64,000 nt of DNA from an uncultured Clostridia bacterium. GTDB lineage: Bacteria > Bacillota > Clostridia > Christensenellales > Borkfalkiaceae. Positions within the stretch are counted from its first letter, which is position 1. Each line of letters opens with the position of its first letter. The notes below the pieces were generated by a model. It saw only the letters and a program-made list of their open reading frames with translations, did no database searches and was not told the DNA's origin. Location of the stretch: positions 1-64,000 of the forward strand of contig CANRAR010000001.1 in NCBI GenBank assembly GCA_947628675.1, in the 5' to 3' direction. Positions 1-64,000 of this stretch are shown here, piece after piece. The position numbers and the translations under genes are program-made.

Positions 1-38
1 GAAGAGAGTTACCACCTCGCCGCAAAGGAAAAATGAAG

Positions 39-68
39 GTATAAAATTTTTCATTCCCGTCGATAACC
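39..68 (+). promoter_or_regulatory. possible sigma-F promoter of spoIIR
   Basis: GGTATA is followed, after 15 bases, by GTCGATAACC. This partly fits the forespore sigma-F pattern (-35 GyATA, -10 GGnRAnAnT). It is plausible because spoIIR is a sigma-F gene in Bacillus, but the -10 match is imperfect, so this is only a suggestion. Confidence 0.3.
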
Positions 69-97
69 TCTGCGAAAAAAGTGCGGAGGTTGTGTTT

Positions 98-628
98 ATG
101 AAGAAGTTTGCGGTGATCGCATTGCTCGTGGCGGCGATTTTGGGCGTCGTGTTTGCGTTTGCAGGGACGGGGAAGCGGGAGACCGCGGACGCCGCGTCCT
201 ATCTGCGGGTACATATCCGCGCCAATTCCAACGGCGAGGAGGATCAGGCGGTCAAATACAAGGTGCGCGACGCCGTGGTTGCCTTCCTCACGCCCACCGT
301 CGCGGAGTGCGAGACGAAAGCGGAGGCGATGCAAAAGATCGGCGCAAAACTCGGCGAGGCGGAAGAGGTCGCCGAGCGGGTTCTTGCGGAGAACGGATTT
401 TTTTACGGGGCGCGCGCGGAAATCCGGAAAGAGGAATTTCCAACCCGCGTCTACGAAAATGCGACGCTCGAGGCGGGCGTATACGATGCGCTCATTCTCG
501 AACTCGGTACGGGCAAGGGGGATAATTGGTGGTGCGTCGTCTACCCGCCCCTCTGTTTCGGCGGCGGAAAAACCAACATTATTTATAAGAGCAAAATCAA
601 GGAGATCATCGAAAAATTCTTCGGCTGA
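98..628 (+). CDS. spoIIR: stage II sporulation protein R
   Basis: SpoIIR is the secreted forespore signal that triggers SpoIIGA to process pro-sigma-E in the mother cell. The 176-residue product has an N-terminal signal or membrane segment (about residues 4-24), then the family signature LRVHIRANSNGEEDQ and, near residue 145, GDNWWCVVYPPLCF, which I recognise as hallmarks of the SpoIIR family. I chose ATG 98 because GGAGGT lies 7 bases upstream; the GTG at 92 is only one base from that site. Length is normal for the compact clostridial form. The gene stands alone between a possible sigma-F promoter and a strong terminator, and is followed by the germination genes sleB-ypeB. Confidence 0.93.
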   Translation: MKKFAVIALLVAAILGVVFAFAGTGKRETADAASYLRVHIRANSNGEEDQAVKYKVRDAVVAFLTPTVAECETKAEAMQKIGAKLGEAEEVAERVLAENGFFYGARAEIRKEEFPTRVYENATLEAGVYDALILELGTGKGDNWWCVVYPPLCFGGGKTNIIYKSKIKEIIEKFFG

Positions 629-635
629 AAAAAGC

Positions 636-672
636 GCCGCCCGCCCCGGAAAGAGGCGGGCGGCTTTGCTTT
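636..672 (+). terminator. intrinsic terminator after spoIIR
   Basis: A perfect 10-bp GC stem (GCCGCCCGCC with GGCGGGCGGC) is followed by TTTGCTTT. It separates spoIIR from sleB. Confidence 0.8.
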
Positions 673-729
673 CCTGCAAATATCGCATAAAATTTTCCGC
701 CTTGCGCACATTGTGCATAGGAGGAAATT

Positions 730-1488
730 ATGAAAAAATTTTTGGCAATCGGCGCGTTGGCGCTTGCGCTCACCGCGACGGCTGCCGCGGGCGCGACGGC
801 TATCGCGGTCACCCGCGCGCAGGACGCGACCGATACAGCGCTCGTCTCCGTCGAGACTGCCGCCGTGCTCCGTCAGGGCAGCAGGGGCAGCGAGGTGAAG
901 GAGGTTCAGCGCAGATTGAAACAATGGGGCTACTACACGGGCGCCGTGGACGGCGTGTTCGGCGCGGCGACCAAGAAGGCGGTCATCGCCTTCCAGAAGA
1001 AGAACGGGCTCACGGCGGACGGCGTCGTGGGACGGGCGACCTACAAGGCGCTCGGCATGAACGATTCGTACAACGCGCTCGGCGGCAATTCGGGCTCGTC
1101 AAGTTCTTCGGGCAGTTCGGGAAGTTCGTCGTACACCTCGTCCGATTTGTACCTTCTCGCCAAGTGCATCTATGCCGAAGGCAGGGGAGAGAGTTACACG
1201 GGGCAAGTCGCCATCGGCGCGGTCATCATGAACCGCGTGAGAAGTTCCAAGTTCCCCAACAGTATCGCGGGCGTCGTCTATCAGCAGGGCGCGTTCACCG
1301 CGGTGACGGACGGGCAGATCAACTTGGAACCCAACGAAACGGCATATAACGCCGCGCGCGACGCCATGAACGGCTGGGATCCCACCTACGGGTGCCTGTA
1401 TTACTACAATCCCGCCGTCGCAACGAGCGCGTGGATCTTCAACCGTCAGACGGTGACGGTCATCGGCAAGCACGTGTTTGCCATTTAA
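730..1488 (+). CDS. sleB: spore cortex-lytic enzyme SleB
   Basis: SleB is the lytic transglycosylase-type enzyme that degrades cortex peptidoglycan during germination. The 252-residue product has a signal peptide (about 1-30), a peptidoglycan-binding domain with the VKEVQRRLKQWGYYTG and AVIAFQKKNGL motifs (about 50-105), a Gly/Ser-rich linker (about 118-137), and a C-terminal hydrolase_2 domain containing YAEGRGE (the Glu is the expected catalytic residue), GQVAIGAVIMNRV and WIFNRQTVTVIGKHVFA. AGGAGG precedes the ATG. It sits directly upstream of ypeB, the usual sleB-ypeB arrangement. GCATA and CATTGTG upstream loosely resemble a sigma-G promoter, but the spacing is long (19 bases). Confidence 0.95.
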   Translation: MKKFLAIGALALALTATAAAGATAIAVTRAQDATDTALVSVETAAVLRQGSRGSEVKEVQRRLKQWGYYTGAVDGVFGAATKKAVIAFQKKNGLTADGVVGRATYKALGMNDSYNALGGNSGSSSSSGSSGSSSYTSSDLYLLAKCIYAEGRGESYTGQVAIGAVIMNRVRSSKFPNSIAGVVYQQGAFTAVTDGQINLEPNETAYNAARDAMNGWDPTYGCLYYYNPAVATSAWIFNRQTVTVIGKHVFAI

Positions 1489-1497
1489 GGAGGAGAT

Positions 1498-3465
1498 ATG
1501 GAAAAGAAAATCGGAAAGAACGTATCGAGCGGCGCGGAGAAGGTAGAGACGGTGGAGAAGAAGATCTCCGCCGAGGAAGTGGACGCGCCCAAGACGAAGA
1601 CGACCAAGTCGGTCGAAAAGACGGCAAACACCAAAAAGCCCGCCGTGAAGAAGAGCACAAAGAAGACGCTCTCCAAGGCGGAGAAGAAGGAGCGCCGCGC
1701 TGCGGACAAGCGGGTGGATAAGGCGAAGGCAAAGGCGGAAAAGAAGGAAGAAAAGGCGCTCAAAAAGGCCGAACTCAAACAGAAAAAGATAGAGAAGAAG
1801 GCGGCTTTGAAGGCGAAGAAACTCGCGCGCAAGGAACTTATCGCCAAGAAGTGCGCCGAGCGCAAGCAGGCGAAACTCGAAAAGCGCGCCGCCATCCGCG
1901 AAAAAAAGATCGAGCGCCGCGCCGAGAAGATCGCCCGCCGCGAGATGCTCAAAAACGAGACCAAGGCGGAGAAGCAAAAGCGCATCGCCCGCGAGAAAAA
2001 GGAGCGCATCGCGCTCAAAAAACAGCGCGCGGAAGCCCGCCAAAAGGCGCGGGAGGATAGGCACAAGGCGCGTCAGGCCGCCCATGCGAGGAAGGCTTCG
2101 GATAAGAAGCACAGGCGCGAACAGAAGACGGAGCGCAAGGCAAACAGGCGCGGCTTCGGCGGCTGGCTCGCGGCGGTCATCTCGCTCGGCGTCGCCTGCC
2201 TCGCCCTTGCGACCGTCGTCACCTACGGCGCGTTCGAGATGAACGGGATGCAAGTCGCGTCCGAAAACGGCTATCGCTCCACCCTTTACGAGATGGTCTC
2301 CGTCTCCGAGGATATGGAAAACAACCTCTCCAAACTCCGCGTATCGGCGGGCGCGGATGAGCAGAGGCGGCTCCTCACCGACGTCCTCGTGGATACCGCC
2401 CTCATGGAGAGCGCCCTCGAGCGCATCCCCGTCGATCAGGCGACGAGCACGGACATCTCTTCCTTCGTCAACAGGACGGGGCGCTATGCGAGTATGCTTT
2501 TGAGCCGTTTGGCGGCGGGGGAACCCATCACCGAGAGCCAGATGCGCACGGCGGCCGCCCTCTATGAGATCAATTCCAAACTCTACGGCGAACTCAACGA
2601 ACTTGCAACGCACCTCGATGCGGGCGACTTCACCGACTTCGTGAACGGCAATGCGGGCGACATCTCCGATCGCTTCGGCGAAATGGGCAAGATGACGCAC
2701 GAACAGGGTGAGGAAATATTTGATGCTCCTTTCGCGGGACACGGCAACGTGGGCGAAAACCAACTCGCCTCCCTTCCCGAGATCACGTCGGCGGAGGCCA
2801 AGGAGCGCGTCTCGGAATATCTTTCCGCCTACCGTTTTAAGACGGTGGACTACACGGGCGAGACGACCTCTCCCATGATGACCTCTTACAACTTCACGAT
2901 GCGCGACGAAAACGACGTGGAGTACTTCGCCGAGATCACTAAAAACGGCGGCAAACTCGCCTTCTTCGATGCCTACGAAGAGTGCACGGAGAAGAACTTC
3001 GACCTCGAAACGTGCGATAAATTGGCGCGGGAATTCCTCGCCGAACTCGGCATCGAGGACGTGGAGGCGGTGTGGCTCTCCGACGGCGGCATGGTGGCGA
3101 ACCTCACCTATGCGGCAAACACGAACGGCGTACGCGCCTATCCCGACCTCATCCGCGTCAGGGTGTGCGAATCCAAGGGCAGGGTGATGGGCGTCGATGC
3201 CCGCGGGTATCTCGTCAACCACCACGAGCGCGACTACAACGCCGAACTCACCGAGGCGGAGGCAAAGTCGCTCCTCTCGGCAGGGCTCGAAGTGACGGGC
3301 GCGAACCGTGCGCTCATCCCCGTACACGGGAGCGAGACGCTTTGCTACGAATTTTCCTGCAAGTACGGCGAGGACGAATATCTCGTCTATATCGACGCCC
3401 GCTCGGGCGAAGAGGTTCAGCTGTTCCGTGTGCGGCAGAGCGCGCGGGGAAGCTACCTCGAATAA
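1498..3465 (+). CDS. ypeB: YpeB-like germination protein with a long basic N-terminal extension
   Basis: YpeB is the membrane partner that stabilises SleB in the spore. Here the recognisable YpeB part begins with one membrane segment (about residues 222-243), followed by the helical region and PepSY-like repeats ending in YIDARSGEEVQLF. The product is 655 residues against about 450 in Bacillus. The excess is residues 1-218, which are almost only Lys, Arg, Glu and Ala in heptad-like coiled-coil runs, ahead of the membrane segment and so predicted to be on the forespore cytoplasmic side. AAGGAGG lies upstream of ATG 1498, so the extension belongs to the reading frame. Known: the sleB-ypeB pairing. 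Inferred: the extension could bind nucleic acid or pack against a forespore component. Confidence 0.85.
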   Translation: MEKKIGKNVSSGAEKVETVEKKISAEEVDAPKTKTTKSVEKTANTKKPAVKKSTKKTLSKAEKKERRAADKRVDKAKAKAEKKEEKALKKAELKQKKIEKKAALKAKKLARKELIAKKCAERKQAKLEKRAAIREKKIERRAEKIARREMLKNETKAEKQKRIAREKKERIALKKQRAEARQKAREDRHKARQAAHARKASDKKHRREQKTERKANRRGFGGWLAAVISLGVACLALATVVTYGAFEMNGMQVASENGYRSTLYEMVSVSEDMENNLSKLRVSAGADEQRRLLTDVLVDTALMESALERIPVDQATSTDISSFVNRTGRYASMLLSRLAAGEPITESQMRTAAALYEINSKLYGELNELATHLDAGDFTDFVNGNAGDISDRFGEMGKMTHEQGEEIFDAPFAGHGNVGENQLASLPEITSAEAKERVSEYLSAYRFKTVDYTGETTSPMMTSYNFTMRDENDVEYFAEITKNGGKLAFFDAYEECTEKNFDLETCDKLAREFLAELGIEDVEAVWLSDGGMVANLTYAANTNGVRAYPDLIRVRVCESKGRVMGVDARGYLVNHHERDYNAELTEAEAKSLLSAGLEVTGANRALIPVHGSETLCYEFSCKYGEDEYLVYIDARSGEEVQLFRVRQSARGSYLE

Positions 3466-3477
3466 GAAAAGCGACGG

Positions 3478-3505
3478 AAAAGGACTCCTTCGGGGGTCTT
3501 TTTTC
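3478..3505 (+). terminator. terminator after ypeB
   Basis: GGACTCC-TTCG-GGGGTC hairpin followed by six T. Confidence 0.75.
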
Positions 3506-3542
3506 GCGTCGCGGAAAAATTTTCTCGATTTTCCCATAGGAC

Positions 3543-3571
3543 TTGCAAAATGCGGCGAATTGTCGTAAAAT
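3543..3571 (+). promoter_or_regulatory. sigma-A promoter of trmL
   Basis: TTGCAA, 17-base spacer, TAAAAT. About 25 bases of leader, including AAAGGAGG, separate it from the TTG start of trmL. Confidence 0.65.
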
Positions 3572-3595
3572 AGGAACAGCAAAAGGAGGCTCAAC

Positions 3596-4090
3596 TTGTT
3601 CCACGTCGTGCTCGTCGAACCGGAGATCCCGCAGAACACGGGGAATATCGCGCGCACCTGCGCCGCTACGGGGTGCGTATTGCATCTCATAAAGCCGCTC
3701 GGGTTCGAACTTTCGGATCGGCAGTTGAAGCGCGCCGGGCTCGACTATTGGAACAGCGTGGAAGTTCACGTCCACGAGCGTTTTTCCGAACTCGCGGAGC
3801 AAGATCCCGCCGCCCGCTTTTTCTTCTTCACGACGAAGGCGGAGCGCGCCTACACCGAGGCGGAGTTTCGCGCGGGCGACTATCTCGTGTTCGGCAAGGA
3901 GACGAGGGGGCTCGAGGAGGAACTGCTCGTGGAGCACCGCGAGTGGTGTGTCCGCCTCCCCATGATCGCGGGGAGCAGGTCTTTGAACCTCTCCAACGCC
4001 GTCGCCGTCGCCGTGTACGAGGGGTTGCGGCAAAACAGTTTCGGGGGGCTGGCGTGTGCGGGAGAGTTGCACCGCCTGCACTGGCAATGA
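3596..4090 (+). CDS. trmL: tRNA (cytidine(34)-2'-O)-methyltransferase TrmL
   Basis: TrmL is a SPOUT-fold SAM-dependent enzyme that 2'-O-methylates the wobble base of tRNA-Leu isoacceptors. The 164-residue product carries the TrmL signatures: VEPEIPQNTGNIARTC at the N-terminus, FGKETRGL in the middle, and RSLNLSNAVAVAVYEG forming the C-terminal knot. The start is TTG, chosen because AAAGGAGG lies just upstream and the family begins exactly there (MFHVVLVEPEIP). The stop codon overlaps the next start as ATGA, so the downstream leucine-rich-repeat gene is translationally coupled to it. Confidence 0.93.
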   Translation: MFHVVLVEPEIPQNTGNIARTCAATGCVLHLIKPLGFELSDRQLKRAGLDYWNSVEVHVHERFSELAEQDPAARFFFFTTKAERAYTEAEFRAGDYLVFGKETRGLEEELLVEHREWCVRLPMIAGSRSLNLSNAVAVAVYEGLRQNSFGGLACAGELHRLHWQ

Positions 4091-5169
4091 AGTACGGCAT
4101 GAAATCCGTCCGCAGCGCGCTCTTTGTGCTTCTTGCACTCTTTTGGGCGCTCCTCTTCTTTCTTCCCATGCCGCGTTCGTGGGCGGTGGGCGATGAAACG
4201 TACCGCTGCGTCTGGGCGGACGGCACGGAGACGGAGGAGAGTTACTTTTCCGCCTATTCCGACCTCGTCGGCATGAACGACGGGGGCGAACTCGTCCTCG
4301 GCCGCGGAGATCTCACGGGCGTCATCGCCGCGAGCGAAGCCTGCCAAAGCGCCTTTCATGTCTTCGAGAACGGCGGGCTCGGCGACCTTTTGCAGCTCAA
4401 TATCTCCGCGGTCACGCGGTTGGAGCGCGCCGCTTTGTATCGGCGCTATCAAAATCGCCTCTGGTATGCGGACGAATACTTCGCGTGGAGCGGCGAAGCG
4501 TTGCAGCGCACGGAGGCACAGCGGGCGGAGACCCTCGTGCTGCTCGCGGGGGACATGACGGCGACGCGCCTCATCGAGACGCAGGCGGAGCGCCTTTTCC
4601 TGCGCGCGGATGCGAACTTTTCGGCGTCCGTCGTCGAGGGTACGGCGGTAAAGGAAGTGCTCGCGGAACAGCCCTATTCTTCGGAGGGCAACACGGTCTG
4701 CCTCTCCACACCGGGCGGGGTGCGCCTTCTCGCGGGATTGCCCGCGGCGCGCACGGTCACGGTGCCCGAGCGCGTGTATTTTGCCGACGAGGGCGCGCTT
4801 CTCCCTTGTACGCAGTTGGAAGCGGTCGAAATTCCCTTCGCGGGGAGCGCACAAAGTTCCGTGGGAACGCTCTTCCGCGGCGAGTTCGCCCACCTCTTTT
4901 CCACGGGGAAGGAGTACCGCGTTCCCGAGACGCTCAAAAGGGTGCGCGTCAAGGGCGGGTATCTCATCGCCCACGCCTTTTATTCGTGCAAGTACGTGGA
5001 GGAGATCGACGCCTGCGGCGTCTCCGTGGAGAATATCGAGAGGGATGCCTTCGTGGATTGCACTTCCTTAAAACTTCTGCACACGCCGCGGGAGAACGTT
5101 AGGCTGCAGGGCAATTTTACAAAACATCTCGCGCCGTGCGGGTGTACGATATACGAACGCGCCGACTGA
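4087..5169 (+). CDS. membrane-anchored BspA-like leucine-rich-repeat protein
   Basis: A 360-residue protein with one N-terminal hydrophobic segment (about residues 9-27: signal or anchor) and an otherwise soluble extracytoplasmic body. The last 120 residues contain repeats of the LRR_5/BspA type (LEAVEIPFAGS; YLIAHAFYSCKYVEEID; IERDAFVDCTSLKLLHTP). The N-terminal 200 residues match nothing I recognise. It overlaps trmL by four bases (ATGA) and is followed after 30 bases by cardiolipin synthase. The function is unknown; BspA-type repeats usually mediate protein binding at the cell surface. Confidence 0.7.
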   Translation: MKYGMKSVRSALFVLLALFWALLFFLPMPRSWAVGDETYRCVWADGTETEESYFSAYSDLVGMNDGGELVLGRGDLTGVIAASEACQSAFHVFENGGLGDLLQLNISAVTRLERAALYRRYQNRLWYADEYFAWSGEALQRTEAQRAETLVLLAGDMTATRLIETQAERLFLRADANFSASVVEGTAVKEVLAEQPYSSEGNTVCLSTPGGVRLLAGLPAARTVTVPERVYFADEGALLPCTQLEAVEIPFAGSAQSSVGTLFRGEFAHLFSTGKEYRVPETLKRVRVKGGYLIAHAFYSCKYVEEIDACGVSVENIERDAFVDCTSLKLLHTPRENVRLQGNFTKHLAPCGCTIYERAD

Positions 5170-5199
5170 CGGCGCAGCATTTCACGGGAGGGTGAAAGT

Positions 5200-6777
5200 A
5201 TGAAGAGAACGCTCAAAAAAATATTCAGCCGCTTTTCGCTCGTCGGGCTCACGATCGTGCTCATGTTCCTCGTGTTCGTCGGCGTAATCGTCGGTGCCGT
5301 CTACGTGTTGGATCAGGTGCTCGTCGCCTACTATCCCGTCGCGGAGCCCTACGTACGGTGGGGGCTCACGGCGGTCGCCTATCTCAGCGCCGTCATCTGC
5401 GTGTTGCACGTCGCCAACCGCGACATGGTGCCCGAGACCAAGATCCCGTGGATCCTCGCCATCGTCGTGCTCAACTTCGTGGGGGTCTTGATGTACTGCT
5501 CGTTCTCCTTCGTGCGTCCCCCCAAGCGCCAGCGCAAGCGGTACGTCTATCTCTACACCAAGAACGCGCAACTCGCCGCGCCCTCCGAACATACGCCGCA
5601 GGAGGGCGACCCCGGGCAGTGGAGGACGACGGGCGAAGCCCTCCGCGCCGCCGACCCCACCGCCAACCTCTACACGGGCACCAAGACGGAGTACTTCCCC
5701 GTCGGCGAGGAATTTGCAAAGCACCTCATCGAGGACTTGGGCAAGGCCGAAAAGTACATCTTCATGGAGTACTTCATCATCGGCAAGGGCAAACTTTGGA
5801 GTTCCATTCTCGAGGTGCTCACAAAGAAGGTGCAGGAGGGCGTTGAGGTGCGCCTCGTGTACGACGACATCGGCAGCATGGGCAAGGTGCACTTCCGCTA
5901 CCACAAGACGCTGCAAAAGTTGGGCATTAAGTGCGTGAAGTTCAACCCCTTCGTGCCCGTCGTCACCAACGTCCACAACAACCGCGACCATAGAAAGATC
6001 ACCGTCATCGACGGAAAAGTGGCATATACGGGCGGGCTCAACCTCGCCGACGAATACGTTAACATCGATAGCCCCTACGGCCATTGGAAGGACAACGCCG
6101 TCCGCATGGAGGGGGAGGGCGTGAAGAGTTTCATCTTCATGTTCCTGCACCTCTACAATATGCAGACGCGCGGCAGCGAGGACTTCTCGCCCTACTTCCC
6201 CGAGGAGTACGAGCGCTTCGAGGGCGAGGGCTGGATCCAGCCGTACGGCGACGGCCCCGCGCCCCTCTACGGGAAGCACGTCGGCGAGGACGTGTACATC
6301 GACATCCTCGCGGGCGCAAGAAAGTATGTGTGGATCATGACACCCTACCTCATCATCGACTACCGTATGCGCGAGGCGCTCGTGCTCGCGGCAAAGAGGG
6401 GGGTGGATGTGCGCATCATCACGCCGCACATTCCCGATAAGAAAATTGCCTTTTCGCTCACCCGTTCCAACTATCTCGCGCTCATCCGCGGCGGGGTGAA
6501 GATCTACGAATATCTCCCCGGCTTCGTGCACGGCAAGTGCTTCCTCGCCGACGACGAAACGGGCGTCGTGGGCACCATCAACCTCGACTACCGCTCCCTT
6601 CTCTATCACTATGAAGACGCCGTTTTGCTGTACGGCGCGAAGGCGCTCGAAGGGCTCAAGGCGGACATGGAGGGAATGTTCGAGGTCTCCATGAAACTCA
6701 CGGTGGAGGACGCCAAGAAGAACGTCGTGTGGCGGTGGGTGTGCGAGATCGCCAAGATCTTTGCGCCGCTGTTTTAA
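5200..6777 (+). CDS. cls: cardiolipin synthase
   Basis: A phospholipase-D-superfamily enzyme that condenses two phosphatidylglycerols into cardiolipin plus glycerol at the membrane. The 525-residue product has three N-terminal hydrophobic segments (about 10-35, 50-70, 83-105), then two PLD domains. The first HKD motif is HRKITVID (His about residue 264, followed by GGLN) and the second is HGKCFLADD (His about 444, followed by GTINLDYRS). Both motifs are complete. The length is typical of the clostridial ClsA-like family. GGGAGGGTG precedes the ATG. It follows the trmL-LRR pair closely and may be in the same transcript. Confidence 0.94.
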   Translation: MKRTLKKIFSRFSLVGLTIVLMFLVFVGVIVGAVYVLDQVLVAYYPVAEPYVRWGLTAVAYLSAVICVLHVANRDMVPETKIPWILAIVVLNFVGVLMYCSFSFVRPPKRQRKRYVYLYTKNAQLAAPSEHTPQEGDPGQWRTTGEALRAADPTANLYTGTKTEYFPVGEEFAKHLIEDLGKAEKYIFMEYFIIGKGKLWSSILEVLTKKVQEGVEVRLVYDDIGSMGKVHFRYHKTLQKLGIKCVKFNPFVPVVTNVHNNRDHRKITVIDGKVAYTGGLNLADEYVNIDSPYGHWKDNAVRMEGEGVKSFIFMFLHLYNMQTRGSEDFSPYFPEEYERFEGEGWIQPYGDGPAPLYGKHVGEDVYIDILAGARKYVWIMTPYLIIDYRMREALVLAAKRGVDVRIITPHIPDKKIAFSLTRSNYLALIRGGVKIYEYLPGFVHGKCFLADDETGVVGTINLDYRSLLYHYEDAVLLYGAKALEGLKADMEGMFEVSMKLTVEDAKKNVVWRWVCEIAKIFAPLF

Positions 6778-6786
6778 GGAGAAAGC

Positions 6787-7035
6787 ATGATCCATTCTCT
6801 CTCGGGCGGCGTCATTTCGGACGGAAACGTATACGATTTTGCCAAAGTCCGCGTGGAAGGCGTCCCGCGGTGGTATCTCAACGGTTGCGGCGCCAAGGAG
6901 GGCGACAGGGTGCTCGTGCCCGTCGGCTACGAAAGCCGCGAGGGCGTCGTGGAGCGCGTGGAGGCGTGTACGGCGCAAACGGCGCCCTGCTCCTTAAAGC
7001 GCACCGCACAAATTTCGGCGGTGCTCGAAAAGTAG
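6787..7035 (+). CDS. small conserved-looking protein of unknown function
   Basis: An 82-residue soluble protein, nine bases after cls, with AAGGAG upstream of its ATG. It reads as a compact beta-rich domain: YDFAKVRVEG, then GDRVLVPVGY and EGVVERVEACTAQTAPC. The GDRVLVPxG...EGVV pattern is reminiscent of the N-terminal DNA-binding fold of PriA, but the resemblance is short and I would not name it. It has three cysteines. It ends exactly where the mntP promoter begins and is probably the last gene of the cls unit. Confidence 0.6.
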   Translation: MIHSLSGGVISDGNVYDFAKVRVEGVPRWYLNGCGAKEGDRVLVPVGYESREGVVERVEACTAQTAPCSLKRTAQISAVLEK

Positions 7036-7064
7036 TTGACAGGGCGGTCGCCGCATGATACAAT
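7036..7064 (+). promoter_or_regulatory. sigma-A promoter of the mntP leader
   Basis: Consensus TTGACA, 17-base spacer, TACAAT preceded by TGA (extended -10). It lies directly after the stop codon of the preceding small gene. Confidence 0.85.
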
Positions 7065-7070
7065 AACATA

Positions 7071-7198
7071 GCCATAGGGGAGTAGTCGGCCTGCGTTTGC
7101 GGGCGGCAATGTCCACACAATGCGGCATTTGCCGCGGGTATTGCATGAAACGGCGAGACTTATGCGCGGTCTTTTTCCGCGCGTAAGTCTTTTTTTAT
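7071..7198 (+). promoter_or_regulatory. yybP-ykoY manganese riboswitch
   Basis: The leader begins with the motif AGGGGAGTAG and contains CGGCGAGACTTA near its end, the two conserved ends of the yybP-ykoY Mn2+ aptamer. The second motif is at once the 5' arm of a terminator with a 14-bp stem (7156-7169 with 7177-7190, one G-T pair) and eight T. Metal binding to the aptamer would therefore compete with termination, switching mntP on when Mn2+ is high. The central part is more divergent from the consensus than the two ends. Placement directly ahead of mntP supports the call. Confidence 0.85.
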
Positions 7199-7221
7199 CT
7201 CATGGAAAAGGGGAACGGGCG

Positions 7222-7812
7222 ATGCAACTTTGGGAACTGATGCTCATCGCGGTCGCGCTCTCGATGGACGCCTTCGCCGTCGGCATGACGGACGGCATGG
7301 AGGAGCCCACAATGTCCGCGCCCAAAAGGGCGGCGGTCGCGGGCGCATTCGGGCTGTTCCAGTGCCTCATGCCGCTCATCGGGTACTACGCGAGTTCGGC
7401 ATTCTCTTCCGTCGTGGAGCGCATCGCGCCGTGGCTCTCCTTTGCCCTCCTCGCCTTCATCGGCGGAAAGGCAGTTTTCTCCGCTGTCATGGAGGAGCGC
7501 CGCGGCGGGCTCTTGAAGCGAACATCGCGCGCCCGCCTCACCCCCGCAAAACTGTTCGCGCAGGCAATTGCTACCGCCCTCGATGCGCTCGCGGTGGGGG
7601 TCACCCTGCTCGCCTCGGAGGCGACGGTCGGGCTTCCATTCCACATCGTACTCTGCGCCCTCCTCATCGGGCTCGTCACGTTTATCCTCTCCGCGGCGGC
7701 GGTGGAGATGGGCGAGCGCGTCGGCAACCGGCTCTCCGATCGTGCGGAACTTTTGGGCGGCGGCGTCCTCATCCTCATCGGAGTGAAAATTCTGCTCGAA
7801 GGCGTGGCGTAA
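7222..7812 (+). CDS. mntP: manganese efflux pump MntP
   Basis: A 196-residue, six-helix membrane protein that exports Mn2+. The two halves show the internal repeat of the family: LMLIAVALSMDAFAVGMTDG near the N-terminus and AIATALDALAVGVTLL in the middle, each with the conserved Asp. ATG 7222 is chosen because the family begins at this hydrophobic helix; an open frame extends upstream but runs through the riboswitch. A GGGGAACGGG stretch serves as ribosome-binding site. Expression should be switched on by the upstream Mn2+ riboswitch. Confidence 0.93.
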   Translation: MQLWELMLIAVALSMDAFAVGMTDGMEEPTMSAPKRAAVAGAFGLFQCLMPLIGYYASSAFSSVVERIAPWLSFALLAFIGGKAVFSAVMEERRGGLLKRTSRARLTPAKLFAQAIATALDALAVGVTLLASEATVGLPFHIVLCALLIGLVTFILSAAAVEMGERVGNRLSDRAELLGGGVLILIGVKILLEGVA

Positions 7813-7819
7813 AGTTTGC

Positions 7820-7848
7820 TTGACTTTTCCGTGCGGAAATGCTACCAT
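7820..7848 (+). promoter_or_regulatory. sigma-A promoter of the cation exchanger gene
   Basis: TTGACT, 17-base spacer, TACCAT. About 95 bases of GC-rich leader follow before the ATG; it contains self-complementary stretches but no riboswitch class that I recognise. Confidence 0.65.
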
Positions 7849-7949
7849 TTGTCTGTCCCGCATGGGGGCGGACCGTCCCGCACGGGCGGGCTACTTTGCA
7901 TGGGCGGCGGCGGAAAGGGGAAACCTACTTTGGATAGGAAAGAAGAAGC

Positions 7950-8948
7950 ATGGGACAACTGATACTCTGGATCTTTCTTCTCATATTGGGGCTCGCCCTC
8001 CTCGTGAAGGGGGCGGATTGGTTTGTGGACGGCGCCGCGGGCATCGCGGGGAAGTGCCACATCTCACCCCTCGTCATCGGGCTCACCGTCGTCGCGTTCG
8101 GCACGAGCGCGCCCGAACTCGCCGTCTCCGTCACCGCCGCCATCGGGCACTCCACGGACATCGCCGTCGGCAACATCGTGGGGAGCAACATCTCCAACAT
8201 TCTGCTGATTTTAGGCGTCTCGTCCCTCGTGCACGTCCTGCCCGTGCAGAAGAATTCCATGCGCCTCGATCTGCCCGTTCTCCTCATTTCGAGCGCCCTC
8301 CTCATCGGGCTCGGCGTGTGGGGGGAGGCCGTCTCGTGGTGGGACGGGCTCATCCTCCTCTTGGTATTTGCGGCGTATATGGCGTTCCTCATTTCGGGCG
8401 CATTCAAACAGCGCAAGGCGGGAACGCTCCCCCCGCCCGAGCAAAAGCCCATGCCCCGCGGCAAAGTGGGCAAGTGGTTTTTCGAGATGGAGCAGAAGAT
8501 GTGGTTTCTCATCCTCCTGACGCTCATCGGGCTCGGCATGGTGGCGGGCGGCGGCGTACTCCTCGTGGAGGGCGCCAAGTACATCGCGCGCTACGTGGGC
8601 GTACCCGACCGCATCATCGGGCTCACCGTCGTCGCCATCGGCACGTCGCTTCCCGAACTCGTCACCTCCGTCGTGGCGGCGAGGAAGGGGGAGACGGACA
8701 TCGCCGTCGGCAACGTCATCGGGAGCAACATCTTCAACATTCTGCTCATCGGGGGAATTTCCTCCCTCTTCTATCCCCTCGCGTTTTCGCTCACCACCAA
8801 TCTCATCGATGCGCTCGTCGCGCTCGCGGCGGCGCTCCTCATGGCGCTCCTCGCCTGCCTCGGCAACCGCTGCCTCGGAAGGGTCGCGGGCGCCGTCATG
8901 CTGTGCTCGTTTGCCGCCTATTACGTCTATTTGTTCGTCGCGCTCTGA
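7950..8948 (+). CDS. CaCA-family cation (Na+/Ca2+ type) exchanger
   Basis: A YrbG-like antiporter of 332 residues with about ten membrane segments in two inverted halves. Both alpha-repeats are intact: VVAFGTSAPELAVS...GNIVGSNISN in the first half and VVAIGTSLPELVTS...GNVIGSNIFN in the second, with the acidic ion-binding Glu in each. Such proteins expel Ca2+ (or exchange other cations) using a Na+ or H+ gradient. The ribosome-binding site is weak (AAGAAG). It follows mntP, so the pair looks like a divalent-cation export locus, though it has its own promoter. Confidence 0.9.
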   Translation: MGQLILWIFLLILGLALLVKGADWFVDGAAGIAGKCHISPLVIGLTVVAFGTSAPELAVSVTAAIGHSTDIAVGNIVGSNISNILLILGVSSLVHVLPVQKNSMRLDLPVLLISSALLIGLGVWGEAVSWWDGLILLLVFAAYMAFLISGAFKQRKAGTLPPPEQKPMPRGKVGKWFFEMEQKMWFLILLTLIGLGMVAGGGVLLVEGAKYIARYVGVPDRIIGLTVVAIGTSLPELVTSVVAARKGETDIAVGNVIGSNIFNILLIGGISSLFYPLAFSLTTNLIDALVALAAALLMALLACLGNRCLGRVAGAVMLCSFAAYYVYLFVAL

Positions 8949-8966
8949 CGAAGAAGGAAGTACCTC

Positions 8967-10682
8967 GTGCACCATCTCTTTTCCTGCATGAAAACGTATA
9001 AGAAGGAGGGGCTCCTCGCGCCTCTTTTCAAGTTGCTCGAGGCGTGTATGGAACTCGTCGTGCCCCTCGTCGTCGCGCACATCGTCAACGTCGGCGTCGC
9101 GGGCGAGGATCAGATGTACATCGTCTACGGGTGCCTCCTTCTCGTCGCGTTTGGCGCGGCGGGGCTGGGGTTTGCGCTCACGGCACAGTACTTCGCGGCG
9201 AAGGCGGCGGTGGGCGTCTCGGCGGAACTGCGCGCGCGCCTCTTTACCAAACTGCAATCCTTCTCCTATACGCAGATCGACGAAGTGGGCACGGCGGCGA
9301 TGATCACCCGCATGACGAGCGACTGCCAGCAGGTGCAAAACGGGGTGAATATGTTCCTCCGCATCCTCCTGCGCTCGCCCATCATCGTGTTCGGGGCGGC
9401 CATTATGGCATTCACGGTGGATGTGCAGGCGGCGCTCGTCCTCCTCGCCCTCATTCCGCTTCTCGCAGTCGTCGTGGTCGCCGTCATGGCGGCGGGCATC
9501 CCGCTCTATAAAAAGGTGCAGGCTCGGCTCGACGGCGTCAACCTCTCCGCCCGCGAAAATTTACAGGGCGCGCGCGTCATCCGCGCCTTTTGCCGCGAGG
9601 AAGAGGAGGCGAAGGAGTTCTCCATGCGCAACGGCGCGCTCTGCCGCGAGCAGCGCCACGCGGGGCGCATCTCCGCGCTTGCGGGGCCGCTCACCTACGC
9701 GCTCGTCAACATCGCCGTCATCGTCCTCGTCTATGTGGGCGCGCTCCGCGTCAATGCGGGTGCGCTCGGGCAGGGCGACGTCATCGCGCTCTACAGTTAT
9801 CTCTCGCTCATCCTGGTCGAACTCATCAAACTCGCCAACCTCATCTTCACCGTCAGCCGCGCCGTCTCCTCGCAGAAGCGCATCGGGAAGGTGCTCGATG
9901 AGCCTTCCGAACCCTCCACCCTCACGGAGCGCACGGGAGGGGAGGAACACGCGCCCGCCGTCACGTTTGAAGACGTCTCCTTTACTTATTCGGGCGGCGG
10001 AGCCCCCGCCCTTGCGGATATTTCCTTCTCCGTCGAAAAGGGAAAAACGCTGGGCATTCTCGGCGGCACGGGCGCGGGGAAGAGCACCCTCATCGACCTC
10101 ATCCCGCGCTTCTATCCCGCCACCCACGGCCGTGTCCTCGTCGGCGGGGAGGATGTAAACGGTATTCCCGCAAAGGAACTTCGCAAGAAGGTCGCCGTCG
10201 TTCCCCAGCGCGCCGTCCTCTTCAAGGGCACCATCCGCTCCAACCTCCTTTGGGGCGGCGAGGCGACGGACGAAGAACTCATGCGCGCCGTCGAACTCGC
10301 GCAGGCGAGCGACGTCGTCGCGTCCAAGGGCGGGCTCGGCGGCGAGGTCGTGCAGGAGGGCAAGAACTTCTCGGGCGGCCAGCGCCAGCGGCTCACCATC
10401 GCGCGCGCCCTCGTCGGCAAGCCGGAAATTCTCATCTTGGACGACAGCGCCTCCGCCCTCGACTACGCAACCGACGCCGCCCTCCGCCGCGCCTTAAAGA
10501 CGCTCGAGTGCACGGTGGTCGTCGTCTCCCAGCGCATCTCCGCCGTGCGCCACGCGGATGCCATCCTGCTCCTCGAAGAAGGCCGCGTCGCCGCCATCGG
10601 CACCCACGAAGAACTCTTGAAAAACAGCCCGCTCTACGGCGAAATTTACGTCTCGCAGACGCGCGCGGAGGGGGAAGTATGA
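8967..10682 (+). CDS. ABC exporter subunit A (degenerate ATPase site)
   Basis: A half-transporter of 571 residues: six membrane helices (about 20-310) followed by an ATPase domain. Walker A is GGTGAGKST, the signature is FSGGQRQRL, and Walker B reads LILDDSASALD, so the catalytic Glu after Walker B is replaced by Asp. That is the pattern of the degenerate subunit in heterodimeric exporters (TM287/288, TmrAB). I chose GTG 8967 because GAAGGAAG sits 8 bases upstream; ATG 8988 is the alternative. It overlaps the partner gene by ATGA. The substrate cannot be read from the sequence: lipid, peptide and drug are all possible. Confidence 0.92.
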   Translation: MHHLFSCMKTYKKEGLLAPLFKLLEACMELVVPLVVAHIVNVGVAGEDQMYIVYGCLLLVAFGAAGLGFALTAQYFAAKAAVGVSAELRARLFTKLQSFSYTQIDEVGTAAMITRMTSDCQQVQNGVNMFLRILLRSPIIVFGAAIMAFTVDVQAALVLLALIPLLAVVVVAVMAAGIPLYKKVQARLDGVNLSARENLQGARVIRAFCREEEEAKEFSMRNGALCREQRHAGRISALAGPLTYALVNIAVIVLVYVGALRVNAGALGQGDVIALYSYLSLILVELIKLANLIFTVSRAVSSQKRIGKVLDEPSEPSTLTERTGGEEHAPAVTFEDVSFTYSGGGAPALADISFSVEKGKTLGILGGTGAGKSTLIDLIPRFYPATHGRVLVGGEDVNGIPAKELRKKVAVVPQRAVLFKGTIRSNLLWGGEATDEELMRAVELAQASDVVASKGGLGGEVVQEGKNFSGGQRQRLTIARALVGKPEILILDDSASALDYATDAALRRALKTLECTVVVVSQRISAVRHADAILLLEEGRVAAIGTHEELLKNSPLYGEIYVSQTRAEGEV

Positions 10683-12415
10683 AAAAGAGCCTCGTATTCC
10701 GCCGCATCCTGCATCTTCTGAAGCCCTACGCGGGCTACCTCGTCCTCACGGTATTTGCCGCCATGGTCTCCGTCGCGGCGCAACTTCTCGTGCCCTACCT
10801 CGTCGGCGAATGCGTCGATGTCATCGTCGGGCAAAACAATGTCGATTTCAAGGCGCTCTTCCCGCTCCTTTTGGGCGTCGGCGGATGCGTCGTCGCGGCA
10901 GTCGTCTCGCAGTACGTCGTCAGCCTCGCCAACAACCGCATCGCCTACTGTGTGCTCGCGGACGTGCGGCGGGCGACCTTTGAAAAACTCGGCAGGCTGC
11001 CCTTGAAGTACATCGACGACCGCCCCTACGGCGATATTTCCGCCATCGTCGTCGCCGACAGCGAGCAGTTCGCCGACGGCCTGCTTCTCGGCTTCACCCA
11101 GCTCTTCACGGGCGTCTGCACCATTGTGGGTGTGCTCGTCATCATGTTCGTCCTTCGGTGGGAGATTGCCCTCATCGTCTTTTTCCTCACCCCGCTCTCC
11201 CTCCTCGTCGCACGGTTCATCTCTAAGCGCACCTATACGACGTTCAAGCGGCAGGCGGAAGTCCGCGCCGAGCAGACGGCGTTCATCGACGAGATGGTGG
11301 GAAATTTGAAGGTCGTCAAGGCGTTCACGCATGAAGAGGAGAACGAGGTAACGTTCGCGGAGGAGAACGAACGCCTCCGCCGCGCCTCGCTCCGCGCCGT
11401 GTTCTTCTCGTCCACGGTCAACCCATCCACGCGGTTTATAAATTCCGTCGTCTATTCCTCCGTCGCGCTGTCGGGGGCGCTGCTCGTCATCGCAACGGGC
11501 GGTGCATTCAGCGTGGGCGCACTCACCTCCTTTCTCTCCTATTCCACGCAGTACACCAAGCCCTTCAATGAGATCACCGAGGTCATCGCGGAATTCCAGA
11601 ACGCCCTCGCCTGTGCGGGTCGCATCTTCGCCCTGCTCGACGAGGAGGAACAGCCCTCGGACGCTTCTTCTTTCGATCTCGGCAGGGCGGAGGGCGAGGT
11701 GAAGGCGGAAAACGTGCGCTTTGCCTACGACCCCGCGCGCCCGCTCTTTGAAGATCTCAACCTCACGGCGGAGGCGGGCAAGCACATCGCCATCGTCGGG
11801 CCCACGGGGTGCGGCAAGACGACGCTCATCAACCTCCTCATGCGCTTCTACGATGTGGACGGCGGGAGCATCCTCGTGGACGGGAAGGACGTCCGCGCCG
11901 TCACCCGTAAGTCTCTCCGCAAGAACTACGGCATGGTCTTGCAGGATACATGGCTCAAAGAGGCGACAGTGCGCGAAAATCTCTGTATGGGCGCCCCCGA
12001 CTGCACGGAGGAGGAGATGATCGCGGCGGCAAAGGCGGCACACGCGCACGGGTTCATCCTGCGGCTTCCCCATGGCTACGATACCGTCGTGGGCGGCACG
12101 GGGTCACTGTCCGAGGGGCAGCGCCAACTCCTCTGCATCGCGCGCGTCATGCTCTGCCGCCCGCCCATGCTCATCTTGGACGAGGCGACGTCGAGCATCG
12201 ATACCCGCACCGAACTTTTGGTGCAGGACGCCTTTGCGCGGCTCATGGAGGGCAGAACGTGCTTCATCATCGCGCACCGCCTCTCCACCATCAAGAATGC
12301 CGACCGCATTCTCGTCATGGGGGAGGGCAAAATTTTGGAGGAGGGCACCCACGCCGAACTCTTGCAAAAAGGCGGCGCGTACGCCAAACTATACCGCGCA
12401 CAATTTGAAGAATAG
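10679..12415 (+). CDS. ABC exporter subunit B (canonical ATPase site)
   Basis: The 578-residue partner of the preceding gene: six membrane helices and an ATPase domain with Walker A GPTGCGKTT, Walker B MLILDEATSSID (canonical Glu) and the switch His in IIAHRLST. Its signature is LSEGQRQ rather than LSGGQ. In the heterodimer the variant LSEGQ would face the degenerate Walker site of subunit A, giving one silent and one active ATP site, as in known asymmetric exporters. Translation is coupled through ATGA. Confidence 0.92.
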   Translation: MKKSLVFRRILHLLKPYAGYLVLTVFAAMVSVAAQLLVPYLVGECVDVIVGQNNVDFKALFPLLLGVGGCVVAAVVSQYVVSLANNRIAYCVLADVRRATFEKLGRLPLKYIDDRPYGDISAIVVADSEQFADGLLLGFTQLFTGVCTIVGVLVIMFVLRWEIALIVFFLTPLSLLVARFISKRTYTTFKRQAEVRAEQTAFIDEMVGNLKVVKAFTHEEENEVTFAEENERLRRASLRAVFFSSTVNPSTRFINSVVYSSVALSGALLVIATGGAFSVGALTSFLSYSTQYTKPFNEITEVIAEFQNALACAGRIFALLDEEEQPSDASSFDLGRAEGEVKAENVRFAYDPARPLFEDLNLTAEAGKHIAIVGPTGCGKTTLINLLMRFYDVDGGSILVDGKDVRAVTRKSLRKNYGMVLQDTWLKEATVRENLCMGAPDCTEEEMIAAAKAAHAHGFILRLPHGYDTVVGGTGSLSEGQRQLLCIARVMLCRPPMLILDEATSSIDTRTELLVQDAFARLMEGRTCFIIAHRLSTIKNADRILVMGEGKILEEGTHAELLQKGGAYAKLYRAQFEE

Positions 12416-12433
12416 AGGGGAAGCGGTTTTCGG

Positions 12434-12462
12434 TTTACATTTCCCGAGCGCCGTGATAGAAT
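12434..12462 (+). promoter_or_regulatory. promoter of clc, predicted leaderless transcript
   Basis: TTTACA, 17-base spacer, TAGAAT preceded by TGA (extended -10). Six bases separate the -10 box from the GTG start, so transcription should begin at the start codon. There is no Shine-Dalgarno sequence. Confidence 0.75.
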
Positions 12463-12468
12463 AAAACT

Positions 12469-14088
12469 GTGAAAAAAACACTGGAAAAAATCAAGAGAAA
12501 GGCAAATTACAGCGCGCAGATCGTCTCCGTCGGCGTCATGACGGGGCTGTTTGCGGGCGTCGTCGTCACCTTTTTCAACGTGCTGTTCGGCATGGCGGAG
12601 GAGTTTTCCCGCGGGTATTACGGCTATTTCCGCGATCACCCCGCCTTCATTCCGCTCTTATTCCTTGCGCTCCTCTTGGGGGCGGTCGTCATCGGCGGCG
12701 TTCTGCGCTTTCTGCCCCTTCTGCGGGGGAACGGCTTCCCGCAGACGGAGGGGGCAACGCGCGGGCTCCTGCGCTTCAAGTGGTACCGCGACCTCACGGG
12801 GATGTTCGCATCCGCCCTCTTTCTCGTCTTTATGGGGCTCTCCGCGGGCGCGGAGGGGCCGAGCGCCTTCATCGGCGGCTCCTGCGGCGCGGGGGTGAGC
12901 GATCTATGCCGCCGCGACCCCATCGTGCGCCGCTTCCAGATCACGGGCGGGGCGTGTACGGGGCTCGCCGTCGCGCTTAACGCGCCGCTCACGGGCATCA
13001 TCTTTGCCTATGAAGAGGCGCACAAGCGCTTCACGCCCGAGGTATTCGTCTGCTCTTTCTCGTCCGTCGCCGTCGCCGTCGTCATCCGGGGAGTGCTCTT
13101 AAAATATGCCCTCGGCATGGAGGTGGGGCCCTTCCTCTCCACCTTCGCCTATCCCGCCGATACGGGGCTTCTCTTTTGCGCATTCGCCCTGCTTGCCGCG
13201 CTCGTCGTCACGCTGGTCGCCGCGGGGTTCTATCATCTTCTCTTCTACGTCCGCAAATATTTCAAGCGGATCACCTTCCTCAAGGGCACGGCAAAGTACA
13301 TGATCCCCTTCGCACTCGCGGGGGCGGCGGGGCTCGTCACGGCGTTTGCGATGGGCGGCGGCGAACACTTCATCGATGCGCTCGGGAGCGGCTCTGAGGG
13401 GGGTATGTCCGTGTTCGGTTGGCCGCTCGCCGTCGCCGTGGTTGTCGTCGTTTTATTGAAACTCGTAACGTCGGTCGCCAATCTCGCGGCGGATCTGCCC
13501 TGCTGCGCGTCCGTCCCCATGCTCGCCATGGGCGCGGGAATGGGGAAACTCCTCTCCATGCTGTTCGTCCTCATGGGCATGGACCCCGCCCTCGCGGACT
13601 GCCTCATCGTCCTGTGTATGGTGACCTTCTTCACGACGGTCGTCAAGGCGCCCGTCACGGGCATCATCATGACCGTCGAACTCACGTGGAGTTTCACCTT
13701 CTTTTTGCCCGCCGTCATCTGCGCAGCGGTGAGTTACCTTATCGGCGACGTCCTCCATATCCGCCCGCTGTACGACAGACTCCTCGACGAGATGCTCGAA
13801 GAGGACGTCAGCGAGAGTATGCACATCGTCGCGCGTGTGCAGGTCAAGGCGGGCTCTCCCGCCGCGGGCAGGGCAGTGCGCGATGTTTTGTGGCCGTTCA
13901 CCGCACTCGTCAAGAACGTGGAACGCGGCGAGACCGGCTTCGCCCCCTCCGGTTCCACCGTCCTCGAAGCGGGGGACGTGCTCACCGTCGAGGGCACCCC
14001 GCACGACAGGGAGGAATTCCTCTCCGCCCTCACCGCAACCGTGGGCGACGTGCTCGGCTACACCGAATCCACCGCCAAGCACACGTAA
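12469..14088 (+). CDS. ClC-family chloride channel/transporter with C-terminal RCK_C-like domain
   Basis: A 539-residue protein with the ClC fold (about residues 20-440). The filter motif is GAEGPSAFIGGS, with the gating Glu kept but Ala where Arg is usual in GREGP. Further conserved stretches are PLTGIIFAYEE and KAPVTGIIMTVELT. The tail (about 455-535: AGSPAAGRAVRDVLWP ... LEAGDVLTVEG) resembles the TrkA-C/RCK_C ligand-binding domain found in some bacterial ClC proteins. The start is GTG 12469, directly at the expected transcription start; the next in-frame ATG (12538) would cut into the first helix. It probably exchanges Cl- for H+ or conducts Cl-. Confidence 0.9.
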   Translation: MKKTLEKIKRKANYSAQIVSVGVMTGLFAGVVVTFFNVLFGMAEEFSRGYYGYFRDHPAFIPLLFLALLLGAVVIGGVLRFLPLLRGNGFPQTEGATRGLLRFKWYRDLTGMFASALFLVFMGLSAGAEGPSAFIGGSCGAGVSDLCRRDPIVRRFQITGGACTGLAVALNAPLTGIIFAYEEAHKRFTPEVFVCSFSSVAVAVVIRGVLLKYALGMEVGPFLSTFAYPADTGLLFCAFALLAALVVTLVAAGFYHLLFYVRKYFKRITFLKGTAKYMIPFALAGAAGLVTAFAMGGGEHFIDALGSGSEGGMSVFGWPLAVAVVVVVLLKLVTSVANLAADLPCCASVPMLAMGAGMGKLLSMLFVLMGMDPALADCLIVLCMVTFFTTVVKAPVTGIIMTVELTWSFTFFLPAVICAAVSYLIGDVLHIRPLYDRLLDEMLEEDVSESMHIVARVQVKAGSPAAGRAVRDVLWPFTALVKNVERGETGFAPSGSTVLEAGDVLTVEGTPHDREEFLSALTATVGDVLGYTESTAKHT

Positions 14089-14165
14089 CGGCGCTCGGTT
14101 CCCGACCTCGGTCTCTATGCCAAACAATTTTTATATGCCGATTTTGTACGCAAATTTTTCCGCTG

Positions 14166-14200
14166 AAAAAACGCCCCGCACGGGCGTTTTTCCTTTTCTT
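14166..14200 (+). terminator. terminator after clc
   Basis: AAAAACGCCC pairs with GGGCGTTTTT over a 5-base loop, followed by a T-rich tract. Confidence 0.75.
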
Positions 14201-14267
14201 TCCTCAAAAAAGCGGGTATATCTTGCCGCGCTCCCGCCCAAAATAGTGGCGTAAGGGAGGAGCAAAT

Positions 14268-14864
14268 ATGGATTTTACCAAGACGCAGACCTTTCACAAT
14301 CTCGCAAGAGGATTTGCGGGGGAGTGTCAGGCGGGAATGCGGTACCAACTCACGGCAAAGGCGGCAATGAAGCAGGGCTACAAAGTGTTGGCGGATACCA
14401 TCCGCACCATTGCGAAGAACGAAACCAATCACGCCAAAGTTTTCTTCGAGGCGCTTTTGCAGAATGCGGGCAGTCAGGATGACATCCGCATCGAGGCGAG
14501 TTTCCCGTTCCATGCGGGCACGGTGGAGGAGAATTTGCGCTTTGCGGCAATCGACGAGCAGGATGAAGCGGAGAACCTGTATCCCTCGTTCGCGCGCATT
14601 GCCGAGGAAGAGGGGTTTGGGCAAATCGCGCTCAAATTCAAACAGGTTGCGAAGGTAGAAGAAAATCACAAAATTATTTTCAATTACCTCTATGAGGCGT
14701 TCAAGGACGGCTCCCTCTATAAGGCGGAAAGACCCATGCTCTGGATATGCAGTGAATGCGGCTATATGCACACCACAAAGGAGGCGTGGAACATCTGTCC
14801 CCTGTGCGGCGCATCGCAAGGCGAAGTCGAGTTGCACCTTCCCTTCAAAAAGGAGAATCTATGA
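14268..14864 (+). CDS. rbr: rubrerythrin
   Basis: A non-haem di-iron peroxidase that removes H2O2 in anaerobes. The 198-residue product has an N-terminal ferritin-like four-helix domain with the ligand Glu residues (FAGECQAGMRY, NETNHAKVFFE, AEEEGFGQIA, KVEENHKI) and a C-terminal rubredoxin-like iron site (CSECGYMHTTKEAWNICPLC). GGGAGG precedes the ATG. It overlaps the next tiny gene by ATGA and heads a three-gene unit. No PerR box is obvious upstream. Confidence 0.95.
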   Translation: MDFTKTQTFHNLARGFAGECQAGMRYQLTAKAAMKQGYKVLADTIRTIAKNETNHAKVFFEALLQNAGSQDDIRIEASFPFHAGTVEENLRFAAIDEQDEAENLYPSFARIAEEEGFGQIALKFKQVAKVEENHKIIFNYLYEAFKDGSLYKAERPMLWICSECGYMHTTKEAWNICPLCGASQGEVELHLPFKKENL

Positions 14865-14977
14865 AAAAGACCAACAAGACCAATGCGAAGCAGACGTCGC
14901 ACGGCGCGCAGGATAGGGCGCAGAGCACGAAAAACTGCGGCAAGGGCTGCGGCAAAAACGCCAAGGATTGCGGCTGA
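14861..14977 (+). CDS. 38-residue Lys/Cys-rich micro-protein
   Basis: A tiny protein whose N-terminal half is polar and Lys/Asn/Gln-rich and whose C-terminus carries CGKGCGK and a final DCG, giving three cysteines that could bind a metal or iron. AAAGGAG lies 6 bases before the ATG. The start overlaps the rubrerythrin stop (ATGA) and its own stop overlaps the next start (TGATG). This double coupling is the main argument that it is real. No family name is known to me; a role with rubrerythrin in iron or peroxide handling is inference from position. Confidence 0.6.
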   Translation: MKKTNKTNAKQTSHGAQDRAQSTKNCGKGCGKNAKDCG

Positions 14978-15105
14978 TGAAGCGCAAGAAGACCCTGAAA
15001 GGGGGCGCAAAGATGCGCTCGGAAGAGGATTCGCTCGGCAGTTATACGGGAGTATGCAGTGAAAACGAGTACGAGACCCCGATACAGGATGCCGACGATC
15101 TTTGA
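14977..15105 (+). CDS. 42-residue micro-protein with SEEDSLGSYTG motif
   Basis: It starts within the stop of the previous gene (TGATG). Residues 1-13 are strongly basic (MKRKKTLKGGAKM); the rest is acidic, with RSEEDSLGSYTG and the C-terminal PIQDADDL. I recall very similar short proteins with a DSLGSYTG core and a QDADDL tail in many clostridia, usually unnamed, which supports it being a gene, but I could not check this. A strong terminator follows the stop by 7 bases. Its function is unknown. Confidence 0.65.
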   Translation: MKRKKTLKGGAKMRSEEDSLGSYTGVCSENEYETPIQDADDL

Positions 15106-15112
15106 GCGCAGG

Positions 15113-15146
15113 GGAGCGGAAAAGCAATTTTCCGCTCCTTTCCTTT
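15113..15146 (+). terminator. terminator of the rubrerythrin unit
   Basis: GGAGCGGAAAA pairs perfectly with TTTTCCGCTCC over a GCAA loop and is followed by TTTCCTTTT. Confidence 0.85.
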
Positions 15147-15161
15147 TGCCCGCTCCTACTG

Positions 15162-15303
15162 CGTCATTCTGCCCCGCCCGCACTATTGTCTACTAAGGGC
15201 GGCACGAGCGCGTAGCGCGAAGTATTCGCCGCCCGCGCCCGCCCCCGCACAAGCGGGGGCGGGCGCGGGAGGCGGCGAAGAATCCCGATGAACGAAGTCC
15301 GCC
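15162..15303 (+). repeat. nested intergenic repeat modules A and D
   Basis: Module A begins CGTCATTCTG and ends GAAGAATCCCGATG..CGAAGTCCG. In other copies only 7-15 bases lie between these ends. Here module D (CCCCGCCCGCACTATT...CTACTAAGGGCGGCACGAG) and a further GC palindrome are lodged inside it. Related copies lie near 23.9, 41.0 and 55.7 kb. Confidence 0.8.
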
Positions 15304-15327
15304 TCCCCGAATTTCCGTAAAAATTTG

Positions 15328-15356
15328 TTGTCTTTCCCGCGCGCGGGTGATATAAT
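15328..15356 (+). promoter_or_regulatory. sigma-A promoter of the lipoprotein protease gene
   Basis: TTGTCT, 17-base spacer, TATAAT preceded by TGA. A 27-base leader with GGGAAGG leads to the ATG. Confidence 0.75.
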
Positions 15357-15389
15357 AGATACAAACAATTTGCGCGGGAAGGTATTTCC

Positions 15390-16694
15390 ATGAAGAGAAC
15401 AAGAAGAGCGGCGGCCATCGTGTTCGCCTGTGCCGCGGCGGTCATGCTTGCGGGCTGTTCGTCCCTCGGCTATCATGCCGACGAAAATTACCCCTACGAT
15501 ATCGCCGTGGAAAACGGCTATACGGGCACGGAGGGGGAGTGGCTCTCCTCGCAGGAGACGCCCGAAACCGTCTACCGCCGCCTGTACGAGGAAGCGGTAA
15601 ACGACGGCAGTTTTACGGGCACCTACTTTGAATTTTTGCAAGAACTCGCCCCCGATGCCGACGCCACGCCCTACATCCAGCGGGCGATGCTCTCCGTCGT
15701 GAGCGTCGCGGCGCGCTTCCCGTCGGGCTCCACGTTGGTTTCGAGTTTGGGCGCGGGCGTCATCTATTCGTTGAACAAATCCACGGGCGACGCCTACATC
15801 CTCACCAACTATCACGTGCTGTATTTGAGTTCCGCCCATGCGCTCTCCGAGGATATCTCCGTCCGCCTCTACGGGTACGAGACGGCGGACGACGCCATCC
15901 CCGCCACCTACTACGGCGGGCTGATGGACTACGACCTCGCCATTCTGCGCGTACAGGGCAGCGACCTTTTGAAAAACAGCGATGCCCGCGCGGCGGACAT
16001 CGGCGCGGATAGCAGCGTCATCGCGGGCGAACCCGTCTATGCCATCGGCAATCCCGTCAACAGGAACATCGCGGTGACGGCGGGCGTCGTCTCCCGCGAG
16101 GAGGAGTTCGCAAACGTCACGGCGGCGGACGATTCCCGCAACATCACGCTCCCCGAGATCCGCATCGACGCCGCGCTCAACCACGGCAATTCGGGCGGCG
16201 GACTCTTCAACGCCCTCGGCGAACTCGTCGGGATCGTCAACGCGCGCGACCATAACGACGACATCGACGGCATCGGCTACGCCATTCCCATCGAACTCGC
16301 GGCGGCGTTTGCGGAGAACGACCTCGCAAACGGCGGGCGCCCGAGCGTCCTTTCGGACGGCGCCACCATCGAAGTCGTGGGCAGCAAGGGCGTCTACGAT
16401 GAAACGTTGGGCAGGGTGCACGTTTCGCAGAAGTTGTGCGTCACCGATTACAGCGCGGGCGCGCTCGGCTTTCTCGACATCCGTCAGGGCGATACGCTCA
16501 TCTCGGGCTATGTCGTCCGCGGCGGAAGCAAAGTCGTCGGGAGCGAAACGCAGTTCACGCACCCCTGCGCATGGGAGGCCTTCCGCTTCAAGGTGCGCTT
16601 GGGCGACACGGTCTATCTCACTGTCTCGCGCGACGGAAGCGCCAAGACCCTGACGAGAACCATAGATAACGCCGCCCACTTTACGTTCGGTTAA
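15390..16694 (+). CDS. trypsin-like (S1C) serine protease lipoprotein
   Basis: A 434-residue secreted protein. The signal peptide ends in the lipobox LAGC (Cys 22), so it is lipid-anchored. Residues about 36-54 hold the motif YDIAVENGYTGTEGEWLSS, seen again in the collagen-like protein at 30.9 kb. The protease domain has a full triad: His 142 in TNYHVL, Asp 182 in MDYDLAIL and Ser 268 in HGNSGGGLF. The remaining C-terminal ~100 residues look PDZ-like (GFLDIRQGDTLISG). It resembles HtrA/DegP but has a lipobox in place of a membrane helix. The likely role is extracytoplasmic protein quality control. Confidence 0.88.
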   Translation: MKRTRRAAAIVFACAAAVMLAGCSSLGYHADENYPYDIAVENGYTGTEGEWLSSQETPETVYRRLYEEAVNDGSFTGTYFEFLQELAPDADATPYIQRAMLSVVSVAARFPSGSTLVSSLGAGVIYSLNKSTGDAYILTNYHVLYLSSAHALSEDISVRLYGYETADDAIPATYYGGLMDYDLAILRVQGSDLLKNSDARAADIGADSSVIAGEPVYAIGNPVNRNIAVTAGVVSREEEFANVTAADDSRNITLPEIRIDAALNHGNSGGGLFNALGELVGIVNARDHNDDIDGIGYAIPIELAAAFAENDLANGGRPSVLSDGATIEVVGSKGVYDETLGRVHVSQKLCVTDYSAGALGFLDIRQGDTLISGYVVRGGSKVVGSETQFTHPCAWEAFRFKVRLGDTVYLTVSRDGSAKTLTRTIDNAAHFTFG

Positions 16695-16715
16695 TTTTCG
16701 TTTTCCCCCCGCGGC

Positions 16716-16860
16716 TCAGAATCCCGAAAAACGAAGTCCGACCTCGCCCCGCTCCTCATACCGAGCCGCCCGCCGCGCGTTGCGTGGCGGGCGGCGAGTG
16801 TATCTTGCCCCCTCCTCGGGAGGGGGTGCCCCGTAGGGGCGGGGGTGGGGCTTGATTAGA
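16716..16860 (+). repeat. intergenic repeat mosaic
   Basis: It contains the module A end (CAGAATCCCGAAAAACGAAG), the TCATACCGAG module, a GC palindrome, and the CCCCTCCTCGGGAGGGGG module that also occurs near 55.6 kb and, in related form, inside mutY. No gene is visible. Confidence 0.7.
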
Positions 16861-16904
16861 AACGGTAGTACTTCGTCGCTACGCTCCTCGTGCTCCCGTT
16901 TCTC

Positions 16905-17126
16905 TCCAAAAAGGTGTGCGCCCGAATGGGCACACACCTTTTTGGAGCAGGAGGAAAAGGAAACGGTAGTACTGCGCGCCTGCGGCGCTTGTGCTCCCGC
17001 TTCCTGCGAAACAGGGGGGCGAGGCAATCAGTTGCCTCGCCCCCTTGTTTCGGGAAATGTTCGCTACGCTCCCATTTCCCTCCATTTGAAAAGCCCTCCG
17101 TGATGCGGAGGGCTTTTCAAATGGAG
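16905..17126. repeat. array of three long palindromes next to tRNA-Gly
   Basis: Palindrome 1 (16905-16948) pairs CTCCAAAAAGGTGTG with its complement. Palindrome 2 (17007-17052) has 20-base arms with one mismatch. Palindrome 3 (17080-17126) has perfect 21-base arms and a 5-base loop. The spacers share AACGGTAGTACT and GGAGCAGGA, which echo the 3' end of the adjacent tRNA gene. Palindrome 3 is placed to terminate the tRNA transcript on the minus strand. Confidence 0.8.
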
Positions 17127-17196
17127 CAGGAAACGGGAGTCGAACCCGCCGGGATCAGCTTGGGAAGCTGACGCCATACCGCTAGGCGATTCCTGC
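17122..17196 (-). tRNA. tRNA-Gly (anticodon CCC)
   Basis: Read on the minus strand: acceptor GCAGGAA/TTCCTGC, D-arm GCC..GGC, anticodon stem TCAGC/GCTGA with loop TTCCCAA (anticodon CCC), T-arm GCGGG-TTCGACT-CCCGT, discriminator T and an encoded CCA. All four arms close. The CCA end forms part of the perfect 21-bp palindrome just downstream, so the 3' end of the gene and its terminator overlap. Confidence 0.93.
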
Positions 17197-17347
17197 ATCG
17201 TAACCCCATTATACCCGATGGCGGCGCGGCTGTCAAGCGCAAATGCGCACGGCGCGCAAAAAATTTTCTCGCGGTTTCGGCGGCAAACTTCCCCGCCTCG
17301 CCAACCCCGCCCCGCCCGTAACCCGCCCCTCACCCCGCGCCCACCCC

Positions 17348-17375
17348 TTGACAAATCCCTGCCGCGTGTTATAAT
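17348..17375 (+). promoter_or_regulatory. promoter of the PH-like gene, predicted leaderless
   Basis: TTGACA, 16-base spacer, TATAAT preceded by TGT. Six bases separate the -10 box from the ATG, and there is no Shine-Dalgarno sequence. Confidence 0.85.
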
Positions 17376-17381
17376 AGAGGC

Positions 17382-17741
17382 ATGAGCAAGGGCAAGCAGG
17401 CGCGTTTTCACATCAAGTCGCGCGAGACCGTCCTCAAAAAGGGGATGATGGATTACTGCATCACGGGCAAGTACAGCCATTTCGTGGCGGGGGACGCCGT
17501 TCTCACGGACGAGCGCTTCTTCTTCGGCGCCGAACTGCAAACGGGCGAGTATCTCTCCTTTGAATTTCCCCTCGCGCAAGTTTACGCCGTCGAGACGGTG
17601 GGGGTGCCCTTTTTCACGCGGAGCATGATGGTGACGACGGATGAAAAGCAGTACCGTCTCAACGCCTTCTTCGTGGGCAGATGGGTGCGCGCCCTCCGCC
17701 GCGCCATCGAGGCGGCCAAACAACGAGAGTCCAACGCATAA
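17382..17741 (+). CDS. small PH/GRAM-like domain protein, function unknown
   Basis: A 119-residue soluble protein. The pattern of beta strands (VLKKGMMDYCI, AGDAVLTDERFFF, SFEFPLAQVYAVETV, MVTTDEKQYRLNAF) followed by one C-terminal helix (VGRWVRALRRAIEAA) looks like a bacterial PH or GRAM fold; this is judged from strand pattern only. The gene has a near-consensus promoter whose start point falls on the ATG, so it should be translated without a leader. Fifty bases further on, the phosphoesterase gene has the same arrangement. Confidence 0.65.
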   Translation: MSKGKQARFHIKSRETVLKKGMMDYCITGKYSHFVAGDAVLTDERFFFGAELQTGEYLSFEFPLAQVYAVETVGVPFFTRSMMVTTDEKQYRLNAFFVGRWVRALRRAIEAAKQRESNA

Positions 17742-17756
17742 GCGAGCCCAAGCGGC

Positions 17757-17785
17757 TTGCTTTTTTTTTGCGCGTGTGCTATACT
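17757..17785 (+). promoter_or_regulatory. promoter of the phosphoesterase gene, predicted leaderless
   Basis: TTGCTT, 17-base spacer, TATACT preceded by TGC. Six bases separate the -10 box from the ATG, and there is no Shine-Dalgarno sequence. Confidence 0.75.
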
Positions 17786-17791
17786 TTTCCC

Positions 17792-18487
17792 ATGAAGGTT
17801 TGGGCGATCAGCGATCTGCACCTCTCGGGGCTCACCGATAAGCCGATGGACGTATTCGGTTCGGGTTGGGAGGGTCACTTCGAAAAAATCAAGGCGGATT
17901 GGGAGGAGAAGGTCTCCGAAGGCGACGTCGTTCTCATCGGCGGCGATACTTCGTGGGGCATGAAACTCGAGGAGGGCATCTACGATGTCGCCTCCCTCGC
18001 GCCTCTCCCCGGGAAAAAGGTCTTTATCCGCGGCAATCACGACTATTGGTGGAACGCCATCTCCCGCGTCCGCGCCCACCGTCCCGACGATACCTTCTAC
18101 TTTCTGCAAAACGACTGCGTCAAATTCGGCAGCGTCGTCATCGCGGGCTCCCGTGGCTGGGCGGTGCCGGGCAGTGCCGACTATACGGAGCACGACGAAG
18201 CCCTCTACCGCCGCGAGGCGGAGCGCTTCAAACTCGCCTTCCACGCGGTCAAAAAGGTGCGCGGGGAGGGGGATACGCTCATCGCGCTCATCCACTACCC
18301 GCCCTTCAACGTCAAAAAGGAGGACACCTTATTTACCGCTTTGTTTGAGGAGAACGGGGTGAACAAGGCGGTGTTCGGGCACCTGCACGGCGCGGGGTAC
18401 TTCCCGTTGAAGTGCGAAAAAGAGGGCATCGAGTACATTTTGACGTCCTGCGACAAGGTGAAATTTTCCCTCGTTCAAATCCTTTGA
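17792..18487 (+). CDS. calcineurin-like metallophosphoesterase
   Basis: A 231-residue enzyme of the metallophosphoesterase superfamily with its dinuclear metal motifs in order: ISDLHL (D-x-H) at residues 6-11, LIGGDTSWG (GD), IRGNHDYWW (GNHD), LIHYPPF, and FGHLHGA (GHxH). The substrate is unknown; the family includes nucleotidases and phosphodiesterases. The start ATG 17792 coincides with the predicted transcription start. It is followed by the independently promoted pyr operon. Confidence 0.88.
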   Translation: MKVWAISDLHLSGLTDKPMDVFGSGWEGHFEKIKADWEEKVSEGDVVLIGGDTSWGMKLEEGIYDVASLAPLPGKKVFIRGNHDYWWNAISRVRAHRPDDTFYFLQNDCVKFGSVVIAGSRGWAVPGSADYTEHDEALYRREAERFKLAFHAVKKVRGEGDTLIALIHYPPFNVKKEDTLFTALFEENGVNKAVFGHLHGAGYFPLKCEKEGIEYILTSCDKVKFSLVQIL

Positions 18488-18492
18488 AATCC

Positions 18493-18521
18493 TTTACAAG
18501 CGCCCGCGCGCGTGATATAAT
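18493..18521 (+). promoter_or_regulatory. promoter of the pyr operon
   Basis: TTTACA, 17-base spacer, TATAAT preceded by TGA. The start of transcription should be near 18528, giving a leader of about 125 bases. Confidence 0.85.
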
Positions 18522-18527
18522 ACAGGT

Positions 18528-18634
18528 AATACAAGTAGCAGTTCTTTAAGGGCGGCACCGTGATGCCGACAAGACGCGCTTTTTTCTACTCGCACGGAAA
18601 CGAGGTCTTGCGGTGTGCCCGCAGGGCCTTTTTT
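18528..18634 (+). promoter_or_regulatory. PyrR-dependent transcription attenuator
   Basis: The leader contains CGGCACCGTGATGCCGACAAG (18553-18573), which aligns with the PyrR-binding hairpin of other pyr leaders (core CCGTGA, trailing GACAAG); the outer stem has changed by compensating bases. Downstream is a terminator with a 10-bp stem (18604-18613 with 18619-18628) and six T. AAGAC at 18571 can instead pair with GTCTT of the terminator arm as an antiterminator. UMP-bound PyrR should favour the terminator. Confidence 0.75.
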
Positions 18635-18652
18635 ACTGCAAAAGGAGGGAAT

Positions 18653-19198
18653 ATGTCGGCTGTCATCATGGATGCTGCGGGGCTGCACCGCACGGTGGTG
18701 CGCCTCTCGCACGAAATCGAGGAGCGCTGCGAAGGCTTGGAGCACGTCGTCCTCGTCGGCGTGAAGCGGGGCGGCGAAGTCGTCGCCCGCCGAATTGCCG
18801 ATTACTTCGCGCGCGCGGAGGGGGTGGAAGTCCCCTGCGCCGGGCTGGACATCGGCATGACGCGGGACGATCTCGTCACCGCCTTCTTCGTGCCCGCGGC
18901 GGAGCGCAACGATTTGGGTTTTTCCGTGGAGGGAAAGACGGTCGTTCTCTGCGACGACGTTTTGCACACGGGCAGGAGCGCCGTCGCCGCCATCGAAGCC
19001 CTCTTCCGCCTCGGCAGACCTGCCCGCATCAAGTTTTTGGCGCTCGTCGATCGCGGCGGCAGGGAACTCCCCGTCCGCGCCGACTTCGTGGGCAAGAACG
19101 TCCCCACCTCGCACACGGAATACGTCGCCGTGCACCTCACGGAACTGGGCGCCGGGGCGGACTGCCTCGTCATCACCAAGGAGGGCGAACGTTGTTAG
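18653..19198 (+). CDS. pyrR: bifunctional pyr operon attenuation protein / uracil phosphoribosyltransferase PyrR
   Basis: PyrR binds the pyr mRNA leader in response to UMP and has weak UPRTase activity. The 181-residue product has the type I phosphoribosyltransferase fold, with the PRPP loop VVLCDDVLHTGRSA, the N-terminal LVGVKRGGEVVARRI and the C-terminal VGKNVPTSHTEYVAV stretch typical of PyrR. AAAGGAGGG precedes the ATG. It is the first gene of the operon and its last codons overlap the TTG start of pyrB. Confidence 0.95.
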   Translation: MSAVIMDAAGLHRTVVRLSHEIEERCEGLEHVVLVGVKRGGEVVARRIADYFARAEGVEVPCAGLDIGMTRDDLVTAFFVPAAERNDLGFSVEGKTVVLCDDVLHTGRSAVAAIEALFRLGRPARIKFLALVDRGGRELPVRADFVGKNVPTSHTEYVAVHLTELGAGADCLVITKEGERC

Positions 19199-20112
19199 GC
19201 AAAGATATTTTGGGGCTGAGAGACCTCGCCGCCGAGGACATCGACGAAATTTTGTCCCTCGCCCTCAACATGAAAAAACTTCTGCGGCAGAACATCAAAA
19301 AACTGCCCCATCTCATGGGCAAGTCCGCCGCCATGCTCTTCTATGAGAACTCCACGCGGACGCGCTGTTCCTTCGAACTTGCGGCAAAGTACATGGGCGC
19401 GCACGTATTGAACCTCGCCGTCGCCACGTCGTCGGTGCAGAAGGGGGAGACGCTCGTCGATACGGGCAAGACACTCGACGCCATGCGGTGCGACGTCATC
19501 GTCATCCGCCATCCCATGGGCGGCGCGCCCAAACTGCTCGCCCAAACGGTGCAGGCACACGTCGTCAACGCGGGCGACGGCATGAACGAGCACCCCACGC
19601 AGGCGCTTTTAGATATGCTCACCATGCGCGAGCGGTGGGGGGACGTAAAGGGCAAGACGGTCGCCATCTTGGGCGACATCCGCCACTCCCGCGTCGCCAA
19701 GAGCAACCTCTACGGGCTCACCAAACTGGGCGCCGAGGTCAGAATGTACGCCCCCAAGACGCTGCTCCCCCCGGGGCTCGAGGAGGTCGGCGCGAAAATT
19801 TGCCGCTCCCGCGAGGAGGCGGCGGAGGGCGCGGATGCCGTCATGGGACTCCGCATCCAACTCGAACGCCAACACGCGGGCAATTTCCCCTCGCTCGGCG
19901 AGTATGCAAAGTACTACGGCGTCGATGCGGACGTCTTAAAATACGCCAAAGAGGGCGCCCTCGTCATGCACCCGGGGCCCGTCAACCGCGGCGTGGAACT
20001 CTCGTCCGCCGTCATCGACGGGGATACGAGCGTCATCGAGGATCAAGTCCTCTCGGGCATCGCCGTCAGAATGGCAATTCTGTTCCTGTTGACGAAGGAG
20101 GAAGTCGCATGA
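19192..20112 (+). CDS. pyrB: aspartate carbamoyltransferase catalytic subunit
   Basis: Catalyses carbamoyl phosphate + aspartate to carbamoyl aspartate, the committed step of UMP synthesis. The 306-residue product carries the carbamoyl-phosphate motif ENSTRTRCSFE, the partner-subunit loop SSVQKGETL, HPTQALLDM and MHPGPVNRG. I chose the TTG at 19192: AAGGAGG lies 6 bases upstream, within the end of pyrR, and the protein then begins MLGKDILGLRDL as in other PyrB proteins. No PyrI regulatory subunit is present. It is coupled to pyrC by ATGA. Confidence 0.95.
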   Translation: MLGKDILGLRDLAAEDIDEILSLALNMKKLLRQNIKKLPHLMGKSAAMLFYENSTRTRCSFELAAKYMGAHVLNLAVATSSVQKGETLVDTGKTLDAMRCDVIVIRHPMGGAPKLLAQTVQAHVVNAGDGMNEHPTQALLDMLTMRERWGDVKGKTVAILGDIRHSRVAKSNLYGLTKLGAEVRMYAPKTLLPPGLEEVGAKICRSREEAAEGADAVMGLRIQLERQHAGNFPSLGEYAKYYGVDADVLKYAKEGALVMHPGPVNRGVELSSAVIDGDTSVIEDQVLSGIAVRMAILFLLTKEEVA

Positions 20113-21371
20113 TCTTGAAAAACGCACAACTCGTCACCGCGGCGGGCGTCAAAAAACTCGACATCCGCACGGAGGGCGGCGTCATCGCCGAACTCTCCCC
20201 CTGCATCGAGGGGGAGGGCATCGACTGTTCGGGCTACACCGTCTTTGCGGGGCTCATCGATATGCACGTGCACCTCAGAGAGCCCGGCTTCGAGAAGAAG
20301 GAGGATATTGCAAGCGGTGCGCGCGCCGCGGTCAAGGGCGGCTTCACGCAAATTTGCTGTATGCCCAACACCAAGCCCGTCATCGATAACAAGGTCGTCG
20401 TCTCCTATATAAGATCCCGTGCGCGGGAAGTAAACTTGTGCAAAATTCATCCCATCGGCGCCATCACCGAGGGGCAAAACGGCGAAACGCTCTCCGCGAT
20501 CGGCGCCATGAAGGCGGCGGGCGCGGTCGCCCTCTCGGAGGACGGTAAGTCGGTGGAGCGCACCGACCTCATGGCGAAGGCCATGCAGTACGCCTCCGAC
20601 TTCGGGCTCAAATGCCTCTGCCACTGCGAAGATAGGCGTCTCGTCGATGGCGGCGTCGTGCACGAGGGGTACTACTCCACCGTCACGGGTCTCAAAGGCA
20701 GCATCCGCGCCGCCGAGGACATCCTCATCGCCCGCGAAATTTGCCTCTCGGAGAGCCTTGGCATCCCCGTCCACATCTGCCACGTCTCCACGTACAGCGG
20801 CGTCGAACTCATCCGCGAGGCCAAGGCGCGCGGCGTACAAGTGACCGCCGAAACCTGCCCCCATTACTTCACTTTGACCGATGCAGCCATCGCCACGTTC
20901 GATACAAGCACCAAAGTCAACCCGCCTTTGCGGGAAGAAAAAGATCGTCTCGCCGTCATCCAAGGGCTCAAGGACGGTACCCTCGATGTCATCGCCTCCG
21001 ACCATGCCCCGCACCACGCCGACGATAAGAATGTCGAGTACGACCTCGCCGCCTTCGGCATCAGCGGGCTGGAGACGAGTTTCGCCCTCTCCTACACCGA
21101 ACTCGTGAGAAGCGGCGCGTTAACGCTTCCCGAACTCGCCGCAAAGATGAGCGCAAACCCCGCGCAAATTTTGGGGCTCACGGGCGGCGCCCTCGAAGTC
21201 GGCGCCCCTGCCGACCTCACCGTCGTCGATCTCAACGAGAAGTGGACGGTAGACCCCGCACAGTTCGCCTCCAAGGGCAAGAACACGCCGTTTGCGGGCA
21301 GGGAGGTCTACGGCAGGGTCAAACTCACCGTCGTGGACGGCGAAGTAAAATACGAGGAGAAGCGCGCATGA
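20109..21371 (+). CDS. pyrC: dihydroorotase
   Basis: Cyclises carbamoyl aspartate to dihydroorotate. The 420-residue type I dihydroorotase has the zinc motif DMHVHLREPG near residue 60, later ligands in CHCED and HICHVST, and the catalytic ASDHAPHH. It is coupled upstream to pyrB and downstream to pyrF through four-base ATGA overlaps. Confidence 0.95.
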   Translation: MILKNAQLVTAAGVKKLDIRTEGGVIAELSPCIEGEGIDCSGYTVFAGLIDMHVHLREPGFEKKEDIASGARAAVKGGFTQICCMPNTKPVIDNKVVVSYIRSRAREVNLCKIHPIGAITEGQNGETLSAIGAMKAAGAVALSEDGKSVERTDLMAKAMQYASDFGLKCLCHCEDRRLVDGGVVHEGYYSTVTGLKGSIRAAEDILIAREICLSESLGIPVHICHVSTYSGVELIREAKARGVQVTAETCPHYFTLTDAAIATFDTSTKVNPPLREEKDRLAVIQGLKDGTLDVIASDHAPHHADDKNVEYDLAAFGISGLETSFALSYTELVRSGALTLPELAAKMSANPAQILGLTGGALEVGAPADLTVVDLNEKWTVDPAQFASKGKNTPFAGREVYGRVKLTVVDGEVKYEEKRA

Positions 21372-22243
21372 TCGTCGATACCCTCATTGAAGCAATCATA
21401 AAAAAGCAAAATCCCACCTGCGTCGGGCTCGATACCGCCCCCGAATACCTGCCCGACCTCCCGCATGAAAAGGGCGCATGGGCGGAGAGCGTCCGCTGCT
21501 TCAACGAGAACATCATCAACGCCGTCGCCGACGTTGTCCCCGCCGTCAAGGTGCAGGTAGCCTACTACGAGGCGCTCGGCGCTGCGGGGCTCGAATGTTT
21601 CAAAAAGACTTGCGCCTGCGCCAAAGCGCACGGCCTCATCGTCATCGCCGACTGCAAGCGGAACGACATCGGCGCCACCGCCGCGCAGTACGCCAAGGCA
21701 TTTTTGGGCGAAGAGGCGCCCTTTGCCTGCGACCTTCTCACCGTCAACGGGTACCTCGGCACCGACGGCGTCGCCCCCTTCGTGGAGGAGAGCGCCCGTA
21801 GCGATAGGGGCGTCTTCGTCCTCGTCAAGACGAGCAACCCCTCCTCGGGCGAATTGCAAAACCTCAAACTTGCCGACGGCCGCACCGTCTACGAGTGCAT
21901 GGGCGACATGGTGGAGGGTTGGGGCGAAAAGACCCGCGGCAAGTACGGCTACTCCCGCGTGGGCGCCGTCGTCGGGGCGACGTACCCCGAGGAGGCGAAA
22001 ATTTTGCGCGCGCGGATGCCGCACACCTTCTTCCTCGCCCCGGGCTACGGCGCGCAGGGCGCGAATGCCGAAATGCTGAAAAACTGCTTCCACGCGGGCG
22101 GCATGGGCGGCATCGTCAACAACTCCCGCGGCATCCTCTGCGCCTACAAAAAGCGCGGGGGAGACTACGCCGAGGCGGCGCGCCGAGCCGCCCTCGAAAT
22201 GCAGGCGGATCTTTTGTCCGTTTTAGGAGAAATTCATGCGTGA
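21368..22243 (+). CDS. pyrF: orotidine-5'-phosphate decarboxylase (type 2)
   Basis: The last enzyme of UMP synthesis. At 291 residues it belongs to the longer type 2 family, with the catalytic stretch IADCKRNDIGATAAQYA (Lys and Asp residues), an N-terminal CVGLDTAPEYLP and the phosphate-binding FLAPGYGAQG. Its end overlaps the pyrK start by eight bases. Confidence 0.95.
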   Translation: MIVDTLIEAIIKKQNPTCVGLDTAPEYLPDLPHEKGAWAESVRCFNENIINAVADVVPAVKVQVAYYEALGAAGLECFKKTCACAKAHGLIVIADCKRNDIGATAAQYAKAFLGEEAPFACDLLTVNGYLGTDGVAPFVEESARSDRGVFVLVKTSNPSSGELQNLKLADGRTVYECMGDMVEGWGEKTRGKYGYSRVGAVVGATYPEEAKILRARMPHTFFLAPGYGAQGANAEMLKNCFHAGGMGGIVNNSRGILCAYKKRGGDYAEAARRAALEMQADLLSVLGEIHA

Positions 22244-22988
22244 AGTCATCGCCACTGTCTTGGAAAACGCCCGCATCGCGGAGGAGACGTACAGCCTCAC
22301 CTTCGCCTGCGGGGAAGAGATCCCCGTCCGCGCGGGGCAGTTCTGCATGGTGGGGGTGCGCGGCTTCCCCCTGCGCCGTCCCATCGCTATCTGCAAGGCG
22401 GAGGGCGAGCGCGTCACGGTCTGCTACCGCTTAAAGGGTGCGGGCACCCGTACGCTCGCCGAAAATTGCAAAATCGGCGAAACGCTGTCGGTTTTGCTGC
22501 CTCTCGGCAACGGTTTCACCCTTCAAGAGAGCGAGAAGAAGATCGCCGTCGTGGGCGGGGGCGCGGGCGTCTTTCCGCTCGTTGCCGCCATCCGCGAATA
22601 TGCCGCCGAAAAACAGATTTTTGCCTACATGGGGTTCAAAAACCGCGCCTCCGTCTGTATGCAGTATGAAATGCAGCGCGGCGAGGAGTTCGTCCTCTGC
22701 ACGGACGACGGCTCCTTGGGCTTCCGCGGCACGGCGGTGCAGGCGTTTATGGAAAGCGTCGAACGCGTCCGTCCCGATGCCGTCCTCGCCTGCGGGCCCA
22801 CGCCCATGCTCCGCGCCCTGAAAAGCGCCACCGCGGGCAAGCCCTTCCCCGTCTACGTCTCCTTGGAGGAGCGCATGGGCTGCGGCATCGGCGCCTGTCT
22901 CGTGTGCGCCTGCGAGAAGTCCGACGGCTCCCGCGCCCGCGTCTGCAAGGACGGCCCCGTCTTCAAACTCAACGAGGTGATTTTATAA
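22236..22988 (+). CDS. pyrK: dihydroorotate dehydrogenase electron-transfer subunit
   Basis: The FAD- and [2Fe-2S]-containing subunit that passes electrons from dihydroorotate dehydrogenase B to NAD+. The 250-residue product shows an FAD-binding RRPIAICKAEG, the NAD domain VVGGGAGVFPLVA and the cysteine cluster CGIGACLVCAC plus a distal VCKDGPVF. TAATG links it to pyrD, its obligate partner. Confidence 0.95.
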   Translation: MREVIATVLENARIAEETYSLTFACGEEIPVRAGQFCMVGVRGFPLRRPIAICKAEGERVTVCYRLKGAGTRTLAENCKIGETLSVLLPLGNGFTLQESEKKIAVVGGGAGVFPLVAAIREYAAEKQIFAYMGFKNRASVCMQYEMQRGEEFVLCTDDGSLGFRGTAVQAFMESVERVRPDAVLACGPTPMLRALKSATAGKPFPVYVSLEERMGCGIGACLVCACEKSDGSRARVCKDGPVFKLNEVIL

Positions 22989-23896
22989 TGGCAGACTTAC
23001 GCGTCAACCTCTGCGGGGTCACCCTCAAAAACCCCGTCATTCCCGCCTCGGGCACGTTCGGCTTCGGGCGCGAGTACCACGAAATTTACGATATTTCCAT
23101 CCTCGGCGCGGTGGCAACCAAGGGTCTCACCCTCCGCCCCCGCGCGGGCAACCCCACGCCCCGCATCGCCGAGCGTCGCGGCGTCATCCTGAATGCCGTC
23201 GGGCTGCAAAATCCCGGCGTGGAGCATTTCATCGCGCACGACCTTGCTTGGCTGAAAGAAAAAACCAAGGTCATCGCCAACGTCGCGGGGGAGACGCTCG
23301 CGGAGTACGGCGAAATTTGCGCCCGCCTCAACGGTCTCGTGGATTTTTTGGAACTCAACATCTCCTGTCCCAACGTGAAGTGCGGCGGCATGGCGTTCGG
23401 CGTCAAGCCGGGGAGCATCGAGGAAGTCACCGCCGTCGCCAAGAAAAATTGCCCCCAAACGCCCCTCATCGTCAAACTCTCGCCCAACGTGGAGAGCATC
23501 GCGGAGAGCGCGCGGGCGGCGGAGCGGGGCGGCGCGGATGCAATTTCCCTTGTCAACACGTTTACGGGGCTCGCGATCGATATCGAACGCCGCCGTCCCG
23601 TCCTTGCCAACAACACGGGCGGCGTGTCGGGCGCGGGCATCAAGCCCATCGCCGTCCGCATGGTGTACGAGGCGGCGCGCGCCGTCAAAATTCCCGTCGT
23701 CGGCATGGGCGGCATCACCTGCGCGGAGGACGCGGTGGAATTTCTCATGGCGGGCGCCACTGCCGTGCAGGTGGGCACGGAGAACTTCACGGATACCCGC
23801 GCCTGCCCCCGCATCATCGAAGGCCTCAACACTTGGTGCGATGCCCACTCCGTCGAAGCCCTCTCCTCCCTCACCGGCACCTTGAAACTCAACTGA
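22988..23896 (+). CDS. pyrD: dihydroorotate dehydrogenase B catalytic subunit
   Basis: Oxidises dihydroorotate to orotate using FMN. The 302-residue class 1B enzyme is confirmed by its pairing with pyrK and by the catalytic-Cys motif LNISCPNVKCGGMAFG. Other conserved parts are FGFGREYHEIYD, VKLSPNV, NTFTGLAIDI and GMGGITCAEDAVEF. Its stop is followed by a repeat-filled 287-base gap before pyrE. Confidence 0.95.
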   Translation: MADLRVNLCGVTLKNPVIPASGTFGFGREYHEIYDISILGAVATKGLTLRPRAGNPTPRIAERRGVILNAVGLQNPGVEHFIAHDLAWLKEKTKVIANVAGETLAEYGEICARLNGLVDFLELNISCPNVKCGGMAFGVKPGSIEEVTAVAKKNCPQTPLIVKLSPNVESIAESARAAERGGADAISLVNTFTGLAIDIERRRPVLANNTGGVSGAGIKPIAVRMVYEAARAVKIPVVGMGGITCAEDAVEFLMAGATAVQVGTENFTDTRACPRIIEGLNTWCDAHSVEALSSLTGTLKLN

Positions 23897-23902
23897 TTTT
23901 CG

Positions 23903-24140
23903 TCCCGCATCGTTTTTACTTGCCCTCCCCGTCCCCCGCGTCATTCTGCCCCGCGCGCACTATTCGTCTACTAAGCGCGGCACGAAGTAGCGCGCCGCGA
24001 CAGGAGCGCTGGCGGGCGCGACGGGGCTGCGGCGGTTCCTGCCGCCGTAGCCAAGTGGGGTGGGGCTTTCTCCTTTCCCATCCCGCATCGTTTTTACCTG
24101 CCCTCCCCCTTTGTAAGGGGGAGGGGTAGGGGAGGGGGTT
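23903..24140 (+). repeat. repeat insertion between pyrD and pyrE, flanked by a 28-bp direct repeat
   Basis: The same 28 bases (TCCCGCATCGTTTTTACYTG + CCCTCCCC) occur at 23903-23930 and 24081-24108 with one difference. Between them lie modules A and D and a module E (GACAGGAGCGCTGGCGGGCG...) that is also found, inverted, at about 41.19-41.24 kb. A small CCCCCTTTG..AAGGGGG hairpin follows. No gene is visible. Confidence 0.8.
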
Positions 24141-24183
24141 GGGTCACTTCATCCCCCCAACACAATCTTCCAAGGAGGCAACT

Positions 24184-24837
24184 ATGCTCGCATACAAGCA
24201 ACAATTCATTCAATTCATGGTGGAAAGCGGTGTACTTCTCTTCGGCGACTTCACGCTTAAAAGCGGCCGCCGCGCGCCCTATTTTATCAACGCGGGCAAG
24301 TACCGCACGGGGGAGCAGATCGCCCGCCTCGGCGAGTACTACGCCGCCTGCTATCTCGAAAATAAAATTGCGGCAAAAACGCTCGTCGGGCCCGCCTACA
24401 AGGGCATTCCGCTCGCCGTCTCCACGGCCATCGCGCTTGCCAAAAACCACGGCGTCAACGTCGGGTACTGCTTCGATCGGAAGGAGGCCAAGGATCACGG
24501 CGAAGGGGGAATGTTCGTGGGCGCGGAACTTTGTGACGGCGACGAGGTGTGCCTCATCGAGGACGTCATGACGTCGGGCAAGGCGCTCCGCGAAATTCTG
24601 CCCAAACTCGCCGCCGAGGCAAACGTTCATGCCACATCCATGCTCATCTCGGTGGATCGGCAGGAGAAGGGCACGGGCGGCAAGTCGGCGGTCGAGGAGG
24701 CGTACGAGCAGTTCGGCGTCAAAGTCCACGCCGTCGTCACCATGGCGGACATCCTCGAGGCAATCGAGACGGGCGTCATCGGCGGCAAGGAGTACCTCCC
24801 CGCCATGCTCGCCTACCGCGCCCAATTCGGCGCCTGA
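24184..24837 (+). CDS. pyrE: orotate phosphoribosyltransferase
   Basis: Joins orotate to PRPP to give OMP, the substrate of PyrF. The 217-residue product has the PRPP motif CLIEDVMTSGKALRE, the orotate-binding FTLKSGRRAPYFINAG and VGPAYKGIPLA. AAGGAGG precedes the ATG. It lies in line with the pyr operon but is separated from pyrD by the repeat cluster; no separate promoter is evident, so read-through from pyrD is likely. Confidence 0.95.
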   Translation: MLAYKQQFIQFMVESGVLLFGDFTLKSGRRAPYFINAGKYRTGEQIARLGEYYAACYLENKIAAKTLVGPAYKGIPLAVSTAIALAKNHGVNVGYCFDRKEAKDHGEGGMFVGAELCDGDEVCLIEDVMTSGKALREILPKLAAEANVHATSMLISVDRQEKGTGGKSAVEEAYEQFGVKVHAVVTMADILEAIETGVIGGKEYLPAMLAYRAQFGA

Positions 24838-24847
24838 ATTTCCGCCC

Positions 24848-25035
24848 CGCCCTCGGCTGCCCCCTTTTCAAGGGGGCGGCTCCGCCAAAGGCGGTGGTGG
24901 GGGTTTCCCTCATACCGAGCCCGCCGCCTGAACCACCTTTTCCTCATACCGAGCCCGCCCTTTGGGTTATCGCGTCATTCTGAGGGAGCGTAGCGACCGA
25001 AGAATCCCGAAAAACGAAGTCCGCCCCTCATCCCG
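24848..25035 (+). repeat. intergenic repeat mosaic after pyrE
   Basis: Three modules in series: B (CCCCCTTTTCAAGGGGGCGG ... GGCGGTGGTGGGGGTT), two TCATACCGAGCCCGCC units, and the short form of A (CGTCATTCTGAGGGAGCG ... GAAGAATCCCGAAAAACGAA). No gene is visible. Confidence 0.8.
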
Positions 25036-25087
25036 CCCGCCTCTGCGGGCGGTTCTATTTTCCCCGCGCCGTTCATACGCTAACCGT

Positions 25088-27691
25088 ATGGAACAGTACG
25101 GACAACCCATCAAAGAGGTCTGCGCGCGCACGGGGAGCGGGAGCGGCGGCCTCACCTCTGCGGAGGCGGCGCAGCGCCTCGCAAAAAACGGCGCAAACGC
25201 CATCAAGAGCGGCAAAAAGAGGAGCAAACTTCTCCTCTTTTTCGCGCAGTTCAAGGATCTCATGACGCTCATCCTCGTCGCGGCGGCGGCGCTCTCCGCC
25301 GTGCTTGCCTTCGTCACGCGCGATAGAAACGAACTCGCCGATACGGGCATCCTTCTCTTCATCATCTTCCTGAACGCCGTCGTCGGCTTTTTCCAGCAGT
25401 ACCGCGCCGACGTCGCCCTCGAAAAACTCAAAAAACTGTCGTCGTCCACGGCGAAGGTCGTGCGGGACGGCAAAATTTTCGTCGTGGATGCCGAAGACCT
25501 CGTCGTCGGCGACGTCATCGAACTTGCGGAGGGCGACCGCGTCCCCGCCGACTGCCGCATTTTAAGTTCTTCGGATTTCCGCACCGATGAATCGTCGCTC
25601 ACGGGCGAGAGTCGCCCCGTCAAAAAGCGGGACTGCGTCGTCACCAAAAAGTCGCTCTCCGAGCGCGCCAACACGGCGTTCATGTCCACCTACTGCGTCC
25701 ACGGGGCGGCGCGGTGCCTCGTCGTCGCCACGGGCATGGATACGGAGATGGGCAAGATCGCCGCCCTCCTCAAAGACCGCAAGGAGCCGCCCTCCCCCCT
25801 CGATAAGACGTTGAAAAAACTCGGCAAGATAATTACGGCGACCGTGCTTTCCGTCGCCGCCGTGCTCTTTTTGGGCGGCATTCTCGCGGCGCGCGTGGGC
25901 TTTTTGCAGAACGTGATGAACGCCGTCGCCGTCGCCGTCGCAGCCATTCCCGAGGGCATGGGCGCCGTCGTCACCGTCATTCTCGCCATGGGCGTCCAGC
26001 GCATGGCGAAGTCCCGCGCCGTCATCCGAAAACTCAATGCGGTGCAGTCGCTCGGCAGTTGCAGCGTCATCTGTTCGGATAAGACGGGCACCCTCACCGA
26101 GAACAAAATGACGGTGGAGGAGATCGCCACAGATTTTTCCGAGCCGTCGGAGCGCTATGCGGATACCGCCCCGCAAAGGCGGCTTCTACGGTGTATGCGC
26201 GCCTGCCACAGCGTACGGGGAGAAAGAGGCGGGTACGTGGGCGACCCCACCGAGGTCGCCCTCCTCGAATATGCCGACCGCTGCGGCTTGGAGGCGCACT
26301 TCCGCGTCCTCGGCGGCACCCCCTTCTCCTCCGAGCGCAAGCGCATGAGCGTGTACGCCGAAGCGGAGGGGAAACGCGCCCTGTATGTAAAGGGGGGCGC
26401 GGAAATTGTTTTGGGGCTTTGTGAAAAAATTTACGACGGCGAGAGCCGCCCCATAACCGACGCCGACCGCGCCGCCATTCTTTCCCGCCAAAGGGAGATG
26501 GAGGGGCGCGCCATGCGCGTTCTCGCGTTTGCCGAGGGCGAAAAGGAGGAGGAGCGGGGGCTCACTTTCTTGGGGCTTGCCGCCATGCTCGATCCCCCCA
26601 AGGCGGGCGCGAGGGAGGCGGTAGAGGCCTGTGCCCGCGCGGGCGTCAAGACGGTCATGATCACGGGCGACAGCCCCGAGACGGCGTTTGCGATCGCCTC
26701 CCGCCTCGGCATTGCAAAATGCCGCGAGGAGGTCATCACGGGCGACGAAATCGACGACATGGGGGCGGAATATGAAAAAAACGCGGGGCGGTATTCCGTC
26801 TACGCGCGCGTCTCCCCGGGGCACAAGTCGCAGATCGTCAAGGCGCTCCAAGCGCAGGGGGAAGTCGTCGCCATGACGGGCGACGGCGTCAACGATGCGC
26901 CCGCGCTTCGCGCCGCCGATGTGGGCGTCGCCATGGGCTCGGGTACCGACGTCACCAAGGGCGCCGCGGACATGGTGCTCACGGACGACGATTTTTCCAC
27001 GATGGTGAAGGCGGTCGAGGAGGGGCGCAACGTCTTTTTCAACATCAAAAAGACCATCGCCTTCTTCCTCGCCACCAACCTCGCCGAAGTGTTGTGTGTG
27101 CTCATCGCCTCGCTCGTATTCTGGCGGGTGGGATTTCTGACGTCCACCCAACTTCTGTGGGTCAACCTCATCACCGATTCCCTGCCCGTCCTCGCGCTCG
27201 GCGTCGAGCGCACCGAGGGCACGATGACGCGCGGACCCGTCTCGGATAAAGAAATTTTTTCGGCGCGGTCGCTCCTGCGCATGGCGTTCTTTGCCATATT
27301 GCAGACGGCGGTCGTGCTCGGCGTCTTCATCTACGGGCTCGCGCATTGGGGCGAGGGCGCGGCGCGCACCGCGGCGTTTTTGACGCTTTCTCTTTGCGAA
27401 CTCTTCCACGCCTTCAACGTCCGCTCGGACAGGGCGAACCTCAAAGATTTGTTCTCCAACCGCGCACTGCTTCTCACCGTCGCCGTCGGCGTTCTCGTCA
27501 ACGTGCTGCTCGTCGTCGTGCCGCCTCTCTGTGCGGCGTTCGACCTCGTGCCTTTAAGCGGCGCGCAGTGGACGGCGGTCGCGCTCCTCTCCTTCTCCAT
27601 CGTGCCCGCGGGCTTTTGCTATAAGGCGCTCGCGCAGTGCAAGTTCAAAAGGCGCGGAAGGCGTATCCCGCTTCGCGGAAGTGCGCAATGA
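25088..27691 (+). CDS. P-type cation ATPase (Ca2+-transporting type)
   Basis: An 867-residue P2A-like ATPase. In order: an N-terminal cation-ATPase domain (about 1-70), membrane helices M1-M2, the actuator domain with LTGES, the ion-site helix with PEGMGAVVT (residues 288-296; the usual form is PEGLPAVVT), the phosphorylated Asp 331 in CSDKTGTLTE, the nucleotide domain (KGGAE), MTGDGVNDAPAL, and six C-terminal helices. ATG 25088 begins the conserved N-terminus but has no Shine-Dalgarno sequence; a weak TACGCT box six bases upstream is possible. The substrate is probably Ca2+. The 3' end overlaps the convergent deacetylase gene by 47 bases. Confidence 0.9.
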   Translation: MEQYGQPIKEVCARTGSGSGGLTSAEAAQRLAKNGANAIKSGKKRSKLLLFFAQFKDLMTLILVAAAALSAVLAFVTRDRNELADTGILLFIIFLNAVVGFFQQYRADVALEKLKKLSSSTAKVVRDGKIFVVDAEDLVVGDVIELAEGDRVPADCRILSSSDFRTDESSLTGESRPVKKRDCVVTKKSLSERANTAFMSTYCVHGAARCLVVATGMDTEMGKIAALLKDRKEPPSPLDKTLKKLGKIITATVLSVAAVLFLGGILAARVGFLQNVMNAVAVAVAAIPEGMGAVVTVILAMGVQRMAKSRAVIRKLNAVQSLGSCSVICSDKTGTLTENKMTVEEIATDFSEPSERYADTAPQRRLLRCMRACHSVRGERGGYVGDPTEVALLEYADRCGLEAHFRVLGGTPFSSERKRMSVYAEAEGKRALYVKGGAEIVLGLCEKIYDGESRPITDADRAAILSRQREMEGRAMRVLAFAEGEKEEERGLTFLGLAAMLDPPKAGAREAVEACARAGVKTVMITGDSPETAFAIASRLGIAKCREEVITGDEIDDMGAEYEKNAGRYSVYARVSPGHKSQIVKALQAQGEVVAMTGDGVNDAPALRAADVGVAMGSGTDVTKGAADMVLTDDDFSTMVKAVEEGRNVFFNIKKTIAFFLATNLAEVLCVLIASLVFWRVGFLTSTQLLWVNLITDSLPVLALGVERTEGTMTRGPVSDKEIFSARSLLRMAFFAILQTAVVLGVFIYGLAHWGEGAARTAAFLTLSLCELFHAFNVRSDRANLKDLFSNRALLLTVAVGVLVNVLLVVVPPLCAAFDLVPLSGAQWTAVALLSFSIVPAGFCYKALAQCKFKRRGRRIPLRGSAQ

Positions 27692-28331
27692 TGCGGGGGA
27701 GCGCTTCCACGGTCGCCTCGTGCCCCGCGCCGTCGTGCATGAGGAGGACGACGCGCGATTTATTGCCCGCCGTCTTTATCGCGGTTTTCAGAATGCTCTC
27801 GGCGGTGGCGTCCTTGGCGATGCCGTCGCCGCACTCGGCGTTCCAACTTACAACGGTGTAGCCCTGCGCCTCCACGAGCGATTTCTGCCGCGCCCGCTGC
27901 TCGCCGCCGTAGGGGAAGCGGTAGAGGGAGGGGGCGGCGCCCGTCACATCTTTGATGGCGGCGGCGCAGTCGGCAATATCCTTGAGGAGGGCTTCCTCCG
28001 AGGCGTAGATCTGCGAGGCGATGTGCGTCATGGAGTGCACCCCGATGGAGTGCCCCTCCTCCGCCATGCGCCGCACGATGCCGCGGCGGGTCGCAATGTG
28101 CTCGCCCACCAAAAAGAAGGTCGCGGGCACTTTTTCCTCCTTCAAAACGTCGAGCACGGCGGAGGTCACTTTGGTGGAGGGGCCGTCGTCAAACGTCAAA
28201 TAAATTTGCTTCTCGGTGTCGGCGAACACGAATGCGGGCTTTGCCGCCGTTGTGTAGCGGGTGCCGAAGTGCGCCAAAAACACGAGGAGCGCCACGAAGA
28301 AAACGGCGAAGGGGATGTACTTTTTCTGCAT
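27645..28331 (-). CDS. polysaccharide deacetylase (NodB domain)
   Basis: A 228-residue extracytoplasmic enzyme with one N-terminal signal or membrane segment (about 5-22). The NodB motifs are present: LTFDDGPST (metal-binding Asp pair), the HSMTH metal triad, RFPYGGE and VSWNAECGDG. It is similar in layout to PdaA/PdaB-type peptidoglycan or spore deacetylases. Start ATG 28331 is chosen because the membrane segment follows directly; the open frame further upstream lies across the epimerase promoter. It is convergent with the ATPase gene and shares 47 bases with it at the 3' end. Confidence 0.88.
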   Translation of the reverse strand: MQKKYIPFAVFFVALLVFLAHFGTRYTTAAKPAFVFADTEKQIYLTFDDGPSTKVTSAVLDVLKEEKVPATFFLVGEHIATRRGIVRRMAEEGHSIGVHSMTHIASQIYASEEALLKDIADCAAAIKDVTGAAPSLYRFPYGGEQRARQKSLVEAQGYTVVSWNAECGDGIAKDATAESILKTAIKTAGNKSRVVLLMHDGAGHEATVEALPRIIAHFREAGYAFRAF

Positions 28332-28362
28332 ACTTTGAGTTTGCGGAAATTTGCGGAAAATA

Positions 28363-28391
28363 TTTACATCCGCGGGCGGTTGTGGTATAAT
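28363..28391 (+). promoter_or_regulatory. promoter of the epimerase gene
   Basis: TTTACA, 17-base spacer, TATAAT. AAAAGGAGAGG in the short leader is the ribosome-binding site. Confidence 0.85.
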
Positions 28392-28410
28392 GGCGGAAAA
28401 GGAGAGGCAT

Positions 28411-29445
28411 ATGATTTCACAGAAGGTTTTCGGAAAAACGGCAGACGGGCAGGAGGTTCTCGCCTTCACCCTTGCGGACGGCGCATCCCACGCGACGATC
28501 TTGAATTTCGGCGGCATCGTGCAGAGCATCGTGGTGCCCGATAGGGCGGGCAACCCCACCGACGTCATCTTGGGCTACAACGACGTTGCGGGGTATGAAA
28601 ATAACGGCGGCTACCTCGGCGCGCTCATCGGCAGGTTCGGCAACCGCATCGGCGAGGGAAAACTCGTCATCGACGGCAAGCAGTACAATTTGTATTGCAA
28701 CGACCGCGGCAACCACCTCCACGGCGGCAAGGTCGGCTTCAACAAAAAAATCTGGTCGCATAAAATTGAGGGCGATGCGCTGGTTCTCTCCATCGTCTCG
28801 CCCGACGGCGAGGAGAACTACCCCGGCACTTTGCAGGTGGAGGTGCGCTACACCTTCCGGGGCGGCGAACTTACGATCTCCTACCGCGCGACGACGGATA
28901 AGGAGACGGCGGTCAACCTCACCAACCACGCGTACTTCAATTTGAACGGCGAGGCGGACGGCTCGATTTTGGACAATGAACTGCAAATTGACTGCGATAT
29001 GATCACGCCCACAAACCCGACGATGATCCCCGTCGGCGGGTATCGGATGGTGAAGGGGACGCCCTTCGACTTCAACGCGCCCAAACCCATCGGGCAGGAC
29101 ATTGAGGCGGACGACATCGACTTGAAGCAGGGGAATGGGTACGATCACTGCCACGTGCTCAAAAACAAGTGCGGCGAATATATAAAGTACGCCGTTGCAA
29201 AGAGCCACAAGACGGGCATCACCATGACGTGCTTCACCGATATGCCCGCCGTGCAATTTTACGCGGGCAACGGGCTTCACCAACAGGGCAAGAGCATCTA
29301 CTACGGAAAGCGCGCGGGATTTTGCCTCGAAACGCAGGCAATCCCCAACAACGTGAACGTGCCCGAGTACGCCCAAAGGGGCAGTTCGATTTTGAAGCCG
29401 GGCGAGGTTTATAACTTCCGCGCCGCCTACAAATTCGAGGCATAG
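28411..29445 (+). CDS. galM: aldose 1-epimerase (galactose mutarotase)
   Basis: Interconverts alpha and beta anomers of hexoses. The 344-residue product has FGGIVQSIVVPDR, GALIGRFGNRI, NHLHGGKVGFNKKIW (catalytic-region His), NLTNHAYFNL (second His), YDHCHVL and the C-terminal FCLETQAIPN with the Glu general base. A good ribosome-binding site and promoter define the start. It stands alone; no other sugar genes are nearby. Confidence 0.93.
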   Translation: MISQKVFGKTADGQEVLAFTLADGASHATILNFGGIVQSIVVPDRAGNPTDVILGYNDVAGYENNGGYLGALIGRFGNRIGEGKLVIDGKQYNLYCNDRGNHLHGGKVGFNKKIWSHKIEGDALVLSIVSPDGEENYPGTLQVEVRYTFRGGELTISYRATTDKETAVNLTNHAYFNLNGEADGSILDNELQIDCDMITPTNPTMIPVGGYRMVKGTPFDFNAPKPIGQDIEADDIDLKQGNGYDHCHVLKNKCGEYIKYAVAKSHKTGITMTCFTDMPAVQFYAGNGLHQQGKSIYYGKRAGFCLETQAIPNNVNVPEYAQRGSSILKPGEVYNFRAAYKFEA

Positions 29446-29479
29446 AGCAAAAATAAATTGAGTAAGAATTTCGCGGTTT

Positions 29480-29509
29480 TTGCAAAAATTCCGCTCGATA
29501 AATTATAAT
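29480..29509 (+). promoter_or_regulatory. possible promoter facing the hairpin of the 190-bp repeat
   Basis: TTGCAA, 18-base spacer, TATAAT. Predicted transcription would start about 10 bases before a 23-bp perfect hairpin with seven T, so it would make a very short terminated RNA. Confidence 0.4.
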
Positions 29510-29520
29510 GTTTTCCTTTT

Positions 29521-29714
29521 AAGCCCCCTGCTGCGCCGCGCGCTGCCGCCGCCCTTGCGGCTGCTGCCGCGCGCGGCGCAGCAGGGGGCTTTTTTTCAAC
29601 CGCCGCGCGCATTTTTTGCTCTTTTTCTCTCTTCACAATGTAATGGTACCACAAAATTTTTCCGCTTTGGGGGATGTGTGACACACTTTTTGAAAAAAGT
29701 CGGAAAATTTTTTT
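29521..29714 (-). repeat. 190-bp repeat element with terminal hairpin, copy 1
   Basis: Read on the minus strand, this runs from an A/T-rich end (CTTTTTTCAAAAA), through AATTTTGTGGTACCATTACA and GAGAGAAAAAGAGC, to a large hairpin with perfect 23-bp arms. The same order and much of the sequence recur on the + strand at 55971-56158. On the + strand the hairpin is followed by seven T and can also end galM transcription. Confidence 0.8.
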
Positions 29715-29905
29715 GGGGAAGATACGCTCACGCGCCGCCGCGGCTCGAAGAGCCGCGGCGACGCGTTCGGTATGAGGAAAGAGCCGCCGAAGGCAACGCC
29801 TTCGGCGGCTCTTTTCTCATGTCTTTTTGACCCCATGTTGTGGGTCGCATTTTCGGATATCCCGAATGTTGTGGATAACATTTCCGAACATTCCGATGAA
29901 ATTTT
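29715..29905. other. palindrome-rich gap
   Basis: It holds module C (GATACGCTC ... TTCGGTATGAGG, enclosing the palindrome CGCCGCGGCTCGAAGAGCCG plus CGGCG) and a terminator-like hairpin (GAGCCGCCGAAGGC with its complement, then TTTT, 29781-29815). The rest is AT-rich DNA with no gene. Confidence 0.6.
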
Positions 29906-29945
29906 AGCATATTGAAAAAAATTTCAAAAAATTTTCTTCAAACGG

Positions 29946-29973
29946 TTGACAGGGGGGGGGCGCCTGTTAAAAT
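29946..29973 (+). promoter_or_regulatory. promoter of the collagen-like protein locus
   Basis: TTGACA, 16-base spacer including nine G in a row, TAAAAT preceded by TGT. Confidence 0.75.
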
Positions 29974-29979
29974 GAAAAC

Positions 29980-30112
29980 ATCTCTCTTCCCATCGGTGGA
30001 AACCGTCTCTGCGGGGAGACGGGAAAAGAGGGATTGCGGTTTGTGGATGTTCCGCGCGCTTCGGCGTGCGGAACACAGATCCGCAAAAGAACACGGGAGA
30101 AAATAAGGAGGA
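29980..30112 (+). promoter_or_regulatory. structured 5' leader of unknown type
   Basis: About 130 bases of leader contain at least three hairpins: CGGT-GGAA-ACCG, CCGTCTC-TGCG-GGGAGACGG and GTTCCGCGCGC-TTC-GGCGTGCGGAAC. The CTCTCTTCCC and GGGAAAAGAG arms enclose the first two. It matches no riboswitch class that I know and has no clear terminator before the gene. Confidence 0.5.
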
Positions 30113-30118
30113 AGAGGA

Positions 30119-30874
30119 ATGGCAACGATGGTTTGCATTGCGTCGGGGCTTGCGTGGCTTCCGTTTGCGGCGTCGGTGGCGATCGCGGCGGTCTTGGTCG
30201 CGGTGATCCTTTCGATGAGAAAGTTCTTCGCCCTGTACGGCGAAGAAGCCGAAGAGCCCGCCGCGCCCGAGCAGTCTGCCGAACCCGAGCCCGCCGCGAA
30301 CGTGGCGACGCTTGCGCCCGAGAACGGTGCGCAAGACGCGGAAGCGGCGGCGACCTTGGCAGTTACGGCGGTTGCGGACGGACAGACGCAGACGTATTAC
30401 GACCGCACGTATCTTGCGCGGCTCATTCAGTCGGACGAAGAGGTCAAGGCGCGGTATTCCCGCATGAAGAACGCCTTGCTCGCGTACGCGGGGGTGAGGG
30501 CGCGCGTCAGCCGTAAGAAAGAGACGTTTCGTTTGGGGAGGGCGACGGTGGCGGCGTTCCGTTTCAAGGGAAAAACGCTCTGTCTGTATTTTGCCGTTCC
30601 CGCGGAGTACGGCGAGGGCAAATACAGGCTCGAACCCGTAAAGGGGGCGGCAGGCAAAGACACGCCGTCGATGATCCGCTTAAAGAATGAAACGCGGGCA
30701 AAGCGCGCCGCCGCGCTCATCGACAGCATGCTCGCCGAGCGGAACGCGCAGAAACAGGAGCGCGAGCAGAGCAACTACGCGCCGCCCTATGAAAACGACG
30801 AGACGCTTCTTTCGAAAGGGCTCATCAAACCCAAGACGGGCTCTTTCCGTCCGACGCCTGCGAAACGGGCGTAA
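30119..30874 (+). CDS. membrane-anchored protein with an unnamed clostridial domain
   Basis: A 251-residue protein with one membrane helix (about 8-32), an Ala/Pro/Glu-rich linker (about 40-90), then a folded domain (about 95-210) with YYDRTYLARLIQSDEEVKARY, KNALLAYAGVRARVS, FRFKGKTLCLYFAVP and IRLKNETRAKRAAALIDSM. I recall similar LIQS..LK..LLSY..V..R.SWR blocks as a recurrent uncharacterised domain in uncultured clostridia, but have no name for it. AAGGAGGAAG precedes the ATG. It is the first gene behind the structured leader and is followed after 29 bases by the collagen-like surface protein. Its function is unknown. Confidence 0.7.
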   Translation: MATMVCIASGLAWLPFAASVAIAAVLVAVILSMRKFFALYGEEAEEPAAPEQSAEPEPAANVATLAPENGAQDAEAAATLAVTAVADGQTQTYYDRTYLARLIQSDEEVKARYSRMKNALLAYAGVRARVSRKKETFRLGRATVAAFRFKGKTLCLYFAVPAEYGEGKYRLEPVKGAAGKDTPSMIRLKNETRAKRAAALIDSMLAERNAQKQEREQSNYAPPYENDETLLSKGLIKPKTGSFRPTPAKRA

Positions 30875-30903
30875 ACAACAACGATTTTGAGGAGGAAACA
30901 ATC

Positions 30904-33870
30904 ATGAAGGGGAAGAACACAAATGTCAAGACGCTCGGAAAGACGTTGACCGTACTTTTGATCGTCTGCGTGGTATTGCTCGTGGCATGCCTCACCGCCT
31001 CTTTGGTGCTCGCCGTCGGCGGATCGGGTCAGTCGGCGTACGACGTCGCCGTGAAAAACGGTTTCGTCGGCACGGAAGAGGAGTGGCTCGAAAGCCTGAA
31101 AGGCGACAAGGGCGACAAAGGCGACACGGGCGCAACGGGTGCGACGGGCGCAGCGGGCGCAACGGGTGCGACGGGCGCGGAAGGCGCAGAGGGTCCCGAG
31201 GGCGCGGAGGGCAAGGACGGCGCAACGTGGTTCACGGGCACGGGCAACCCCAATGAGAGCACGGTGGACGGCGCGGCGGAGGGGGACTACTACCTCGATA
31301 CCACGACGGGCGTCATCTACAAGAAGGAGAGCACTTCGTGGACGCAGCAGGGCGTGCTTGCGGGTTCGAGCGGGACGCTCGACGAGGTGACGGTCACCTT
31401 CGACGCGCGCACTTCGGCGGGCGCGAAGTTTGCCCTCGCGGACATTCAGGGGCAAGATCAAAAGAATAAGGACAAATGGAGCTACGACGGACAATTTATT
31501 ACATATAAAGTAACGAAGGGGGAGACCATTGAAAATCTTCCCGCGCCCACGCTCGACCACTGCGCGTTCCTCGGCTGGTACACGGGCTCGGGCGTGAACG
31601 ATGCGCAGGTCACCGTTGCAACGCCCATCACCCGCAACATGAAGCTCACGGCGCGGTACGAATTCAACGACACCGCCCGCGTGCTCTCCATGGCGAAAGG
31701 CGGTGTGGAAATCGCCGACAAAGCCAACGAGAAGTTGGTTTGGGCGAAGGAGTCGACGGTCACGGACTACAAAGCGGACTATAACTTTAAGGTTATCGCC
31801 GCCGAGACGGACAACATCGAAATTTACGTCAAGCGTGCGAATGCGGCTCCCGTCAAATGGGGCGGCAACAATACCGCGGGCACCGTGGTAGCAAGCGATT
31901 GGAATGCGGGCGTATACGACATTACCATTAAAGACGGTTACTTCACGTCCTCCACGCGCGTGACCTCGGAGAACTTCGATAAGTATTTGGAGGGCACGAG
32001 CCCCACGTTGAACGTCTATACCGTTATGGTAATAAAGAACGGGGACACGGAAAATCCGCTCTCCAAGTTCACGGTGCACTTTGAGGACGCGGAGAACACC
32101 GATCTCTCCACGCCCGGCACCGAACAGGGCAAACTTGCCGATCTTACGGGCGGGCACGGCGCAAATTGGAGCGAGATCCAGAACGACCAAGTTCTCACCG
32201 AGCAGTTCATCATCTCGCACAGCGCGCTCGATGTAGGCAAACAGCCCACGATCACCATGAAGGTGAAATATTGGATGAACGAAAACGTAGGAAGCGCGAC
32301 CGAACAGAGTTACGTCTATACCGTGAACGCAGACGGGCACACCTTTACCTGCGATCAAGGAGAGGGGTGGACGAATGAAGCAAACGGTAGCGGCTACTTT
32401 AAGATCACGGAGATGAACGTCACGAAGGACTTCCTCGAATTTACCGTAGAGGGCGGCGGTTACACGATCGAAAAATCCGACGGAAATGTCTATCATCATG
32501 CAATCTCCTTTGTCTATGAGCTCGACACCACCAAACTCGACGTGCTCGGCAACAAGGCGGGCGAGCAGTTCAACGAAGGCACGGAGCCCACAACGATTGA
32601 CGCGAAAGCGATGAGGCTTATTTCCACCACTCCCAACAGCCTCGCCAATTCCTTCCGCGCAGGAGCTGTGACCAAATTTGATTTCTTGATCGATTTGATA
32701 AGCACTCGCCTTTCCGATCATGATTTAACTATCAATTTGCTTAGCAACGTGTATTTCATGATCGATAACGTAGGTTTTGAGGTTCCCACCAATGGAAACG
32801 CGCTCACAGTCAATAAAGACGACTTTGCTATGACCGTCCAACTCAAAAATAACACTTCGAGTGGCAAGGAGCAAGTTATGCTGTCCGTGACGGAGTTCAA
32901 GTTCATTACGGAAGGGACGAAAACGATCGAACTGCACTTCACCTATCAAGGCGTGGAAAGAGTTTGGAGTGTCACACGGTATGTGTCCCCCGCCGACGCG
33001 CTCCGCAACGCGAGCGAGCTGTTGTTGGAGGCTTGGGAAATGTTCTTGAAGGAAGGGGGATACCTCAACGAAACAAGAGCTCCCTACACGCTGAAAGCAG
33101 AGAATGCGGACGTCGCAAACAACAGCGGTGTGCAAAAACTTGTCGCTCTTATCAATCAGATGTACGCGGGTTCGCTTGATTACAACGGCACGGAAATTCA
33201 AGAAATGTATAAGGTTGGTGGTCCCGGTTCGTCGGGCAGCGCAATTCTTGGAACAGACGGCATCGGCGGGCAGCTTTTCGACAACCCCGGATTTTTGAAG
33301 TTGATGCAAAATACCACTTTTGATACCAGCAAAATTGACGAATTCAATGGATTTGCCGATGCGGTCATCGAAGAACTGCAAGCAAAGTACACGAGCGGCA
33401 CCCATGTTCCCTCGAAGCAAGCCCTCTACACCTTCTTTGCAACGTCAATTCTTCCCCACTTCGATGCTAGCCAGTGGGGCAACACGTTAAAACTCGGCAC
33501 CTATTGGATCTTCTCGGAATTCAAGAATTGGACGAAGATGGATGAGGATAATACGGCTTATTCCTGTGCGTCTGCATTCTTGTATTGCTTCGGCACGCCG
33601 AAGGTCGCGGCGAACTTTGTGAAACTTGCGTTTGAAAAGTACGGCGCGGCGAATGCGGCAGACTTCTACGACGGCATCCAGGGCGCGGCGGACGACGCGC
33701 AGGATATGAACGAAGATGAACTTGCGGCGTACGAGGCGTTTACCGCGGCACACGAGGCGCTGCACCTCGCGGGCGGGCTCAGCCAAGCGGACGAGGCGAT
33801 CGTGAATGACTTCATGGATAAACTCAACGCACTCTGCGAGCTCTACGCGGCGAGGAAAATTTCGGCATAA
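30904..33870 (+). CDS. large surface protein with collagen-like and InlB-type repeats
   Basis: A 988-residue protein. It has an N-terminal membrane anchor (about 13-38); the motif YDVAVKNGFVGTEEEWLESL (about 46-65); 14 Gly-X-Y triplets (about 67-108, GDKGDKGDTGATGATG and onward); a Listeria-Bacteroides-type repeat with FLGWYTGSG (about 195-255); then some 700 residues of mostly beta-rich sequence and a helical C-terminus (about 700-985) with no motif I know and no LPxTG. The part around 32.6-33.4 kb is clearly less GC-rich than its surroundings, which hints at a composite origin. AGGAGG precedes the ATG. It is probably co-transcribed with the upstream membrane protein. Confidence 0.8.
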   Translation: MKGKNTNVKTLGKTLTVLLIVCVVLLVACLTASLVLAVGGSGQSAYDVAVKNGFVGTEEEWLESLKGDKGDKGDTGATGATGAAGATGATGAEGAEGPEGAEGKDGATWFTGTGNPNESTVDGAAEGDYYLDTTTGVIYKKESTSWTQQGVLAGSSGTLDEVTVTFDARTSAGAKFALADIQGQDQKNKDKWSYDGQFITYKVTKGETIENLPAPTLDHCAFLGWYTGSGVNDAQVTVATPITRNMKLTARYEFNDTARVLSMAKGGVEIADKANEKLVWAKESTVTDYKADYNFKVIAAETDNIEIYVKRANAAPVKWGGNNTAGTVVASDWNAGVYDITIKDGYFTSSTRVTSENFDKYLEGTSPTLNVYTVMVIKNGDTENPLSKFTVHFEDAENTDLSTPGTEQGKLADLTGGHGANWSEIQNDQVLTEQFIISHSALDVGKQPTITMKVKYWMNENVGSATEQSYVYTVNADGHTFTCDQGEGWTNEANGSGYFKITEMNVTKDFLEFTVEGGGYTIEKSDGNVYHHAISFVYELDTTKLDVLGNKAGEQFNEGTEPTTIDAKAMRLISTTPNSLANSFRAGAVTKFDFLIDLISTRLSDHDLTINLLSNVYFMIDNVGFEVPTNGNALTVNKDDFAMTVQLKNNTSSGKEQVMLSVTEFKFITEGTKTIELHFTYQGVERVWSVTRYVSPADALRNASELLLEAWEMFLKEGGYLNETRAPYTLKAENADVANNSGVQKLVALINQMYAGSLDYNGTEIQEMYKVGGPGSSGSAILGTDGIGGQLFDNPGFLKLMQNTTFDTSKIDEFNGFADAVIEELQAKYTSGTHVPSKQALYTFFATSILPHFDASQWGNTLKLGTYWIFSEFKNWTKMDEDNTAYSCASAFLYCFGTPKVAANFVKLAFEKYGAANAADFYDGIQGAADDAQDMNEDELAAYEAFTAAHEALHLAGGLSQADEAIVNDFMDKLNALCELYAARKISA

Positions 33871-33915
33871 CGATTGGAACAAAAAGCCCGCGCCGCATGA
33901 CGGCGCGGGGAAGGG

Positions 33916-33951
33916 AGCCGCCCGAGGCATTCGCCTCAGGCGGCTGTTTTT
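33916..33951 (+). terminator. terminator after the collagen-like gene
   Basis: AGCCGCCCGAGGC pairs with GCCTCAGGCGGCT (one mismatch), followed by five T. Confidence 0.8.
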
Positions 33952-34012
33952 ATGCGGGGAGGGGGTGGAGCGCGATGAAGGGCGCTTGGCGGGGCGGTAG
34001 AAGGGGGAGGAA

Positions 34013-34102
34013 TCGGACTGCGTTTTTCGGGATTCTTCACCCCCTCCCGCGTCTGTCGCGCGGAGGCGGGGGCAGGCGCGGGAGGGGGTGAAGAATGACG
34101 CG
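34013..34102. repeat. module A variant enclosing a large palindrome
   Basis: GACTGCGTTTTTCGGGATTC opens the repeat and GAAGAATGACGCG closes it. Inside, CACCCCCTCCCGCG is complementary to CGCGGGAGGGGGTG. No gene lies between 33871 and 34230. Confidence 0.7.
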
Positions 34103-34230
34103 TTTACCCCTGCGCGGGGCGTGGTTTTCACGAGTGGTTCAGAATGACGCAGGGACAAGCAGGGGCGCGGTGTTCTCAAATATAATAAAGCCGCCCGCGC
34201 ATTCAGCGCGGGCGGCACATTGTTTGTTTC

Positions 34231-34701
34231 TCAAAGAGCGAGGCCGAGGATCGTCCAGAGCAGTACCACGATGAGGAGAACGCCCCAAAGTGCGCACTTG
34301 CCGCATTCCAACGCGAGTTCGTGCTTATCGTCCTTCTTGTACCAAGCAAAGTACAGCGCGGCGCCCGCGGGGAAGAGCAGGGAAAGCACTTGCCACCCGA
34401 GGAGTTTGGTGTTCGTAAACGTCTGCTTGAACCAAGGCCCGATCGAGGTGTAGAACTTGACGCTCGCCTGTGCATCGACTGCGAAACCCAGCCCGATGAA
34501 CAGCACCGCGATCCCGAGGTACAGGAAGCAGAGCACGTAGACGCCGCCCGACAGGGTGAAGAGGTTCATGATCAGCGAAATGAGGCTGACGGAAAGGAAA
34601 AACGATACGTCGTGATCGGTGTGCCGGAACAGGTATCCGTAATAGAACAGCACGAATATCGTCAGAGGCAACGTGATGACGCTCAAAACCAAATAGACCA
34701 T
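34231..34701 (-). CDS. four-helix membrane protein, function unknown
   Basis: A 156-residue integral membrane protein with hydrophobic segments at about 2-24, 33-75 (two closely spaced), 100-118 and 135-155. The polar loops include WFKQTFTNTKLLGW and WYKKDDKHELALECGKCALW. No family is recognised. It is a single-gene unit on the minus strand with its own near-consensus promoter and GGGGGAA before the ATG. Confidence 0.7.
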   Translation of the reverse strand: MVYLVLSVITLPLTIFVLFYYGYLFRHTDHDVSFFLSVSLISLIMNLFTLSGGVYVLCFLYLGIAVLFIGLGFAVDAQASVKFYTSIGPWFKQTFTNTKLLGWQVLSLLFPAGAALYFAWYKKDDKHELALECGKCALWGVLLIVVLLWTILGLAL

Positions 34702-34736
34702 TACAATATTCCCCCATATTCAATTGACTTATTTGC

Positions 34737-34765
34737 ATTATACTACGCGCGCGCGGGGTTGTCAA
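34737..34765 (-). promoter_or_regulatory. promoter of the four-helix membrane protein gene
   Basis: On the minus strand: TTGACA, 17-base spacer, TATAAT, then a 35-base leader. Confidence 0.85.
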
Positions 34766-34826
34766 GATAACATTTGAAAATTTTGGAAAATTTCGGACAC
34801 CTTTTTGTGAAAAATGGTTGTGGCAG

Positions 34827-34989
34827 GTGGAAGATACGCTCGGCGCGCGCCCGTCCGCTTCTGCGGACGGGCGCGCGGCTCGGTATGAGGAGCGCGACGG
34901 GTGTCGGGGGTGACGGACTTCGTTTTTCGGGATCCTTCGCGGATAAGCCGCTGCGGACTGCGTAAAGCAATTCGGCTCAGGATGACGCG
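34827..34989. repeat. modules C and A in series
   Basis: Module C: GATACGCTCGG ... GGCTCGGTATGAGG enclosing a 14-bp GC palindrome. Then inverted module A: CGGACTTCGTTTTTCGGGAT ... AGGATGACGCG. No gene is visible. Confidence 0.75.
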
Positions 34990-35060
34990 TTTATTCACGC
35001 ACGGGGGCAGTATGACGCGGGGGGCGAAGGGGGCACATAAATCGGGGTGGGGGAATAAGA

Positions 35061-35236
35061 TAGGGTGACTGTGCCGAAAGCAGTACGTTCTTTCGATAGC
35101 GTGACTGCGCAAAAGCGGCGTGTTCTTACGATAAGGTGACTGCGCAAAAGCGGCGCGTTCGTACGATGGGATAACTGCGCCGAAAGCAGTACGTTCTTAC
35201 GATAGTGTAACTGCGCCTTGCACGGCGCGGTCTTAC
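35061..35236 (+). repeat. five imperfect 35-36 bp tandem repeats upstream of the ZIP gene
   Basis: Each unit reads roughly GTGACTGCGC-CGAAAGCAG-TACGTTCTTACGATA. Units begin near 35065, 35101, 35136, 35170 and 35206; the last is the most divergent and ends 13 bases before the start codon of the transporter gene. There are no unique spacers, so this is not a CRISPR array. Confidence 0.85.
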
Positions 35237-35249
35237 GGGGGTCTTACCA

Positions 35250-36023
35250 ATGCAGTGGTTTTTGTCGCTTCCCGCCTCGTTGCAGGCGCTCCTCGTCTCC
35301 GCCTTTATGTACGCGATGACGGCGCTCGGCGCGGCGTGTGTGTTCTTCTCCAAAAAGCCCAATCCCGCCGTTTTGACGCTGTGCGCGGGCTTTGCCGCGG
35401 GCATCATGATCGCCGCGAGTTTCTTCTCCCTCCTCCTTCCCGCCCTCGGATATGACAGCGTTTTGCCGAATTTTGCCACCGTCACCATCGGTTTTTTGCT
35501 CGGCGGCGCGTTTATCATCGTCTCCGACCTCGTGTTTACGCGCAAGGAGGAGCGCTTTCGGGGACTGGGCGGCGGGCGGAATGCCCTTCTCTTTCTCGCC
35601 GTGACCCTCCACAACATTCCCGAGGGCATGGCGGTGGGCGTGGCGTTTGCCGCGGCTCCCCTGGAGGGGGGCGGCGCGCTCTCGGCGCTCCTTCTCGCCT
35701 TCGGCATCGCCGTGCAGAACTTCCCCGAGGGGATGTGCGTCGCCTTTCCCCTGCGCAAAGAGGGGCTCTCCCGCCTCAAAAGTTTTGCCTTTTCGCAGGG
35801 CTCGGGCGCGGTGGAGATCCCCGCCTGCGTTCTGGGAGCGCTCGCCGCGAGTTTTGTGGCGGGGCTCCTGCCGTGGGCCTTGGCCTTCTCCGCGGGCGCG
35901 ATGATCGCCGTCGTCTGCTCCGAACTCGTGCCCGAATGCTTCTCGGGAAACAAGACGCTCGCCTCGGCGGGCATCGTTGCGGGATTTTGCTTCATGATGC
36001 TTTTGGACGTCGCCCTCGGATAG
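35250..36023 (+). CDS. ZIP-family divalent metal transporter
   Basis: A 257-residue transporter with eight membrane helices. The metal-binding helices are intact: LFLAVTLHNIPEGMAVG (HNIPEG) and FGIAVQNFPEGMCVAF. It imports Zn2+, Mn2+ or Fe2+ in the manner of ZupT. There is no clear Shine-Dalgarno sequence (GGGGGTC is nearest). The upstream DNA is a five-unit tandem repeat that may act in regulation. Metal specificity cannot be read from the sequence. Confidence 0.9.
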   Translation: MQWFLSLPASLQALLVSAFMYAMTALGAACVFFSKKPNPAVLTLCAGFAAGIMIAASFFSLLLPALGYDSVLPNFATVTIGFLLGGAFIIVSDLVFTRKEERFRGLGGGRNALLFLAVTLHNIPEGMAVGVAFAAAPLEGGGALSALLLAFGIAVQNFPEGMCVAFPLRKEGLSRLKSFAFSQGSGAVEIPACVLGALAASFVAGLLPWALAFSAGAMIAVVCSELVPECFSGNKTLASAGIVAGFCFMMLLDVALG

Positions 36024-36113
36024 CGAAAACTCGCAGCGTTTTGCTGTTTTTTGAAAAAATTCCCCCACACTTGGCAGGTATAAAGGGCGCGAAAGTTGCG
36101 CATACTTCGGGAT

Positions 36114-36959
36114 ATGAAACAGGAAAAAATTTCCGAAACCAAGGAGGCAGAGCGCACCGCGCCGCCGAGAAAGGTCGCCGTCGTCGTCGGGGGTTCCTCG
36201 GGCATCGGCAGGGAGACCGCCCTCAAACTCGTGGGGCGGGGCTACCGCGTGTTCAACATCTCGCGGACGCCCTTCAAGGGGGAACGGGTGCGCACCGTCA
36301 CCGCCGACGCCGCGCAGGAGGGCGAACTCAAGAAGGCCATCGCCTCGATCGGCGAGGAAGTCGAGGCCGTCGATCTTCTCGTCTACTCTGCGGGGTTCTC
36401 TATGGCGGCGCCCCTCGAACACGCCAAGAGCAACGATTACAGGTATCTCTTCGAGGTCAACTACTTCGGCGCTATCGAAGCCCTGCGCGCCGCGGCTCCC
36501 TTCCTCAAAAAGCGGGGCGGAAGGGCGGTGCTCGTCGGCTCCCTGGGGGGCGATCTGCCCATTCCCTACGACGGGTTTTATTCTTCCTCCAAGGCCGCCC
36601 TTGCCATGCTCGCGCGGGAGACCGACCTCGAACTGCGGGCGAGCGGAGTGCGGGTGAGCGCCATGTTGCCCGGCGGGACTTCCACCGATTTCACCTACGC
36701 GCGGAGGGTGTACGGCGAGGACGAGAGCAAGGATTATTCCCCTTCGGTGAAGAAGGCGAGCGCCGCGCTTGCCAATATGGAGCAGGGCGGCATGAACCCC
36801 TCGCTCGTCGCCGACGCCATTCTGAAACTCGCCGAACGGCGCAACCCGCCCACCATCGCCACCGCGGGCGGCAAAAATACGGTTGCGCGGTACCTGTATA
36901 AGATGCTGCCCGAGCGCGTCACCGATTGGGTGGTGAGGAGGAAGTTTAATCAAAAGTAA
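36114..36959 (+). CDS. short-chain dehydrogenase/reductase
   Basis: A 281-residue NAD(P)-dependent oxidoreductase of the SDR family. The Rossmann motif is GGSSGIGRE (usually TGxxxGIG), the active-site Ser is in VLVGSLGG and the Tyr/Lys pair is in FYSSSKAAL. The N-terminal 20 residues are polar and dispensable. ATG 36114 has no Shine-Dalgarno sequence; a TTG at 36096 is an in-frame alternative. The C-terminal region (VARYLYKMLPERV) resembles SDRs acting on lipids or steroids, but the substrate is unknown. Confidence 0.85.
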   Translation: MKQEKISETKEAERTAPPRKVAVVVGGSSGIGRETALKLVGRGYRVFNISRTPFKGERVRTVTADAAQEGELKKAIASIGEEVEAVDLLVYSAGFSMAAPLEHAKSNDYRYLFEVNYFGAIEALRAAAPFLKKRGGRAVLVGSLGGDLPIPYDGFYSSSKAALAMLARETDLELRASGVRVSAMLPGGTSTDFTYARRVYGEDESKDYSPSVKKASAALANMEQGGMNPSLVADAILKLAERRNPPTIATAGGKNTVARYLYKMLPERVTDWVVRRKFNQK

Positions 36960-36976
36960 ATTCGCAAAAAATCTTT

Positions 36977-37175
36977 TTCCCGTGCGCCTGTCGCCTTGGG
37001 GCGGCGGCGCGTGTGAAAAATATTTTTTGCGCCCCGCCCGCACCATTTTCGACCAAGGGCGGCACGAGGAGCATAGCGACGAAGTAGGGGTTAGGTTGTG
37101 CATCTCTCAATAGTTCGCCCGCGAATAATACGTTCTCAAAGTCATTAAGCCTACGGTAGTGTGGCAAATGGGGGC
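36977..37175. repeat. module D remnant and LPHYRRLNDFE repeat (inverted copy)
   Basis: CCCCGCCCGCACCATTTTCG ... AAGGGCGGCACGAG is module D. At 37100-37170, in inverted orientation, is a ~75-base sequence also found at about 47830-47905. Its sense strand could encode PHLPHYRRLNDFE-VLF-GE in both places, but neither copy has a start codon of its own. Confidence 0.65.
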
Positions 37176-37353
37176 GTGGAGCGGCGGGAGACCCGCCTCC
37201 CACCGAGCGCCACCGTGCAGGAGCTCGGCGGCGCATAGTAACCCCTCTCCCTATATCCCCCTCTCCGCGCCGAAGGTGCGGGGAGGGGGATATGACGGAC
37301 TGCGTTTTGCACGCGGGCATGGGTCAAATCAGAAGAATTTCAAAGGAATTTTT

Positions 37354-37380
37354 GCCCCTCTTGACAAGAGGGGCATTTTT
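37354..37380 (+). terminator. terminator whose loop contains the next promoter's -35 box
   Basis: GCCCCTCTT-GAC-AAGAGGGGC, then ATTTTT. It is the first strong terminator after the SDR gene. The loop and the adjoining stem bases form the TTGACA of the following promoter. Confidence 0.8.
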
Positions 37381-37390
37381 GTGATACAAT
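37361..37390 (+). promoter_or_regulatory. promoter of the rod-shaped RNA
   Basis: TTGACA, 18-base spacer, TACAAT preceded by TGA. Transcription should begin at about 37397, exactly at the base of the long stem of the RNA. Confidence 0.85.
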
Positions 37391-37395
37391 AATTA

Positions 37396-37613
37396 CGCCA
37401 AACAATTCTTATTATCCGTAGGGAGTACGATTTTTTGATGACTTAAACCGTATTGTTTTTTCGCATATTCCAAACAATGGATTTGGCAAAATTGCAAATT
37501 CCACTTATGTTTGGTATATGCGAATGCTTGTACTCCGCGTAAGAATTGTTTGGCGACAATCGGGGTTTGCGTTTTGCAGTGCGCTTAACTTCGGTTGGCG
37601 CACTTTTTATTTT
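37396..37613 (+). ncRNA. candidate rod-shaped structured RNA (6S-like or regulatory leader)
   Basis: The 5' arm 37396-37411 (CGCCAAACAATTCTTA) is perfectly complementary to 37540-37555. Further in, GGAGTAC pairs with GTACTCC. A large asymmetric internal loop follows (about 33 bases against 7). Then CGCATATTCCAAAC pairs with GTTTGGTATATGCG, and an apical hairpin closes the rod. The segment ends in a terminator (AGTGCG...CGCACT, then TTTTTATTTTT). A long rod with a central bubble is the shape of 6S RNA, but a leader controlling the lipoprotein gene that begins 18 bases later fits equally well. Confidence 0.6.
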
Positions 37614-37630
37614 TACAGAGGTGATGAAGT

Positions 37631-38077
37631 ATGAAAAAAGCAAGGCAATGGTTATTTGTGGTGGTATCGATCTTAATTTTCAGCGTGTGTATGATGTCTG
37701 CATGTGCAGGCCAAACGGGACAGGAAGAGGAAGAAGAAGATTATCCTGTTGTCGGAATATGGCATGCATCTACTTCTTGGCATGAAATCACGCATTCCAA
37801 TATTGGAGGCTTATCACATGATTTTGACGATCTATACCAACTCGATATTTATTTTGATTTCAGGGAGGACGGTACGCTACGGAATAAACGTACGCTATCC
37901 ATGAATGGTATAGAATGGAAAGATGATTTTACCGATTGGGTTATTCTGAATATCACGTGGACTGTTTCGGGGAACGTCATTACCCTTTCGAGCGGAAAGC
38001 AATATGTAATCGTTGACGATCAGTTTGATGACATGTATACAGGAAATAAAATCCTGCATTACATAAAAGAAAACTAA
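37631..38077 (+). CDS. small lipoprotein, lipocalin-like fold suspected
   Basis: A 148-residue protein with a signal peptide ending in MMSAC (lipobox, Cys about 25), a short acidic stretch (EEEEED), then a compact beta-rich domain with VVGIWHAS and WVILNITWTVSGNVITLSSG, the strand pattern of small lipocalin-like lipoproteins. GAGGTGATG precedes the ATG. Its codons are AT-rich compared with almost all other genes here, which suggests recent acquisition. It is the first gene after the rod-shaped RNA and its terminator. Confidence 0.7.
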   Translation: MKKARQWLFVVVSILIFSVCMMSACAGQTGQEEEEEDYPVVGIWHASTSWHEITHSNIGGLSHDFDDLYQLDIYFDFREDGTLRNKRTLSMNGIEWKDDFTDWVILNITWTVSGNVITLSSGKQYVIVDDQFDDMYTGNKILHYIKEN

Positions 38078-38112
38078 TAAATTCATTGTAATTTGCGGTT
38101 ATAGGAGAAGAT

Positions 38113-38433
38113 ATGTTACAAGTTTTATTCTTTTACATGTTTACATGGTGGTTCGCAAAACTCGAAAATAAAAAAGTTTTGATTGCGCATGCGGTTGCCG
38201 CCGGCATATTTGCGATATTTTATCTTGTAATCACCATTGTTGCAATCGTGGTCGTCATATCGACCGAGGAAATGGTAGTTTTGGTCGCTTTGTTTGTTGG
38301 TTTTGTTATGATGATCTTATTTTCGATTAGATCGCTAAGCGACATTGGAAAAATCAGAAATTTGCCCCCGAAGCCACAAGGAAACGAACAAAAAACCTCC
38401 ATGCAAAACACAGATATGAAGCCTCACACATGA
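38113..38433 (+). CDS. two- to three-helix membrane protein, unknown
   Basis: A 106-residue protein with hydrophobic segments at about 1-16, 25-49 and 55-75 and a polar C-terminal tail (PPKPQGNEQKTSMQNTD). ATAGGAGAAG precedes the ATG. It is AT-rich like its neighbours in the islet. No family is recognised. Confidence 0.6.
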   Translation: MLQVLFFYMFTWWFAKLENKKVLIAHAVAAGIFAIFYLVITIVAIVVVISTEEMVVLVALFVGFVMMILFSIRSLSDIGKIRNLPPKPQGNEQKTSMQNTDMKPHT

Positions 38434-38556
38434 CTGTAAATATGCTTCCATACTATTGAATTTGAAGTATATAGAAAAATCGACGGTTTTTGAAGGAAAA
38501 TCGGTTGTTTTCAACGAATATAAAAATAAAATATCAACCAAAAAGGAGAAAAAATA

Positions 38557-39027
38557 ATGAAAAACGACAACAAACCACATCTCGTATGCGGGCAGGTGTA
38601 CGGCACAAACTCGGGGGAAATTTACAGAGAAAAAGCCGAGTTATACGATTGGGCAAAATCGGGAGAGGCACATTTTGGAAGGCGCGGGCGGTCGCTCTAT
38701 GCAAGGAACGTAACGCCGGAAGGTTACGGCGTTTGGTGTATCGCTCACAGTAATTTGGAGGGCGGTATAGGAGGAAGTTGGGAAAATTTCATTTATGACG
38801 ACACGATCGAAGAGTTTTGGAAAAAACTCACGTTTGATTATCTGCATGACTTTTATGATACGACAACGCGTATTGTATTTGTCAAAAAGAATGGTGCATA
38901 TGAGTTTCTTGGCATTTATGAACTTATTGGAGAGCCAAATCTCGAAAAAAGGGAATGGTATGGAAAATACGGTTGTGTGAAAGTTTATCGCCGTATTTCC
39001 AAGTGCTATCCGATCATAAGCAAGTAA
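38557..39027 (+). CDS. hypothetical cytoplasmic protein of the AT-rich islet
   Basis: A 156-residue soluble protein, AAAAAGGAG upstream. The N-terminus (PHLVCGQVYGTNSGEIYREK) is followed by a Trp/Tyr-rich body and a C-terminal block VFVKKNGAYEFLGIYELIGE ... VKVYRRISKCYP. That last block resembles the small domains ('..FLGxY.. / ..RIS..YP') seen beside some HNH or modification-dependent nucleases, but the match is from memory and no catalytic motif is present. Its function is unknown. Confidence 0.6.
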   Translation: MKNDNKPHLVCGQVYGTNSGEIYREKAELYDWAKSGEAHFGRRGRSLYARNVTPEGYGVWCIAHSNLEGGIGGSWENFIYDDTIEEFWKKLTFDYLHDFYDTTTRIVFVKKNGAYEFLGIYELIGEPNLEKREWYGKYGCVKVYRRISKCYPIISK

Positions 39028-39035
39028 GGGCGGAA

Positions 39036-39090
39036 AGATACGCTCGCTTCGCTCGGTATGAGGGCGGCGGGCTTGGTATGAGGACGGACG
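39036..39090 (+). repeat. module C, minimal form
   Basis: GATACGCTCGCTTCGCTCGG followed by TATGAGG, then a second GCTTGGTATGAGG. Here the element is reduced to its conserved ends around a short palindrome. Confidence 0.65.
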
Positions 39091-39185
39091 GCGAGCGAGT
39101 GTATGAGGGCGTAGAGAAGGGTGGGGGGTACCCGCCCTTGTCCTTCCCGCACAAAAAACGATAGAACATTTCCCCCTCCATTCGC

Positions 39186-39215
39186 TTGACGAAAGAGAGG
39201 GATTTTTGCTATAAT
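39186..39215 (+). promoter_or_regulatory. promoter of the purE transcript
   Basis: TTGACG, 18-base spacer, TATAAT preceded by TGC. The first ATG (39222) lies six bases after the -10 box. Confidence 0.8.
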
Positions 39216-39221
39216 ATTGTC

Positions 39222-39342
39222 ATGAACAGGGCAAGCGGTTTTCCCCGCCGTGCGCGGGGCAAAATTCCATTCGGTTGTTCGCGATAAAGGCAGTTTTTTC
39301 GGCGCAGAAAAAACCGCCTCGTTTTATTTTTTCGGAGGTTCA
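39222..39342 (+). promoter_or_regulatory. purE leader with possible 21-codon leader peptide and attenuator
   Basis: An ORF of 21 codons (MNRASGFPRRARGKIPFGCS + R) runs from the predicted transcription start to TAA at 39285. It is followed three bases later by a hairpin (GGCAGTTTTTTC with GAAAAAACCGCC, one mismatch) and a T-rich tract, in the manner of an intrinsic terminator. Within the ORF, CCCCGC can pair with GCGGGG. It fits none of the purine, ZTP, PRPP or THF riboswitch consensus motifs that I know. Confidence 0.5.
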
Positions 39343-39345
39343 CGG

Positions 39346-39840
39346 ATGAAAAAAGTCGCCGTTATCATGGGGTCGGATTCCGACCTTCCCGTCGTCCAAA
39401 AGGCATTTGACGTGTTGGACGAACTCGGCGTGCCCTACGAGGCGCACGTGTTTTCCGCCCACCGCACCCCCGCCGAGGCGCGCGATTTTACGCTCCGTGC
39501 GCGGGAAAACGGGTTCGGGGTGCTCATCGCCGCCGCGGGCATGGCGGCGCATCTCGCGGGCGCGCTCGCCGCGAACTGCGCGCTTCCCGTTATCGGAATT
39601 CCAATTGCGAGCGGCGGGCTGGGCGGGCTGGACGCCCTGCTTTCCACCGTGCAGATGCCGTCGGGCATCCCTGTGGCGACGGTCGCCATCGACGGGGCGA
39701 AGAATGCGGCGTATTTGGCGGCGGAGATCCTCGCCGTGGAGGACGGCGCGCTGTACGAAAGGCTACTTTCCGTGCGCGAAAAGGCGGCGGCGGGCGTTTT
39801 GGAAAAGGACAGGAAAGTGGGGGAGAAGTTTGGGGGATAA
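39346..39840 (+). CDS. purE: N5-carboxyaminoimidazole ribonucleotide mutase
   Basis: Class I PurE, converting N5-CAIR to CAIR. The 164-residue product has the signature [22 protein letters not shown] and [32 protein letters not shown] precedes the ATG. PurK, the usual partner of class I PurE, is not in this window, so it is either elsewhere or bypassed. It is the first gene of the purine cluster. Confidence 0.95.
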
Positions 39841-39865
39841 GAGGGACGAACGGGATTTGGCTCAA

Positions 39866-40170
39866 CCCCCACCACCGCCTACGGCGGAGCCGCCCCCTTC
39901 AAAGGGGGCAGCCAAGGGGCGGGTGGAACCCCCCTACTGCGCGGCCGTGCCGCTTGTGCCGCCCTTGGTCGAAAATGGTGCGGGCGGGACGGTCACCGTT
40001 CGCGCCTACCGATGCGCGAACTTACCGCGGAACGCCTCGCACAGCCCACAGGGCTGGTGCTCATGGTGCGTTCCGCGACCCTTCAAAGGGGGCAGCCAAG
40101 GGAGGGCGGACTTCGTTTAAGGAAAGATACACTCACGCGCGCTGTGCGCACGTTCGGTATGAGGAGCCCC
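39866..40170. repeat. repeat mosaic between purE and purC
   Basis: In order: inverted module B (CCCCCACCACCGCCTACGGC ... AAAGGGGGCAGCC), inverted module D (CTTGTGCCGCCCTTGGTCG ... GTGCGGGCGGG), a hairpin module with CACAGCCCACAGGGCTG, a second B fragment, and module C (AAAGATACACTC ... GTTCGGTATGAGG). No gene is visible. Confidence 0.8.
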
Positions 40171-40239
40171 CCTTGCGCAGGAGGAAGAGAGGGGCTTACG
40201 GCAATCAAAATTCAACAAATTTGACAAGGAGATACAACC

Positions 40240-40953
40240 ATGGAAAAAAGAGAGCAACTCTATGAGGGCAAGGCAAAAAAGGTGTTCGCAACCGACGATC
40301 CCGCGCTCGTCATCGTCTCCTATAAGGACGACGCGACGGCGTTTGACGGGCTCAAAAAGGGCACCATCGCGGGCAAGGGCGTCGTCAACAACCGCATGAC
40401 CAACATGATGATGACCCTCCTCGAACAAAAGGGCGTTCCCACCCACTTCGTGGAAGAGATCTCGGAGCGCGAGACCGTCGTCAAAAAAGTAAATATCGTG
40501 CCCCTCGAAGTCATCATCCGCAACGTCTCCGCGGGCTCGTTTGCGAAGCGCTACGGCGTGGAAGAGGGCATTCCCTTCGACGAGCCCACCGTTGAATTCT
40601 CCTACAAAAACGACGACCTGCACGACCCGCTCATCAACGACTACCACGCCGTGGCGCTCCACCTTGCGACGTGGGAGGAAATTGCACTGATTAAAAAATA
40701 TGCCTTCAAGGTGAACGAGGTTTTGAAGGCGTATTTCTTGACGCTGGGCGTCAAACTCATCGACTTCAAGTTGGAATTCGGGAAACTCGCCGACGGAACC
40801 ATTGTGCTCGCCGATGAGATTTCCCCCGACACCTGCCGTTTTTGGGACGCAAAGACCAACGAGAAACTCGATAAAGACCGCTTCCGCCGCGACCTCGGCG
40901 GCGTGGAGGATGCGTACCGCGAGATCTTCAAGCGCGTGACGGAAGGGAAGTGA
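40240..40953 (+). CDS. purC: SAICAR synthetase
   Basis: Ligates aspartate to CAIR using ATP. The 237-residue product has the PurC motifs [62 protein letters not shown] and a C-terminal [18 protein letters not shown] precedes the ATG. It is separated from purE by about 400 bases of repeats with no obvious new promoter. Confidence 0.96.
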
Positions 40954-40977
40954 GGGAGCGCTTGGTCGCTTGGGTTA

Positions 40978-41300
40978 CGCGTCATTCTGACGGGAGCGCA
41001 GCGACCGAAGAATCCCGATATGGAGAGTTCGGACTTCGTTGTTCGGGATTCTTCACCCCGCAAGGGGGGTTACTTCGCGCTACGCGCTCGTGCCGCCCTT
41101 AGTAGACGAATGGTGCGGGCGGGGCAGAATGACGCGGTGGAATTAGTAGGGGATGAGCCCCACCCCCCCCCTACGGCCGCGGCGGCAGGAACCGCCGCAG
41201 CCCCGTCGCGCTCGCCAGCGCTCCTGTCGCGGTGCGCTCACAGTCCACAGGACTGTTGAGCATGGTGCGCCGCGACACCCTCCCGAGGAGGGGACAAGAT
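40978..41300. repeat. repeat mosaic between purC and purF
   Basis: Short-form module A (CGTCATTCTGACGGGAGCG ... GAAGAATCCCG), inverted A/D (GTTCGGGATTCTTCACCCCG ... CTCGTGCCGCCCTTAGTAG), inverted module E (GCGGCAGGAACCGCCGCAGC ... GCCAGCGCTCCTGTC), and a hairpin module with CACAGTCCACAGGACTGT. No gene is visible. Confidence 0.8.
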
Positions 41301-41322
41301 AAGGAAGGACGGCGGAGGAAAT

Positions 41323-42756
41323 ATGTCTCAAATTCATGAAGAGTGCGGGGTGTTCGGCATCTTCGCGCCCAATGTGCAGAACGTGGCGGGCACGTGCTAC
41401 TATGCGCTGTTCGCCCTCCAACACCGCGGGCAGGAGTCGGCGGGCATCGTCGTCAACCGCGACGGCGTGTTCTCCGCCTACAAGGACGAGGGGCTCGTCA
41501 ACGACGTGTTCACGGCGGAAAATCTTGCCCGTCTCGGCGAGGGGAACATCGCCATCGGGCACGTGCGTTACTCCACCACGGGGTGCGGCGGCAGGGAGAA
41601 CGCCCAGCCCATCGTCGTCAACCACTTAAAGGGCAACATGGCGCTCGCCCACAACGGCAACCTCATCAACTCCTACGAACTCAGAAGCGAACTCGAGGAG
41701 GAGGGGAGCATCTTCCACACGACGACGGACACCGAGGTCATCTCCTACATCATCACCAAGGAGCGCGTCAAGCGCGCTTCCATCGAGGAGGCGGTGCTCG
41801 GCGCGATGGATAGGCTGAAGGGGGCGTATTCGCTCGTCGTCATGTCGCCCTCCAAACTCATCGCCGCGCGCGACCCGCATGGGTTCCACCCGCTCTGCTA
41901 CGGCAGGCGCGAGGACGGGGCGTACATCGTCGCCTCCGAGAGTTGCGCGCTCGACGCCGTGGGCGCGACCCTCATCCGCGAACTCGAACCGGGCGAGATG
42001 CTCGTGTTTACCCGTGACGGAGTGAAGAGCGACCGCTCGCACTGCGGCGGGCGGAAGGCGCTGTGCGTGTTTGAATATCTCTACATCGCCCGCCCCGACA
42101 GCGTCATCGAGGGAAAATCGGTGCACGAGGCGAGAAAGCGCGCGGGGCGGTTCCTCGCGGAGACCTATAAAATCGATGCCGACGTCGTCGTCGGGGTGCC
42201 CGACTCGGGGCTCGACGCCGCCTACGGCTACGCGGAGGCCTCGGGCATTCCGTACGCCATCGGCTTCATCAAGAATAAGTACATCGGCAGGACGTTCATC
42301 GCGCCCGTGCAGGCGGCGCGCGAGGACAGGGTGCGCATCAAACTCAACGTGTTGAAGTCGGCGATCGACGGCAAGCGCGTGGTACTCGTGGATGATTCCA
42401 TCGTCCGCGGGACGACGTGCGCGCGCATCGTGAAGATGCTCCGCGGCGCGGGGGCGAGAGAGGTGCATATGCTCTCCTCCGCGCCCGCCTTTTTGAACCC
42501 GTGCTACTACGGCACGGACATCGACTCGCGGGAAAATCTCATCGCCTGTAAGCACACCGTGGAGGAGATCGCAAAGATCATCGGCGCGGACAGTGTGGGG
42601 TATTTGCCCGTGGAGAAGGTCGCCTATCTCGCGGGGGACGGCGAGGGATTTTGCACGGCGTGTTTCGACGGCAACTACCCCACCGAGCAGCCGACGGAGG
42701 GCGACAAGAACAGGTTTGAGCGACCCATCTCGGAGAACCCGAAGTATAGGAAGTGA
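41323..42756 (+). CDS. purF: amidophosphoribosyltransferase
   Basis: The committed enzyme of purine synthesis, making phosphoribosylamine from PRPP and glutamine. The 477-residue product has a short propeptide-like start (MSQIHEE) before the nucleophile CGVFGIF, the glutaminase motifs LQHRGQES and GHVRYSTTG, and the PRPP loop VVLVDDSIVRGTTCA. The late cysteines (CKHTVEEIAKI, FCTACFDGNY) suggest a structural Fe-S cluster as in the Bacillus enzyme. AAGGACGGCGGAGG precedes the ATG. Confidence 0.96.
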   Translation: MSQIHEECGVFGIFAPNVQNVAGTCYYALFALQHRGQESAGIVVNRDGVFSAYKDEGLVNDVFTAENLARLGEGNIAIGHVRYSTTGCGGRENAQPIVVNHLKGNMALAHNGNLINSYELRSELEEEGSIFHTTTDTEVISYIITKERVKRASIEEAVLGAMDRLKGAYSLVVMSPSKLIAARDPHGFHPLCYGRREDGAYIVASESCALDAVGATLIRELEPGEMLVFTRDGVKSDRSHCGGRKALCVFEYLYIARPDSVIEGKSVHEARKRAGRFLAETYKIDADVVVGVPDSGLDAAYGYAEASGIPYAIGFIKNKYIGRTFIAPVQAAREDRVRIKLNVLKSAIDGKRVVLVDDSIVRGTTCARIVKMLRGAGAREVHMLSSAPAFLNPCYYGTDIDSRENLIACKHTVEEIAKIIGADSVGYLPVEKVAYLAGDGEGFCTACFDGNYPTEQPTEGDKNRFERPISENPKYRK

Positions 42757-42854
42757 GGGGGAAGCAATGATAGCGCGCCCCTCATCCGTCACTTCGTGAC
42801 GCCTTCCCCCGAGGGGAAGGCAAAGAGCCGAGAGGGAGCGAGAAGGAGAACAAG

Positions 42855-43889
42855 ATGCAGAAGAGTTATTCAAAGAGTTACAAAGAGGCGGGGGTGGATA
42901 TTACCGCGGGATACAGGGCGGTGGAACTCATGAAACAGCACGTCGCGCGGACCGTCCCCGCGGGCGAGGACGTCATCGGCGGGTTCGGCGGGCTCTACCC
43001 CCTCGACATCAAAAATATGGAGGAGCCCGTGCTCGTCTCGGGCACGGACGGCGTGGGCACCAAACTGCGCATCGCCCAACTCTTGGATAGGCACGATACC
43101 ATCGGCATCGACTGCGTGGCGATGTGCGTCAACGACGTCATCTGTTGCGGCGCGAAGCCCCTCTTCTTCCTCGACTACATCGCCTGCGGGAAGGTGTTCC
43201 CCGAGAAGATCGCAAAGATCGTGGGCGGCGTCGCCGAGGGCTGTGTGCGCGCGGGCTGCCGCCTCGTAGGCGGCGAGACGGCGGAACATCCCGGTACCAT
43301 GTCCGAGGAGGACTACGACATTGCGGGCTTCGCCGTGGGCATGGCCGATAGGAAGGACTTGCTCGTAAATGCGGACATGGTGGCGGGGGACGTCATGCTT
43401 GCCCTGCCCTCCACGGGGGTGCACTCCAACGGGTTCTCCCTCGTGAGAAAGGTGCTGGACGTCGAACACGCCGACCTCACTGCGCCCGTGGAGGCGCTCG
43501 GCGGGAAGTCGCTCGGCGAGGTGCTGCTCGAGCCCACGGCCATCTACGTAAAGCCCGTGCTCGCCCTCCTTAAAGAGGTGCGGGCGAAGGGCATTGCGCA
43601 CATCACGGGCGGCGGCTTCTACGAGAATATGCCGCGCTGTATCCCCAAGGGGCTGGGCGTCCGCATTCAAAGAAGCGACGTGAAGGTGCCGCCAATTTTC
43701 AAATATCTTCAAGAGAAGGGCGGCATCTCCGAGCACGATATGTTCAACACCTTCAACATGGGCGTGGGCATGGCGGTCGTCGTCGCCGAGAGTGACGCGG
43801 AGAGGGCGATAAAAATTTTGAAGCAGAACGGCGTGGAGGCGTACCGCCTCGGCGTCATCGAACAGGGCGAGGGCGTGGAACTTCTATGA
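42855..43889 (+). CDS. purM: phosphoribosylformylglycinamidine cyclo-ligase (AIR synthetase)
   Basis: Closes FGAM to AIR using ATP. The 344-residue product has GVDITAGYRAVELMK, LVSGTDGVGTKLRIA, CVAMCVNDVICCGAKPLFFL, LVGGETAEHPG and HITGGGFYENMPR. AGAAGGAG precedes the ATG, and the end overlaps purN by ATGA. A short palindromic repeat (CGTCACTTCGTGACG) fills the 98-base gap after purF. Confidence 0.96.
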   Translation: MQKSYSKSYKEAGVDITAGYRAVELMKQHVARTVPAGEDVIGGFGGLYPLDIKNMEEPVLVSGTDGVGTKLRIAQLLDRHDTIGIDCVAMCVNDVICCGAKPLFFLDYIACGKVFPEKIAKIVGGVAEGCVRAGCRLVGGETAEHPGTMSEEDYDIAGFAVGMADRKDLLVNADMVAGDVMLALPSTGVHSNGFSLVRKVLDVEHADLTAPVEALGGKSLGEVLLEPTAIYVKPVLALLKEVRAKGIAHITGGGFYENMPRCIPKGLGVRIQRSDVKVPPIFKYLQEKGGISEHDMFNTFNMGVGMAVVVAESDAERAIKILKQNGVEAYRLGVIEQGEGVELL

Positions 43890-44494
43890 GCAAGGTGAAG
43901 ATCGCCGTGCTATGCTCTGGCGGCGGAACAAATTTGCAGGCCATTCTGGATGCGCAGGCGGCGGGGAACATCCCCCACGGGGAGGTCGTGCTCGTCGTCG
44001 CCGACAGCCGCGAGGCGTTCGCCTTAAAGCGCGCAGAAAGTTTCGGTGTGGAGACCGCCGTGTTCGATAAGAGGGAGTACCCCCGCGCGGCGCGGGAGAG
44101 CGCCATTCTCGCCTGCCTCAAAGCGCACGGGGCGGAACTCGTGGTGCTCGCAGGGTTCATGACGGTGCTCTCGGCGGCGTTCGTGAAAGAATACGAGGGG
44201 CGCATCCTCAACATCCACCCCGCGCTGTTGCCCTCGTTCGGCGGCGTGGGAATGTACGGCCTGCACGTGCACGAGGCCGCGCTCGCCCGCGGCGTGAAGG
44301 TGACGGGCGCGACGGTGCACTATGTCACCGAGGAGTGCGACGGGGGCCCCATCATCGCGCAGAAGGCGGTAGAAGTGATGGAGGGCGATACGCCCGAAAT
44401 GTTACAGCAGCGCGTGATGCGCGAGGCGGAGTGGGTCATCTACCCCAAGGCCTTGGAACAAGTCTGTAAAAAAATGAGAGGAGATACCATATGA
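43886..44494 (+). CDS. purN: phosphoribosylglycinamide formyltransferase
   Basis: Transfers formyl from 10-formyl-THF to GAR. The 202-residue product has LCSGGGTNLQAIL, the folate motif VLAGFMTVLS, NIHPALLPSFGG (catalytic Asn-His) and VTGATVHYVTEECDGGPII (catalytic Asp). It is coupled to purM and to the IMP cyclohydrolase gene by ATGA overlaps on both sides. Confidence 0.95.
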   Translation: MSKVKIAVLCSGGGTNLQAILDAQAAGNIPHGEVVLVVADSREAFALKRAESFGVETAVFDKREYPRAARESAILACLKAHGAELVVLAGFMTVLSAAFVKEYEGRILNIHPALLPSFGGVGMYGLHVHEAALARGVKVTGATVHYVTEECDGGPIIAQKAVEVMEGDTPEMLQQRVMREAEWVIYPKALEQVCKKMRGDTI

Positions 44495-45210
44495 GAAAGA
44501 AAGGTTTAGGGCGCGCGGTGGGCGCAAACAGGTACCCCGGGCGCGGCATCATCGTCGGGAAGACGGCGGACGGCAAGCGGGCGTTCTTCGCCTACTTCAT
44601 TATGGGCAGGAGCGCCAACTCCCGCAACCGCGTGTTTGCGGAATACGGCGACGAGGTGAGAACGGAGCCCTACGACGCCTCCAAGGTCGTCGATCCCTCC
44701 CTCATCCTCTACTCGCCCGTCAAAACGGCGGGGCAGGATGTCATCGTCACCAACGGCGACCAGACGGAAACGATCGCGCAGTCGCTCGCGGCGGGGCACT
44801 GCTTCCGCCACGCCCTCATGCGGCGCACGTTCGAGCCCGACGCCCCCAACTACACCCCCCGCATCAGCGCCATTCTGCACCTTGGAAAAAGGGCGGCGGA
44901 CTATTCCTACGAGATGTCTATTCTGAAGTGCGCCGACGGCAAGGGCAAGAAGTGCAATCGCTATTTCTTCTGCTACGAGCCCGAAAGCGGCACGGGGCAC
45001 TACCTGCACACCTACGAGGGGGACGGGAGCCCGCTTCCCTCCTTTGAAGGCGAGCCCGCGCGCGTGAAACTTCAAAACGGCCTCCGCACCATGGCGGAGG
45101 AAATTTGGGAGAGCCTCGACGAAGAAAACAAAATTTCCCTCTACTGCCGCGCCGTAGATCTCAAAACGGGCGAGGCGGAGAGCGTACTTTTCAACAAATA
45201 TACAAAGTGA
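44491..45210 (+). CDS. purO: IMP cyclohydrolase, PurO type
   Basis: Closes FAICAR to IMP. The 239-residue product belongs to the PurO-like IMP_cyclohyd family first known from archaea: NRYPGRGIIVGKTADG, AYFIMGRSANSRNRVF, VTNGDQTETIAQSL and ISAILHL. It is unrelated to the cyclohydrolase half of PurH. It lies directly before a stand-alone transformylase, so the two steps normally done by bifunctional PurH are split here. It is coupled to purN by ATGA. Confidence 0.92.
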   Translation: MRKKGLGRAVGANRYPGRGIIVGKTADGKRAFFAYFIMGRSANSRNRVFAEYGDEVRTEPYDASKVVDPSLILYSPVKTAGQDVIVTNGDQTETIAQSLAAGHCFRHALMRRTFEPDAPNYTPRISAILHLGKRAADYSYEMSILKCADGKGKKCNRYFFCYEPESGTGHYLHTYEGDGSPLPSFEGEPARVKLQNGLRTMAEEIWESLDEENKISLYCRAVDLKTGEAESVLFNKYTK

Positions 45211-45220
45211 GGAGGACGGC

Positions 45221-46405
45221 ATGAACGAATTTTCCCTGAAATACGGGTGCAACCCCAACCAGACGCCCGCGCGCATCTTCATGGAGGACGGGAGCAATTT
45301 GCCCGTGGAAATTCTGAACGGGCGGCCGGGGTACATCAACTTTCTCGACGCCTTCAACGCGTGGCAACTCGTCAAGGAGATCGGGGAGAACACGGGGTGC
45401 GTCGCGGCGACGAGTTTCAAGCACGTCTCGCCCACTTCCGCCGCGATCGGGAAGACCCTTTCGCCCGCCCTCAAAAAGGCGTGTTTCGTGGACGACATCG
45501 AAGGCTTGGACGACAGCCCCCTCGCCTGCGCCTATGCACGGGCACGGGGGACGGACAGGATGTCCTCGTTCGGCGACTTTATCGCCCTCTCCGACGAGTG
45601 CGACGAGGTGACGGCAAGAATTATAGCCCGCGAGGTCTCGGACGGCATCATCGCGCCCGCCTATTCGCCCAAGGCGCTCGAAATTCTGAAGGGCAAGCGC
45701 AAGGGTGCGTACAACATTATAAAAATCGATAAGGACTACGTGCCCGCGCCCGTCGAGCACAAGCAGGTGTACGGCGTCACCTTTGAGCAGGGGCGCAACA
45801 ATTTCAAAATCGACAAAACGCTCCTTGAAAATATCGTCACCGAGAACAAAAATTTGCCCGCCGAGAAGGCCATCGATCTCATCATCTCGCTCATCACTTT
45901 GAAGTACACGCAGTCCAACTCGGTGTGCTTTGCGGCGGATGGGCAGGCCATCGGCGTGGGCGCGGGGCAGCAGTCGCGCATCCACTGTACGCGGCTCGCG
46001 GCGCAGAAGGCCGACCTGTGGCATTTGCGGCAGCACGAGAAGGTGCTCTCCCTGCAATTTGCGGATGGCGTGGGCAGACCCGAAAAGAACAACATCATCG
46101 ACTTGTATCTTTCCGACGAAGCCGAGGAAGTGCTGGGCGACGGCGTGTGGCGGAAGAATTTTGCCGTGCGCCCCGAACCCTTCACCCGCGAGGAGAAGGC
46201 GGAATATCTTGCGGGAATTACGGGCGTCTCCTTGGGCAGCGACGCGTTTTTCCCGTTTGCGGATAACATCGAGCGCGCGGCACGAAGCGGAGTAACGTAC
46301 GTCGCCGAGCCCGGCGGGAGTGTGCGGGACGACCTCGTCATCGAGGCCGCCGATGCGCACAACATGGTGATGTGCTTTACGGGGATGCGGCTGTTTCACC
46401 ACTGA
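45221..46405 (+). CDS. stand-alone AICAR transformylase
   Basis: Transfers formyl from 10-formyl-THF to AICAR. At 394 residues it corresponds to only the C-terminal half of PurH: FKHVSPTSAAIG, ARGTDRMSSFGDFIALSD, YTQSNSVCFAADGQAIGVGA, SRIHCTRLAAQKADLW, and near the end SLGSDAFFPFADNIERA. This short form pairs with PurO-type cyclohydrolases; I recall the name PurV being used for it. GGAGGACGGC precedes the ATG, 10 bases after purO. Confidence 0.93.
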   Translation: MNEFSLKYGCNPNQTPARIFMEDGSNLPVEILNGRPGYINFLDAFNAWQLVKEIGENTGCVAATSFKHVSPTSAAIGKTLSPALKKACFVDDIEGLDDSPLACAYARARGTDRMSSFGDFIALSDECDEVTARIIAREVSDGIIAPAYSPKALEILKGKRKGAYNIIKIDKDYVPAPVEHKQVYGVTFEQGRNNFKIDKTLLENIVTENKNLPAEKAIDLIISLITLKYTQSNSVCFAADGQAIGVGAGQQSRIHCTRLAAQKADLWHLRQHEKVLSLQFADGVGRPEKNNIIDLYLSDEAEEVLGDGVWRKNFAVRPEPFTREEKAEYLAGITGVSLGSDAFFPFADNIERAARSGVTYVAEPGGSVRDDLVIEAADAHNMVMCFTGMRLFHH

Positions 46406-46481
46406 AAAATTTTCGCGCAAAATCTTTTCCTACGGAAAATATTTTGCGCGAGGGAAACGGATGAAGTTGGGAGAAAAAACG

Positions 46482-47753
<1,272 letters not shown>

Positions 47754-47810
47754 GCCGCAGGGCGTTGAAAAGGGAAAGGGAACCATACAAGCAATAAAAT
47801 TATGTGCCTT

Positions 47811-47986
47811 AGGCGGAATTGACTTCCGCCGTGGGCGACCCCATTTGCCACACTACCGTAGGCTTAATGACTTTGAGGACGTCCTATTCGTGGGCGAACC
47901 AATAAGAGATAAACAAATTCAGTCCTCGTAACTTTCTTTGCCCTCAATATGCTGCCCGCGGGGCGCTGTAGAAAAAGAAAGTTACG
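47811..47986 (+). repeat. LPHYRRLNDFE repeat (copy 2) and hairpin before purL
   Basis: About 47830-47905 repeats, inverted, the sequence at 37100-37170 (shared core CCACACTACCGTAGGCTTAA). It is followed by a hairpin whose 13-bp arms (47927-47939 with 47974-47986, CGTAACTTTCTTT) end exactly at the purL ribosome-binding site. No complete gene is visible. Confidence 0.65.
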
Positions 47987-47997
47987 AAAGGAGCGAC

Positions 47998-50900
47998 ATG
48001 GTATATCGTATTTTTGTGGAGAAAAAGGACGGGTTCGACATCGAGGCGAGAACGCTCCTTGCCGACTGCCGCGACCTCTTGGAACTTGCGGGCGTGGAGC
48101 AGGTGCGCGTCATCAACCGCTACGACGCCGAGGGAATGGATAAAGCGCTCTTCGATGCGTGTGTGAAAACGGTCTTTTCCGAGCCGCAGATGGACAGGGC
48201 GACGGAGCACATCGACCTTGCGGGCGCAAAGGCGTTCGCCGTCGAATATCTCCCCGGGCAGTTCGATCAGCGGGCGGACAGCGCGGCGCAGTGCATCCAG
48301 CTCATCTCGCAAGGGGAGCGCCCCCTCGTGCGCACGGCGAAAATTTACGCCCTCTACGGAAACATCTCCGACGGGGCGCTCGAGGCCGTCAAAAAGTACG
48401 TCATCAACCCCGTGGAGAGCCGCGAGGCAAGTTTTGAAAAACCGCAGACGCTGCGCATTTCCCACCCCGCGCCCTCCGACGTGGAGACGCTCGGCGGCTT
48501 TTTGCAATTAGATAGGGCGGGGCTTGCGGCGTTCGTGAAGAAGTATTCTCTTGCCATGGACGAGGACGACGTCGCGTTCTGCCAAGCCTATTTTCGTAAG
48601 GAGGGACGCGACCCCACCCTCACCGAGATCCGGATGATCGACACCTATTGGTCGGATCACTGCCGCCACACGACCTTCCTCACCACCGTGGACGGGGTGA
48701 CGTTCGAGGACGAACTGCTGCAAAAGACGTACGAAGAGTACCTCGCAGCGCGCAAAGAACTCGGCCGCACCAAGCCCGTCAGTCTCATGGATCTCGGCAC
48801 CATCGCCGCAAAACTCTTGAAGAAGCGCGGGCTCCTTCAAAAACTCGACGAGAGCGAGGAGATCAACGCCTGCACGGTGAAGATAAAAGTAAACGTGGAC
48901 GGCAAGGACGAGGACTACCTCCTCCTCTTCAAGAACGAGACCCACAACCACCCCACCGAGATCGAGCCCTTCGGCGGCGCGGCGACCTGCATCGGCGGCG
49001 CCATCCGCGATCCGCTCTCGGGGCGCAGTTACGTGTATGCCGCCATGCGCGTGACGGGCGCGGGCGACCCCCTCGTCCCCGTGAGGGACACGATGAAGGG
49101 CAAACTTCCCCAGCGCAAGATCGTAACGACCGCCGCGGCGGGGTACTCCTCCTACGGCAACCAGATCGGGCTCGCAACGGGGCAGGTGGACGAAATTTAT
49201 CACCCCGGCTATGTTGCGAAGCGATTGGAGATCGGTGCGGTCATTGCGGCGACGCCCGCAAGCAACGTGCGGCGCGAGCAGCCCCTCCCCGGGGATAAAA
49301 TAATTCTCCTCGGCGGGCGAACGGGGCGCGACGGCTGCGGCGGCGCGACGGGCTCCTCCAAATCGCACACGCTCGAGAGCCTTTCAACGTGCGGCGCGGA
49401 GGTGCAGAAGGGCAACGCGCCCGAGGAGCGCAAACTGCAACGGCTGTTCAGGAGCCGCGAGGCAATGCGCCTTGTGAAGCGGTGCAACGATTTCGGCGCG
49501 GGCGGCGTCTCCGTCGCCATCGGCGAACTCGCGGACGGCCTCAACATCAACTTGGATCTCGTGCCCAAGAAGTACGACGGGCTCGACGGCACCGAACTTG
49601 CCATCTCGGAATCGCAGGAGCGCATGGCTGTCGTCGTATCCGAGGAGGACGCGGAGAAGTTCATCGCCCTCGCCGAACAGGAAAACTTGGAGGCGACCGT
49701 CGTTGCGGCGGTTACAAAGGAGCCCCGCCTCGTGATGACGTGGAGGGGGAAGACCGTCGTCGATATTTCGCGCGAATTTTTGAATAGTAACGGCGCGGAG
49801 AAACACGCCACCGCCGCCGTTTCCAAATATCAAGACTATCAAAAGCCGATCCCCGCGGACTTTGCGGGGGGAATGCGCGCCCTTGCGGGAGACCTCAACA
49901 TCTGCTCCAAGCGCGGGCTTGCGGAGCGGTTCGATTCAACCATCGGCGCGGGCACCGTGCTCATGCCCTTCGGCGGAAAATATCAGCTGACGCCCCCGCA
50001 GGCGATGGTGCACCTCGTCTCCGTCGAGAAGGGGCACACCGATACCGCCTCGTATATGGCGTGGGGCGGCAACCCCTATATCGCCGAGAAGAGCCCCTAC
50101 CATGGCGCGTACCTCGCCGCCCTTGAGAGCGTTAGTAAGCTGATTGCGACGGGCGCGTCGTTCGAGGACGTCTACCTCACATTTCAGGAATATTTTCTGC
50201 GGCTTGGGAAGGACGAAAAGCGCTGGGGAATTCCGCTCGCGGCGCTCCTCGGGGCGTTCAAGGCGCAGACGGAACTGGGCGTCGCCGCCATCGGCGGGAA
50301 GGACAGTATGTCGGGCACCTTCGAGCACATCGACGTGCCGCCCACGCTCGTCTCCTTCGCCGTGACGACGGGGAAAGCGGGCGAGGTCGTCTCCCCCGAG
50401 TGGAAGGGCGCGGGGCACAAAGTCGTGCTCATCAAGCCCGCATACGATGCAAGCGGCCTGCCCGTCACAAAGTCGCTTTTGGAAACGTTCGCCCTCGTCA
50501 CGTCGCTCATGCGGGCGGGCAAGGTCTACGCGGCGTTCACGCCCACCTTCGGCGGCATCGCGGAGGGCGTTTTGAAGAGTTGCCTCGGCAACATGGTGGG
50601 CTTCCAATATGAAGATGGCGTACCCATGTCCGAGGTGTTCGGCTACAACTACGGCGCGTTCATCTTGGAGGTTTCGGACGATGTGACCGCGGGCATGGTC
50701 ATAGGCAAGACCGTGGAGCGCCCCGCTATCTCGTACATGGGCGCCTCGGTTTCGCTCGCCGAACTCAACAAAATTTACGAGGAAAAACTCGAGCCCGTCT
50801 ATCCCTGCAACATACAAGCGCGGGAGAATAAGGCGGAGAACGTCACCTTTGAAGGGCGCAGCGCGGCATTCCCCGCCGTGAAGCGCGCACGGCCGACGGC

Positions 50901-51687
50901 GCTCATTCCCGTGTTCCCCGGCACCAACTGCGAATACGATACGGCGAAGGCGTTCGAGGATGCGGGCGCAACGGCGCAAATTTTCGTCATCCGCAACCGT
51001 ACGCAGGGCGAGGTCTCCCGCTCGGCGGAGGAGTTCGCCGCCCGCATGAGGGAGTGCAACATCCTCTTCCTCCCCGGCGGCTTTTCGGGCGGGGATGAAC
51101 CCGACGGCTCGGGCAAGTTCATCACCGCCTTCTTCCGCGGCGAGGAGGTGAAAGAGCAAGTCTCGGCGCTCTTGGAGCGGCGCGACGGGCTCATGGGCGG
51201 CATCTGCAACGGCTTTCAGGCGCTCATAAAATTGGGGCTCGTGCCGTACGGGAAGATCATCGGGACGGACGAAACCTGCCCCACGCTCACGTACAACGAC
51301 ATCGGGCGGCATCAGAGCCGCATCGTGCGGGTGCGCGTCTCTTCCGTCAAGTCGCCGTGGCTTGCGGGCGTGAAGGTGGGCGACGTGTACAGCGTACCCA
51401 TCTCGCACGGCGAGGGCAAGTTCATTTCTTCCCCCGCCCTCATGCAAAGGCTCATAGAAAACGGGCAAATCATGACGCAGTACGTCGATCTTGCGGGCAA
51501 CGCGACGATGGATGTCCGCTTCAACCCCAACGGTAGCATGAACGCCGTGGAGGGCATCTTGTCCCCCGACGGCAGGGTGTTCGGCAAGATGGGGCATTCC
51601 GAGCGTAAGGGCGCCGCTCTTTACAAAAACGTCATCGGCAACTACGATATGAAACTCTTCGAGAGCGCAGTCAAATATTTCAAATGA
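47998..51687 (+). CDS. purL: phosphoribosylformylglycinamidine synthase, single chain
   Basis: Converts FGAR to FGAM with glutamine and ATP. At 1229 residues it is the large form carrying its own glutaminase, so PurQ and PurS are not needed. It has an N-terminal PurS-like domain, the ATP motif [18 protein letters not shown] near residue 310, [14 protein letters not shown] and GGKDSMSG. The C-terminal glutaminase has [21 protein letters not shown], nucleophile Cys in [11 protein letters not shown] and the His/Glu pair in SHGEGKF. AAAGGAG precedes the ATG. Confidence 0.95.
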
Positions 51688-51703
51688 GAGAGGGAGGTCA
51701 CCC

Positions 51704-53368
51704 ATGAAAAGTGATATCGAGATCGCACAGGAAGCAAAACTTTCACACATCCAAGAGATCGCCGCCAAACTCGGCCTCAACGAGGACGACATCGAGTACT
51801 ACGGCAAGTACAAGGCGAAGGTGGGGCTCGAAATTATGGAGCGCGGGACGAAGAACGGCAAACTCATCCTCGTCACCGCCATCACCCCCACGCCCGCGGG
51901 CGAGGGCAAGACGACGACCACCATCGGCCTTGCCGACGGGCTTTCGCGCATCGGCAAAAAAACTGTCGTCGCCCTGCGCGAGCCCTCCCTCGGGCCCGTG
52001 TTCGGCATCAAAGGGGGAGCCGCGGGCGGCGGCTACGCGCAGGTCGTGCCCATGGAGGACATCAATCTGCACTTCACGGGGGATTTCCACGCCATCGGCG
52101 CCGCCAACAACCTGCTCGCCGCCATGCTCGATAACCACATCTTTCAGGGGAACGCCCTTCATATCGACCCCGCGCGCATCACGTGGCACCGCTGTGTGGA
52201 TATGAACGATCGCCAACTCCGCTACGTCGAGGACGGCCTCGGCGGGCCCAAGTCGGGCGTACCGCGGAAGGACGCCTTCGATATCACCGTCGCCTCCGAG
52301 GTCATGGCGATCTTCTGCCTTGCGACCTCCGTCTCCGATTTGAAATCGCGCCTTTCCCGCATCGTCGTGGGGTACACCTATGAAGGGAAGCCCGTCACGG
52401 CGGGGGACTTGAAAGCGGAGGGCGCCATGACGGCTCTCCTCAAAGACGCCTTGAAGCCCAACCTCGTGCAGACCTTGGAGGGGACGCCCGCGTTTGTGCA
52501 CGGCGGGCCCTTCGCCAACATCGCGCACGGGTGCAACTCGGTCATCGCCACCAAGACGGCTTTGAAACTCGGCGACTATGTGGTGACGGAGGCGGGCTTC
52601 GGCGCAGACCTCGGTGCGGAGAAATTCCTCGATATCAAGTGCCGCTTTGCGGATTTACAGCCTGCGGCGGCCGTCGTCGTCGCCACGGTGCGCGCCCTCA
52701 AGATGCACGGCGGTGTGCCCAAGACGGAACTTGCCGCGAAGAACCTTCCTGCGCTCGAGAAGGGGCTCCCCAATCTCCTGCGTCACGTCTCCAACATGAA
52801 GAACGTGTTCGGGCTCCCCACGGTGGTCGCCGTCAACCGCTTCCCCGCCGATACCGACGCGGAGATCGCCCTCGTCATCGAAAAGTGCAAGGCGCTCGGC
52901 GTCAACGTCGTGCTCTCCACCGTGTGGGCGGAGGGCGGCAAGGGCGGCGAGGCGCTCGCCCGCGAGGTCGTCCGTCTGTGCGAAGAGAAGAGCGACTTTA
53001 AGTTCTGCTACGATGCGGCGCTCCCCATCAAGGAGAAGATCGCCGCCGTCGCCACCAAAATTTACGGCGGGCGGGGCGTCCTCTATACGCCCGAGGCGGA
53101 GGAGGAGATCGCGCGGCTGGAAGCGCTGGGCTTCGGAAAGACGCCCGTCTGCATGGCAAAGACGCAGTATTCGTTCTCCGACGACGCCTTAAAACTCGGC
53201 GCGCCCGAGGATTTCGAGATCACGGTGCGGCAGGTGAAGATTTCTGCGGGCGCGGGGTTCGTCGTCGCGCTCACGGGCAACATCATGACGATGCCGGGGC
53301 TCCCCAAAGTTCCCGCCGCCGAGAAGATCGACGTGGACGAGAGCGGCAAGATCACCGGTCTCTTCTGA
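51704..53368 (+). CDS. fhs: formate-tetrahydrofolate ligase
   Basis: Makes 10-formyl-THF from formate, THF and ATP. The 554-residue product has the nucleotide loop [53 protein letters not shown] and the C-terminal [14 protein letters not shown]. It follows purL after 16 bases with GGGAGGTCACCC before the ATG, so it is almost certainly co-transcribed and feeds the two folate-dependent formyl transfers of the cluster. Confidence 0.97.
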
Positions 53369-53514
53369 GTCTCTTTCCATAAGCGGCGCATCTCTTCGTC
53401 CCGCTGCGGCAACTTTCGGTCATTTACCGAATCGTAAACTCCCTCAAGTTTTCCTCGCGCTCCTTGACCTGCTTGCTTCTGAAAAGAGGGAATATCCGGC
53501 TCCCCGTTCTACCG

Positions 53515-53567
53515 TGTCATTCTGAGCGTAGCGAAGAATCCCGAATAACGAAGTCCGACTTGCCCCT
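53515..53567 (+). repeat. module A, shortest form
   Basis: TGTCATTCTGAGCGTAGCG followed by AAGAATCCCGAATAACGAAG and TCCGAC. The ends are joined by only seven bases, which gives the uninterrupted form of the module. Confidence 0.75.
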
Positions 53568-53578
53568 CATCTTATCCC

Positions 53579-54793
53579 ATGGAACAGGAAATTCAATTTT
53601 TGAAAACCGCGGTAGAGCCGCTCCTCGGGTGGTACCGCGAAAATAAGCGCGACCTCCCGTGGCGGCACGACCGTACGCCGTATACCGTGCTCGTCTCCGA
53701 ACTCATGCTCCAACAGACGCGCGTGGAGGCGGTGCGCGAGCGGTACGTGGAATTTCTGCGCCGCTTCCCCACGGCGGAGGCGCTCGCCGCTGCCTCCGAG
53801 GACGAGGTGTTGAAGGCGTGGGAAGGCCTCGGCTACTACACCCGCGCGCGCAACCTTTGGAAGGCGGCAAAGATCATCGCCGCGGAGGGCTTCCCCCGGA
53901 CATGGGTGGGGGTAAGAGCGCTTCCGGGCGTCGGCGATTACACGGCGGGCGCCGTCTGCTCCGTCGCATTGGGGCTACCCATGCCCGCGGTGGATGGCAA
54001 CGTACTGCGCATCCTCTCCCGCCTCTTCGCGGATGGGAGCAATGTGGATGACCCCGCCGTGCGCAAGGCATACGCTTCGGCGCTTGCCGCCGTCTATCCC
54101 CCAGAGGCGGGCGAATTTTGCGAGGCGCTCATGGAACTCGGCGCCATCGTATGCGTCCCGGGCGGCGCGCCGCTGTGCGGCAAGTGCCCTTGGAACAATT
54201 TGTGCCGCGCCCACCTTGCGGGCAGGGAGGAGAACTTCCCCGTCCGCGGCGAAAAGAGGGCGCGGAAGATCGTAAAGTTAAACGTTTTCGTGTTGAAGTG
54301 CGGGAACGAGTACGCCCTCAAAAAGCGCGGAAAGGGGCTGCTCTCGGGGATGTGGGAGTTCCCCAATTGGGAAGGGGACGCCCCCGCCTCCGCCTCGGCG
54401 ACTTCCCCGTCCGTTCCCGCCGCTGAGGTTTCCGCCCCCGCTTCGGAACCTTCCGCACCCGCCCCCTCCTCGGAGCCTTCCGCCCCCACCGCTGAGGTTT
54501 CCGCCCCCGCGCCCGCCTCGGAGCCTTCCCAACCCGCCCCCGCCGCTGAGGTCTCTGTACTTGCCCCCTCCTCGGAGGGGGGTAGGGGGGTGGGCGTCGC
54601 CCCCGAACTCGGCAAAGTGCTGTCGGAGAAGGCGGCAAAGCACGTCTTCACCCACGTCGAATGGCACATGACGGGGCGTCTCGTCGAAGTCGAAGCAAAG
54701 GATCCGCGCTACGTTTGGGCGACGGCGGAGGAGATACAAAATGTTTATGCCGTTCCCTCTGCATTCAAGATATTCTTGGAGTGGGTAAAATAA
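53579..54793 (+). CDS. mutY: adenine DNA glycosylase MutY with a low-complexity linker
   Basis: Removes A opposite 8-oxoG. The helix-hairpin-helix glycosylase domain (about 1-215) has LPWRHDRTPYTVLVSELMLQ + QTRVEAV (catalytic Glu), LPGVGDYTAGAV, DGNVLRILSR (catalytic Asp) and the [4Fe-4S] cluster CVPGGAPLCGKCPWNNLC. The C-terminal NUDIX-like domain that senses 8-oxoG begins at about residue 235 and is split by about 70 residues of Ala/Pro/Ser/Glu repeats (about 268-340) whose DNA resembles the intergenic repeats, then resumes (HVFTHVEWHMTGRLVE). Length is 404 against about 350. No Shine-Dalgarno sequence is visible. Confidence 0.9.
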   Translation: MEQEIQFLKTAVEPLLGWYRENKRDLPWRHDRTPYTVLVSELMLQQTRVEAVRERYVEFLRRFPTAEALAAASEDEVLKAWEGLGYYTRARNLWKAAKIIAAEGFPRTWVGVRALPGVGDYTAGAVCSVALGLPMPAVDGNVLRILSRLFADGSNVDDPAVRKAYASALAAVYPPEAGEFCEALMELGAIVCVPGGAPLCGKCPWNNLCRAHLAGREENFPVRGEKRARKIVKLNVFVLKCGNEYALKKRGKGLLSGMWEFPNWEGDAPASASATSPSVPAAEVSAPASEPSAPAPSSEPSAPTAEVSAPAPASEPSQPAPAAEVSVLAPSSEGGRGVGVAPELGKVLSEKAAKHVFTHVEWHMTGRLVEVEAKDPRYVWATAEEIQNVYAVPSAFKIFLEWVK

Positions 54794-54830
54794 AAACGGG
54801 ACGCCGCAGGAAAGGCGCCCCGTTTTCGTA
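54793..54830. terminator. bidirectional terminator between mutY and the XRE gene
   Basis: AAAACGGGACGCC pairs with GGCGCCCCGTTTT (one mismatch), with T runs on both strands; it serves two convergent genes. Confidence 0.8.
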
Positions 54831-54834
54831 TTGT

Positions 54835-55275
54835 TCAATATTCGACCCTGCCCACGAGGTAGTCGAGGGAGACGTCCAAAAAGTCGGCAAGTACGCACAG
54901 GGTCACGAGGAGCGGCTTTTCGCCCCGCGCCCAATTCGTGAAGAAGGCGTCCTTTATCTGCGTCTCCTTTGCGATGCGGAACCGTGTCACGCCCGCCTCC
55001 TCCATGATGGCGCGCAGTCTCGGGTAAAAGGGCGGGAGCGTTCTGGGCGCAACGTTGCCGCAGTCCTCACTGCGCCCCGCGAGAAAATCGAGGGGACAGC
55101 AGAAGAAGTCCGCAAGTTTCACGGCGCTCTCAAATGTGGGAACGGATGCGCCCCTCAGCCACGAGCGGATGGACGAGCCCGCAATGCCCGCCTCCTTTGC
55201 GAGCGTCTCCGAGCGCAGTTCCCGCTCCTCCATGAGTTCTTTGAGCCGCTCTGAAAGTTTCGACAAAATCTCCAT
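54835..55275 (-). CDS. XRE-family regulator with two helix-turn-helix domains
   Basis: A 146-residue DNA-binding protein. Two Cro/CI-type domains are in tandem: residues about 4-60 (LSERLKELMEERELRSETLA ... IAGSSIRSWLRGASVPTFE) and about 80-140 (RLRAIMEEAGVTRFRIAKE ... NWARGEKPLLVTLCVLADFL). I chose ATG 55275 because AAGGGGAAG lies just upstream; a TTG at 55296 would add seven residues. It is divergent from a 50-residue gene and probably regulates it and itself. TTTCGACAAAA occurs twice near its start. Confidence 0.85.
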   Translation of the reverse strand: MEILSKLSERLKELMEERELRSETLAKEAGIAGSSIRSWLRGASVPTFESAVKLADFFCCPLDFLAGRSEDCGNVAPRTLPPFYPRLRAIMEEAGVTRFRIAKETQIKDAFFTNWARGEKPLLVTLCVLADFLDVSLDYLVGRVEY

Positions 55276-55300
55276 AAACTTCCCCTTTTTCGACAAAAGT
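55258..55300. promoter_or_regulatory. possible XRE operator: two TTTCGACAAAA sites
   Basis: The 11-base sequence TTTCGACAAAA occurs at 55258-55268 and 55288-55298, thirty bases (about three helical turns) apart, flanking the start codon of the regulator gene. Same-face spacing suggests cooperative binding. Confidence 0.45.
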
Positions 55301-55408
55301 TTACCCCAAGAAGTACGCCATTTTGTTTGCCTTGGCGCAGTTCTTTGGTGTATCCTATTGTCATGGGAATGAGGCGCGCCATTCCGAATGAAAAAAGGAG
55401 GAAAAACA

Positions 55409-55561
55409 ATGGAAAAAGAATTGATTTCCGCGGAGGATATTGTATCCGAACTGCTTCCGCTGATAAAAGATTATTTTGTCGCGGAATGTCTGTCTTACGG
55501 GAATACGATCGATATGATATTCTCCGACGGACAAAAAATCAAAATCACAGTCGAAGCATAG
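55409..55561 (+). CDS. 50-residue protein divergent from the XRE regulator
   Basis: A tiny protein, MEKELISAEDIVSELLPLIK at its start and IDMIFSDGQKIKITVEA at its end, with a near-perfect AAAGGAGG before the ATG. The pattern (helix, VAEC, then two strands with FSDGQ) is like small proteins common on clostridial mobile elements; I know no function. Base composition is lower in GC than its neighbours. A possible promoter is TTGCCT-18-TATCCT (55327-55356). Confidence 0.65.
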   Translation: MEKELISAEDIVSELLPLIKDYFVAECLSYGNTIDMIFSDGQKIKITVEA

Positions 55562-55604
55562 GGGGAAGGGTTTTCGGAACAGGAGACCTTTCTTTCCGCC
55601 TTCC

Positions 55605-55965
55605 TCTTTTACCCCCCTCGGAGCCTTCCTTTTGTGCCTCCTCCTCGGGAGGGGGTGGGGGTGGGGCACCTCCTAATCCTTCCGCGTCATTCTGCCCCGC
55701 CCGCACTATTCGTCTACTAAGGGCGGCACGAGCGGCACAGCCGCGAAGTAGCGACCGAAGAATCCCGATGGGCGAAGTCCGCCCGCCCCGCGTCATTTCG
55801 CCCCGCCCTCCTTAGCTGCCCCCTTTTCAAGGGGGCGGCTCCGCCGTAGGCGGTGGTGGGGGTTGTTCCCATCTCGCCCGTCCTCGCCCGTCCTCGCTCC
55901 GCTGCTCTCTCATTATCCCCCCTCCCCGCGGCGTAGCCGCGGGGAGGGGGACACGGGGGGGGGGA
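55605..55965 (+). repeat. large repeat mosaic upstream of tmk
   Basis: In order: a CCCCTCGGAGCCTTCC piece that also occurs in the mutY linker, a CTCCTCGGGAGGGGGTGGGG piece, long-form A with D inserted (CGTCATTCTGCCCCGCCCGC ... GAAGAATCCCGATGGGCG), module B (CCCCCTTTTCAAGGGGGCGG ... GGTGGTGGGGGTT) and a CCCCTCCCCGCGGCGTAGCC palindrome. No gene is visible. Confidence 0.8.
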
Positions 55966-55970
55966 GGGGT

Positions 55971-56158
55971 AAAAAAATTTCAACTTTTTTCAAAAAATAT
56001 GGCATATACAACCGAAAGGGCAAAAAATTTGTGGTATCATAACAATGGAAAGAGAAAAAGAGAGCAAACGAGCGCGCCGTGAGTGAACAAAGCTCCCTGC
56101 TGCAACGCGCGCGGCTGCCGCGAGGGCGGCGGCAGCGCGCGGCGCAGCAGGAAGCTTT
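55971..56158 (+). repeat. 190-bp repeat element with terminal hairpin, copy 2
   Basis: The same unit as at 29521-29714, in the opposite orientation: CTTTTTTCAAAAA, AAATTTGTGGTATCATAACA, GAGAAAAAGAGAGC, then a hairpin (56089-56158) whose core (CGCGCGCTGCCGCCGCCCT on the complementary strand) is identical to copy 1. The TGGTATCAT box could be an extended -10 element. In this copy no T run follows the hairpin. Confidence 0.8.
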
Positions 56159-56255
56159 GAGAGCGGAAAGTCTAATTTTATGCGGGGAACATTTTTTTGC
56201 CCTCAAAAAGCGCCTTTCGGCATTCAAATCGCGCCTTTTTGCAATTTTCGCCCGC

Positions 56256-56384
56256 AAAACGCCGCATTTTGTCCGCAGAAGAATTCTTATTGTTCCGCAA
56301 AAACGCCGCATTTTGTCCGCGGAAGAATTCTTATTGTTCCGCAAAACGCCGCATTTTGCCCGAGGGAGAATTCTTACTTTCCGC
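56256..56384 (+). repeat. three 43-44 bp tandem repeats before tmk
   Basis: Units start at 56256, 56300 and 56343, each AAAACGCCGCATTTTGTCCG followed by a variable pair of bases and GAAGAATTCTTATTGTTCCGC (third copy diverged). Each holds the palindrome AGAATTCT. The array ends one base before the -35 box of tmk. Confidence 0.85.
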
Positions 56385-56385
56385 A

Positions 56386-56414
56386 TTGACAACCGCGCGC
56401 GCGTTTGCTATAAT
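56386..56414 (+). promoter_or_regulatory. promoter of tmk, predicted leaderless
   Basis: Consensus TTGACA, 17-base spacer, TATAAT preceded by TGC. Six bases separate the -10 box from the ATG, and there is no Shine-Dalgarno sequence. Confidence 0.88.
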
Positions 56415-56420
56415 AAAACT

Positions 56421-57050
56421 ATGGCTACAAGAGGAAAATTCATCGTATTCGAGGGAACGGACGGCAGCGGCAAGTCCACGCAGATGCGGCTGCTCGGCGA
56501 ATATCTCTCGGCAAAGGGCGTCCCCGTCTACACCACGCACGAGCCCACAAATTCTCCCTTCGGGGAACTTCTCCACGACTGCATGGGCAGGCGCATCGAG
56601 ACGAGTGAACACGCCATCGCCGCGCTGTTTGCCGCGGACAGGCTCGACCACATCCAAAACCCCGAGAGCGGGATGCTCAAAAAACTCGAAGCGGGCTGCA
56701 CCGTGCTCTGCGACCGCTATTATTTTTCGTCGCTCGCCTACAACGGCGGGTTCGTTCCCCTCGAATGGGTGGAGGAACTCAACCGCCCCGCCATGGAACT
56801 ACTTCGCCCCGACCTCGTCGTCTTTCTCGACGTCACGCCCGAGGAGAGCATGAAGCGCGTCGGCCGCCGCGGCGAGACGGAGCGGTACGAGACCCTCGAA
56901 AAGCAGATGAAGATACGGAATAAATTTTTTGAAGTGTTTGAAAAATACCGCGGCGTAGAGAACATCGCCGTCATCAAGAGCGAGGAGGATAAGGCGCGCA
57001 CCCAAGAAAATATCCGCCGCGCGGCGGACGCGCTCTTTGCACGGAAATGA
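56421..57050 (+). CDS. tmk: thymidylate kinase
   Basis: Phosphorylates dTMP to dTDP. The 209-residue product has the P-loop FEGTDGSGKSTQ, THEPTNSPFGELL, the CDRYYFSSLAYNG motif (Arg/Tyr of the substrate site), VVFLDVTPEESMKR and a lid region GRRGETERYE. The ATG is the expected +1 base of a perfect promoter, so the transcript is predicted to be leaderless. It overlaps rimM by ATGA and so heads the rimM-trmD-rbgA-rnhB-yraN series. Confidence 0.95.
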   Translation: MATRGKFIVFEGTDGSGKSTQMRLLGEYLSAKGVPVYTTHEPTNSPFGELLHDCMGRRIETSEHAIAALFAADRLDHIQNPESGMLKKLEAGCTVLCDRYYFSSLAYNGGFVPLEWVEELNRPAMELLRPDLVVFLDVTPEESMKRVGRRGETERYETLEKQMKIRNKFFEVFEKYRGVENIAVIKSEEDKARTQENIRRAADALFARK

Positions 57051-57550
57051 ACCGCGAACTCGTCATCGGCGAAGTGTTGAAGCCGCAGGGCATCCGCGGC
57101 GAAGTGAAAATAAAGCCGTTCACCGATACGGCGGAGGATCTCTTGGCGTTCAAGCGCATCTTTTTGGACGGCGAGGAGTTCAAGGTGCTCCGGATGCGCG
57201 TGGGCGACGGGTGCGTGTTCGCATCCCTCCGCGGCGTACCCGACCGCAACGCCGCCGAACTTCTCCGTGGCAAAAAAGTGACCGTCCCCCGCGACGAAGC
57301 CCCCGAACTTCCCGCGGGCAGTTACTACATCGCCGACCTTTTGGGGAGCGAAGTTTTCACCCAAGGCGGACAGCGCTTGGGCGTTTTGAAGGAGATACGG
57401 CAGGCCGCGACGGATATTTACACCATCGATACGGGCGAGAAAGAGGTCATGTTTCCCCTCGTGAAGGGGCTGACGCTCGAAGTGGACGTCGCGGGCGGCA
57501 AGATCGTCGTGGACGAAAAACGTTACAGAGAAGTTGCGGTGCTCGAATGA
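57047..57550 (+). CDS. rimM: 16S rRNA processing protein RimM
   Basis: A ribosome-maturation factor acting on the 30S head (binds S19). The 167-residue product has the N-terminal RimM barrel (IGEVLKPQGIRGEVKIKPFT) and the PRC-barrel (YYIADLLGSEVFT ... VMFPLVKGLTLEVDVAGGKI). ATGA overlaps link it to tmk before and trmD after. Confidence 0.94.
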   Translation: MNRELVIGEVLKPQGIRGEVKIKPFTDTAEDLLAFKRIFLDGEEFKVLRMRVGDGCVFASLRGVPDRNAAELLRGKKVTVPRDEAPELPAGSYYIADLLGSEVFTQGGQRLGVLKEIRQAATDIYTIDTGEKEVMFPLVKGLTLEVDVAGGKIVVDEKRYREVAVLE

Positions 57551-58230
57551 AAATTACGGTTTTGACCCTCTTTCCCGAGATGTTCGCGGCGCTCGATGAG
57601 AGCATCGTGGGCAGGGCGAGAAAGGAGGGCAAATTCCAACTGAATATCGTGGATATTCGCGCGTACACCGAGGACAAGCACTCAAAGTGTGACGATTATC
57701 CCTTCGGCGGCGGCGCGGGCATGGTGATGATGGCGCAGCCCATCGGAAGCGCCGTCGAGGCCTGCGACCCCGAACATAGGGCAAGGCGGGTGTACCTCTC
57801 CCCCAAGGGAAAGCCCCTCACGCAGGAGAAGGTCATCTCGCTTTCCGAAGAGGAGGAACTCGTGCTCCTCTGCGGGCACTACGAGGGCGTGGATCAGCGC
57901 GCCATAGATTTATTTATCGACGAGGAAATTTCCATCGGCGACTACGTTTTGACGGGCGGCGAACTGCCCGCCATGGTGCTTGTGGACTGCGTCTCGCGCT
58001 ATTTGGACGGCGTCCTCTCCCCCGAAAGTCTAGTGCAGGAGAGTTTTTCGGAGAACCTTCTCGAATACCCGCAGTACACCCGCCCCGTGGAGTACAGGGG
58101 GCTCACGGTGCCCGAAGTTTTGCGGAGCGGCAACCACGCCGAGATCGACAAATGGCGGCGCGAAAAATCTTTGGAACTTACCGAAAAATTGCGCCCCGAT
58201 TTATTGAACGGGAAGGGGGGCAATTCGTGA
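57547..58230 (+). CDS. trmD: tRNA (guanine(37)-N1)-methyltransferase
   Basis: A SPOUT enzyme making m1G37, which prevents frameshifting. The 227-residue product has LTLFPEMFAALDESIVGRA, CDDYPFGGGAGMVM, LCGHYEGVDQRAIDL, SIGDYVLTGGELPAMVLVD and FSENLLEYPQYTRP. It overlaps rimM (ATGA) and the GTPase gene (GTGA). In many Firmicutes rplS follows trmD; here it does not. Confidence 0.96.
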   Translation: MKITVLTLFPEMFAALDESIVGRARKEGKFQLNIVDIRAYTEDKHSKCDDYPFGGGAGMVMMAQPIGSAVEACDPEHRARRVYLSPKGKPLTQEKVISLSEEEELVLLCGHYEGVDQRAIDLFIDEEISIGDYVLTGGELPAMVLVDCVSRYLDGVLSPESLVQESFSENLLEYPQYTRPVEYRGLTVPEVLRSGNHAEIDKWRREKSLELTEKLRPDLLNGKGGNS

Positions 58231-59084
58231 ACCCTATCCAGTGGTACCCCGGGCACATGGCGAAGGCCGTGCGCATGATGGGGGAAAATCTATCGCTCGC
58301 CGATGCCGTCATCTACGTGCTCGATGCGCGCGCGCCCGCCTCTTCCTACAATCCCCGTCTCGAAACGCTCGCGGGCGGCAAGCCCATTTTGTTCGTCCTC
58401 AACAAGGGCGACCTTGCGGACGGCGGGGCGGACAGGCTGTGCTCCCTCATGCGGGAGGGCGGAAGGCGCGCCGTGAAGATCGCGGCAAACGCGCAATTTT
58501 TTTTGCGCCCGCTGCAAGAGGCGATGGCGGAGATCTCCGCGGAAAAGGCAAACCGCTATCGGGAGAAGGGCACCACGCGCCCCATCCGCTTCCTCGTGGC
58601 GGGCATTCCCAACACGGGGAAGAGTACGCTCATCAACCTGCTCGCGGGCGGGAGGAAGGCCGCCGTCGGCGACAAGGCGGGCGTCACCCGCGCGGGGCAG
58701 TGGGTGAAGTGCGGCGCATTCGAACTGCTCGATACCCCCGGCGTCATGCCCCCCTCCTGTGAAAACCAAGTTTTTGCGCGGCGGCTCGCCTACCTCGGGT
58801 GCCTCAACGACGACATTCTGCACTTCGATGAGATCGCCCTTTCCCTCCTCGAAGAACTGTTTGCCCGCTATCCCGCCTCTCTCAAAGAGCGGTACGGCAT
58901 CGAGGGCGGCGAGCCCCTCGCAATGCTCGAAGCGCTCTGCGCGCGGCGGGGGTTCGTGCTCCGCGGCGGCGAATACGACTACGAGCGCGGCGAGCGCGCC
59001 CTCGTGGATGATCTCCGCAAGGGTAAACTCGGCAAAATTTGTTTGGACGGCGCGGAGGACCTTGCCGCCGCACACCTATTATAA
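58227..59084 (+). CDS. rbgA: ribosome biogenesis GTPase RbgA/YlqF
   Basis: A circularly permuted GTPase needed for late 50S assembly. The 285-residue product begins at GTG 58227 (MNPIQWYPGHMAKA, the family N-terminus). G motifs appear in permuted order: LNKGDLAD (G4), GIPNTGKSTLIN (G1), TRAGQWVK (G2) and LLDTPGVMPPS (G3). The start lies within the end of trmD (GTGA). Confidence 0.95.
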   Translation: MNPIQWYPGHMAKAVRMMGENLSLADAVIYVLDARAPASSYNPRLETLAGGKPILFVLNKGDLADGGADRLCSLMREGGRRAVKIAANAQFFLRPLQEAMAEISAEKANRYREKGTTRPIRFLVAGIPNTGKSTLINLLAGGRKAAVGDKAGVTRAGQWVKCGAFELLDTPGVMPPSCENQVFARRLAYLGCLNDDILHFDEIALSLLEELFARYPASLKERYGIEGGEPLAMLEALCARRGFVLRGGEYDYERGERALVDDLRKGKLGKICLDGAEDLAAAHLL

Positions 59085-59085
59085 C

Positions 59086-59721
59086 ATGGACGAACTTACC
59101 TGCGAGCGCGAATATCTTGCCCGCGGCTTTATGGCGGTTGCGGGCGTCGATGAAGTGGGGCGGGGGCCTTTGGCGGGGCCCGTCGTGTGCGCCGCCGTCA
59201 TTCTTCCCTTGGAAGAAGCGCACCGCATTGCGGGCATCGACGACAGCAAGAAACTCTCCCCCAAGAAGCGGGAAGCCCTCGCCGAACAAATTAAGGAGGT
59301 CGCCCGCGCCTATTCCATCGCCGAAGTGAGCGAAACCGTCATCGACGAGATCAACATCTTGCAGGCGACCCGCCTCGGCATGAAGCGCGCCGTCGAGAGC
59401 CTCGCCGTTCCGCCCGACTTCGTGCTCACCGACGGCAACATGACTTTGGACATTGCAATTCCGCAAAAGAGCATTGTAAAGGGGGACGCCCTCGTCGCCT
59501 CCATCGGCGCGGCGAGCATCCTCGCCAAGGTGTACAGGGATGCGCTCATGGCGGAATATGCAAAACGCTATCCGTTCTATGGGTTTGAGCGCAACGCGGG
59601 CTACGGTACGCGGGAACACATCGAGGCAATTCGGGAGCACGGCATATGCGAGATCCATCGCAAAACCTTCATAACAAAGTTCTGGGACGGGAAGCGGAGC
59701 GTTCCGTCGGCAAATACCTGA
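59086..59721 (+). CDS. rnhB: ribonuclease HII
   Basis: Cleaves RNA of RNA-DNA hybrids and single embedded ribonucleotides. The 211-residue product has the catalytic motif VAGVDEVGRGPLAGPVVCAA, DDSKKLSPKKRE, VLTDGNM and KGDALVASIGAASILAKVYRD + ALM. The ATG is one base after the rbgA stop, without a clear Shine-Dalgarno sequence, so it probably relies on coupling. Its 3' end overlaps yraN by 76 bases. Confidence 0.95.
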   Translation: MDELTCEREYLARGFMAVAGVDEVGRGPLAGPVVCAAVILPLEEAHRIAGIDDSKKLSPKKREALAEQIKEVARAYSIAEVSETVIDEINILQATRLGMKRAVESLAVPPDFVLTDGNMTLDIAIPQKSIVKGDALVASIGAASILAKVYRDALMAEYAKRYPFYGFERNAGYGTREHIEAIREHGICEIHRKTFITKFWDGKRSVPSANT

Positions 59722-60008
59722 AAAAGCGCGGCTACAAAATTTTGGAGCGCAACTTCAAGACGCCCTTCGGCGAGGCCGACCTCGTCGTAAAGAGCCCCGA
59801 CGGCTTTGTGTGCTTTGTGGAAGTCAAGGCGCGCCTCACCGATGCGTACGGCGAGCCCGCCGAGGCCGTGACTTACGCCAAGCAGCAGCGCTACCGCATG
59901 ATCGCAAGGTATTGGGTCTCCCTGGAACAGCGCGAAGTGCCCATCCGCTTCGACGTCGCCTCGGTGGAGGGGGACAGCATCGAGTACTTCGAAAACGCCT
60001 ACATTTGA
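59646..60008 (+). CDS. yraN: YraN/UPF0102 endonuclease-like protein
   Basis: A 120-residue protein of the UPF0102 family, which has a restriction-endonuclease-like fold: GREAERSVGKYLKKRGYKIL, FGEADLVVKSPDGFVCFVEV + KAR (the E-x-D...E-x-K core) and KQQRYRMIARYW. It starts inside rnhB, a common clostridial arrangement. The biological role is unsettled; a link to DNA processing is assumed from the fold. Confidence 0.9.
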   Translation: MRDPSQNLHNKVLGREAERSVGKYLKKRGYKILERNFKTPFGEADLVVKSPDGFVCFVEVKARLTDAYGEPAEAVTYAKQQRYRMIARYWVSLEQREVPIRFDVASVEGDSIEYFENAYI

Positions 60009-60032
60009 CGCTGATTTTTTCAGCACGTTTGG

Positions 60033-60055
60033 CGCGCCGCGGGGCGCGTTTTTTT
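60033..60055 (+). terminator. terminator after yraN
   Basis: CGCGCC-GCGG-GGCGCG stem followed by seven T. It closes the tmk to yraN unit and separates it from the helicase gene. Confidence 0.75.
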
Positions 60056-60113
60056 GTTTGCGCGTATACCGTTGCCGCGAAATTGCAATAATTTTCGGGT
60101 ATATAGGTGAATT

Positions 60114-63100
60114 ATGCCCGAAAAAACGCCGCCGTTTGCGCTCACCATAGAGGCGCCCCGCTTTGTGGGGCTCCTCGATTGCCGCCTTCATACCCCCGTT
60201 CGCTTCCGCATCGAAAATTTCTCCGCGGGGGCTCTGCGGTGCACTCTTACCGTCTCCTCCGCAGAGGGGATCGTCGTGCCCTTCGAGCGCGAACTTTGCG
60301 TTGAGGGGGAGGAGATGCTCTCCGTGCCCGACCTCTTCTCGCCCGCCCGCCTTGCGGAGGGCGGGGTGCGGCGTGTGACGCTCTCGGCGACCCTTCGGTG
60401 CGGCGGCGAAAAAGTTTGCGCCGAGCAAACGTTTACCGCGCTCCCCGCGGGCTATTGGGAGGGGCTCGAGGGGGACGCTATGCGCCTCGCCGCCTTTTCA
60501 GACCCCTACTCGGAGGAGTGCGGGCGGACGCTCGCCATCGCGCGGGAACTCGAAAAGCGGCGGGGCGGCGCCCTTGCGGGCTACGGCGTGGGGAGCGATG
60601 CAAGGCGCGCGCTCTCTGCGGTGTTTTCCGCCATGCGCGTGTGCGCCCGCGCGGAGATGCAGCCCTTCAACGCGGGCGCGCCCGTCTGCGCCTCAAACGA
60701 GGGCTTCTCGGATGCCTCCCGCTCCGTCAACGCCCTCGGCGCAGGGCTCATGGCGTGTGCCTTACTCGAGGCGGCGGGGTTCAACCCCGTGCTCGCCGTG
60801 GGAAAGCGGCGGGCGGCGGTCGGCGTGTGGCTGCACGACAGCCACCTGCTCGCCCCCGCCGAAGGGGCGGAGGACGTCGCGGCGTATTTAGGCGGCGCGG
60901 CGGAAAATCTCGTCTTTCTGGATGCGGAGGACCTCTTCCCCGCCCGCAAAATTTCCTTCGCCCGCTCCAAGGCGCGCTTTTTTGAGGGGATGCAGGCGGG
61001 CGAGTACCGCGTCTTCGTCGATATTCGCCGTTGCCGCGCGGCGGGGTACGCGCCGCCCCCTCCCGCCATGAGCGGCGGGGAGATGCCGCACGGCTTGCCG
61101 CACCGCGCCTCCAAGTGGGAGAGCGAACTCGTGGATGCCTCCGCGCGCAATCCGCTCCTGAATTTTTCGGGCAAGAACGCCCTGCGCCTTATCTGCACCG
61201 ATGCGGACGGGCTTCTCAACGCCCTTGGGGAGCGCCGCGCCATGCGGCTTGCGGCGTGCAATGCGGAAGGCGGGCGGGAACTCGAATTTGCCGCCCTCGC
61301 CCGCGATGAGATCGCCGTCTCCGCGGGCGAAAAGGAGATGCGCGCCCTGCTCTCCAAGATGCTCCGCGACGACCGCGAGGCGGAGGAGGAGACGGGCGCG
61401 GGGCTTCTGCATCTCGCCTTCGGGCTCCTCAAATATCCCCACGAGGGAAAGACGCAGTCCGCTCCCGTTGCGCTTCTCCCCGTCACTCTTGTGCGAAGCG
61501 GCGGCGACTTTCTTCTGCGCGCGCGGGAGGGGCTCTTCTTCAACCCCGCCTTTCTCCAATTCCGCGAGGAAGCCGCGCCGCCCGCAAGCGTCGGGGAGGC
61601 GTATGCCGCCGTCCGCGCCGCCGTGGAGGGCAAGGCGGGGCACGGGTTGGAGGAGGCGGTGCACCTCGCGCTGTTTTCCTTCCGCGGGCGGGTCATCTGG
61701 AACGACTTGAAGCGCAACCTGCCCGAATTCATGAAGAACAAACTCGTGCGCTCCCTGCTTTCGGGGCGGGCGGAGGAGGGGCTGTTTTCGTGCTCCGCGC
61801 CTGTGCGGCCGCCGCGCCCGCTCTTTTTTACCGACGCCTCGCAGGACGAAGCCCTCGCGCTCGCCGAGAGGGGGGCGAGTTTTGTCCTCCACGGCCCGCC
61901 CGGCACGGGCAAGAGCCAGACCATCGCCAACCTCATCGCAAACGCCGTGCGCCGCGGGAAGCGCGTCCTCTTCGTCGCCGAAAAGCAGGCCGCCCTCGAG
62001 GTCGTTTGGCGGCGGTTGGAGAGAGCGGGGCTCGGCGATTTCTGCCTGCAACTGCCCGTCCGCGCCGACCGCGCCGAGGTCGCGCGCAAACTTCTGCACA
62101 CGCTGTCGCTCGCGGAAGAAGGAGCAACCATGTCCGCCACGGAGGCGCTGATTTCCGTCGAAGAGCCACCCATGTCCGCCATCTCGGAGCCGCCCGTGTG
62201 CGGCGCGGAGGCACCCATGTCCGCTATCGAAGAGACGGACGCCTTGGAGCGCGAACTCGAAGAGCCCATTGCGGCGCTGCATACGCGCGGGAGATTGGGC
62301 ACCCCGTACGACGCCATTCTCGGCGCGCTCCGCGAGGGGGATGCGCCCGCGCTCGCCGGGGGGACGCCCACCTTTTACGGCGCGCTCTCGGAGGAGGAAC
62401 TCGCGGGTTACCGCCACACGCTCGTCTCGGCGGCGGTCGCGGCAAAAGAATGCGGGGCGCTCGGCGGAATGCCCTTCGGGAGGGTGGAACTGCCCGCATA
62501 CAGCGAGCGGGCGCGGGAGGGCGCGCTTCTCGCCTCGGAGACCCTCCTCGCGGCGAGCGCCCATTTGGAGCGGATGCTCTCGCTCTTCCTTTCCCTCTAC
62601 GGCCAACGGATGCCCGTACGCACGGCGGCGCGGCTGAGTGCGGCGGCGGGGCTCGCGGGGCGGCTCATGAAGGGCGCAGACGCCGTGTATTTCGAGGGCG
62701 TCACCGCGGAAGAGGTGCGCGCCTTCTGCGAGCAAAACGCGCGGCTGGATGCCCGCCTCGCCTTCCACTTCCGCACCTTCCGCGCCCTTCCGCGGACGGA
62801 CGGCGAAGCCCTGCGCCATGCGCGCGAGGGGGGAGCATGGAAGTTCGACCGCGCCCTCCGCACCGCGGCGCGCAGGCTCGCCCGCCTCGCCATCCGCCCC
62901 CTCGACGAAAAGGATATGCCGAAATATTTGCAGACGCTCTCGGACATTTTCGAAGCGTCGCAGCAACTTTCCGCCTCGCCCTATGCCCGCCACATCGCGG
63001 GCGGCGACGGGCGGCTCTCGCAGAAAAAGCGCGGCGAATTTTGGGCGGGGCTCAATTCCCTGAACGCCTTGTGCGGCGAGGTCTTTCCCGCTTTCGATGC

Positions 63101-64000
63101 CCTCGCCTTTTACGGCGCGTGTATCCGCGCCCGCGGGCTCTCCGAGCCCATTTTGGGCGGGCTCGTTCTTGCCGTGGAGAACTTCTTCACGGCGCGGCGG
63201 GCGTTTCTGCGCGCGACGGGCGGGGACGAGAAGGACGCCGACGGGGAGGACGCCCTCTCCGAGAGCGCCTCGCGGGCGGCGGCGCTCATCGACAACGCCG
63301 ACCTGTTCCGCGCCTTCTGCCGTTGCCGCGAGACGGTGCGCCGCCTCGAGGGGGAGGGCATGGGGGACATCACGGGTCTCATTGCGCGCGGCGTGGGCGA
63401 GAGGGGGCTCGTCGCCGCGTTCGAGAAGGAGGCGTACAGGCGGTTTTTGGAGGAGGAGATCCTCGCGCGGCCTGCGCTCACCCGCTTCACGGCGGCGGAG
63501 ACGGAAGCCCGCGTCGCGCATCTCCGTTCGGCGTCCGAGCGGGCAAAAAAGTGCGCGATTTTTGAGGCGCGCCGCACCCTCATTGCCCGTCTTCCCCGCG
63601 CGGGGGCGGAGTACGCTTCGGAGCGCGCCGCCCTTCTCCATGCGGCACGGGGAAATGGCGGCGGGGGCGTGAGGGGGCTTCTCGCGGCCGCGCCCCACCT
63701 CGTCGCGGCGGCGCCGTGCCTCATCATGAGCCCCGCCTCGGTGGCGCAGTACCTCCCGCCGCGGGCAGATCTTTACGACCTCGTCGTGTTCGACGAAGCC
63801 TCGCAGATGACGGCGGCGGAGGCGGCGGGCTCCATTGCGCGGGCGAAGGCTGCCATCGTCGCGGGCGACCCCAACCAACTGCCGCCCACGCGCTTCTTCA
63901 TGGGGGAAGGGGACGGCGAGAGCGTCCTCGATGAATGCCTCGCCCTCGGGATGCCCGAGCGGAAGTTGCGCTGGCATTACAGGAGCCGCCGCGAGAGCCT
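60114..64000 (+). CDS. DUF4011-type superfamily 1 helicase, 3' end beyond the window
   Basis: An open frame of 1295 codons runs off the right edge. An N-terminal beta-rich domain (about 1-125) is followed by a transglutaminase-like module (about 165-250: ...NALGAGLMACALLEAAGFNP..AAVGVWL) in which the usual catalytic Cys and His positions are not Cys and His. Next come the DUF4011 core ELVDASARNPLLNFSGKNAL (about 337-356), Walker A GPPGTGKSQT (594-603) with motif Ia, a long helical insertion (about 650-1190), Walker B LVVFDEASQM (1223-1232), GDPNQLPPT, and YRSR at the edge. The missing part should hold motifs IV-VI and perhaps the Vsr-like/DUF3320 end known from DUF4011 defence proteins. AGGTGA lies 3 bases before the ATG. 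Confidence 0.85.
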   Translation, partial: MPEKTPPFALTIEAPRFVGLLDCRLHTPVRFRIENFSAGALRCTLTVSSAEGIVVPFERELCVEGEEMLSVPDLFSPARLAEGGVRRVTLSATLRCGGEKVCAEQTFTALPAGYWEGLEGDAMRLAAFSDPYSEECGRTLAIARELEKRRGGALAGYGVGSDARRALSAVFSAMRVCARAEMQPFNAGAPVCASNEGFSDASRSVNALGAGLMACALLEAAGFNPVLAVGKRRAAVGVWLHDSHLLAPAEGAEDVAAYLGGAAENLVFLDAEDLFPARKISFARSKARFFEGMQAGEYRVFVDIRRCRAAGYAPPPPAMSGGEMPHGLPHRASKWESELVDASARNPLLNFSGKNALRLICTDADGLLNALGERRAMRLAACNAEGGRELEFAALARDEIAVSAGEKEMRALLSKMLRDDREAEEETGAGLLHLAFGLLKYPHEGKTQSAPVALLPVTLVRSGGDFLLRAREGLFFNPAFLQFREEAAPPASVGEAYAAVRAAVEGKAGHGLEEAVHLALFSFRGRVIWNDLKRNLPEFMKNKLVRSLLSGRAEEGLFSCSAPVRPPRPLFFTDASQDEALALAERGASFVLHGPPGTGKSQTIANLIANAVRRGKRVLFVAEKQAALEVVWRRLERAGLGDFCLQLPVRADRAEVARKLLHTLSLAEEGATMSATEALISVEEPPMSAISEPPVCGAEAPMSAIEETDALERELEEPIAALHTRGRLGTPYDAILGALREGDAPALAGGTPTFYGALSEEELAGYRHTLVSAAVAAKECGALGGMPFGRVELPAYSERAREGALLASETLLAASAHLERMLSLFLSLYGQRMPVRTAARLSAAAGLAGRLMKGADAVYFEGVTAEEVRAFCEQNARLDARLAFHFRTFRALPRTDGEALRHAREGGAWKFDRALRTAARRLARLAIRPLDEKDMPKYLQTLSDIFEASQQLSASPYARHIAGGDGRLSQKKRGEFWAGLNSLNALCGEVFPAFDALAFYGACIRARGLSEPILGGLVLAVENFFTARRAFLRATGGDEKDADGEDALSESASRAAALIDNADLFRAFCRCRETVRRLEGEGMGDITGLIARGVGERGLVAAFEKEAYRRFLEEEILARPALTRFTAAETEARVAHLRSASERAKKCAIFEARRTLIARLPRAGAEYASERAALLHAARGNGGGGVRGLLAAAPHLVAAAPCLIMSPASVAQYLPPRADLYDLVVFDEASQMTAAEAAGSIARAKAAIVAGDPNQLPPTRFFMGEGDGESVLDECLALGMPERKLRWHYRSRRES

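Follow-up and report, generated by a model that had tools for sequence, protein, structure and literature searches.

What is the rod-shaped RNA encoded directly ahead of a lipoprotein-like gene in an uncultured Borkfalkiaceae bacterium, and what might it do there? The locus lies in the first 64,000 nt of contig CANRAR010000001.1 (the whole stretch analysed, here called the window). An earlier note on this sequence had placed the +1 of a promoter at the foot of a 16-bp perfect stem, which is confirmed by the TTGACA-18-TACAAT promoter and the two P1 strands (Table 1). Its outline of the remainder, with a bubble, a second long stem, an apical hairpin, a terminator and a lipoprotein start behind some 215 bases of RNA, was likewise accurate. 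The promoter matches the consensus at 11/12 positions and has a TG ahead of the -10 box. The terminator hairpin, followed by UUUUUAUUUUU, was read directly from the sequence and is absent from the output of the program terminator scan. The window RNA (37395-37613) folds at -79.8 kcal/mol, compared with -49.0 (sd 4.0) for 200 dinucleotide shuffles (z -7.6), none of which was as stable. Its minimum-energy fold contains, instead of the terminator, an 11-bp alternative (37557-37567 with 37587-37597) that is the conserved antiterminator across the pooled copies described below.

Table 1 Features of the leader locus, in window positions
Feature	Position	Strand	Details
Sigma-70-type promoter	37361..37390	+	TTGACA 37361-37366, 18-nt spacer, TACAAT 37385-37390; predicted +1 at 37396-37397
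Leader RNA, terminated form ~215 nt	37397..37614	+	Model R1 match 37397-37608, 173.3 bits, not independent, R1 having been built from 29 sequences that include the window copy
P1 5' strand, foot of rod, begins at +1	37396..37411	+	Both-side changes in 3/11 counted pairs (alignment A1)
P1 3' strand	37540..37555	+	16 nt, 100% complementary to 37396-37411
P2 5' strand	37422..37430	+	9-bp helix with 37528-37536, between P1 and P3
P2 3' strand	37528..37536	+	Partner of 37422-37430
U-run in large asymmetric bubble	37431..37436	+	
P3 5' strand	37460..37476	+	17 nt, 94% complementary to 37508-37524
P3 3' strand	37508..37524	+	Partner of 37460-37476
Apical hairpin P4	about 37479..37502	+	Loop and 3' half (37486-37502) also complementary to linker
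Linker, P1 to terminator, ~23 nt	37556..37578	+	Participates in both rival pairings
Antiterminator 5' strand CAAUCGGGGUU	37557..37567	+	11-bp helix with 37587-37597
Antiterminator 3' strand AACUUCGGUUG	37587..37597	+	Common to terminator loop and both arms
Intrinsic terminator	37579..37614	+	Stem 37579-37603, U-tract 37604-37614; covariation
First gene, 148-aa lipoprotein-like protein	37631..38077	+	ATG at 37631, 16 nt past U-tract
Likely second gene, small membrane protein	38113..38433	+	41% identity over 92 aa to protein directly behind RNA copy L087

The product of the first gene has no Pfam match at E 0.01. The second gene resembles a protein that directly follows another copy of the RNA, so the leader and both genes probably form an operon. 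At the upstream edge, a terminator-like hairpin (TGCCCCTCTT/AAGAGGGGCA) with a T-run (37353-37375) overlaps the -35 box of the leader promoter, and an upstream transcript may end where this promoter begins.

The earlier note had recognised no known class by sequence, and the covariance models of Rfam 15 agree: at gathering score the leader was unmatched in the window, where the only hit was one tRNA elsewhere. Across 16 loci with long and short copies, the RNA was unmatched by riboswitch and leader classes, T-box included; the hits at these loci were 8 tRNAs and, elsewhere in locus L002, one THF riboswitch (RF01831, 65.6 bits; 9-108, minus strand), which lies some 1.2 kb upstream from the second copy in the window's own genome, on the opposite strand. 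At E up to 10, the region 37300-37680 gave seven matches, all far below their cut-offs, to two miRNA families (three matches), the PyrG leader, an anti-hemB sRNA, a snoRNA and SQ2397. A 6S RNA match was absent from the site both at gathering score (window) and at E up to 10 (37300-37680), and a candidate 6S RNA was found elsewhere in the same genome (G000:C3:722-906, locus L048; E 3.7e-5, 32.8 bits, cut-off 46.4).

The RNA belongs to a large family. The second copy in the same genome (C2:148254-148477) precedes a BspA/LRR-type lipoprotein, and blastn finds the two alike over 67-68 nt only, in the last part of the RNA. Among the relatives searched, 55 of 151 genomes match, own genome included. 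At E 1e-3, model R1, derived from an alignment of 29 full copies (A1), found matches in 81/396 genomes from the order and in 83/391 from the class; at the stricter cut-off of 1e-4, the window's own genome was the only match among 398 from the phylum. These are lower bounds, because whenever more than 40 genomes were scanned the filters were stricter and scoring was confined to the 5 or 6 best candidates in each genome, which undercounts copies and genomes. The class sample holds four genomes of the own order, also matching, and the phylum sample contains non-matching members of the class; the single phylum-wide match doubles as a specificity control for R1. Carrier genomes hold 1 to 16 copies, and eight genomes picked for many matches gave 6 to 16 each at E 0.01. 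A 23-base pattern taken from the linker found at least 119 stretches in named genome records. Among the matches listed (80 of at least 119), on which the attribution of the family to Clostridia rests, are metagenome-assembled genomes labelled Clostridia, Clostridiales, Oscillospiraceae, Ruminococcus, Christensenella or Bacillota, with the gut of ruminants or rabbits as the source of many. R1 matched all 119 stretches and three viral-contig ones (60/60 and 62/62 loci).

No plasmid record matched, and one of 50,697 phage records carried a full copy (94.5 bits), at 338-531 of MT835503.1 (L310), near the start of a record from human faeces labelled unverified phage; by eye, the ORF behind it resembles the EcoRI-methylase-like proteins behind L093 and L230. 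Three viral-collection contigs of putative viral status (L258, L259 and L260) bear an identical copy ahead of a zinc-ribbon protein. Units also occur in tandem, three before a single gene in L290 and two each in L291, L137, L138, L112 and L130, so the unit seems to duplicate as a whole. In both copies of L224, a second linker-plus-terminator module without a rod looks, by eye, to follow the terminator.

We pooled 233 copies, mostly of the long form, leaving out 8 that were truncated at contig ends, one 49-nt piece and opposite-strand matches to the same RNA; 43 more, mostly of the short form, came from the class search. Named and unnamed collections overlap, and identical RNAs were merged. The 233 reduce to 218 distinct copies, to 211 without near-identical ones and to 208 without three outside 170-260 nt, 206 of which were parsed for the antiterminator analysis. 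Lengths among 239 parsed copies range from 140 to about 250 nt, with long forms mostly 190-229 and short forms mostly 150-179. Because the window layout recurs throughout the 233 pooled copies, it is not a product of chance.

Promoter and gene position are family-wide. Where 60 nt upstream of the RNA could be read (272 copies), 208 copies show a strict promoter whose end falls 4-9 nt ahead of the RNA, as do 41 of 5222 random positions (0.8%); for a looser pattern the counts are 230/272 and 412/5222. An ORF of at least 35 codons, preceded by a Shine-Dalgarno (SD) sequence, starts within 110 nt in 199/233 copies (median 21 nt past the model end) and within 40 nt in 171. The 34 copies without a recognised gene close behind comprise 8 near a stretch end, 2 before another RNA unit and 24 others. 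Within the RNA, a U-run of at least 5 occupies the 5' half of 140/153 distinct long copies (39% when shuffled) and 32/40 short ones, an A-run lies mid-RNA in 147/153 and 39/40, and a U-run marks the linker in 151/153 and 39/40; the 5'-half U-run and the middle A-run stand well above shuffled sequence.

The 3' part of the RNA encodes two competing helices. Unconstrained RNAalifold picked over the terminator a rival in which linker CAAUCGGAGUU pairs with AACUUCGGUUG in the terminator loop and arms. Ten of the 11 pairs of this antiterminator form in 190-206 of the 206 copies, and the eleventh in 120. One position in the 3' arm of the terminator covaries with two partners, that of the terminator helix and that of the antiterminator: the triplets of antiterminator 5', terminator 5' and shared 3' base were AGT (59 copies), TTA (53), AAT (39), TTG (20), AGC (8) and GGC (7), with ten other combinations in the remaining 20, and classes (purine/U versus pyrimidine/purine) agreed in 199/206. 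Parsimony on a rough tree of the upstream part of the RNA counted 18 and 22 class changes at two antiterminator positions. That one base follows two partners points to alternative folds, and comparative sequence analysis thus shows terminator and antiterminator to be conserved, mutually exclusive alternatives.

Compensating changes, which the earlier note had proposed to look for among homologues, are present both in A1 and in the 206 copies, and by the same kind of sequence comparison P1 is shown to covary. Across the 29 copies of A1, 99.1% of antiterminator cells were paired, as were 99.0% of terminator, 99.2% of apical-linker, 97.0% of apical-hairpin and 99.7% of P1 cells, compared with 23-55% in slid controls. 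In whole-structure controls on A1, the 34 cells changed on both sides included 25 for P1, 7 for the antiterminator and 8 for the terminator, while the measure 'further pair types' was attained by 136/500 and 21/500 shuffles. In a swap test, the own linker-terminator duplex was stronger than the swapped one in 40 short copies (-13.7 versus -10.9 kcal/mol) and in 153 long copies (-13.95 versus -11.7); it ranked within the best 5% of swaps in only 8/40 and 23/153. Reversed-body controls showed no gain (-8.3 versus -8.6 and -9.7 versus -9.5 kcal/mol).

The linker has a further partner, the 3' half of the apical hairpin, with AAAAAUGCAAAUUCC complementary to GGAGUUUGCGUUUUU. At 11 of the 12 positions, the pair forms in 201 or more of the 206 copies, and at the twelfth in 174, a count favoured by the way the apical strand was located, through its likeness to the consensus. 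Long-form pairs are mostly invariant or G-U, with both-side changes at 1 of 13 pairs, in one cell of A1, and the swap test was weak for this form (-18.4 versus -17.5 kcal/mol; best 5% in 13/153, the same as in the reversed control). The 40 short copies separated more clearly (-15.6 versus -12.5 kcal/mol), and several of them, by eye, keep the pairing with new sequence, for example CAAUCGGAGC/GUUCCGAUUG in L274 and CAGAUGAGUUU/AGACUUAUCUG in L290. Conserved complementarity and the short-form swap test therefore support a predicted pairing of P4 with the linker. P1 encloses the apical strand but not the linker, so the pairing would be a pseudoknot if P1 stays closed.

These features argue strongly for a family of cis-acting, transcription-attenuating leaders with a switch among terminator, antiterminator and apical-linker pairing, a reading that we consider very probable. 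In the mechanism that we propose, RNA polymerase would start at the P1 foot and make, in turn, the rod (P1, P2, P3 and P4), the linker of about 23 nt and the terminator just before the gene. A free linker would pair with the terminator loop and arm as antiterminator, allowing read-through into the gene (ON); a linker paired with the P4 strand, with P4 opened and a pseudoknot formed across P1, would hide the antiterminator strand and let the terminator form (OFF). In the window, the antiterminator is predicted at -18.6 kcal/mol, the terminator at -15.1, the apical-linker duplex at -20.0 and the apical hairpin at -6.8. As the window RNA is lengthened from its 5' end, its minimum-energy folds arrive at the antiterminator, which is also the lowest-energy linker-plus-terminator fold in 136 of 193 distinct copies, though not in all, so polymerase should usually continue into the gene when the pseudoknot is absent. 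Some signal would then stabilise one of the states; we infer the ON and OFF assignment, the role of the rod as sensor and the shift of the balance by a cellular signal.

How the rod might read such a signal can be pictured in part. A bend at the bubble may bring the tip of the rod to the linker, next to the P1 foot; P1 plus P2 and P3 plus P4 of the window copy are similar in length (25 and about 24 bp), which would fit the predicted bend. The U-runs of bubble and linker and the A-run in the middle would, as a conjecture, also allow a U.A-U triple helix. The rod is conserved, but most conserved positions are explicable by base pairing, and a separate ligand pocket is not evident. The earlier note had suggested a ligand-controlled leader: the leader part holds, given the covarying antiterminator and the apical hairpin as a further linker partner, and the ligand is putative. 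That the RNA itself would sense a small molecule or ion, as a riboswitch proper, we rate at slightly under an even chance. More doubtful, and offered tentatively, is a large orphan riboswitch class of gut Clostridia, present in as many as a dozen or more copies per genome and tuned to an envelope-linked signal, in which the apical A-run and linker U-run would form the pseudoknot, the bubble U-run would lie in its groove as a U.A-U triple, and one fold would both read the signal and free or hide the antiterminator.

The genes behind the RNA bear on this signal. The 185 distinct downstream proteins form 110 clusters; the largest cluster, of 43, is a mixture joined by chaining. A Pfam search covered 150 of these proteins, each cut at 330 aa, and among the families listed (25 of 55) are LRR_5 (20), Zn_Ribbon_1 (6) and MazE-type (3), with two each of EcoRI methylase, DUF4236, AMP-binding, WG repeats and GIY-YIG. 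Some gene associations recur by eye in different families of the order, such as the zinc-ribbon protein of L034 and L079. By simple pattern rules, 48/151 downstream proteins with 100 aa or more were lipoprotein-like, versus 25/540 background ORFs, all drawn from loci L139-L257 (odds ratio 9.6, p 7e-18), and other membrane segments occurred in 73/151 versus 156/540. This bias towards lipoproteins and membrane proteins makes it probable that the signal has to do with the cell envelope or with what surrounds it; the genes are too varied to name a ligand. Cyclic di-GMP is unlikely as a general ligand, because 6 of 10 carrier genomes, the window's own (94% complete) included, lack a GGDEF match. 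A diadenylate cyclase occurs in all 10, which proves nothing and leaves c-di-AMP open as a ligand.

Two alternatives retain the same switch and depart from our reading solely in what does the sensing. In the first, which we regard as somewhat unlikely, an RNA-binding protein occupies either the apical hairpin or the linker, much as BglG/LicT, PyrR, TRAP and ribosomal proteins act on leaders. Varied genes under one signal fit a protein regulator, and the conserved apical strand and linker could be its site; against this, protein sites in leaders are usually short, whereas this family keeps a rod of 100 nt and more, and among the downstream genes no regulator regularly stands directly behind the RNA. 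The second, improbable in our estimate, is a ligand-free kinetic attenuator, in which the choice between the rival helices depends on how fast polymerase moves, on the supply of nucleotides (UTP at the U-runs, for instance), on ions or on temperature. It would account for the U-runs in bubble and linker, for conserved residues mostly explained by pairing and for the closeness of the two 3' rivals in the window, but a long rod rooted at +1 is more than a simple attenuator should require.

The remaining alternatives give up the regulated leader or replace its logic. A stable trans-acting RNA, 6S-like or base-pairing, made as the terminated transcript with the gene behind expressed by leakage, is very unlikely. 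Although the RNA has its own promoter and terminator, a 5' end closed in P1 and tandem units without a recognised gene between them (three in L290, two in L291), the start codon at a median of 21 nt in 199/233 copies counts against this reading, under which a conserved terminator/antiterminator choice would be pointless. The 6S identity that the earlier note had entertained did not hold up, given the lack of a model match at the site, the several copies per carrier genome (up to 16), mostly right before varied genes, and the separate weak 6S candidate in the genome. More improbable still is attenuation controlled by a ribosome on a very short leader ORF that follows GGAG in the bubble: a GGAG-like stretch with an AUG in range and a stop after 1-4 codons occurs in 27/208 copies, but the SD-like stretch is missing in 55/208 and an AUG in range in 114/208, and the mini-ORF, striking in one group, is not kept across the family. 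Least credible is a MITE-like mobile element ended by the P1 inverted repeats, as the earlier note had allowed, for despite several copies per genome, some in tandem, and a 16-bp perfect inverted repeat, the promoter and terminator lie outside the repeats yet recur with them, P1 and the terminator covary, the two own-genome copies are similar over their last part only and 218 of 233 pooled copies are distinct, not near-identical, so that the absence of a mobile element is supported, short of proof.

A cis-regulatory leader thus being the preferred reading, the family would be an abundant and apparently undescribed one in mostly uncultured gut bacteria. Its expression platform can be read from sequence, with covariation exposing terminator and antiterminator and a further rival helix also legible. 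One switch shared by lipoproteins and surface proteins that are otherwise anonymous would give access to the signal that sets the cell surface, and with the parts of the switch known, searches for a ligand by in vitro termination assays can begin at once. We found no description of the family in the portions of the open-licence literature available to us, including those of PMC8040213, PMC11109978 and PMC8632094. The first of these reports 3161 candidate RNAs of human microbiomes, and the family could be among them, unnamed.

Among known systems, 6S RNA (RF00013) is alike in its rod with a large bubble and in its similar length. It occurs as one or two free-standing copies per genome, whereas the leader family is gene-adjacent, present in several copies per genome, equipped with an antiterminator and unmatched by the 6S model. 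Cyclic di-GMP riboswitches also stand in several copies per genome before varied, often surface-related genes; here their models find no match, and most of the carrier genomes examined (6/10) are without a GGDEF match. Fluoride, ZTP and preQ1 riboswitches combine a pseudoknotted aptamer, far shorter than this leader, with a strand shared with the terminator choice. They resemble the proposed switch in setting a pseudoknot against the choice between terminator and antiterminator immediately ahead of the gene (fluoride, PMC11077080); the present family differs in having no Rfam 15 match, a mixed gene context and a putative ligand. In the rplJL leader of Bacillus subtilis, rival helices (antiterminator and anti-antiterminator) similarly decide termination, but they are reported to serve one operon under a protein regulator (PMC4538822), unlike the hundreds of copies before unrelated genes seen here. 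The mechanism belongs to a known kind; the family, its size and its gene set appear to be new.
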